This document shows positions 1 through 30,558 of a DNA stretch of 30,558 nucleotides, one piece after another. This stretch comes from a bacterium (GTDB lineage Bacteria; Bacillota; Clostridia; Oscillospirales; Acutalibacteraceae): NCBI GenBank assembly GCA_020626545.1, contig JAHKZS010000055.1, positions 1 to 30,558 on the forward strand, given 5' to 3'. The notes beneath the pieces were generated by a model. It saw only the letters and a list, made by a program, of their open reading frames with translations, did not search any database and was not told the origin of the DNA. The translations under genes and the position numbers were made by a program. Each line of letters starts with the position of its first letter. Positions within the stretch are counted from its first letter, which is position 1.

Positions 1-768
1 GGTACTAACTGCGAGGTCGATACCGCGAGAGCGTTCGAAAAGGCGGGCGCCGAGGCTGAGCTTCTTATAGTTAAAAACTTAAAGCCCTCCGATATCGAGG
101 ACACTATCTTGAAGATGGAGAGCATTATTAAAGAGAGCCAGATGATTATGTTCCCGGGCGGATTCTCGGGCGGTGACGAACCCGACGGATCGGGTAAGTT
201 TATCGCGACTACGTTCAGAAATCCGAGAATCAAAGAGGCTGTAAACGAGCTTCTAAACAAACGCGACGGACTTATGCTCGGTATCTGTAACGGATTCCAG
301 GCGCTTATCAAGTTAGGTCTTGTGCCTTACGGCGAAATCCGCGACATTAAGGATACCGATCCCACTCTTACATTCAATACCGTAGGCCGTCATATCTCGC
401 ATATGGCTTATACAAGGGTTACTTCGGTAAAATCTCCGTGGTTCTCACAGGTTCAGGCGGGCGACGTGTTCGCGGTACCCGTATCTCACGGCGAGGGCAG
501 ATTTATGGCTGACGACGAGACGGTTAAACGCCTTATCGAAAACGGTCAGGTCGCTACTCAGTACGTGGACTTAAACGGAAATCCGAGCGAGGATATCGCT
601 TATAACGTAAACGGCTCGGTTTGCGCTATTGAGGGTATCACAAGCCCCGACGGACGTATTCTCGGTAAAATGGGGCACAGCGAGCGTAAGGGCGATAACC
701 TCTACGCGAACGTTCCGTTTAATAAAGACCAGAAGATTTTCGAAAGCGGAGTTGCTTACTTTAAGTAA
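1..768 (+). CDS. purL: Phosphoribosylformylglycinamidine synthase, C-terminal part (5' end outside window)
   Basis: This is the last 255 residues of the large, single-chain PurL. The enzyme uses glutamine and ATP to turn FGAR into FGAM in de novo purine synthesis. The reading frame is open from base 1, so the start lies to the left. The visible part is the class I glutamine amidotransferase domain. It shows the FPGGFSGGDE oxyanion region, the nucleophile Cys in GICNGFQ (visible residue 96), and the catalytic His and Glu in GHSER (residues 226 and 228). The motifs are intact and the protein ends normally just after the domain. A perfect hairpin terminator follows at once, so purL ends its transcription unit here. 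The fused glutaminase is the large form of PurL, not the PurQ/PurL/PurS split form. The assignment is secure, although only about a fifth of the protein is in view. Confidence 0.95.
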   Translation, partial: GTNCEVDTARAFEKAGAEAELLIVKNLKPSDIEDTILKMESIIKESQMIMFPGGFSGGDEPDGSGKFIATTFRNPRIKEAVNELLNKRDGLMLGICNGFQALIKLGLVPYGEIRDIKDTDPTLTFNTVGRHISHMAYTRVTSVKSPWFSQVQAGDVFAVPVSHGEGRFMADDETVKRLIENGQVATQYVDLNGNPSEDIAYNVNGSVCAIEGITSPDGRILGKMGHSERKGDNLYANVPFNKDQKIFESGVAYFK

Positions 769-797
769 AGCCTAGATAACAGTTCACAGATAAAAAT

Positions 798-838
798 TTC
801 GGTCGGATAGATTTTCTATCCGACCGAATTATTTTTCA
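798..838. terminator. Rho-independent terminator after purL, probably bidirectional
   Basis: Arms 798-810 and 816-828 form a perfect 13-bp stem around a 5-nt loop. The stem is followed by a T-rich run (to 836) on the plus strand and preceded by an A-rich run, so it could stop transcription from both sides. The stop codon of the minus-strand XRE remnant lies directly against the stem. Confidence 0.9.
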
Positions 839-1095
839 AGCCCAAGAATAATACCGAGAGCTATATTTTGTTGTTTTTGAGGCAATAATCTATACTTGTT
901 TAATAATTCACACTCGTTTTCACTTAACTTGCTTTGAGCAATTTTGTCTATGGGTTCACGTATATCCGTATATCCTATTACATAATCTACAGAAGTACAG
1001 AATATATTAGCAATTTTCTTTAAAATAGCAATGCTTGGTTCGCTTTTACCGTTCTCATATGCGCTAATCATTTTTTGAGAAACATTTAATTTCAT
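829..1095 (-). pseudogene. XRE-family HTH regulator, 5'-truncated remnant
   Basis: The 88 readable residues match the helix-turn-helix of XRE/Cro-CI regulators from the middle of helix 2 onward (KLNVSQKMISAYENGKSEPS, then a typical VDYVIGYTD end) plus a short C-terminal tail. Helix 1 is missing from the open frame. Reading upstream in the same frame gives residues that fit the missing part (RNIEKVNS, stop, SLS, then M). The in-frame TAA (1105-1107) falls where the family usually has Gln, so a CAA-to-TAA change is plausible. There is no upstream ATG and no ribosome site before the ATG at 1095. I therefore read it as a decayed regulator and not a short functional one. The sequence is more AT-rich than purL beside it, which suggests accessory origin. 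The antisense-RNA promoter next to it lies over its lost 5' end. Alternatively, the 88-residue form could be a real small DNA-binding protein. Confidence 0.6.
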
Positions 1096-1111
1096 TGATA
1101 GGGATTAAGAG

Positions 1112-1139
1112 TTGACTTTTTCTATATTTCTGTTATAAT
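1112..1139 (+). promoter_or_regulatory. Promoter of the small RNA
   Basis: TTGACT (1112-1117) and TATAAT (1134-1139) are 16 bp apart, near consensus for sigma-A. Transcription would start near 1146 and meet a terminator about 90 nt later, with no open reading frame between. An 11-bp perfect inverted repeat (1119-1129 and 1140-1150) brackets the -10 box and could be an operator. Confidence 0.75.
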
Positions 1140-1145
1140 AAATAT

Positions 1146-1238
1146 AGAAACGGAGCTATCCGAGAAACGGCTAGCCCGATTTAGATGATCATATTGTAAC
1201 GACCGCTAAACTGGCTTTAGGCGGTCGTTACTCTTTTT
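1146..1238 (+). ncRNA. Candidate antisense RNA (type I antitoxin), about 93 nt
   Basis: A strong promoter and a strong terminator bracket about 93 nt with no coding potential. The 5' end can fold into a hairpin (1155-1162 with 1168-1175, one mismatch, loop AGAAA). The 3' end is the terminator stem at 1196-1231. The RNA points toward the minus-strand hydrophobic mini-gene, whose stop codon lies in this RNA's terminal T-run. If the toxin mRNA continues past its stop codon, all of this RNA would be complementary to the mRNA's 3' part, as in Firmicutes pairs such as txpA/RatA. The promoter and terminator are seen directly; the antitoxin role is inferred. Confidence 0.6.
1196..1238 (+). terminator. 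Terminator of the small RNA
   Basis: A perfect 11-bp stem (1196-1206 with 1221-1231) can be extended inside by a TAAA/TTTA pairing past one bulged base. It is followed by CTTTTTAT. The opposite strand has no T-run after the stem, so it mainly serves the plus strand. Confidence 0.85.
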
Positions 1239-1305
1239 ATTTATCATATTTAAATGATATAATTATCAAGAGTACAATTGTTAAGTACAGAATTATTTCG
1301 TACAT
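1237..1305 (-). CDS. 22-residue hydrophobic peptide, candidate type I toxin
   Basis: The peptide runs MYEIILYLTIVLLIIISF and ends KYDK: a short polar start, a single membrane span of about 15 Ile/Leu/Val-rich residues (4-18) and a charged tail. The MYE start and general plan recall the small holin-like toxins and TxpA/Fst-like peptides of Firmicutes, though it is shorter than most. Translation is well supported by GGGAGGGG about 6 nt before the ATG. Its own consensus promoter lies at 1414-1442, with a ~100-nt folded leader. The stop codon overlaps the terminal T-run of the convergent small RNA. A minus-strand hairpin (1175-1155) followed by a T-rich stretch could end the mRNA near 1140. Toxicity is inferred from size, hydrophobicity and layout; no sequence match was tested. 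Confidence 0.6.
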   Translation of the reverse strand: MYEIILYLTIVLLIIISFKYDK

Positions 1306-1406
1306 AGCAATCCCCTCCCAATACATATTCCCTTACGGGTTTCTATGTAAACAAGGTTCACAGTACCTTGAGGGAAGGCTAACCGCTTCCGTTTTAGGAT
1401 AGCTCA
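1306..1406 (-). promoter_or_regulatory. Structured 5' leader of the hydrophobic peptide mRNA
   Basis: About 100 nt of leader separates the promoter from the 22-residue frame. Three hairpins can form: GCUAUCC with GGUUAGC (1403-1397 with 1384-1378), CAAGGU with ACCUUG (1370-1365 with 1357-1352), and a GUAA-capped CCC/GGG stem inside an ACAUA/UAUGU stem. A UUCCCUC stretch (1376-1370) can also pair with GAGGGGA of the ribosome site, using one G-U pair. That would hide the site, as in known type I toxin mRNAs. The pairings are read by eye and no folding energy was computed. Confidence 0.55.
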
Positions 1407-1413
1407 CGCGTAT

Positions 1414-1442
1414 ATTCTAACACATATGTTCTCCTAAGTCAA
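1414..1442 (-). promoter_or_regulatory. Promoter of the hydrophobic peptide mRNA
   Basis: On the minus strand TTGACT (1442-1437) and TAGAAT (1419-1414) are 17 bp apart. Start of transcription is expected near 1406. It faces the small-RNA promoter at 1112-1139, so the two units converge. Confidence 0.75.
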
Positions 1443-1485
1443 CGGTATTAATTAGCTATTTGGATGTATGTTTTATATATTAATA

Positions 1486-1513
1486 AGGTCGGGCGAGTAA
1501 AATCGTCCGACCT
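1486..1513 (-). terminator. Terminator after the GNAT gene
   Basis: The 11-bp arms 1486-1496 and 1503-1513 pair with one G-T and a 6-nt loop. On the minus strand the stem is followed by an AT-rich run (TTATTAATATAT). On the plus strand it is followed by AATCTTTTAT. It separates the acetyltransferase from the toxin-like locus. Confidence 0.65.
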
Positions 1514-1547
1514 AATCTTTTATCTGTAACTTAAAACCTGTAACCTA

Positions 1548-1997
1548 TTACCTGACCTTCTTCCACTTATCTATAACCATCTGCAAATACGGCAGAAGCT
1601 CGAAGCCCATACGTTCGTACAGGCGTTTCGCGCCCTCGTTATAGTCTTCGACCTCAATTCTCAGGCGTTTAATCTCGTCTATGCCCTTTAGATACTCGAA
1701 GAATTCGGTCGCGAGACCTCGTCCGCGGTACTTTTCGTCGATATAGATTTCCTCGATTGTTACCGAGATTCCGCCCGCTTCCTGAGAAAAGCTTTTCGAG
1801 AGCAGTACAAATCCGCACGCTTCGCCTTCACATTCGAAGATGTAGCATTTTAAGTAGTCGTCCGAGCGCATAAGCTCGTTGAACGTTGCTTCGTAATTTT
1901 CCTCGGGTACGGGTGATTCCACCACGTCGGTGTGATAGAAAATGTCAACGTATTTCAGGTAAAGCTCCTTGTCGGAGCGGGTTAATTCTCTGAACAT
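1548..1997 (-). CDS. GNAT-family N-acetyltransferase
   Basis: At 149 residues this has the usual size of a single GNAT domain, which moves an acetyl group from acetyl-CoA to an amine. The acetyl-CoA loop is clear: IYIDEKYRGRGLA, the R/Q-x-x-G-x-G/A motif, near residue 90. It is followed by the LYERMGF end motif common to RimI-like members. The substrate cannot be told from the sequence. The start is supported by AAAGGAG about 7 nt before the ATG. It lies downstream of the SleB-like gene but is separated from it by a 133-bp repeat element, so it may be transcribed on its own. A hairpin terminator follows at 1486-1513. Confidence is high for the family and low for a specific role. Confidence 0.88.
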   Translation of the reverse strand: MFRELTRSDKELYLKYVDIFYHTDVVESPVPEENYEATFNELMRSDDYLKCYIFECEGEACGFVLLSKSFSQEAGGISVTIEEIYIDEKYRGRGLATEFFEYLKGIDEIKRLRIEVEDYNEGAKRLYERMGFELLPYLQMVIDKWKKVR

Positions 1998-2022
1998 TTT
2001 TACTCCTTTTTAAATATAAAAA

Positions 2023-2155
2023 ATGTCATCTTGAGCGCAACGCCTAGGCGTTGCAGTCGAAAGATCTCCTTTTCATTAATCAAAGTCATAAACAGGAAGG
2101 AGATTCTTCGGCTAAATGCTTCGCATTTCGGCTTCGCCGCCGCTCAGAATGACAT
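2023..2155. repeat. Short palindromic element with TGTCATnnTGAGCG ends, copy A
   Basis: The ends are inverted repeats: ATGTCATCTTGAGCG at 2023-2037 and, reverse-complemented, ATGTCATTCTGAGCG at 2155-2141. Inside are a perfect 18-bp palindrome (GCAACGCC/GGCGTTGC, 2037-2054) and a second inverted pair (AGATCTCCTT with AAGGAGATTC), so the whole element can fold as one long hairpin. It has no coding sequence of its own. A second copy is at 4350-4502. Similar TGTCATTCTGAGCG repeats are common between genes in many gut Firmicutes. Confidence 0.8.
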
Positions 2156-2162
2156 CTCAATT

Positions 2163-2975
2163 TTATTTCTTATCAAAAAATCTTGTTGTTTTAAACGTAC
2201 ACACGTAGTTCTGGGTTTCGTGGAACTCGGAATCCACATACGCCGTATCGTACATATAAATTATGCGGTGTTGAACCGCGGACTTGTCCATATCGAATAT
2301 GTAAGTAACCGCGTCTTTAATCGTTTTGCCGGCGGGAACATCGGTGCGTCCGTCGTAGCTGAGGCTTTTTATAACTTCCTTGACGCTCTTGATACCGAAG
2401 GTGTTCATAGCGTCCTTAACGGACTGAGCCACTAAAGCCGCGCCCGTAAATCCTCCGTCGCCGAATTCTCCGTAACAGAGCCTCTCGAGTAAATCCCTGT
2501 CATAATCCGAAAGCTCCACATGAGCGGGGTGGTAATTTTTATCGGGGTTATCTATAGCGACTAAATATCCGGCGTTCCACTGAGCCGTGTAGCTTACTCC
2601 CGACTGCTTGGGAGCTGTCGCGTAGGAAAATCCGGGCTTAGACTTTTTCTTGGATTTAGCTGTTTTTTTTACCTTTTTTTCGGGTTTAGCGTTTTTTTTT
2701 ACCTTTTTTACGGTTTTCTTACTCTTTTTATCAGCCTTAGCCTTAGCTTTAGGCTGGATATTTACCTTTTTGGTAACGATTTTAAGCTCGGTAGGCGCCT
2801 CGGTTACCTCTATCTCGGTTTCGGCTTGGGTAGTCGAAACTACCGTTTCGATTTCAGCGTTTGAGGTTCTCGTCTGGATAGTGTTTACAGACAGCGGAAT
2901 AACAACCGCGATTAACGCGATTATCACTACACCCATAATTATTAAATTGAGCCGTTTTTCGAGTAATTCTTTCAA
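2163..2975 (-). CDS. Membrane-anchored SleB-like cell-wall hydrolase
   Basis: The protein has 270 residues. Residues about 10-31 form one membrane span. Residues 74-114 are a Lys-rich spacer with little else but Ala, Val and Ser. The C-terminal ~115 residues resemble the SleB/CwlJ hydrolase domain (Hydrolase_2), which cuts peptidoglycan. The family's catalytic Glu fits E170 in LCYGEFGD, and the QNYVCTFKTTRFF end is typical. The start is a TTG at 2975: AAGAGG lies 9 nt upstream, and the next in-frame ATG (residue 14) would cut into the membrane span. It begins 13 bp after the DegT-family gene, with its ribosome site next to that gene's stop codon, so the two are probably co-translated. The basic spacer may hold the enzyme against anionic wall polymers (inference). 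The match is moderate and activity is unproven. Confidence 0.7.
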   Translation of the reverse strand: MKELLEKRLNLIIMGVVIIALIAVVIPLSVNTIQTRTSNAEIETVVSTTQAETEIEVTEAPTELKIVTKKVNIQPKAKAKADKKSKKTVKKVKKNAKPEKKVKKTAKSKKKSKPGFSYATAPKQSGVSYTAQWNAGYLVAIDNPDKNYHPAHVELSDYDRDLLERLCYGEFGDGGFTGAALVAQSVKDAMNTFGIKSVKEVIKSLSYDGRTDVPAGKTIKDAVTYIFDMDKSAVQHRIIYMYDTAYVDSEFHETQNYVCTFKTTRFFDKK

Positions 2976-2988
2976 AATTATAAGCCTC

Positions 2989-4200
2989 TTAAATCATACT
3001 GTCGTAAACTTTAAGGAAAGTATCAATTACATACTGAGCGTCGTCGTCCGATAAAGTGGAGTTCATCGGCAGAGTGAGCTGGTTTTTGTGCATATTATAA
3101 GCGTAGGGGAAGTCCTTAATATCGAATCCCTTGTTCTTATACGCCGAAAGCATAGGAAGCGGTTTAAAGTGAACGTTACACATTACGCCGTTATCAGCCA
3201 TACGGTTGTAGAACTCGTTTCTGAACTCAGAGTCTTTGCCGAGGAAACGTACAAAGTAGAGATGTCCGTTACTGCGGTGATTTTCGCCTGTGTGTTCTAA
3301 AAGCTGAACGTCTAAATTCTTAAACGCCTCATCGTAACGCTTGATAAGCTCGTGCCTGCGGTCGAGCATTTTCTCGTAGCGGTCGAGCTGAGCTAAACCT
3401 ACCGCGGCTAAAATATCGGGCATATTACACTTGTACTGGGCGTTTACTACGTCGTACTCCCAGCTTGCCGAGGTGTTCTTGGCGAGAGCGTCCTTAGTCT
3501 GTCCGTGAAGCGACCAGAGCATATACTGTTTATAAACCTTCTCCTCGTCGATACGGGTTCTGAGTCTATGTACAGCCGCTCCGCCCTCGGCGGTAGTCAT
3601 ATTCTTAACGGCGTGAAAGCTGAAGTTGGTGAAATCCGCGATTTCTCCGCACATCTGTCCGTGCCATCTTGAGCCGAAAGCGTGCGCTCCGTCAGCCATA
3701 ATCACTACGCGTCCGATAAGCTGTTGGATTTTGTTATTCGGATTAGGACGGAATTTGTCGCGCTGATTTCGTACAGCTTCGTAAATCCTGTCGTAATCAC
3801 ATACAATACCTGCTAAATCAACGGGGATAATAACCTTGGTGTGCTCGTTTATAGCGGCTTCCATTTTGTCGTAGTCCATCTCGAACGTGCCGGGTTTACA
3901 GTCAATCATAACCGGCGTAGCGCCTACGTGATAAACTACCGAAGCGGTAGCCGTGTACGTATAGGCGGGTAAAATAACCTCGTCCTGAGGGCCTACTCCG
4001 AGAATACGAAGCGTCATCTCGGCGCAGGAAGTCTGCGAAGATAAACATACCGCCTGACCTGTGTGGCAGTATTCTCCTATTCTTTTTTCGAGAAGCTTAG
4101 TCTTGGGGCCTGTAGTAATCCAGCCCGACTTTAAAACTTCTACGACCGCGTCAATTTCATCTTGTCCCAAATCGGGAGGGGAAAAAGGTATAGTTCTCAT
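2989..4200 (-). CDS. DegT/DnrJ/EryC1/StrS-family PLP-dependent aminotransferase
   Basis: At 403 residues this has the normal length for the sugar aminotransferase family (ArnB, PseC, WecE types), which transfers an amino group to nucleotide-linked keto sugars for glycans and antibiotics. The PLP lysine is K199 in SFHAVKNMTTAEGG, and the pyridine-binding Asp is D170 in ADGAHAFG. The start motif (SPPDLGQDEI) and SGWITTGP are typical. The start codon has GAGAGG about 11 nt upstream and a consensus promoter at 4273-4301. It is the first gene of a unit that continues into the SleB-like hydrolase. No other sugar-nucleotide gene is nearby, so the substrate is open. A wall or surface-glycan role would fit the partner gene. 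Confidence 0.9.
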   Translation of the reverse strand: MRTIPFSPPDLGQDEIDAVVEVLKSGWITTGPKTKLLEKRIGEYCHTGQAVCLSSQTSCAEMTLRILGVGPQDEVILPAYTYTATASVVYHVGATPVMIDCKPGTFEMDYDKMEAAINEHTKVIIPVDLAGIVCDYDRIYEAVRNQRDKFRPNPNNKIQQLIGRVVIMADGAHAFGSRWHGQMCGEIADFTNFSFHAVKNMTTAEGGAAVHRLRTRIDEEKVYKQYMLWSLHGQTKDALAKNTSASWEYDVVNAQYKCNMPDILAAVGLAQLDRYEKMLDRRHELIKRYDEAFKNLDVQLLEHTGENHRSNGHLYFVRFLGKDSEFRNEFYNRMADNGVMCNVHFKPLPMLSAYKNKGFDIKDFPYAYNMHKNQLTLPMNSTLSDDDAQYVIDTFLKVYDSMI

Positions 4201-4240
4201 AATTACAAGATCCTCTCAACCCAAAATTTCTTTAAGAACA

Positions 4241-4258
4241 TACGTAAAAAATTACGTA
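4241..4258. promoter_or_regulatory. Inverted repeat in the DegT-gene leader, candidate operator
   Basis: TACGTAA and TTACGTA are separated by four A residues, giving a perfect 7-4-7 palindrome about 15-30 bp downstream of the -10 box. The position suits a repressor site. No regulator gene is adjacent, so this is tentative. Confidence 0.4.
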
Positions 4259-4272
4259 AAAATGCAATCTAT

Positions 4273-4301
4273 ATTATACAACCATAAAATTAAAAAGTCA
4301 A
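4273..4301 (-). promoter_or_regulatory. Promoter of the DegT/SleB-like unit
   Basis: On the minus strand TTGACT (4301-4296) and TATAAT (4278-4273) are exactly 17 bp apart. The start would be near 4266, leaving a leader of about 65 nt. Confidence 0.85.
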
Positions 4302-4349
4302 CACATTGTGAGGGGAAAGGGCAAAGTGGAAAGGGTGTAGGATGCAGCT

Positions 4350-4502
4350 TGTCATATTGAGCGAAGTGGAGCGTTAGCGTAGTCGTGAGGTGTTGTCTAA
4401 AACTTGTTTTGGTTAACAACACCCATACATTGCGTTAAAGATCTTTTAAGATCCTTCGACTATTTGCTTCGCAAATTCGCTGCGCGACCGCTCAGAATGA
4501 CA
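4350..4502. repeat. Short palindromic element with TGTCATnnTGAGCG ends, copy B
   Basis: The ends TGTCATATTGAGCG (4350-4363) and, reverse-complemented, TGTCATTCTGAGCG (4502-4489) match those of copy A. Inside are GGTGTTG/CAACACC arms, an AAGATCTTTTAAGATCCTTCG stretch and a small ATTTGC/GCAAAT hairpin. It is about 20 bp longer than copy A and differs in the middle. It lies between the ABC exporter genes and the DegT promoter and may also help end the exporter transcript. The rest of the 4201-4520 gap holds only the promoter and operator listed above. Confidence 0.8.
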
Positions 4503-4520
4503 GGACATAGGTTACAGTGG

Positions 4521-6344
4521 TTAATTCTCAAACTGGCTGTTGTAGAGCCGTGAATAAAATCCCTGTTTTTCGAGCAGTTCGGAATGAGTACCCTGCTCGA
4601 TAATATCTCCGTCCTTCATAACGAGGATTAAATCCGCGTCCTTTATCGTCGATAATCTGTGGGCGATAATAAAGCTTGTTCTGCCTTTCATAAGGTTGTT
4701 CATCGCCCGCTGTATTCTCGACTCGGTTCGGGTATCTACCGAGGAAGTCGCTTCATCTAGGATGAGAATCGGGGCGTCCGCGAGGATTGCCCGAGCTATA
4801 GTTAAAAGCTGTTTTTGCCCTTGGCTTACGTTATCGGCGTCCTCGTTTAGCACCATATTATATCCGCCCGGCAGAGTTTTTATAAACCGGTCGGCGTGAG
4901 CCGCCTTCGCCGCGGCGATAACTTCCTCGTCATCGGCGTCGAGACGTCCGTAGCGGATGTTTTCCATAATAGTTCCGTTGAACAGCCAAGTGTCCTGAAG
5001 CACCATTGAGAGCGCGTCCCGAAGTTCTCTGCGGTTAAAGTCTTTAATATTATGACCGTCGATTTTAATTGCGCCGCCGTTTACGTCGTAAAAACGCATC
5101 AGCAGTTTTACTATAGTGGTTTTACCTGCTCCTGTCGGTCCGACAATCGCTATACGCTGACCTCTCGAAACTTTCGCCGAGAAGTCGTTAATAATAATTT
5201 TGTTTTCATTATAGCCGAATTTAACGTGGTCGAACTCAATTTCGCCCGTTACGGTTTTAACGTCGACGGGATTATCGACGGTCTGGTCCTCTTCTTCCTC
5301 GTCTAAGAACTCGAAAACTCTCTCCGCCGCCGCGGCCATACTCTGAATCTGGTTAATGACCTGGGAAATCTGCTGTATCGGCTGGGTGAAGTTTCGGACG
5401 TACTGGATGAACGCCTGAATATCGCCTATGAGGATTACGCCGTTTATCGCGAGCATAGCTCCAGAAATTGCCACGGCTACGTACCCGAGGTTGCCCACGA
5501 ACATCATAAGCGGCATCATCATTCCCGATAAGAACTGGGATTTCCAGGCGCTCTTGTAGAGAACGTCGTTCGACTTTTCGAAGTCATCTAAGGTTTCTTT
5601 TTCCTTGTTGAACGCCTTGATTATAAGATGCCCGCCGAAGCTTTCCTCGACCGTACCGTTTATAACGCCGAGGTATTTCTGCTGGTTTCTGAAATGCTTT
5701 TGCGAAAATTTTACGATAAAGCTGATTAGGAAGATAGAAATCGGGAGTATCGCGATTGAAATAAGCGTCATCAAAGGCGATATAATCAGCATCATAATCA
5801 GCGTTCCTATAATGGTGCAGAGCGAAGTTATAATCTGGGTTACGCTTTGGTTAAGTCCCATTCCGAACGTGTCTACATCGTTGGTGATTCTCGATAGAAC
5901 CTCGCCGTAGGTACGGCTTTCGAAGTATTTTAGAGGCATACGATTGATTTTTTCGGAAATATCGCGCCTCATTTTGTAGCACATTTTCTGGGTAACGCCC
6001 GTCATTATCCATCCCTGAATAAACATAAACGCCGCGCTTACCGCGTAGAGAAGTAAAGCTATGAGCAGGATTGAACCCACCGCGCCCATATCTATCGAAC
6101 CTGTGCCCGAGATTTGCTTCATAAGTCCGCTCGCGAGCTCAGAGGTAGCGTTACCGAGGATTTTTGGACCGATAACCGAGAAGATAGTCGAAGCCGCGGC
6201 GCAGAACATTACGAATATAATCGCCGCTTTGAATTTCCCGGCGTATTTTATAAGGGCTTTCATCGTGCCTTTAAAATCTTTGGCCTTTTCTACGGGAGCC
6301 ATCCTCCCGCCCGGTCTGCCGTGAGGTCTTTTTGGTTCAGCCAT
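4521..6344 (-). CDS. Heterodimeric ABC exporter, subunit with the active catalytic Glu
   Basis: The protein has 607 residues: a six-span exporter membrane domain (about 35-340) followed by a nucleotide-binding domain. Walker A is GPTGAGKTT (402-410), Walker B is ILILDE with catalytic E531, and the H-loop (IIAHRL) is intact. The signature is VSQGQ (506-510) in place of LSGGQ, which is degenerate. The partner gene has the reverse pattern. This subunit therefore supplies the working ATPase residues and the weak signature, as in BmrCD- and TM287/288-type exporters. It starts one base after the partner's stop codon (translational coupling). A TetR gene upstream suggests drug or lipid export induced by substrate. 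The basic, Pro/Gly-rich N-terminal 20 residues are unusual. The cargo is unknown. Confidence 0.92.
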   Translation of the reverse strand: MAEPKRPHGRPGGRMAPVEKAKDFKGTMKALIKYAGKFKAAIIFVMFCAAASTIFSVIGPKILGNATSELASGLMKQISGTGSIDMGAVGSILLIALLLYAVSAAFMFIQGWIMTGVTQKMCYKMRRDISEKINRMPLKYFESRTYGEVLSRITNDVDTFGMGLNQSVTQIITSLCTIIGTLIMMLIISPLMTLISIAILPISIFLISFIVKFSQKHFRNQQKYLGVINGTVEESFGGHLIIKAFNKEKETLDDFEKSNDVLYKSAWKSQFLSGMMMPLMMFVGNLGYVAVAISGAMLAINGVILIGDIQAFIQYVRNFTQPIQQISQVINQIQSMAAAAERVFEFLDEEEEDQTVDNPVDVKTVTGEIEFDHVKFGYNENKIIINDFSAKVSRGQRIAIVGPTGAGKTTIVKLLMRFYDVNGGAIKIDGHNIKDFNRRELRDALSMVLQDTWLFNGTIMENIRYGRLDADDEEVIAAAKAAHADRFIKTLPGGYNMVLNEDADNVSQGQKQLLTIARAILADAPILILDEATSSVDTRTESRIQRAMNNLMKGRTSFIIAHRLSTIKDADLILVMKDGDIIEQGTHSELLEKQGFYSRLYNSQFEN

Positions 6345-6345
6345 A

Positions 6346-8715
6346 TTATTCGACCTCCTTATCTATACCGAGTTCTTTTTCGGATAACTGGGATTTTGCT
6401 ATTTCGAGATAAGCGGGACAGTTTTCGAGCAACTGCGAGTGAGTTCCGATACCCGCTATTTTGCCCTCGTCGAGCACGATAATCTGCTCGGCTTTAAGGA
6501 TAGTCGAGATACGCTGGGCTACGATAATAACCGTCTTGTCCTTAGTTTTTTCCGAAAGAGCCTGACGCAATTCTTTATCGGTTTTCATATCCAAGGCGGA
6601 GAAGCTGTCGTCGAAAATATATATGTTCGGGTTTTTTACAATAGCGCGGGCTATCGAAAGACGCTGTTTTTGTCCGCCCGATACGTTGGTACCGCCCTGG
6701 GAAATAGCGCTGTCGAAGCGGTCGTGCTTGCTTTCTATAAACTCGCTCGCTTTAGCTATTTCCGCCGCTTCCTTAATCTCATCGTCGGAAGCGTTTTGGT
6801 TGCCGAATTTTAAGTTAGAGTTAATGGTTCCGCTGAAAAGGATACCCTTCTGCGGAACATATCCGATTTGTTCCCTCAGCGAGCTAAGGGTAACATCTCT
6901 GATATCCTTGCCGTATATATCAATCTCGCCGTCCGTAACGTCGTAGAGCCTGAGTATAAGGTTTACGAGAGTAGACTTACCGCTTCCCGTGGAGCCGATA
7001 ATCGCGGTGGTTTCACCCGGCTTTGCCGTAAAGCTTATAGAGCTTAACACGTCCTCGTTGGCTCCCGGATACCTGAAGTTTACGTTTTTAAACTCGACTG
7101 TCGGAATGTTTCCGCTGAGATCTTCGGCATTTTCTCGATCGGTTACCGAGGATTCGGTCTTAACAACCTCGTCAATTCTTCCCGCGGCTACAGCGGCTCT
7201 CGGCAGGAATATCGACATCATCGTAAGCATAAGGAAGCTTATAATAATCTGCATAGAATAGGTGATAAATGCCGTCATCTCGCCGACCTGCATATTGCCC
7301 TCGCTGATATGTCCCGAAGCTACCCATACTATAAGTACCGATACAAAGTTCATTAGTATCATCATCATCGGCATCATAAACGTCATAACCCGGTTGGTAA
7401 AGAGCATAGTTTTAGTGAGTTCGACGTTTGCCTCGTCGAAGCGCTCTTCCTCTGTTTCCTCCCGCCCGAAAGCTCTTATTACGGGGATACCTGTGAGAAT
7501 TTCCCGCGCGATAAGGTTAATCCGGTCGATAAGCTTTTGCATAAGCTTAAATTTTGGCATAGCGATTGCGGTAAGCGTGAATACTAACGTCATAATCGTT
7601 CCAACCGCGAGCGCTATTACCCACCACATACTCGCGCCTGTGCCGATGACCTTTATAACACCGCCGATACCGATTATCGGAGCGTAAAGCACCATTCTGA
7701 GCAGCAGTACCGATACCATCTGTACCTGTTGAATATCGTTTGTGGTACGTGTTATAAGCGAGGCTGTGGAGAATTTATCTATCTCGGCGTTAGAGAAGCC
7801 GATTACGTTCCTGAATACGTTGCTTCTAAGTTCCTTACCGATTTTAGAGCCGACTATCGCGGCAAACAAGCCCGCTAAAATCGCAGCGGCGGAGAGTATA
7901 AAAGATACTATAAGCATCTTTATTCCCGAGAACCATAAGTAATCGGTCTGGATTTTGTTAATATCAACGCCCGCTTCCTCGTCGCATTTTACCGCGAACG
8001 CGATGGCTGAGTTTTTGAGTGTATCACTTCCCAGCGCTTTAAGAGAGCTGTCGAAAAATTTTCTGGTTTGCAACAATGTTTTTTGGTCGAGCTTAATTGT
8101 TGTTTTCAGTTTCGGTAAAATAGGGACACCTGTGTTTATATTTATATCCACTCCGTCTGTGAACAGTTTTATGAGCGGACGAGCGTCTACACATTCTTCG
8201 GTAACGGGGTCTCCGTTTTCGTCCGTGCTTTTGTTTTCGAAAGTCGGAAGCTTTATTCCGAAATACTCCTCGATCTGATCGAGAGTGATGGTTGAAAGCG
8301 TAATATCCTTGAGAGTTTTGTTGACGTTCTGCTTAACCAATTCTACAAGACGGTCTACAGATAAAGTCGCCATACTGTAGTCCGTCATTATGGGCATAAG
8401 AAGCTCGTCGTCGAGCTTTTGAAGCGCTTTTTTATCGTTTACGGTTCTTGAGTAGAGCTTGCCGGTACTTTTATACGCGGAGGAAAAGAGTTTCTTTTCG
8501 GAATCCGCCATAAACATTAAAGCGTAGTCGTACTCCTTAGCCGTCATTTTCTCGGGCAGAATATGCTCTACGCCCTTATTCTGAATACCCGTGTCTATTA
8601 TATCCGATGTGTATTGAGGCAGCGCGAGGTCGCACGAAGCCTGTACCACAAGCAGCAGGATTATAAGCAGTACCGTCCAAATATGAGGTACAAAGTTTTT
8701 AAAAATCTTTCCCAA
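6346..8715 (-). CDS. Heterodimeric ABC exporter, degenerate-site subunit with a large outer insert
   Basis: The protein has 789 residues, about 190 more than a normal half-exporter. The extra length lies between membrane span 1 (about 12-32) and span 2 (about 262-288), as a mostly polar stretch of roughly 215 residues that should face outside. The nucleotide-binding domain has Walker A GSTGSGKS (574-581) and a good signature VSGGQ (678-682). Walker B is IYIFDD, with D703 in place of the catalytic Glu, and the H-loop has Gln instead of His (VAQRIS). It thus forms the non-hydrolysing site of the pair and lends its signature to the partner's active site. It starts at a TTG, with GGGAGG 7 nt upstream. 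The promoter is at 8772-8800, below the TetR gene. The insert may bind substrate or a partner protein (inference). Confidence 0.92.
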   Translation of the reverse strand: MGKIFKNFVPHIWTVLLIILLLVVQASCDLALPQYTSDIIDTGIQNKGVEHILPEKMTAKEYDYALMFMADSEKKLFSSAYKSTGKLYSRTVNDKKALQKLDDELLMPIMTDYSMATLSVDRLVELVKQNVNKTLKDITLSTITLDQIEEYFGIKLPTFENKSTDENGDPVTEECVDARPLIKLFTDGVDININTGVPILPKLKTTIKLDQKTLLQTRKFFDSSLKALGSDTLKNSAIAFAVKCDEEAGVDINKIQTDYLWFSGIKMLIVSFILSAAAILAGLFAAIVGSKIGKELRSNVFRNVIGFSNAEIDKFSTASLITRTTNDIQQVQMVSVLLLRMVLYAPIIGIGGVIKVIGTGASMWWVIALAVGTIMTLVFTLTAIAMPKFKLMQKLIDRINLIAREILTGIPVIRAFGREETEEERFDEANVELTKTMLFTNRVMTFMMPMMMILMNFVSVLIVWVASGHISEGNMQVGEMTAFITYSMQIIISFLMLTMMSIFLPRAAVAAGRIDEVVKTESSVTDRENAEDLSGNIPTVEFKNVNFRYPGANEDVLSSISFTAKPGETTAIIGSTGSGKSTLVNLILRLYDVTDGEIDIYGKDIRDVTLSSLREQIGYVPQKGILFSGTINSNLKFGNQNASDDEIKEAAEIAKASEFIESKHDRFDSAISQGGTNVSGGQKQRLSIARAIVKNPNIYIFDDSFSALDMKTDKELRQALSEKTKDKTVIIVAQRISTILKAEQIIVLDEGKIAGIGTHSQLLENCPAYLEIAKSQLSEKELGIDKEVE

Positions 8716-8771
8716 ATTAATTCCTCCCGGTAATCCGAGTCCGTAATCTAACGGTAAATAAATACTCTAAA

Positions 8772-8800
8772 ATTATCTAACATACAATTAGTAATGTCAA
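8772..8800 (-). promoter_or_regulatory. Promoter of the ABC exporter genes
   Basis: On the minus strand TTGACA (8800-8795) and GATAAT (8777-8772) are 17 bp apart, in the 116-bp gap after the TetR gene. A CTAA/TTAG inverted pair (8777-8791) lies in the spacer. It could be part of a TetR-type operator, but four bases per arm is weak evidence. Confidence 0.7.
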
Positions 8801-8831
8801 GAAAAAGTTTGTCTGAAAATAGGTAAAAATA

Positions 8832-9368
8832 TTAAAATGTATATTCACTCAAAATTCTCATCATAATATTGCTTGTCGTGTCTAAGAGAACATCCTTGTC
8901 GATGTTGCTGTTGCGTATATATGTGCGAAAAGATCCCTGAATTAAAAACGAAAGAAGTATGTTGTTTTCGCTGTTGTTTTTAATCCACGGAAAAGTTTGG
9001 AATATATATGACTTTAAGCTTATCTCGAGGTGGTCTATGAACTGGTTGTTTTCGTAACCCGAGAACAGCGTTTCGATATAGTCCTTGTTTTTCAGGATAG
9101 AACGGCTCAGGGTTTCTGTGAACCATTTTAAATTTTCCTTGGTTAAGTTTATATTATGGACATCCGATATTATTCTCTCTATAAGCTCGTTTTCGAGCGT
9201 ATCCGAAAGCTCGTAAATATCGCGGTAGTGAAGATAGAAGGTCGCCTTGTTAATCATAGCGAGCTCGCTTAACTCTTTTACGCTTATTTTGTCAAGACTT
9301 TTCTTTTTTCTTAGTTCAAAAAAAGCGTCTTTTATATTTTTTGTTGTTCTTTTTACTCTTAAATCCAT
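8832..9368 (-). CDS. TetR/AcrR-family transcriptional regulator
   Basis: At 178 residues this is on the short side of normal for the family. The N-terminal helix-turn-helix is clear: ISVKELSELAMINKATFYLHYRDIYEL at about 27-53, matching the TetR pattern with the TFYLHY recognition helix. The C-terminal ~120 residues are a mostly helical ligand domain with no recognisable pocket. The start has AGGAG 8 nt upstream of the ATG. It lies just upstream of the ABC exporter on the same strand, the usual place for a local repressor of an exporter that binds the exported compound. Its own promoter was not resolved with confidence: a TATAAT lies at 9401-9406 with only a loosely spaced -35. Codon use looks more AT-rich than in the exporter genes, which may point to a separate origin. 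Confidence 0.87.
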   Translation of the reverse strand: MDLRVKRTTKNIKDAFFELRKKKSLDKISVKELSELAMINKATFYLHYRDIYELSDTLENELIERIISDVHNINLTKENLKWFTETLSRSILKNKDYIETLFSGYENNQFIDHLEISLKSYIFQTFPWIKNNSENNILLSFLIQGSFRTYIRNSNIDKDVLLDTTSNIMMRILSEYTF

Positions 9369-9564
9369 ATATATTTCTCCTGTTAATAGACATTTTTATA
9401 ATTATAGTAGCATAAACAACTAAATTAATCAAGTGACTATAGAAAAATATATAAAATTATTATATAATTTGTGTATAAATATAGTAAAATGCACTAGGTG
9501 ACTAATGTAACGGGTTTGTGCAGTATATTATATCTTAATTTAAAAGCAGAAATGAGGCTTGGTT

Positions 9565-12057
9565 ATGGAAATTGATTACAATATGAGAAAGCTTTTTAAC
9601 GAAGAATATCTCACACAGGTTGCGTATATGTATAACAATATGCCGCGCGGCCTATTAGGACCGCATTTTACGGAATACGGTCTGAGAATCGCGGTTTACC
9701 TTCCGCAGTGTAACTCCGTTGAATTTGTTAATAAGGATAACGGAGAGATTCACCGCGCGTTCTTAGTACACGAGAAAGGTATTTTCGCCGCTAATGTACA
9801 TACCGATAGAGTCTTTGATTATTATTACCGCGCTTGGGACGAGGAAGGAAATTACTACGAGAGTGAAGATAGTAACTATTTCCCCGTTCAGTTCAGCGAG
9901 GTTGACGGATATCTTTTCGGACAGGGTACTCACTACAATCTTTATGATAAGCTCGGCGCCCACAAGAAAACTATAAACGGCGTTGAGGGTGTACTCTTTA
10001 ACGTATGGGCTCCTAACGCTCAGCGAGTTTCGGTTATCGGTAACTTTAATAACTGGGATCCCGCTATGCATATGATGAGCAAGGTAAGCCAGGTTGGCGT
10101 TCACGAGATTTTTATTCCGAGAATCTCCGAGAACGAGATGTACAAATTCCAGGTTAAGACTGTAGACGGATTCTGCGTAGATAAGACCGACCCGTTTGGT
10201 TATACCCAGCAGATGCGTCCCGAAACCGCTTCTATCGTAACCGACCTCAATTCTTATGAGTGGGAGGACGAGAAGTGGATTGAGGAACGTAAAAAGGGCG
10301 GCTACGAGAGCAAGCCGATGTCGATTTACGAGGTTCACCTCGGTTCATGGAGACAGCACGAGGACGGCTCTTTCTATAGCTATAGAGAGGTTGCCGACCA
10401 GCTCGCCGATTATGTAAAGGATATGGGTTATACCCACATCGAGCTTATGGGTATCTTAGAGCATCCCTTCGACGGAAGCTGGGGCTATCAGGTAACGGGC
10501 TACTTCGCTCCGACCTCACGTTTCGGAACTCCTCAGGACTTTATGTACTTTATCGACCGTATGCACGCTAATGGAATCGGCGTATTCTTAGACTGGGTAC
10601 CCGCTCACTTCCCGAAGGACAGCCACGGCTTAGGACGTTTCGACGGAACCTGCCTTTATGAGCATCCCGACCCGCGCCGCGGCGAGCATCCCGACTGGGG
10701 TACATTTATCTTTAACTATGAGAGAAATGAAGTTCGCAACTTCCTTATCGCGAGCGGACTTTATTGGCTTAATAAATTCCATATCGACGGCTTACGCGTA
10801 GACGCGGTTGCTTCTATGCTTTACCTCGACTACGGTAAGAGCGACGGCCAGTGGCTCCCGAATATCTACGGCGGACGCGAGAACTTCGACGCTGTTGAGT
10901 TCTTTAAACACCTTAACTCTATGGTTGCGCAGTACGCTCCCGGTACACTCGTAATCGCTGAGGAGAGTACGGCGTGGGCAGGCGTTACCAAGGACGTTAA
11001 ACAGGACGGCCTCGGCTTCTCGCTTAAATGGAATATGGGTTGGATGAACGATTTCCTCGAGTATATGTCAAAGGATCCCGTTTACCGCCAGTATGAACAC
11101 GGCAAGCTCACATTCTCGATGATTTACGCTTATACCGAGAAATTTATCCAGGTTCTTTCCCACGATGAAGTTGTTTACGGAAAATGCTCGATGATTAATA
11201 AAATGCCCGGCGACGATTGGCAGAAATTCGCTAACCTGAGAACAGCTTACGGCTTTATGTACGCTCACCCGGGTAAGAAGCTTCTCTTTATGGGACAGGA
11301 TTTCGCCCAGTACGACGAGTGGAACGCCGAGGTAGGACTGCAGTGGTTCTTAATCGACGATAACGAAAACAACGCCAATATGCAGAAATATTTCCGCGCT
11401 TTACAGCACTTCTATCTCGACCATCCCGCTATGTATGAGCAGGACTTCGATCCTAACGGCTTCGAGTGGATGAGCTGTGACGACGCTCAGAGCTCTATCG
11501 TAAGTATGGTTCGTAAGACTAAGAGCGGTAAGAAGTCCGTACTCTTTATCTGCAACTTTACTCCCGTACCTCGTGAGGATTACAGAGTAGGTGTTCCGAA
11601 CCTCGGCAACTACAAGGCTGTATTTAACAGCGACGACGCTGAGTTCGGCGGTACAGGCGACTTCCCGCAGACCGACAAGAAGGCTACAAGAGTTCCCTGG
11701 AACTATAAGAAGCAGAGTATCAAGGTAAATGTTCCTCCGCTTTCGATGATTGCGTTCGAGTACAACCACACCTTACCCAAGGACGAACCCGCCGCTAAGA
11801 AAAAGACAGTTAAGAAAACAGCGGTTAAAAAGCCCGTAGCTAAGAAGATGGCTAAAGCGGCTAAAAAGAGCGACACAGCCAAGACGGCTGAAAAAGCTCC
11901 CGCCAAAAAGGCAGCGGCTAAAGCTCCCGCTAAGAAAACCGCGGCTAAGGCAGCGGCTAAGAAAGCAGAGCCCGCTAAGAAGGCGGCTAAGAAAGCTGAA
12001 CCCGCTAAAAAGGCTGAACCCGCAAAAAAGGAAGCTCCCAAGGCGGATAAGAAATAA
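9565..12057 (+). CDS. glgB: 1,4-alpha-glucan branching enzyme with Lys/Ala/Pro-rich tail
   Basis: This enzyme makes alpha-1,6 branches in glycogen. It has an N-terminal beta-domain, a CBM48 (near 125-205, with FNVWAPNAQRVSVIGNFN), a GH13 barrel and a C-terminal beta-domain. Catalytic residues are the Asp nucleophile in GLRVDAVASMLYLDYG, the Glu acid in VIAEEST and the Asp in LSHDEV. The start is the ATG at 9565, with GAGG 7 nt upstream; a TTG two codons earlier is less likely. The last ~88 residues (from about 742) lie beyond the normal enzyme end. They are nearly all Lys, Ala and Pro in repeats such as AAKKAEPAKK, much like histone H1 tails. The frame and codon use continue unbroken, so the tail is real. 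It may bind polyanions or glycogen-bound partners (inference). No other glg gene is in view. A terminator follows at 12074. Confidence 0.95.
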   Translation: MEIDYNMRKLFNEEYLTQVAYMYNNMPRGLLGPHFTEYGLRIAVYLPQCNSVEFVNKDNGEIHRAFLVHEKGIFAANVHTDRVFDYYYRAWDEEGNYYESEDSNYFPVQFSEVDGYLFGQGTHYNLYDKLGAHKKTINGVEGVLFNVWAPNAQRVSVIGNFNNWDPAMHMMSKVSQVGVHEIFIPRISENEMYKFQVKTVDGFCVDKTDPFGYTQQMRPETASIVTDLNSYEWEDEKWIEERKKGGYESKPMSIYEVHLGSWRQHEDGSFYSYREVADQLADYVKDMGYTHIELMGILEHPFDGSWGYQVTGYFAPTSRFGTPQDFMYFIDRMHANGIGVFLDWVPAHFPKDSHGLGRFDGTCLYEHPDPRRGEHPDWGTFIFNYERNEVRNFLIASGLYWLNKFHIDGLRVDAVASMLYLDYGKSDGQWLPNIYGGRENFDAVEFFKHLNSMVAQYAPGTLVIAEESTAWAGVTKDVKQDGLGFSLKWNMGWMNDFLEYMSKDPVYRQYEHGKLTFSMIYAYTEKFIQVLSHDEVVYGKCSMINKMPGDDWQKFANLRTAYGFMYAHPGKKLLFMGQDFAQYDEWNAEVGLQWFLIDDNENNANMQKYFRALQHFYLDHPAMYEQDFDPNGFEWMSCDDAQSSIVSMVRKTKSGKKSVLFICNFTPVPREDYRVGVPNLGNYKAVFNSDDAEFGGTGDFPQTDKKATRVPWNYKKQSIKVNVPPLSMIAFEYNHTLPKDEPAAKKKTVKKTAVKKPVAKKMAKAAKKSDTAKTAEKAPAKKAAAKAPAKKTAAKAAAKKAEPAKKAAKKAEPAKKAEPAKKEAPKADKK

Positions 12058-12073
12058 TATTGAATTAAATAGC

Positions 12074-12107
12074 AAACGCCGGCGTTTTACGTCGGCGTTT
12101 CTTTATT
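12074..12107. terminator. Terminator between glgB and the converging gene
   Basis: The 11-bp arms 12074-12084 and 12090-12100 pair with one G-T and a 5-nt loop. They are followed by TTTCTTTATTT, with A-rich sequence on the other side. It serves glgB and probably also the minus-strand gene that ends at 12115. Confidence 0.85.
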
Positions 12108-12114
12108 TCCGAAT

Positions 12115-12807
12115 CTAATCGGGAAGTTCCTTTGTAAGATACTCGATATCTCGTTCGATAGCGTCCTTGCTTTTACCGAAATCTTTACCGCGGTTACGGT
12201 AATCGAACATTGAGCAGAAGTATGAGGTATCTTCCTTGAGTTCGCTGAGGTAGTTTTTGGTGAGGTTATATGTATCCTCGGCGAACGGCTTTACGAATTT
12301 ACCCTTAACGCCGCGCTTGCCCGAAGCGGCTTTCATAACATAAGCGTAGTGGTTAAGACATATAAACGGCTGTTCGCGGTAGAGGGTTCTGAATTCCTCG
12401 GAGTTTTGGTACTCCTTAAAAACAGTCGCCAAAAGATGAAGTATATCGCGCTCGATTCTATCGCATACATAACAGGTCTTATCGAGGGTTTCTATCTTTT
12501 CGATAACCTTTTTATTGGGCTTGGACGGAGCTTTCTCGGGAAGAACATTCTCGATAATCGACTTTAAGTGCGACTCTAAGATAAGCGCGTTCGGGAGCTT
12601 CTGTCCCGCGCTGAACATTTTGGAAAAATGACGGTGACAAAATCCCTTTTCGTTGGTTTCAATTCGGATATTCGGCTCCATCATCGCGTCGCCTACGACA
12701 AACTCGACGTAGGTTTCCTCGAGCATTTCTTCCATTCGGCATATCGGACAGCGGTCTTTCGGTTTAAATAAATCGTTTATGGGTATTGTGCAAATATTCT
12801 CTTTCAT
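12115..12807 (-). CDS. Conserved protein with two CxxC/CxxH modules (resembles DUF6062)
   Basis: I do not know a function. The 230-residue protein has a doubled metal-site pattern. The first module is CPIC (C20, C23) followed by GFCHRH (C57, H60). The second is CYVC (C112, C115) followed by FICLNH (C150, H153). Each set could bind one zinc, or form redox pairs. The spacing within the two halves is nearly the same (33 and 34 residues between the pairs), which suggests an internal duplication. The layout resembles the uncharacterised Firmicutes family DUF6062. There is no signal peptide and no membrane span, so it is cytoplasmic. The start has GAGG 7 nt upstream. It stands alone between glgB (converging) and the glycosylase (diverging), so context adds little. 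Confidence 0.7.
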   Translation of the reverse strand: MKENICTIPINDLFKPKDRCPICRMEEMLEETYVEFVVGDAMMEPNIRIETNEKGFCHRHFSKMFSAGQKLPNALILESHLKSIIENVLPEKAPSKPNKKVIEKIETLDKTCYVCDRIERDILHLLATVFKEYQNSEEFRTLYREQPFICLNHYAYVMKAASGKRGVKGKFVKPFAEDTYNLTKNYLSELKEDTSYFCSMFDYRNRGKDFGKSKDAIERDIEYLTKELPD

Positions 12808-12906
12808 AACGCACCTCGAAATTTTACTGATTTTATTGTATCATAAGTTCGGAAAATATGGTATACTTATTTTATACTATTTTTGACAAAAATCGGAGAA
12901 TGTATA

Positions 12907-13737
12907 ATGGAGATTATAACTAAGGACAACGGCGTAAGGGTTAAGGGCGTAAAAGACCTCGATTTAGCCCAGACGCTCGATTGCGGACAGAGCTTCCGCT
13001 GGGTAGAAAACGACGGCAAATTCAGCGGAGTCGCTTACGGGAAAAAGCTCAATATTTATTACGATGGCGATGACCTCTGTCTTGATAATACTACCGCCGA
13101 GGATTTCGAGAATATTTGGAAAAATTACCTCGACCTCGAGCTCGATTACGGAAAAATCCGCGCCGAAATAAGCGGACTTCATCCCGTATTAAAGGAAGCC
13201 TGCGCCTACGCGCCCGGGATTAGAATACTCCGCCAGGAGCCGTGGGAGGCGCTTTGTACGTTTATAATCTCCCAGAACAACAACATAAAAAGGATAAAGG
13301 GAATAGTCGAGAGGTTGTGTGAGAGCTTTGGCGAGAAAACCGACGATTATTACACCTTTCCGACTGCCGAAAGACTCGCCGGGTTATCGCCCGACGATTT
13401 AGCCCCGATACGCGCGGGCTTTCGAAATAAATACATAATCGACGCCGCAAAAAAGGTTAGCGGCGGCGAGGTTGAACTCGAAAAATGCCGAACTCTCGAT
13501 TATGAAAAAGCGAGATCGGAGCTTATGAAGATTAAGGGCGTCGGAGTAAAAGTCGCCGACTGCACTCTGCTTTTCGGGTTGCACAGGGTAGAGGCTTTCC
13601 CCGTGGACGTATGGATGAAGCGGGCTATGGAAAAGCTGTTCCCCGATATGACCGAAAACGACTTCGGCGATTACGCGGGAATTGCCCAGCAGTATATTTT
13701 CCATTACAGCCGTATGCACCCCGAACTTTTTGAGTAA
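12907..13737 (+). CDS. ogg: 8-oxoguanine DNA glycosylase/AP lyase
   Basis: The 276-residue enzyme removes 8-oxoguanine from DNA and nicks the strand (base-excision repair). The N-terminal OGG domain is present (TLDCGQSFRW near 23-32). SQNNNIKRI (122-130) follows, and then the helix-hairpin-helix/GPD core KGVGVKVADC...FPVDVW. Its catalytic Lys is K215 and its Asp is D234, matching OGG1 K249 and D268. The start is the ATG at 12907, because GGAG lies 8 nt upstream; a TTG eight codons earlier has no such site. It is a single gene, divergent from the Cys/His-rich gene and followed by the separately promoted secreted protein. An oxidative-damage enzyme suits an anaerobe that also carries a flavodiiron protein. 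Confidence 0.92.
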   Translation: MEIITKDNGVRVKGVKDLDLAQTLDCGQSFRWVENDGKFSGVAYGKKLNIYYDGDDLCLDNTTAEDFENIWKNYLDLELDYGKIRAEISGLHPVLKEACAYAPGIRILRQEPWEALCTFIISQNNNIKRIKGIVERLCESFGEKTDDYYTFPTAERLAGLSPDDLAPIRAGFRNKYIIDAAKKVSGGEVELEKCRTLDYEKARSELMKIKGVGVKVADCTLLFGLHRVEAFPVDVWMKRAMEKLFPDMTENDFGDYAGIAQQYIFHYSRMHPELFE

Positions 13738-13743
13738 AAATTA

Positions 13744-13772
13744 TTGAAAAATTCACCTATATAGTGTATTAT
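13744..13772 (+). promoter_or_regulatory. Promoter of the secreted protein gene
   Basis: TTGAAA (13744-13749) and TATTAT (13767-13772) are 17 bp apart. They begin only 7 bp after the ogg stop codon, and no terminator lies between. Confidence 0.75.
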
Positions 13773-13805
13773 AAATATGAATATACCTTGTTAGGAGGAT
13801 AGTTT

Positions 13806-15386
13806 ATGAAATTACGTGGAAAAAAGCTTATATCTATAGTTCTGGCGTTGACTCTGATTATTTCGGCGCTGTGTTCTATCGGATACGCTTCCGCCGCCGA
13901 AGAAGAAACCATTACTTATAAGTATGTACTTAACTGCGACAGCTTAATAAACGGACTCGACGGCGAGATTACTTATCCCGATACGCTGAGCGTTAAAACC
14001 GTTACCGACGAACACGGCGACGAGGTTCCCTCGATTGTCGTGTACAGCGAGGACAGCTCCGCTTACGCCTCGGTTAAAGACGGTAAAATCCTGTTTAACG
14101 CTACCGATATCGACGTTCCGTTCGACTTCTCGGACGGCAAGGCTTTGGTAACTGTAGAGTTTATCGTTAACGGCGATTATAACGCCGAGGATATTAAAAC
14201 TACGCTTTCCGAGTTTTACTCGACCGACGTAATCTACGACGGCAACATTCCGTATAAATACGAAAATACGGTTAACGACGAGCTCGTTTCCCGAGGCTAT
14301 GTTGACCTCGACAATCCCGAGGGAAGCTACGATTACTATGTGGTTACGTTCGATAACGACGGCGATAAAAATACTGTGGACGTTGAATGTAATACCGTTG
14401 TTGACGAGCCGAATACTCCGACTAAGGACGGCTATGTGTTCGACGGCTGGTATAACGGCGATACTAAATTTGACTTTACTACCCCGATTACTTCCGATTT
14501 GACACTAACTGCTAAATGGAAGGAAAAGGACTCGCTTTATAAGGGCAACACGGTTTCGTTTAAGGACAACCTTACCCTTAACTTCCTCGCGACTATCGCG
14601 GACGAGAATGTGGACGACGCTTATGTTAAGTTTACCTACAACCACTACGGCGAGGAAAAGACCGTTAAGGTTGACGCTGACCGTAACGACAAACTCGGAA
14701 ATTACTATCGTTTCCGCTGTGAGCTGACCGCTTCCGAGATGGCGATTGTCGTAAAAGCCGAGCTTTATAACGACGACAGCGGAGAGCCTGTTTCGACCTA
14801 CTCGAGAAGTATCCGTGACTATTGTATCGCGGGACTTGAGGACGATAATACTCCCGCGGCTGAAAAGGCATTACTTCGAGCCGCGCTCAACTACGGCGGA
14901 TATACTCAGGAACGCTTTCAATACAACGGCGAGCCCTACGCTAACGAGGGTTATAAGGACGATATTTCGAGCGTTAATGTAAAAAGCTCAATCACAGAGG
15001 ACAGACCGACAGGCGTCAGCGAGGGTATCGAGTACGTAGGTTCCTCGGTATTCTTCAAAAACGCTCCCTATGTACGCTATTACTTTAAGCTCGCCGAGGG
15101 AAGCGATATAGATGATTATACCTTTACTCTCGACGGCAGCGAGGTAACTGTCGAAAAGAACGGAAGTTACTATTACTTTAACGCGCCCTCAGTTTTAGCT
15201 TATAAGCTTGACGACGCTCAGAATGTTGTAGTTAAGAAAGGCGGTACTACCGCGTTTGACTTTAACTACAGCGTAATTAAGTGGGCACAGCTCGCTTCAA
15301 AGGATACGGAATATCCCGACGACGCCGATATGTCAAAGGCAATGTTTGTATACTATCAAGCCGCTCAGGCTTATGTAAACGGATAA
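13806..15386 (+). CDS. Secreted multidomain protein with an InlB-type repeat
   Basis: The protein has 526 residues. An N-terminal signal peptide (basic start, hydrophobic 8-28, cleavage likely after ASA near 31) directs export. Next comes a ~125-residue beta-rich region with a weak resemblance to cohesin-like folds. A Listeria-Bacteroides/InlB-type repeat follows at about 175-238 (VTFDNDGDKNT ... PTKDGYVFDGWYNGD ... LTAKWK). Two ~130-residue C-terminal halves then share a plan: a beta segment beginning VSFKDN or VFFKNA, then a helical end with ALNYGGYTQERF or FVYYQAAQAYVNG. They look like a duplicated module seen in secreted proteins of Ruminococcus. There is no catalytic motif, dockerin or sortase signal. 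Binding of other cells or glycans is possible, not shown. AGGAGG lies 7 nt before the ATG, and the 40-residue peptide gene follows 14 bp later. Confidence 0.75.
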   Translation: MKLRGKKLISIVLALTLIISALCSIGYASAAEEETITYKYVLNCDSLINGLDGEITYPDTLSVKTVTDEHGDEVPSIVVYSEDSSAYASVKDGKILFNATDIDVPFDFSDGKALVTVEFIVNGDYNAEDIKTTLSEFYSTDVIYDGNIPYKYENTVNDELVSRGYVDLDNPEGSYDYYVVTFDNDGDKNTVDVECNTVVDEPNTPTKDGYVFDGWYNGDTKFDFTTPITSDLTLTAKWKEKDSLYKGNTVSFKDNLTLNFLATIADENVDDAYVKFTYNHYGEEKTVKVDADRNDKLGNYYRFRCELTASEMAIVVKAELYNDDSGEPVSTYSRSIRDYCIAGLEDDNTPAAEKALLRAALNYGGYTQERFQYNGEPYANEGYKDDISSVNVKSSITEDRPTGVSEGIEYVGSSVFFKNAPYVRYYFKLAEGSDIDDYTFTLDGSEVTVEKNGSYYYFNAPSVLAYKLDDAQNVVVKKGGTTAFDFNYSVIKWAQLASKDTEYPDDADMSKAMFVYYQAAQAYVNG

Positions 15387-15400
15387 TGGAGGTAACGATA

Positions 15401-15523
15401 ATGGAGAAGAAAAAATATATTCCCGCACAGTTCGAAGAAGTTAAATACGAGGTAGACGAGGCTCTTTTAAATACAGGAGAGCAGCCTCCTACACTTGAAA
15501 TCGACGAAGGCGGAATACACTAA
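15401..15523 (+). CDS. 40-residue acidic peptide, unknown function
   Basis: The sequence begins MEKKKYIPAQFEEVKYEVDE, then ALLNTGEQPPTLEID, and ends EGGIH. It has GGAGG 8 nt before the ATG, lies 14 bp after the secreted protein's stop codon, and is followed by a strong terminator, so it is very probably the last gene of that unit. The plan (basic KKKY-P start, a hydrophobic/acidic middle, then a short Gly/Thr/Pro end) recalls a large class of short unstudied peptides in gut Firmicutes that read KKYxxPE...DVITTSG. A peptide precursor role is possible, but no maturation enzyme is nearby. There is no signal peptide or membrane span. It could also be a small regulator or chaperone of its neighbour. 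Confidence 0.65.
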   Translation: MEKKKYIPAQFEEVKYEVDEALLNTGEQPPTLEIDEGGIH

Positions 15524-15530
15524 ATTTAAC

Positions 15531-15560
15531 GCGCCGGTTCAACGTATGTTGAGCCGGCGC
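15531..15560. terminator. Terminator after the 40-residue peptide gene
   Basis: The 13-bp GC-rich arms 15531-15543 and 15548-15560 (one G-T) enclose a 4-nt loop. The T-run is poor on the plus strand (TTAGTTG). The stem lies between converging genes and may serve both. Confidence 0.75.
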
Positions 15561-15579
15561 TTAGTTGTAAGTTGGATTT

Positions 15580-16077
15580 TTAGCTTTTAACCTCTATAAA
15601 ATACGGCACAATATCGACGTACCCGCCGTCCTTGTTTAAGAACCCTCCCGGGATTGTGCCGAGCGGAGTAAAGCCGAGCTTTTCGTACAGCTTCCGCGCG
15701 GGCAAATTGCTTTTTACTACGGCGTTAAACTGTAAAATCCTGAAGCCGTTTTCTTTAGCTTGGTTTATGCTGTCGAGTACAAGCTTTTCGCCGATATGAA
15801 GTCCTCTCAGCCCCTTTTTAACGGCGTAGCTCGCGTTCGATATATGACCGCAGCGTCCGACGTTGTTCGGGTGCAGAATATATAACCCGAGAAGATTTTT
15901 TGTGTCGGTATCTACCGCTACAGAACAGGTAGTCTGGCTGTCGAAAAATTCTTTTCCGCTTTTAGAGTTAAGAAGCTCGGTCTGAGGGAACGCTTCGCCG
16001 TCCTCGACAACCTCGTTCCAGATTTCGACCATTTTTTCAATGTCGCTTTCTTCGTGTTTTCTCACAATTATATTCAT
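15580..16077 (-). CDS. GNAT-family N-acetyltransferase
   Basis: The protein has 165 residues in a single GNAT domain. The acetyl-CoA loop is VKKGLRGLHIGEKL (near 87-100), with the R-G-x-x-I-G form of the motif. ARKLYEKLGF near 128-137 is the usual C-terminal motif. The overall sequence resembles the phosphinothricin/L-methionine sulfoximine acetyltransferase-like branch, but the substrate cannot be fixed. Its ATG lies one base after the stop codon of the fumarase beta gene (TAA-T-ATG), with no strong ribosome site of its own, so it depends on translation of the fumarase genes. Why an acetyltransferase is tied to fumarase is not clear. Confidence 0.87.
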   Translation of the reverse strand: MNIIVRKHEESDIEKMVEIWNEVVEDGEAFPQTELLNSKSGKEFFDSQTTCSVAVDTDTKNLLGLYILHPNNVGRCGHISNASYAVKKGLRGLHIGEKLVLDSINQAKENGFRILQFNAVVKSNLPARKLYEKLGFTPLGTIPGGFLNKDGGYVDIVPYFIEVKS

Positions 16078-16078
16078 A

Positions 16079-16603
16079 TTATCTCTCGTAAACGTCGTTG
16101 CCCTCGCTGTCGATAGCGACTACACAGGGAAAATCCTCGACATAATACATCCTTATGGATTCCGTGCCTAAATCCTCGTAGCAGATAGGCTCGGTCTTTT
16201 TTATGCTTTTCGCTATAAGAGCCGCCGCTCCGCCGATAGCCGCGAAATATACGGCGTGGTTGTGGACGATGGCTTTTTTTACGTCGTCGTTTCGACGGCC
16301 TTTTCCAATCATAGCTTTAAGTCCCATATCCAAGAGCTTCGGCGCGTATTTATCCATTCGATAGCTCGAGGTCGGGCCCGCGGGGCCTACGGCGTAACCC
16401 GGTTTCGCGGGAGCGGGGCCTACGTAATAGATAGTTTCTCCGTCAATATTTACGGGTAAAGCCTCTCCTTTTTCTGCGAGTTCAAAGAGACGTTTGTGCG
16501 CGGCGTCACGGCCTGTAATCATTGTACCCGTGAGAAGTACGCTTTCGCCCGCCTTTAAGCCGTTAATCTGTTCGTCGGTCAGGGGTAAAGTCAGTTTCTT
16601 CAT
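16079..16603 (-). CDS. Class I fumarate hydratase, beta subunit
   Basis: At 174 residues this is the C-terminal (swivelling) half of the two-subunit iron-sulfur fumarase / L-tartrate dehydratase family. It pairs with the alpha subunit encoded just upstream to interconvert fumarate and malate. Family signs are LLTGTMITGRDAAHKR (near 23-38), the VGPAPAKPGYAVGPAGPTSS loop and IGKGRR. The start has AAGGAGG upstream and lies 12 bp after the alpha gene. The beta subunit carries no iron-sulfur ligands, and none is expected. Tartrate dehydratase is the alternative; the lack of tartrate genes favours fumarase. Because this enzyme class is oxygen-sensitive, it fits a strict anaerobe. Confidence 0.92.
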   Translation of the reverse strand: MKKLTLPLTDEQINGLKAGESVLLTGTMITGRDAAHKRLFELAEKGEALPVNIDGETIYYVGPAPAKPGYAVGPAGPTSSYRMDKYAPKLLDMGLKAMIGKGRRNDDVKKAIVHNHAVYFAAIGGAAALIAKSIKKTEPICYEDLGTESIRMYYVEDFPCVVAIDSEGNDVYER

Positions 16604-16615
16604 AGCTGCGCCTCC

Positions 16616-17464
16616 TTAAATTTTCGCGGACTTATGTCTTGCCGCGTGACAACAAATATTCACCGCTACGGGCATACCCGCGATATGAGTCGGCGAGGTT
16701 TCGATATTTACGCCGAGGGCGCAGGTTTTTCCGCCTAAGCCCGCGGGGCCGAAGCCCATTTTGTTGATTGCTTCGAGCAGTTCTTTTTCGAGTTCTGCGT
16801 AACGTTCGTCGGGATTATAGGTATCTATGCTCCTGAACGTCGCCTTTTTGGCGAGCTGAGCCGCTCTCTCGAAGGTTCCGCCGATACCTACCCCGACTAC
16901 AATCGGAGGACAGGGGTTAGGGCCTGCCGATTTTACGGTATCGAGTATAAACTGTTTAACGCCCTCTACTCCGTATGAGGGAGTGAGCATTTTTATCGCG
17001 GACATATTTTCGCTTCCGAACCCTTTTCCGCCCGCGGTAATTTTTATAGTATTTCCGCTGACGATTTTTGTGTGAATAATCGCGGGAGTGTTGTCCTTTG
17101 TATTAATTCTGTCGAATACAGGGTCGCTGACTACGCTTTTTCTGAGATAGCCCTCGTCGTAAGCCTCGCGGACGCCTTGCTGTACGGCTTCTTCAAAATC
17201 TCCGTCCACGACAACCTTGTCGCCATATTCGATAAACAGCACCGCCATTCCCGTGTCCTGACACATCGGGATTTCTTCCGCGGCGGCTATTTCGTCGTTC
17301 TCGATAATCTGGGAAAGAACGCTTTTCGCCGTATCGCTTTCTTCGTTGTCACGGGCGGTTTTAAGCGCGTTCATAATATCTTCGCCGATAAAATAGTTGC
17401 AATCCATAAACAGCTTTTTGACTGTTTCGGTTATTTCGTTCGCTTTAATAATTCTCGTTTCCAT
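16616..17464 (-). CDS. Class I fumarate hydratase, alpha subunit ([4Fe-4S])
   Basis: The 282-residue alpha subunit holds the catalytic iron-sulfur cluster. The three expected cysteine sites are present: C68 in PMCQDTG, C185 in GPNPCPP, and C271 or C272 in the AVNICCHAARH end motif. The spacing matches E. coli TtdA. GVGIGGTFERAA is also conserved. I place the start at the ATG at 17464, which has AAGGAG 6 nt upstream. The frame stays open for 13 more codons upstream, but that stretch overlaps the promoter. It is the first gene of the alpha-beta-GNAT operon, with the promoter at 17492-17520. The reaction links malate and fumarate in a reductive branch that ends in succinate, or feeds aspartate and malate metabolism. 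Confidence 0.93.
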   Translation of the reverse strand: METRIIKANEITETVKKLFMDCNYFIGEDIMNALKTARDNEESDTAKSVLSQIIENDEIAAAEEIPMCQDTGMAVLFIEYGDKVVVDGDFEEAVQQGVREAYDEGYLRKSVVSDPVFDRINTKDNTPAIIHTKIVSGNTIKITAGGKGFGSENMSAIKMLTPSYGVEGVKQFILDTVKSAGPNPCPPIVVGVGIGGTFERAAQLAKKATFRSIDTYNPDERYAELEKELLEAINKMGFGPAGLGGKTCALGVNIETSPTHIAGMPVAVNICCHAARHKSAKI

Positions 17465-17491
17465 ACGCTGCTCCTTAACAAAACTAATTTT

Positions 17492-17520
17492 ATTATAGAA
17501 CAAATCCAGCTTTAAATCAA
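17492..17520 (-). promoter_or_regulatory. Promoter of the fumarase operon
   Basis: On the minus strand TTGATT (17520-17515) and TATAAT (17497-17492) are 17 bp apart. The leader would be only about 20 nt. Confidence 0.8.
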
Positions 17521-17572
17521 ATTAATCTTTTAAAAACCGCGCAAATATGGTATATTAATCATATATATTTAA

Positions 17573-17606
17573 AAAATCCGACATATAGTTTTCACATTCG
17601 GATTTT
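17573..17606. promoter_or_regulatory. Inverted repeat upstream of the two-component genes
   Basis: AAAATCCGA (17573-17581) and TCGGATTTT (17598-17606) are perfect 9-bp arms 16 bp apart. They cover the -35 area of the response-regulator promoter. They could be a site for self-regulation or an AT-flanked hairpin. Only the symmetry is seen. Confidence 0.35.
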
Positions 17607-17613
17607 AAAATTA

Positions 17614-17622
17614 TGTTATAAT
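17614..17622 (+). promoter_or_regulatory. Extended -10 promoter of the two-component genes
   Basis: TGTTATAAT gives a TGnTATAAT extended -10 at 17614-17622, with no good -35 at the right distance. The RNA would start near 17629, about 12 nt before the ATG, so the leader is very short. Confidence 0.65.
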
Positions 17623-17640
17623 CAATCGGGAGGGGATAAT

Positions 17641-18318
17641 ATGAGTAAACTTTTAGTAGTAGACGATGAGGTAAGAATCCGCGAGCTTATCCGCAAGTAC
17701 GCGGAATTTGAGGGACATACCGTTGAGGAAGCGGGAGACGGTATGCAGGCTATCGAAGTATGCCGTAAAAACACCTACGATTTAATTATAATGGACGTTA
17801 TGATGCCCGAGCTGGACGGATTTTCGGCGTGCCGTGAGATTAGAAAATTTTCCGACACTCCCGTAATTATGCTCTCGGCGAGAGGCGAGGAGTACGATAA
17901 AATCCACGGCTTCGAGCTCGGCTCGGACGACTACGTTGTAAAGCCTTTCTCCCCGAAAGAGCTTATGATGAGGGTTAACGCTGTTATCAAACGCTCCGAG
18001 GGTAAAAACGCCCGGGCTGAAAAGGACATTTTTACCTACAAGGGACTTACCGTAGATTTTTCCGCCCGAATAGTAACTATCGACGGCAAACGCGCCGAAA
18101 TGACCCCGAAGGAGTACGAGCTGTTCTTCTATATGGTTAAGAATAAGGGCTTGGCGCTTACGAGAGAAAAGCTTATCTCGGAAGTATGGGGATACGATTT
18201 CTTCGGCGACGAGCGCACGCTCGATACCCATATTAAACTGCTCAGAAAATCGCTCGGCGATTATAGTAAATGTATAGTTACGCTTCGAGGGGTAGGTTAT
18301 CGCTTTGAGACAAACTGA
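17641..18318 (+). CDS. OmpR/PhoB-family response regulator
   Basis: The protein has 225 residues, the standard length. The receiver domain (about 1-115) has the acidic pair in VVDDE, the phosphorylated Asp D52 in LIIMDVMMPELDG, the Thr/Ser site in IMLSARGE, and the Lys in VVKPFSP. A winged-helix DNA-binding domain follows (about 130-224), with TPKEYELFFYM, REKLISEVWGYDF and RTLDTHIKLLRKSLG. The start has GGGAGGGG about 6 nt before the ATG. Its last 14 bases overlap the kinase gene, and the two are clearly partners. The target genes cannot be told; no transporter or wall gene lies in the same unit. A near-palindrome upstream could allow self-regulation. Confidence 0.95.
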   Translation: MSKLLVVDDEVRIRELIRKYAEFEGHTVEEAGDGMQAIEVCRKNTYDLIIMDVMMPELDGFSACREIRKFSDTPVIMLSARGEEYDKIHGFELGSDDYVVKPFSPKELMMRVNAVIKRSEGKNARAEKDIFTYKGLTVDFSARIVTIDGKRAEMTPKEYELFFYMVKNKGLALTREKLISEVWGYDFFGDERTLDTHIKLLRKSLGDYSKCIVTLRGVGYRFETN

Positions 18319-19825
18319 TAAAATCTCACGCTGGAGAAGCCTTCCGCTAAGGTATAAACTGAGTATTTATTTTATCGCTTTTTCAGCGGCTATGCTCGTG
18401 TTTCTGTGGATATTCCAGATAGCGTTTCTCGATACCTGTTATACGCTTATACGGCAGGCTCAGGTTCAGCGCTACGCTTCACAGATTACCTCGAGTATAA
18501 AGAGCGGCGAGAATGTCGACTCTGCTATTAGCAGTATCTCCCGCGAGAATGAAATGAGCGTATTCGTGTACGACTCGAGCGACGAAATTATGACGAAGGA
18601 ATACGGAAGCGAGTTTAATAACCCATCGGGACTTCGTGATATAAATATGCACAACGTGTATTCGTATTATAAGCTCGCCGAGGATAACGGCGGTCAGTAT
18701 ATAACTACCTCGTCCGTAAATGAGGAAAAGGTGGTTTTTTCCGGCGTGGATAATGTCGAAGCTTCCGCGGACGAGCTACCGGACTATAATTCCGGGTTTA
18801 GAATGAAGGAACATCATAAACACGCCCAGAATCTTATCTACGCCGAGATTGTAAAGCTCAACAGCGGTAACGAGCGATTTGTACTTGTAACGGCGCTGAT
18901 TACGCCTGTCGATTCGGTAATAAATACAATCCGGGTTCAGCTTATACTGGTAAGCTTTGTGTTTATCGTGTTCGCGATAATACTCGCGTTTATCGTATCG
19001 CGCCGAATTTCACGACCACTGGTCGAGGTTAACACGACGATTAAACAGCTTGCCCGCAGAAATTATAACGTAGAGTTCAACAGCCGAGGCTACCTCGAGG
19101 TTAACGAGCTCAGCGATACGCTGAATATAACCCGCCGAGAGCTTCAGAAAACCGATAATCTCCGCCAGGAGCTTATCGCGAATATTTCCCACGACCTGAG
19201 AACTCCGCTCACTATGATTACGGGCTACGGAGAGGTAATGCGCGACTTACCCGGCGAGAATACTCCCGAAAACGTTCAGGTTATTATCGACGAGGCTAAC
19301 AGGCTTACGAACCTCGTCAACGATATGCTCGATTTATCTAAGCTCCAGTCGGGTGCGATAGAGCTCGAAACCGAACAGTTCAGCTTAACCGACGAGATTA
19401 ACGATATTTTCCAGAGATACACTAAGCTCAGGGAGCAGGAGGGTTACAATATAACCTTTAAGTACGATAAAAACGTGTATGTAAACGCCGACCGAATTAA
19501 GCTCGGGCAGGTTATCTACAACTTTATCAACAACGCGATTAACCATTGCGGAGAGGATAAGACCGTTATCGTTACCCAGAAATCTACCGATAAACGTGTG
19601 CGTATTGAGGTAGAGGATCACGGAGAGGGTATCCCCGAGGATAAACTCGAGTATATCTGGGATAGGTACTACAAGGTTGATAAAGAGCATAAACGCGGAG
19701 TTATCGGCACAGGCTTAGGACTTTCTATTGTAAAGAATATACTCGACCTCCACGGCGCTCGCTACGGAGTAAAGAGTAAAGTCGGCTCGGGTTCGACATT
19801 CTGGTTCGAGATGGATAGAATTTAA
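18305..19825 (+). CDS. Membrane sensor histidine kinase
   Basis: The protein has 506 residues. Membrane span 1 is at about 19-42, and an outer sensor region of about 170 residues has no recognised fold. Span 2 is at about 213-238, followed by a HAMP linker (RRISRPLVEVNTTIKQL). The HisKA domain has the phosphorylated His H296 in NISHDLRTPLTMITGY. The ATPase domain has the N box NFINNAINHCGED, G1 DHGEGIP and G2 GTGLGLSIVKNI. The best start is a TTG at 18305 inside the response-regulator gene, with GAGGGG 12 nt upstream, so translation is coupled. The signal is unknown. The outer region is polar and acidic, with no Cys or metal motif. A terminator follows at 19840. Confidence 0.93.
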   Translation: MRQTDKISRWRSLPLRYKLSIYFIAFSAAMLVFLWIFQIAFLDTCYTLIRQAQVQRYASQITSSIKSGENVDSAISSISRENEMSVFVYDSSDEIMTKEYGSEFNNPSGLRDINMHNVYSYYKLAEDNGGQYITTSSVNEEKVVFSGVDNVEASADELPDYNSGFRMKEHHKHAQNLIYAEIVKLNSGNERFVLVTALITPVDSVINTIRVQLILVSFVFIVFAIILAFIVSRRISRPLVEVNTTIKQLARRNYNVEFNSRGYLEVNELSDTLNITRRELQKTDNLRQELIANISHDLRTPLTMITGYGEVMRDLPGENTPENVQVIIDEANRLTNLVNDMLDLSKLQSGAIELETEQFSLTDEINDIFQRYTKLREQEGYNITFKYDKNVYVNADRIKLGQVIYNFINNAINHCGEDKTVIVTQKSTDKRVRIEVEDHGEGIPEDKLEYIWDRYYKVDKEHKRGVIGTGLGLSIVKNILDLHGARYGVKSKVGSGSTFWFEMDRI

Positions 19826-19839
19826 TATTAGACAAAATA

Positions 19840-19869
19840 AGAGGACAGCTAAATTGCCGTCCTCTTTTT
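19840..19869. terminator. Terminator between the kinase gene and ptsI
   Basis: The 10-bp arms 19840-19849 and 19856-19865 pair with one A-C mismatch and a 6-nt loop, followed by TTTT. GACAAAA/TTTTTGTC flanks make it near-symmetrical, so it can also stop the PTS operon from the other side. Confidence 0.85.
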
Positions 19870-19884
19870 GTCATTATAAAGCTT

Positions 19885-21585
19885 TTACACTATACCTTTT
19901 AAGTAATCTACAATCTCAGCCTCGGTGGACATCGCCATAACTGTTTCCGCCACCTTATCGGCTTCTTCCTTAGTCCATTTAGCTATGTTCTTTCTAACCT
20001 TTAATACCGACGGTGCCGATACGCTGAACTCGGTTAAGCCGAATGAAATTAACAGAGGAATCATCATCGGATTAGCCGCCGCTTCTCCGCACATTCCTAC
20101 GGGAATACCCGCCTCGTTAGCGCACTTTATAATACGTCTTATCATCATAAGTACGCTGGGTTGGAACGGTGAGTAGAGGTATGCTACGTCGCCGTTGCCT
20201 CGGTCAGCCGCCATAGTGTAGCCTGTTAAATCGTTGGTGCCTATGCTGAAGAAATCGGCTTCCTTAGCAAGCATATGAGCGATTACGCCTGACGCGGCGG
20301 TTTCGGTCATAACGCCGACCTTGATGTTCTCGTCGAACTCAATTTTCGAAGCTCTTAAATCAGCCTTGGCTTCTTCTACTAATTCCTTGCCCGCTCTCAA
20401 TTCCTCAACAGCTGTGATCAGCGGGAACATAATTCTTATATCGCCGAACGCGCTCGCTCTTAAAATCGCCTTAATCTGAGATTTAAAGAGGTCACGGTTT
20501 TTAAGGCAGTAACGAATCGCTCTGAATCCCATAAACGGATTTTCCTCTTTCTCAAGTCCGAGATAGGGGATTTCCTTGTCACCGCCGATATCAAGAGTAC
20601 GGATAATAAGGCCCTTGCCTTTTAAGACGATTGCCGCCTGCTTGTAGGCTTCGAACTGTTCGTCTTCGGTCGGGAGAGCGTTTCTGTCCATAAACAAGAA
20701 CTCTGTTCTGAATAGTCCTACGCCCTCGCCGTCGGCTTCCATAGCCTTAGCCGCGTCCTTGGGAGTTCCGATATTACAGAAAAGCTCATACTCGTCGCCG
20801 CTCGCGGAAACAGTCTTTTTGCCGCGGTAGTTTTCGAGCTCTCTTTTTTCGCGCAGGAACGCGTCGCGCTTAGCCGAGTATTCGTTAATCTGTTCTTCAC
20901 TCGGAGCTGTTACAACCTCGCCCGCGCTTCCGTCTACGATAACCTGCTCGCCCGATGAGAGAGTTGTTGTAGAATTTTCTACGCTGAGTACAGCGGGGAT
21001 TTCGAGCGCTCTCGCTAAGATAGCGGAGTGGGAGGTCTGGCTTCCTGTTTCGGTAATAATACCTACGATATTTTCTTTATTTATACCCGCTGTCATCGAC
21101 GGGGTAACTTCCTTAGCTACTAAAACGGTGCCCTTGGGAGCGTCGCTGATTTTAACGACTTTAACGCCTAAGAGGATTGCAAGCATTGCCGCTTTAATAT
21201 CCTTAACGTCCGCTGCGCGCTGCTGGGTCATTTCGTCCTCAACCTGAGAGAACATATCTATAAACATATTGCACTGCTGGTCTAAAGCTGCCTCGGCGCA
21301 CTGGCCCGACTCGATAAGGTTCTCGATAGAACCGCCCATAAACGGGTCTTTAATCATCTGGATATGGCCCATTAAAATCTCGGCTTCTTTATCGCCTGTG
21401 GATTTTCTAAGGGCTTCCGCCTGTTCTTCGGTTTCCGCGCAGAACTTTTCTACCGCGTCCTTATAACGCTCGAGCTCCGCCGCGGTATCTGTTACGGTTT
21501 TCGGGGTGTAATCGAGGGAGGTTTCCTCAATTATCATAACTTTACCGATTCCGATTCCTTCGGAAGCTGCTATACCTTTTAACAT
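19885..21585 (-). CDS. ptsI: PTS enzyme I (PEP-protein phosphotransferase)
   Basis: At 566 residues this is of normal length. EI takes phosphate from PEP and passes it to HPr, the first step of all PTS sugar uptake, in the cytoplasm. The phosphorylated His is H186 in GSQTSHSAILAR. The C-terminal PEP-binding barrel has FRTEFLFMDR, the IGTNDL motif and the active Cys in GMCGEAA. The start has AAGGA about 11 nt upstream. It is the last gene of the fructose operon, separated from ptsH by 118 bp holding two hairpins, so its level may differ from that of ptsH. A terminator lies 15 bp beyond its stop. It may be the only EI in the genome, which the window cannot show. Confidence 0.96.
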   Translation of the reverse strand: MLKGIAASEGIGIGKVMIIEETSLDYTPKTVTDTAAELERYKDAVEKFCAETEEQAEALRKSTGDKEAEILMGHIQMIKDPFMGGSIENLIESGQCAEAALDQQCNMFIDMFSQVEDEMTQQRAADVKDIKAAMLAILLGVKVVKISDAPKGTVLVAKEVTPSMTAGINKENIVGIITETGSQTSHSAILARALEIPAVLSVENSTTTLSSGEQVIVDGSAGEVVTAPSEEQINEYSAKRDAFLREKRELENYRGKKTVSASGDEYELFCNIGTPKDAAKAMEADGEGVGLFRTEFLFMDRNALPTEDEQFEAYKQAAIVLKGKGLIIRTLDIGGDKEIPYLGLEKEENPFMGFRAIRYCLKNRDLFKSQIKAILRASAFGDIRIMFPLITAVEELRAGKELVEEAKADLRASKIEFDENIKVGVMTETAASGVIAHMLAKEADFFSIGTNDLTGYTMAADRGNGDVAYLYSPFQPSVLMMIRRIIKCANEAGIPVGMCGEAAANPMMIPLLISFGLTEFSVSAPSVLKVRKNIAKWTKEEADKVAETVMAMSTEAEIVDYLKGIV

Positions 21586-21613
21586 AAAATCACATCCTTT
21601 TTAATAAGTAATA

Positions 21614-21691
21614 AGTGGTAAGCGGTAAGTGATAACTATCTAAACTTACCACTTATCACTTACCACTGAGGTTGCCGCGTAAGCGGCAACC
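21614..21691. repeat. Two hairpins in the ptsH-ptsI gap
   Basis: The first is a long imperfect hairpin (21614-21637 with 21645-21667) built from repeats like GGTAAGTGATAAGTGG, with mostly G-U-compatible changes between the arms. The second is a perfect 9-bp hairpin (GGTTGCCGC/GCGGCAACC, 21670-21678 with 21683-21691, 4-nt loop). On the plus strand it is followed by TTTTAATTT; on the coding strand no T-run follows. They may set the RNA break point or stability between ptsH and ptsI. Confidence 0.6.
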
Positions 21692-21703
21692 TTTTAATTT
21701 ACA

Positions 21704-21967
21704 TTATTCGCCGAATCCGCTTTCTACCATCTTTACGGCTTCGTCTAAAGCCGCGGCTTCGTCAGCGCCGTCAGCCACGATTTCGATTTCGTTACCGCAT
21801 TTAATACAAGCAGCGATAATGTTCATAAGGCTTTTAGCGTTAACGTCGTTGCCGTTGTGTTTGATAGTAACGTCGCAAGCGTATTTGCCCATAGCTGTCG
21901 CGAATGTTGAAGCGGGGCGCATATGGAAACCCTGCGCGTTTACGATAGTTAATTTTTTAGATACCAT
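21704..21967 (-). CDS. ptsH: PTS phosphocarrier protein HPr
   Basis: HPr carries phosphate from EI to the EIIA domain. At 87 residues it is full length. The active His is H15 in NAQGFHMRPAS, and the regulatory Ser is S46 in NAKSLMNI, the site used by HPr kinase for CcpA-type carbon control in Firmicutes. The usual G-[IL]-H-A-R-P is here G-F-H-M-R-P, so both residues beside the active His are bulkier than normal. The start has AAGGAG 10 nt upstream, 33 bp after fruA. Being in a fructose operon might suggest a fructose-specific FPr, but S46 and its small size mark it as general HPr. Confidence 0.95.
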   Translation of the reverse strand: MVSKKLTIVNAQGFHMRPASTFATAMGKYACDVTIKHNGNDVNAKSLMNIIAACIKCGNEIEIVADGADEAAALDEAVKMVESGFGE

Positions 21968-22000
21968 TGTGTTATTTCTCCTTTTATATTAATCGATTTA

Positions 22001-23968
22001 TTACGCCTTTTTCTTCATAAGAATAGCGAGAAGTAACATACCTGCTACAGAACCTATAATGAGAGCTAAGAAGTACATCAGAGCGTTTCCGATAGTCGGG
22101 AGTACGAAGATACCGCCGTGGGGAGCTCTTAAAGTGCACTGGAATAACGCGGAAAGAGCGCCGGCGCAAGCGGAGCCTACGATACAGCTCGGGATAACCT
22201 GAAGCGGATGTCCGGCAGCGTAAGGAATAGCGCCTTCTGTAATAAATGATAAGCCCATAATATAGTTAACGGGGCCGCTCTTTCTCTCTTCGGCTGTCCA
22301 TCTGTTGCGGAAGATTGTTGTTGAAAGAGCGATTGCGATAGGAGGTACCATACCGCCGATCATAACAGCAGCCATAATCATCTGGCTTGCGCTATCGTTA
22401 GGATTGTTAGCGAGTAAGCCTGCCGCTGTAACATAAGCCGCCTTGTTGAACGGACCGCCCATATCAATCGCCATCATACCCGCGAGCAGAGCGCAGAGAG
22501 GAACGATTAAAGCGGGGTTCTTGGACATTGCTGTAACGCCGTTTGTCATCGCTGTGTTGATGATACCCATAAACGGGTTTACGGCACACATCATTACGCC
22601 TACTATACCTAAACCTGCAAGCGGGAAGATAAGTACCGGTTTAATACCTTCTAAAGCACGCGGTAGTTTTTCGCAGCCTTTCATAACCATCTTCAAAAGC
22701 CAGCCTGCGATAAAGCCCGCGAGTAACGCGCCTAAGAAGCCTGAGGGAACAGCCGCTTCAACGTGAGCAGCGGCTGCGGCGTCTCCTGTTAACGCGGCGG
22801 GGTTTGCGAAAGTCGAGCCTGTAGCGGCGAGAGAACCGCCGACAATACCTACGAGCAAGCCCGGTCGGTCAGCTATAGACCTTGCGATAAAGCCCGCGAG
22901 TACGGGAAGCATAAAGTTAAACGCTACGCCGCCTATGTTTTTAAACCACGCGGAAACAGGTGTACCTGTACCGAAGTTGCCGTCCTGCGCAACGCCTGAG
23001 AACGAGTCGATTAAGAACGCGATAGCGATAAAGATACCGCCCGCTACTACGAACGGAAGCATATGAGATACGCCGTTCATAAGGTGTTTATAAAGCTTTC
23101 TTCCGATGCCTTCGCCTCCATCGGACGAAGCGGCTTCGGCTTTCTTATCGGAGTGGAATACGGGAGCCTCTCCGTTTACAATCTTGTTGATAAGTTCCTC
23201 GGGCTTATGAATACCGTCGGCAACCTTGGTTGAGTATACGGGTTTTCCGTCGAAGCGGGCTGTCTCAACGCTCTTGTCAGCCGCGATGATGATACCGTCG
23301 CAGTTAGCGATTTCTTCAGCGGTGAGAACGTTCTTAGCTCCGCCTGAGCCGTTGGTCTCAACCTTAATTGTGATACCCATATCTTCGCCTGCCTTAGCTA
23401 AAGCTTCGGCAGCCATATAGGTGTGGGCGATACCTGTGGGACAAGCTGTAACAGCGAGTACACGGTAGCCGCCGTCGGAAGCCTTCGCGGGAGCGGCGGT
23501 TTCCTCGGGGAATTTCTCAGCTTCCTTAGCGTCGATAATCTTTAAGAATTCGTCCGCTGTTTTAGCCGCTTTGAGCTGAGATGTGAACTCGGTGTCCATT
23601 AACATCTGCATAAGTCTAGCGAGAACCTCGAGATGAACGTCGCCGTCGAGAGTAGCCGCTATCATAAAGATAAGCTTACAGTCAGCGCCGTCGGGAGCGT
23701 CGTAGTTAACGCCTTCGGGAACGGTAATAGCCGAAAGAGCGGGAGCCTTAACGGCTGCGCTCTTAGCGTGGGGGATAGCAACCTCCATACCTATAGCGGT
23801 AGTGCCCATTTCTTCTCTTTTGAGAATGCCTTCTTTGTACTCGCCCGCGTCTTTTAAGTTACCGCATTTTTCATGCAATGCTACGAGTTGGTCGATTGCG
23901 TCGCTCTTGTCTTTTGCCGATACACCAAGAGCGATGCCTTGCTTTTTAAGCAAATCAGTAATACGCAT
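22001..23968 (-). CDS. fruA: Fructose-specific PTS permease, EIIABC
   Basis: This single 655-residue chain has domains A, B and C in that order, as in Bacillus FruA. EIIA (1-150) has the phosphorylated His H67 in AIPHAKS. EIIB (about 165-265) has the phosphorylated Cys C176 in VTACPTGIAHTYMAAEAL, typical of the fructose family. EIIC (about 290-655) has eight or more membrane spans and forms the channel. A long Ala/Lys/Asp-rich hinge lies on each side of EIIB. It brings in fructose and phosphorylates it to fructose-1-phosphate, the substrate of FruK just upstream. The start has AAGGAGG close to the ATG and lies 12 bp after fruK. Mannose or 2-O-glycerate permeases share this family, but FruK next door settles fructose. 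Confidence 0.95.
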   Translation of the reverse strand: MRITDLLKKQGIALGVSAKDKSDAIDQLVALHEKCGNLKDAGEYKEGILKREEMGTTAIGMEVAIPHAKSAAVKAPALSAITVPEGVNYDAPDGADCKLIFMIAATLDGDVHLEVLARLMQMLMDTEFTSQLKAAKTADEFLKIIDAKEAEKFPEETAAPAKASDGGYRVLAVTACPTGIAHTYMAAEALAKAGEDMGITIKVETNGSGGAKNVLTAEEIANCDGIIIAADKSVETARFDGKPVYSTKVADGIHKPEELINKIVNGEAPVFHSDKKAEAASSDGGEGIGRKLYKHLMNGVSHMLPFVVAGGIFIAIAFLIDSFSGVAQDGNFGTGTPVSAWFKNIGGVAFNFMLPVLAGFIARSIADRPGLLVGIVGGSLAATGSTFANPAALTGDAAAAAHVEAAVPSGFLGALLAGFIAGWLLKMVMKGCEKLPRALEGIKPVLIFPLAGLGIVGVMMCAVNPFMGIINTAMTNGVTAMSKNPALIVPLCALLAGMMAIDMGGPFNKAAYVTAAGLLANNPNDSASQMIMAAVMIGGMVPPIAIALSTTIFRNRWTAEERKSGPVNYIMGLSFITEGAIPYAAGHPLQVIPSCIVGSACAGALSALFQCTLRAPHGGIFVLPTIGNALMYFLALIIGSVAGMLLLAILMKKKA

Positions 23969-23980
23969 AAATGCCTCCTT

Positions 23981-24883
23981 CTAAAGTTTGTTTAAAATAT
24001 CTTTTATTTTTTCTTTTGTGGCTAGTCCCGGTAAAAACGCCGTGGCGTTTCCGCAGGCACTGCCCAGTTTCAGTGCGTAAGGGTAGCTTTTTTCTTTTTC
24101 ATATCCCGCGACGAATCCCGCTACCATGGAATCGCCCGAGCCTACGGTATTTATAACCTTTTCTTTAACTACGCCCATTTTATGTACGTTTCCGAATTCG
24201 TCGATGAGCATAGCGCCGTCGCCTCCGAGGGAAATAAGCACATTCTGAGCGCCCATTTCCATAAGCTTTCGGGCATATTTTTCGGTATCTTCCTCGCTTT
24301 CGACTTCTACGTCGAAGATTTCGGAAATTTCCTGACGGTTGGGTTTAATAAGGAAAGGCTTGTATTTTAAGGAATTTACGAGAAGCTTTTTAGTCGCGTC
24401 TACGACAATTCTGATTTTCCTGTCCTTTAACCTTTCGAGCATCCTTTCATACACATCATCGGGGAGGGTGTTGGGTATGCTTCCCGCTAAAATGAGAGTG
24501 TCGCCGTCTTGGATACGGTCGAGCTTCTCGATAAGGCGGTTGAGCTCGTCGTCGGTTATGTGCGGTCCCTGGCCGTTGATTTCTGTTTCCTCGCCCGCTT
24601 TAATCTTTATGTTGATTCTCGAGATTCCGCCGCTTAGTTTTATGAAATCGGTAGTAATTCGGTCGTTTCGAATTCCGTCCTCTATAGCGTCGCCCGTGAA
24701 TCCCGCGATAAAGCCTAAAGCCGTGCTGTCTAAATCGAGTTCAGCAAGTACACACGATACATTTATACCCTTACCGCCGAAGTAATATTCCTCGCTTGTG
24801 GTGCGGTTGGTGATTCCCGTCGTAAGTCCGTCTAAACGTACAACATAATCAATAGAAGGGTTTAAAGTTACGGTGTATATCAT
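23981..24883 (-). CDS. fruK: 1-phosphofructokinase
   Basis: The 300-residue PfkB-family kinase turns fructose-1-phosphate into fructose-1,6-bisphosphate with ATP. Family marks are the N-terminal TLNPSIDYVV, GGKGINVSCVL near 38-48, IKPNRQE near 179-185, and NTVGSGDSMVAGF near 245-257, whose Asp is the catalytic base. The start overlaps the fruR stop as ATGA, and AAAGGAGG lies inside the end of fruR, so expression is coupled. Tagatose-6-phosphate kinase is a near relative, but the fructose permease beside it decides the call. Confidence 0.95.
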   Translation of the reverse strand: MIYTVTLNPSIDYVVRLDGLTTGITNRTTSEEYYFGGKGINVSCVLAELDLDSTALGFIAGFTGDAIEDGIRNDRITTDFIKLSGGISRINIKIKAGEETEINGQGPHITDDELNRLIEKLDRIQDGDTLILAGSIPNTLPDDVYERMLERLKDRKIRIVVDATKKLLVNSLKYKPFLIKPNRQEISEIFDVEVESEEDTEKYARKLMEMGAQNVLISLGGDGAMLIDEFGNVHKMGVVKEKVINTVGSGDSMVAGFVAGYEKEKSYPYALKLGSACGNATAFLPGLATKEKIKDILNKL

Positions 24884-25629
24884 ATAGATACCTCCTTTAC
24901 TATAGTTTCTTTACTGAATCTATCATCAGGTAAAGAGTCCGTGATAACGCAACATTTATTCAGCTCGGAAAATGTTACGGGAAAGACTCTCCCGAATTTC
25001 GAGTTGTCCGCGAGTACAAACGCGGTGTAGCTTTTCTCGATAGCTGTCTGTTTTATCAGCGCTTCCTCAATATCGGGAGTGCTGAAGCCCGCTTGTAAAT
25101 CCATTCCGTTCGTTCCGATAAACGCCTTTGAGAAGTTAAAGCTTCTTAAACTTGCTACACCCTCGGTGCCGATAATCGCTTCGGTGGTTTCTTTAATCCT
25201 GCCGCCGATAATATAGACCTTGAAGCCTCTGTGAATAAGCTTTCTGCCGTGGGTAATACCGTTTGTGACGTAGGTCGCTTTATCATTAGTGATAAAGTCG
25301 ATAAGCCTCGAGGTAGTAGTACCCGCGTCTATATAAACAAAGTCGCTGTCGTTGATGAGCGTCGCGGCGTATTTCGCGATTTTGGTTTTTTCTTCGTGCA
25401 TCTGAGTTTCACGAACGCTTACCTTATCTTCGAAAAAACCCTCGTTCTGTCGTATTGACGCCGCGCCTCCGAAGAACTTTCTAATCTTACCTAATCGGTC
25501 TAAAGCGGTGAGGTCGCGTCTTATAGTGGACTCCGAGGTATCGAGTTCCGAGGATAGTTCAGCGACAGTTACGGTATTTCTGTCATTAATAATATCAAGT
25601 ATTAGCTTATATCGCTCTTGGCTGAGCAT
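24880..25629 (-). CDS. fruR: DeoR-family repressor of the fructose operon
   Basis: The protein has 249 residues, the normal size. The N-terminal helix-turn-helix is SERY-type (QERYKLILDIINDRNTVTVAELSSEL, then STIRRDLTALDRLGKI). The C-terminal sugar-phosphate sensor domain has the DAGTTTSRLIDFI loop and IGTNGMDLQAGFSTPD. It most likely releases DNA when fructose-1-phosphate is present, so the operon turns on with its own substrate. It is the first gene of the operon, with a consensus promoter at 25650-25677 and an inverted TGATTG/CAATCA pair around the -10 box. The ATG is preceded by AGAGGTG. Assignment to fructose rests on operon position. Confidence 0.92.
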   Translation of the reverse strand: MLSQERYKLILDIINDRNTVTVAELSSELDTSESTIRRDLTALDRLGKIRKFFGGAASIRQNEGFFEDKVSVRETQMHEEKTKIAKYAATLINDSDFVYIDAGTTTSRLIDFITNDKATYVTNGITHGRKLIHRGFKVYIIGGRIKETTEAIIGTEGVASLRSFNFSKAFIGTNGMDLQAGFSTPDIEEALIKQTAIEKSYTAFVLADNSKFGRVFPVTFSELNKCCVITDSLPDDRFSKETIVKEVSI

Positions 25630-25642
25630 ATTTAGTCACCTC

Positions 25643-25668
25643 TGATTGTATTATACCACTCTCAATCA
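25643..25668. promoter_or_regulatory. Candidate FruR operator
   Basis: TGATTG (25643-25648) and CAATCA (25663-25668) are a perfect inverted pair with 14 bp between them. They span the -10 box and transcription start of the fru operon, a good place for the DeoR-type product of the first gene to block RNA polymerase. Confidence 0.5.
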
Positions 25669-25677
25669 TAAAGTCAA
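25650..25677 (-). promoter_or_regulatory. Promoter of the fruR-fruK-fruA-ptsH-ptsI operon
   Basis: On the minus strand TTGACT (25677-25672) and TATAAT (25655-25650) are 16 bp apart, both near consensus. No CcpA (cre) site was seen around it. Confidence 0.85.
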
Positions 25678-25755
25678 TACAAAATGCTCAAAAATTTATT
25701 AATTTTTTGAAAATATTTCGCCATAATTGCAACAATAACGGTATTTTTAGAATCC

Positions 25756-25777
25756 AAATGATTAAAGTTAATCATTT
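25756..25777. promoter_or_regulatory. 22-bp palindrome between fruR and fprA
   Basis: AAATGATTAA and TTAATCATTT are perfect 10-bp arms around AG. The site is about 100 bp upstream of the fprA -35 box and about 80 bp upstream of the fru promoter. It could bind a dimeric regulator. The arms do not match the Fur or PerR box well. The rest of this 314-bp gap is AT-rich and holds only the two promoters. Confidence 0.45.
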
Positions 25778-25874
25778 TTAAGCGAATTATTTGTCAAATT
25801 ACTATATTAATGATTATAAATATCTTAAAACGAGAAAAATGTTTTGAAAAGTATCACTTTATAAAAAGTTTTTG

Positions 25875-25904
25875 TTGTAAATTTATATAAGAGTATGCTA
25901 TACT
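25875..25904 (+). promoter_or_regulatory. Promoter of fprA
   Basis: TTGTAA (25875-25880) and an extended -10 TGCTATACT (TATACT at 25899-25904) are 18 bp apart. The leader is about 33 nt and contains AAGGAGG. Confidence 0.65.
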
Positions 25905-25943
25905 ATAGGTGCTTATTAATCAAAATTCACAAGGAGGCGTTTT

Positions 25944-27734
25944 ATGTTTATTTCAAATGATATTAAGTACGTAGGAGTTAACGACCATAAGATTGATTTA
26001 TTCGAAGGTCAGTATATCGTTCCCAACGGAATGGCGTACAACTCTTATGTTATTCTTGATAAGAAGGTTGCGGTAATGGATACCGTTGACCGCAATTTTA
26101 CTCACGAATGGCTCAACAACCTCGAGGAAGCTCTCGACGGCAGAAAGCCCGATTACCTCGTAGTTCAGCATATGGAGCCCGACCACAGCGCGAATATCAA
26201 AAACTTTATGAACAACTATCCCGAGGCTGTTATCGTATCGAGCCAGAAGGCTTTTAATATGATGCAGAATTTCTTCGGAACTCAGTTCGAGGACAGACGA
26301 GTTGTCGTTAAAGAGGGCGATACTCTCGAGCTCGGCGAGCATACTCTTAACTTCGTAGGCGCTCCGATGGTTCACTGGCCCGAGGTTATCGTTACTTACG
26401 ACAGCAAGGATAAGGTTCTTTTCTCGGCTGACGGATTCGGTAAGTTCGGCGCTCTCGACGTTGACGAGGACTGGGCTTGCGAGGCAAGACGCTATTATAT
26501 AGGTATAGTAGGTAAGTACGGCGCTCAGGTTCAGGCGCTCTTAAAGAAAGCCGCTACATTAGATATTCAGACTATCTGTCCGCTTCACGGCCCGATTCTT
26601 TCCGAAAACCTCGGATATTACCTCGACCTCTATAACACATGGTCGAGCTACGGCGTAGAAACCGACGGAATTATGATTGCCTATACTTCCGTTTACGGCA
26701 ACACTAAGAAAGCTGTTGAGATTCTCGCCGAAAAGCTTAGAGTTAAAGGCTGTCCCAAGGTTGTAGTTAACGACCTCGCGCGTGAGGATATGGCGGAGTG
26801 CGTTGAGGACGCTTTCCGTTACGGCAGAATCGTTCTCGCGACTACTACTTATAACGCCGAGATTTTCCCGTTTATGCGTGAGTTTATTAACCACCTCACC
26901 GAGCGTAACTTCCAGAATAAGACTATCGGTCTTATCGAGAACGGCTCGTGGGCTCCGCTCGCGGCTAAAACTATGAAGAAAATGCTCGAGGGCTGTAAGA
27001 ATATTGAGTACACCGATACTACGGTTAAAATTATGTCGGCTCTTAACGACGAAAGCTCAGAACAGCTCGAGAAGCTCGCCGACGAGCTCTGTAAGGACTA
27101 TATGGCTCAGAACGACGAGACTGCCGATAAGAACGATATGACCGCTCTGTTTAACATCGGCTACGGACTTTATGTAGTTACCTCTAACGATGGCAAAAAG
27201 GATAACGGACTTATTGTAAACACTGTTACTCAGGTGACAAATTCCCCGAACCGTGTCGCTGTTTGTATAAATAAGCAGAATTACTCTCACCACGTTATCA
27301 AGGAAACAGGCAAGATGAACGTTAACTGTCTTTCGGTTGAGGCTCCGTTTAAGGTGTTCGAGACCTTCGGATTCCAGAGCGGAAGAAATACCGATAAGTT
27401 TAAGGATTGCGAAAAGCTTTATTCCGATAACGGACTTGTATTCCTGCCGAAATACATCAACTCCTTTATGTCATTAAAGGTAGAGGATTATATCGACCTC
27501 GATACTCACGGAATGTTTATTTGCAGCGTTACCGAGGCGCGCGTAACCTCCGACAAGGAAACTATGACCTATACTTATTATCAGAACAACGTTAAGCCCA
27601 AGCCCGAGACCGACGGTAAAAAAGGCTGGGTATGTAAGGTGTGCGGTTATGTTTACGAGGGCGAGGAGCTTCCCGACGACTTTATCTGTCCGCTTTGTAA
27701 ACACGGCGTGGCTGACTTCGAGCCGATTGAGTAA
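25944..27734 (+). CDS. fprA: Flavodiiron protein fused to flavin reductase and rubredoxin
   Basis: The 596-residue, four-domain cytoplasmic enzyme reduces O2 to water or NO to N2O, protecting anaerobes. The diiron lactamase-like domain (1-240) has all usual ligands: H76, E78, D80 and H81 in HMEPDH, H144, D163 and H215. The flavodoxin domain (about 243-385) has the FMN loop YTSVYGNTKKA. A flavin-reductase-like domain follows (about 397-550; YGLYVVTSNDG, GLIVNTVTQV). The rubredoxin domain (561-596) has CKVCG and CPLC with Cys 564, 567, 582 and 585. The chain thus holds a complete electron path from reductase or rubredoxin to FMN to diiron site. Start has AAGGAGG 7 nt upstream. It is a one-gene unit with its own promoter and terminator. 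Confidence 0.95.
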   Translation: MFISNDIKYVGVNDHKIDLFEGQYIVPNGMAYNSYVILDKKVAVMDTVDRNFTHEWLNNLEEALDGRKPDYLVVQHMEPDHSANIKNFMNNYPEAVIVSSQKAFNMMQNFFGTQFEDRRVVVKEGDTLELGEHTLNFVGAPMVHWPEVIVTYDSKDKVLFSADGFGKFGALDVDEDWACEARRYYIGIVGKYGAQVQALLKKAATLDIQTICPLHGPILSENLGYYLDLYNTWSSYGVETDGIMIAYTSVYGNTKKAVEILAEKLRVKGCPKVVVNDLAREDMAECVEDAFRYGRIVLATTTYNAEIFPFMREFINHLTERNFQNKTIGLIENGSWAPLAAKTMKKMLEGCKNIEYTDTTVKIMSALNDESSEQLEKLADELCKDYMAQNDETADKNDMTALFNIGYGLYVVTSNDGKKDNGLIVNTVTQVTNSPNRVAVCINKQNYSHHVIKETGKMNVNCLSVEAPFKVFETFGFQSGRNTDKFKDCEKLYSDNGLVFLPKYINSFMSLKVEDYIDLDTHGMFICSVTEARVTSDKETMTYTYYQNNVKPKPETDGKKGWVCKVCGYVYEGEELPDDFICPLCKHGVADFEPIE

Positions 27735-27757
27735 TACATTATATATAGTATAACTAT

Positions 27758-27795
27758 GGAGTATGTGTAGATTTCTACGCATACTCCTATTTTTT
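27758..27795 (+). terminator. Terminator of fprA
   Basis: The 13-bp arms 27758-27770 and 27775-27787 (one G-T) have a 4-nt loop and are followed by TATTTTTT. Confidence 0.9.
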
Positions 27796-27827
27796 GTCAG
27801 TTTAGTTGTACAATTTATGAAAAATTA

Positions 27828-27856
27828 TTGCAAATAAAGGAAAACTGTTGTATAAT
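27828..27856 (+). promoter_or_regulatory. Promoter of the alpha-amylase gene
   Basis: TTGCAA (27828-27833) and TATAAT (27851-27856) are 17 bp apart. The leader of about 90 nt shows no clear riboswitch, operator or cre site. Confidence 0.8.
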
Positions 27857-27953
27857 TACTATAAACACGCGCTTGAGTTGGGCGGTTTAACCATTCGGCG
27901 CATTTAGTTTCGATTGATAATTCGGGAAAAACTTAGATTTAGGAGGATTTTTG

Positions 27954-30558
27954 ATGAAAAAATCCACAAAAATACTTTCTTTACTATTGAGCTTAGCTTT
28001 GGTTATAAGCTGTTTCGCGGGAATGTCCGTGAGCACTGTATTCGCTGCGGGCAACTCTAAGTACAGCACCGAGGAAGTTATTCTTCACTGCTGGAACTGG
28101 CCTGTAAGCACAATCAGAACCAATCTCCAGAAAATTGCGGAGTCGGGCTATACCGCTATTCAGACATCTCCGATTAACGGTATCGTCGGCAGCGGTAATA
28201 ATACTTCGGACAATACCGTTACTAACTGGTATCAGTTCTATCAGCCGAAGAACTATTCTATCGGCAACAAGATTTGTACCGAAAGCGAGTTTAAGACCTT
28301 ATGTACCGAAGCTCACGCTCTCGGACTTAAAGTTATTGTTGACGTAGCCTTAAACCATACTACCGACCAGAAATCCTATGTTTCCGGTATTACTCAGGAT
28401 TATCATAATCAGGGCGGTATTTCTAACTGGGATGACCGTTGGCAGCAGACTCAGAAGGACATTACCGGTATGCCTGACCTCAATACCAACAATACAACGC
28501 TTCAGTCCCAGGCTAAAGCGCTTCTACAGAATATAATCGCCGACGGCGCTGACGGATTCCGTTTCGACGCGGCTAAGCATATTGAGCTTCCCTCGGGCGA
28601 TGAAATAAGCGGTTGTCCGACTTCGAACTATTGGCCGACAGTTTTAAACGGTCTCGGCGATAAGTTCTCTTACGGCGAGGTTCTCGCGGGACAGAATTGT
28701 CCTCTTACAGGATATTCAAAATATATGAACGTTACAGGCTCCGCTTACAGCGATACTGTTCGCAATAATATCCAGAATAATGTGCTTAACGCAGACGACC
28801 TCAGAGATTATAAAGCAGGTCTCGGCGGAGAAAATCTTATCTGCTGGGTAGAATCTCACGACGGCTATGTCGGCGGAAATTATGGTATGCCGAAATATCA
28901 GGTTACACGCGCTTGGGCGGCTCTTACGGCTCAGGGACTTAACACGCTTTACCTCGCCCGTCCTTATGGAAGCTCAACCTCGAATATGCAGGGAAGCAAT
29001 AGCACTTACGACGGCGGTAACGGCGATTACTTCGACGACGAGGTTGTAGGCGCTAACAAATTCCATAACGCTTGTAAGGGTACAGGCGTATCCAATATTT
29101 ATAACTACAATAATAACAACCAGCTCCTCGTTATCGAGAGAGGTAATAAGGGTATCTGCTTTATCAACACAGGCAGCAGCACTATCAGCGTAAATGTCGG
29201 CACAAGTATGGCTAACAATACCTACAAAGACCTCGCTCATAACACAAGCTTTAGGGTAAGCGGCGGAAACCTTTCGGGTTCCGTACCTCCCGGAGTATAT
29301 CCTGTAGCGGTTTCGTCCTCGTCTACTCCTAATCCTACTACTGTTACCGACGCTACAACCGCGGCGGGTAAATATACCGTAAAATTTACAAACAATAAGG
29401 GCTGGAGTAACGTTTACCTCTACGCTTGGAATAACTCGACAGGCGCAAATAACGCTAACTGGCCCGGAGTTCAGCTCACTAACAAAACTACAAACGATTA
29501 CGGTGAAGAACAGTTCACGGCGTCTATTGACGATTCATTCGACGGACTTATCTTTAACAACGGCAGCGGAACTCAGACAGTCAATATAACCAACACCACC
29601 AGAGACGGCTCGATAACAGGCTATTATCCGAGCACTCAGACTAACGGTAAATGGAACGTGGGTACGTGGGAAGTTCAGGCGGCTTCTACAGCGGCTCCGA
29701 CAGTTGCTCCTACAACCGCGGCTCCGACTACTGTCGCGCCGACAACAGCTCAGCCCACTACCGAGGCTCCCGAGCCGACAACCGTTGCTCCCACAACCGC
29801 CGAGCCTACTACCGAAGCGGTAGAGCCGACTACCGCCGAACCTACAACGGCAGAACCTACAACCGAGGCTGTTGAGCCTACTACGACAGAAGCGGCAACT
29901 ACTGCAATAAATGAACAGAGAGTTTATTTTAACCCGAGTTCCGATTGGACTGTAGATAACGCGCGCTTCGCGGTTAAGGTAATGGGATGGAAATATTATA
30001 CGGAACAGTGGTTTGAGTTAGAAGAAATCGGAAACGGTATATATACCGCCGATGTATCCTCCGACGCGTCTTGGGCAAGCTGTAAATTCGCGAGATTTGA
30101 CCCTGAAACAAGCGGATTTGACGACCCGTGGAATGTATCCGCCGAAACAGGCTTTACTAACGGCTGGCTGTATACCATTAATGACGGCGAATGGGATAAC
30201 GCGACGGGCGTATGGAGCGAGTATAATCCCGATGAGACAGAAGTTCCGACTACCGCCGAGCCTACAACGGCAGAGACCGATCCTGTCGAAAACGGCTATA
30301 CCGATAAGAACGGAAAAACTATCGACCTCGACGAAACTATGACGAAGCAGTCGGACGATACTCTCCTTTCGGATATCGACAATACGTTTAAGAATCTCCA
30401 GCTTTTAGGCGTACAGAAGAAGAACGATACTAATAAAAACAGTATCAGATTCGTGTCCGTAATTAACAGCGAAATCGTTAAGGACGCGGCGGACTACGGC
30501 TATATCGTAGCTGGCGCGGGCTTAGTAGATACAGCTCGTACAATCGTAGAGAGCTATA
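27954..30558 (+). CDS. Secreted alpha-amylase with CBM26 and further modules (3' end outside window)
   Basis: 868 residues are visible and the frame is open to the edge. A signal peptide (1-32, ending VFAAG) is followed by a GH13 domain like Bacillus AmyE (subfamily 28-like). It has DVALNHTT, nucleophile D205 in GFRFDAAKHIEL, acid E242 in YGEVLAG and D303 in WVESHDGY. A CBM26 starch-binding module comes next (about 473-572, FTNNKGWSNVYLYAW), then a ~75-residue linker of TTAEP/TTAAP repeats. A second module (about 655-760; ARFAVKV, FARFDP, WNVSAETGF) looks like another surface-binding unit. A short linker leads to a third module (from about 785; IRFVSVINSE, DYGYIVAG) cut by the edge. It cuts alpha-1,4 links in starch outside the cell. 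Whether a dockerin or wall anchor follows cannot be seen. AGGAGG lies before the ATG. Confidence 0.95.
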   Translation, partial: MKKSTKILSLLLSLALVISCFAGMSVSTVFAAGNSKYSTEEVILHCWNWPVSTIRTNLQKIAESGYTAIQTSPINGIVGSGNNTSDNTVTNWYQFYQPKNYSIGNKICTESEFKTLCTEAHALGLKVIVDVALNHTTDQKSYVSGITQDYHNQGGISNWDDRWQQTQKDITGMPDLNTNNTTLQSQAKALLQNIIADGADGFRFDAAKHIELPSGDEISGCPTSNYWPTVLNGLGDKFSYGEVLAGQNCPLTGYSKYMNVTGSAYSDTVRNNIQNNVLNADDLRDYKAGLGGENLICWVESHDGYVGGNYGMPKYQVTRAWAALTAQGLNTLYLARPYGSSTSNMQGSNSTYDGGNGDYFDDEVVGANKFHNACKGTGVSNIYNYNNNNQLLVIERGNKGICFINTGSSTISVNVGTSMANNTYKDLAHNTSFRVSGGNLSGSVPPGVYPVAVSSSSTPNPTTVTDATTAAGKYTVKFTNNKGWSNVYLYAWNNSTGANNANWPGVQLTNKTTNDYGEEQFTASIDDSFDGLIFNNGSGTQTVNITNTTRDGSITGYYPSTQTNGKWNVGTWEVQAASTAAPTVAPTTAAPTTVAPTTAQPTTEAPEPTTVAPTTAEPTTEAVEPTTAEPTTAEPTTEAVEPTTTEAATTAINEQRVYFNPSSDWTVDNARFAVKVMGWKYYTEQWFELEEIGNGIYTADVSSDASWASCKFARFDPETSGFDDPWNVSAETGFTNGWLYTINDGEWDNATGVWSEYNPDETEVPTTAEPTTAETDPVENGYTDKNGKTIDLDETMTKQSDDTLLSDIDNTFKNLQLLGVQKKNDTNKNSIRFVSVINSEIVKDAADYGYIVAGAGLVDTARTIVESY

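Follow-up and report, generated by a model that had tools for sequence, protein, structure and literature searches.

In the txpA/RatA and bsrG/SR4 systems of Bacillus subtilis, the antisense RNA overlaps the 3' end of the toxin mRNA. The CD-RCd pairs of Clostridioides difficile are likewise type I systems; in the part of their description available here, the two RNAs share a long complementary region. For par of pAD1 (RNA I/RNA II, with the Fst peptide), the source describes convergent promoters, a shared terminator that serves as a contact site, another related stretch close to the 5' end of each RNA, a leader hairpin that hides the ribosome site, and a single-span peptide; a figure legend there gives the peptide motif as PXXXG(C) (PMC7472228).

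The locus considered here occupies positions 1105-1445 of the window, the whole stretch of 30,558 nucleotides that was analysed. It has in common with par/Fst convergent promoters, a hairpin shared by the two RNAs at the terminator, a second related stretch at the RNA starts, a ribosome site predicted to be hidden and a single-span peptide (PMC7472228), and its leader stem-loop is predicted to sequester the ribosome site in the same manner. It differs in its repeats and in its peptide: par/Fst carries direct repeats, DRa and DRb, whereas the second stretch of the cassette is an inverted repeat, present in the same sense in both RNAs; no family of par-type direct repeats was found in 1100-1450, nor over 60 units; and the window peptide has no proline, hence no PXXXG motif of the Fst kind. 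Because the direct-repeat and peptide-motif tests failed, the cassette is not classed as par, but by analogy it would work like par. From the CD-RCd pairs it is set apart, on the available part of their description, by its overlap, which consists of the terminator plus a shared 5' element. The preliminary description had invoked txpA/RatA, bsrG/SR4 and Fst together. They stand as analogues in layout, the two Bacillus systems by comparison of descriptions, rather than as demonstrated members of the same family; no Rfam family reaches its gathering score here. At that score Rfam 15 gave no match in the window, and a single tRNA in nine related loci. A permissive Rfam search returned four weak matches, led by rli60 at 24 bits against a cut-off of 60 and Ref1C at 20 bits against 90; these were rejected.

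When the first 4300 bases of the window were compared with 11 related locus records, representing eight distinct contig places, homology to the other copies ended at 1105-1445, and the flanks of the compared copies were unrelated. Because homology stops there, these ~340 bp are a discrete cassette, within which two converging transcription units are predicted. The preliminary description had proposed that near-consensus promoters face each other here and had looked to their conservation in relatives. The first proposal is borne out: the putative antisense RNA promoter (1112-1139, plus strand) reads TTGACT-16-TATAAT with an extended -10 and 11 of 12 consensus matches, and the candidate toxin mRNA promoter (1442-1414, minus strand) reads TTGACT-17-TAGAAT with 10 of 12, judged from the window copy alone; TG precedes the -10 box in both. 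Promoter-like sequences as a class were not above chance in a 4-kb scan (8 versus 6.8 +/- 2.5 in shuffles). For the plus promoter, conservation across the family provides support: the -35 box is TTGACA, six matches of six, in 83 of 95 distinct antisense elements, chosen for their -10 box and related to one another so that they are not 95 independent cases, where about one would be expected with a shuffled upstream part. The window copy itself matches TTGACA at five of six positions.

The minus unit contains, as had been described, a frame for a toxin-like peptide of 22 residues, MYEIILYLTIVLLIIISFKYDK (1237-1305, minus strand, stop codon included). From its sequence, the product would be small and hydrophobic, with one membrane span and a charged C-terminus; it has no match in the Pfam, NCBIfam or PHROGs models. 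Frames of this kind are conserved in relatives as protein-coding sequence: purifying selection is evident in seven groups of related frames (pN/pS 0.00 to 0.28), with a value of 0.24 over nine distinct frames in the window peptide's own group. A hydrophobic frame of 17-40 residues, preceded by a ribosome site and ending at most 40 nt from the start of the terminator, was found in 76 of the 96 units with a readable terminator, a count made by a script that picked an upstream start in a few units. Across 77 units, in a script-made listing that took the wrong frame in several, the C-termini are mostly lysines or other charged residues, and the sequences differ greatly between groups. Some copies are irregular. 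In L194 (G023:C3) the peptide frame is shifted, with leader, terminator and antisense element retained; in L261 and L265 (G885:C6) a hairpin-rich insert of ~120 bases lies inside the frame, and a sister copy, L281, is free of it. L261 with the insert in its frame retains its antisense element.

Selection on the frame bears on one way of accounting for the whole arrangement, namely that it is a small mobile element of the MITE kind, with two inward promoters by chance and an incidental peptide. The discrete 340-bp unit with unrelated flanks and the inverted 5' elements fit such an element, as does its location at a broken gene. A repressor-like HTH gene lies alongside (829-1095, minus strand), matching HTH_3 from position 18 of 55 and short of some 18-20 N-terminal codons present in relatives L250 and L251; the cassette therefore sits at a break in this gene. 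A clean empty site was not found among the relatives listed, in which the end of purL and the acetyltransferase gene match separately and never side by side. An incidental peptide would not be expected to show purifying selection in seven groups, however, and a search of 1100-1450 for inverted repeats, with a minimum arm length of 10, found none at the ends of the cassette; a mobile element of this sort is very improbable. Elsewhere in the window, between two genes, a palindromic stretch (2024-2154, TGTCATCTTGAGCG ... CGCTCAGAATGACA) resembles a dispersed repeat.

The folded leader and ribosome site attributed to the minus unit are both present. The minus RNA (1200-1408) folds at -62.7 kcal/mol, with a z-score of -5.1 against shuffles, and the ribosome-binding site GGGAGGGG lies at 1312-1319 (minus strand). 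The predicted structure of the leader (1309-1383, minus strand) comprises an anti-SD/SD helix, a hairpin H1 with loop ACUGNGA, and a hairpin H2 (ACAUAGAAACCC..GGGAAUAUGU). The ribosome site has a mean predicted pairing probability of 0.96, versus 0.75 in shuffled leaders, and in 57 of 60 units it is more strongly paired than in shuffles of the same leader; these are the units with a recognised 5' element among 70 prefiltered for hydrophobicity, 10 being set aside. The leader of the mRNA is thus predicted to lock its ribosome site. In an alignment of 13 sequences of the window's leader type, five of the six pairs of H1 show compensatory changes; one false leader, L062, was dropped from the leaders collected.

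A further possibility raised by the leader is that its domain, with the ACUGNGA loop and the ACAUAGAAACCC stem, is a sensor: it would bind a ligand or protein and open the ribosome site, leaving the antisense RNA as a second control. The loop is kept in most of the 13 sequences while the stem covaries, and the same domain recurs in L261, whose genome belongs to a different family within the class, both of which a sensor would explain; many cassettes, however, carry another leader type without the ACUGNGA domain, and the Rfam search of the window and nine related loci found nothing apart from the tRNA. A sensor-controlled variant is accordingly rated improbable. In a sister leader subtype (11 sequences), covariation was not above shuffles. 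The sister type (L100, L056, L137 and relatives) has four alternating segments, CCCTCT, AGAGGG, CCCTCT and AGAGGG, for which two alternative pairings are predicted, each precluding the other, as in a switch that controls the ribosome site.

The putative antitoxin RNA (1146-1240, plus strand), its two ends taken from the promoter and the terminator, would be ~95 nt long, close to the ~93 nt first proposed; the segment 1145-1241 folds at -33.2 kcal/mol (z -4.6 versus shuffles). Its terminator hairpin (1196-1231), where both RNAs overlap, has a perfect stem (1196-1206/1221-1231) with 14 nt between the arms, and the T-run that follows in the plus direction (1234-1238) runs into the peptide's stop codon (1237-1239), as the preliminary description stated. 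This hairpin is absent from a first scan, probably because only loops of 3-8 were considered there. On the minus strand the stem of the window copy lacks a T-run behind it, so that the 3' end of the mRNA is uncertain; in many relatives A/T tails flank the terminator on both sides, whereas the window copy has its T-run on the plus side only.

At the other end of each RNA, family comparison reveals a shared 5' element laid out as an inverted repeat: an antisense version, the hairpin GGAGCTATCCGAGAAACGGCTAGCCC (1152-1177, plus strand), and an mRNA version, GAGCTATCCTAAAACGGAAGCGGTTAGCC (1377-1405, minus strand). The RNA starts (1153-1166 and 1392-1405) are an inverted repeat of 86% identity, a feature absent from the preliminary description; the two RNAs would therefore resemble each other, in the same sense, at their 5' ends. 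CGGUUAGCC is often present in both (among 15 loci read of 25 treated). Over 60 units, the elements score a mean of 15.0 in the same sense, against 7.1 in the opposite sense and 6.0 when shuffled; the same-sense score is above every shuffle in 38 of the 60, and the window copy ties with its highest shuffle. The hairpin is more stable in the antisense RNA in 53 of the 60 (mean -11.1 versus -7.7 kcal/mol). A duplex between the elements of the two RNAs is predicted at -19.6 kcal/mol for cognate partners and -15.5 for shuffled ones, and beats 99% of its own shuffles in only eight of 60 units. Specific cognate pairing is not supported over these units, as non-cognate partners pair equally well (-19.3 kcal/mol); because of this the element would do no more than add a general contact, or else shield the 5' end of each RNA. 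The terminator overlap, by construction, gives perfect complementarity between the two RNAs and would be their specific contact.

Further copies lie on contigs C78 and C231 of the window's own genome, whose C34 carries a copy consisting of the antisense alone. A plain DNA search matched 20 of 148 genomes, the window's own included; at least three of these, in G059, G101 and G117, proved on inspection to be a promoter-like stretch only, with no unit. A pattern built on the antisense 5' end matched at least 117 stretches in named genomes. Many GC-rich stretches among the matches listed have no TATAAT box and were put down to chance; loci collected at that stage yielded 85 distinct antisense elements with a -10 box. 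Records with such elements (among the matches listed, compared by eye) bear the names Ruminococcus, Eubacterium, Ruminococcaceae, Oscillospiraceae, Clostridia or plain bacterium, and many of them derive from goat, deer or sheep samples. Three models were then used: R1 for the antisense 5' end, R2 for the mRNA 5' element, and R3, broader than R1. R1 matched 47 of 161 genomes of the genus, 18 of 394 of the order (in 11 of 168 genera), and two of 391 of the class, the window's own being one; R3 matched 16 of the same number of class genomes, again with the window's own, in 11 of 223 genera. Most of 15 loci read, from 25 treated, have leader, frame, terminator and a facing antisense element. The frame is broken or missing in L265, L276, L282 and L292, and tandem copies of the unit occur. 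By these sequence matches, the window locus belongs to a large family that extends across genus, order and class.

Phage and plasmid collections contained no match to the window cassette, nor to one peptide of the Hol_Tox type (see below). The antisense pattern matched seven viral contigs, of which five were read: L154, L155, L156 and L159 have no -10 box and look like chance matches, and L160 has an antisense element with a truncated frame and no leader. Two more viral contigs found with a second pattern, L262 and L263, have leader, frame and facing antisense element. A publication describing the family was not found among the open-access matches listed.

The distribution of the two halves of the cassette is informative as to their relation. 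Run over the 161 genus genomes, R2 produced 59 rows from 35 of them; removal of cross-hits between the models (four of 88 R1 rows and two of the R2 rows) left 84 antisense and 57 mRNA elements, with up to four paired units per genome. A convergent antisense element lies 149-234 nt from the mRNA element in 56 of the 57, and the remaining one, on reading, faces a diverged antisense element. Of the antisense rows, 56 are paired and 28 are not. Fifteen of the unpaired score below 45 bits, and the three of these that were read (L207, L209 and L219) have a frame and a diverged leader. Among the 13 at or above 45 bits, a contig end truncates one, a second combines a frame with a diverged leader, and in a third the leader is disrupted; the other 10 have no leader, and their frame is lost or cut short. 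Grouped by eye from flanking sequence, these ten correspond to about seven independent events. The reverse, a toxin-leader element without an antisense partner, does not occur among the 57 found by R2. Antisense without toxin but never toxin without antisense is the asymmetry that a toxin-antitoxin pair predicts, here for elements that R2 can find, as both models were trained on units found via the antisense, the R2 training elements adjoined antisense elements, and R2 misses diverged leaders (L204, L207 and L209). In L199 (G198:C24) unrelated sequence disrupts the leader of the unit, and the antisense element is retained.

The peptides themselves vary on what looks like a constant RNA chassis. 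Units L056 (MEYATIITLVVILCIIISVKK) and L130 (MQYVTYSELISFAMLIVGIITLIFTVLMFTHKK) are 97% identical over the 34 terminator letters compared; the L130 peptide, outside the scanned set, resembles by sequence those that score as Hol_Tox. In other pairs of units the terminators are 88-97% identical and the peptides 26-52%; the table holds all pairs at or above 88% and has no shuffle control, and only the closest pairs are informative because conserved stem arms inflate every score. A solitary antisense RNA, L170, has a 97% terminator match to the full units L039 and L136. A Pfam scan of 24 distinct peptides put three above the Hol_Tox (PF16935) cut-off of 23.3, at 25.3, 24.7 and 23.9 bits, and four more below it (22.7, 19.4, 16.7 and 12.3). 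Some cassettes, then, encode Hol_Tox peptides, whereas the window peptide and most of the short ones scanned do not match. One of the three above the cut-off reaches 30 bits with NCBIfam ComI as well, short of the 55 which that model requires; PepG1 scores are weak (17.4 and 13.3 versus 70), and PHROGs gave, for some family peptides, weak matches to holins and unknowns only.

Such variability must be weighed against a more domestic role for the peptide. It might be a harmless small membrane protein that assists, for example, a transporter or membrane enzyme, with its level held down by the cis-antisense RNA; selection on the peptide is as expected for a useful host gene, and so is the lack of matches to the window cassette in phage and plasmid collections. 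A helper would not readily account for peptides that vary widely between cassettes on one chassis, for as many as four paired units in one genome with unrelated flanks among the copies compared, for antisense-only remnants that have no counterpart in the reverse, or for family members that are Hol_Tox peptides; taken with these, a non-toxic role is unlikely.

A type I toxin-antitoxin cassette is the preferred reading of the locus, with a probability of roughly 0.8, and a new, modular type I family is the best explanation of the relatives. The suggestion made at the outset gains from the selected hydrophobic frame, the conserved antisense promoter and the predicted locked ribosome site, and further from antisense-only loci without toxin-only elements and from the related cassettes with Hol_Tox peptides. 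The anatomy, the selection on the frame, the predicted locking, the promoter conservation and the pairing asymmetry can be read from the DNA; transcription, silencing and toxicity, as we infer them, would run as follows. The minus promoter would produce an mRNA for the 22-residue membrane peptide, with the ribosome site locked by its own leader; the plus promoter would produce a short antisense RNA, perfectly complementary to the 3' end and terminator of that mRNA; binding would begin at the terminator overlap, and the duplex would block or destroy the mRNA; the same-sense 5' element might add a further contact without specificity, or shield the two RNAs. Loss of the antisense RNA would allow the peptide to be made and to damage the cell membrane.

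A wider perspective, tentative and on balance doubtful, supposes that the RNA chassis is an interchangeable frame dispersed through the Clostridia, with toxins swapped under one barcode and solitary antisense loci acting as immunity. If so, the chassis would consist of a strong antitoxin promoter, a same-sense 5' element, a locking leader and an identity barcode in the terminator loop; toxins of different families would be exchanged under the same barcode, and solitary antisense loci would keep matching barcodes as a defence against toxins that arrive or are already resident.

Type I pairs are hard to detect, as their peptides are too short for gene callers and their RNAs are rarely annotated. 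Here the searchable signature is the RNA chassis, not the peptide: a search with the chassis picks out candidate pairs in Clostridia of the rumen and gut, and most of their peptides have no match in the libraries searched. Antisense-only copies, together with the apparent exchange of toxins, may amount to a natural test of RNA-given immunity to related toxins.
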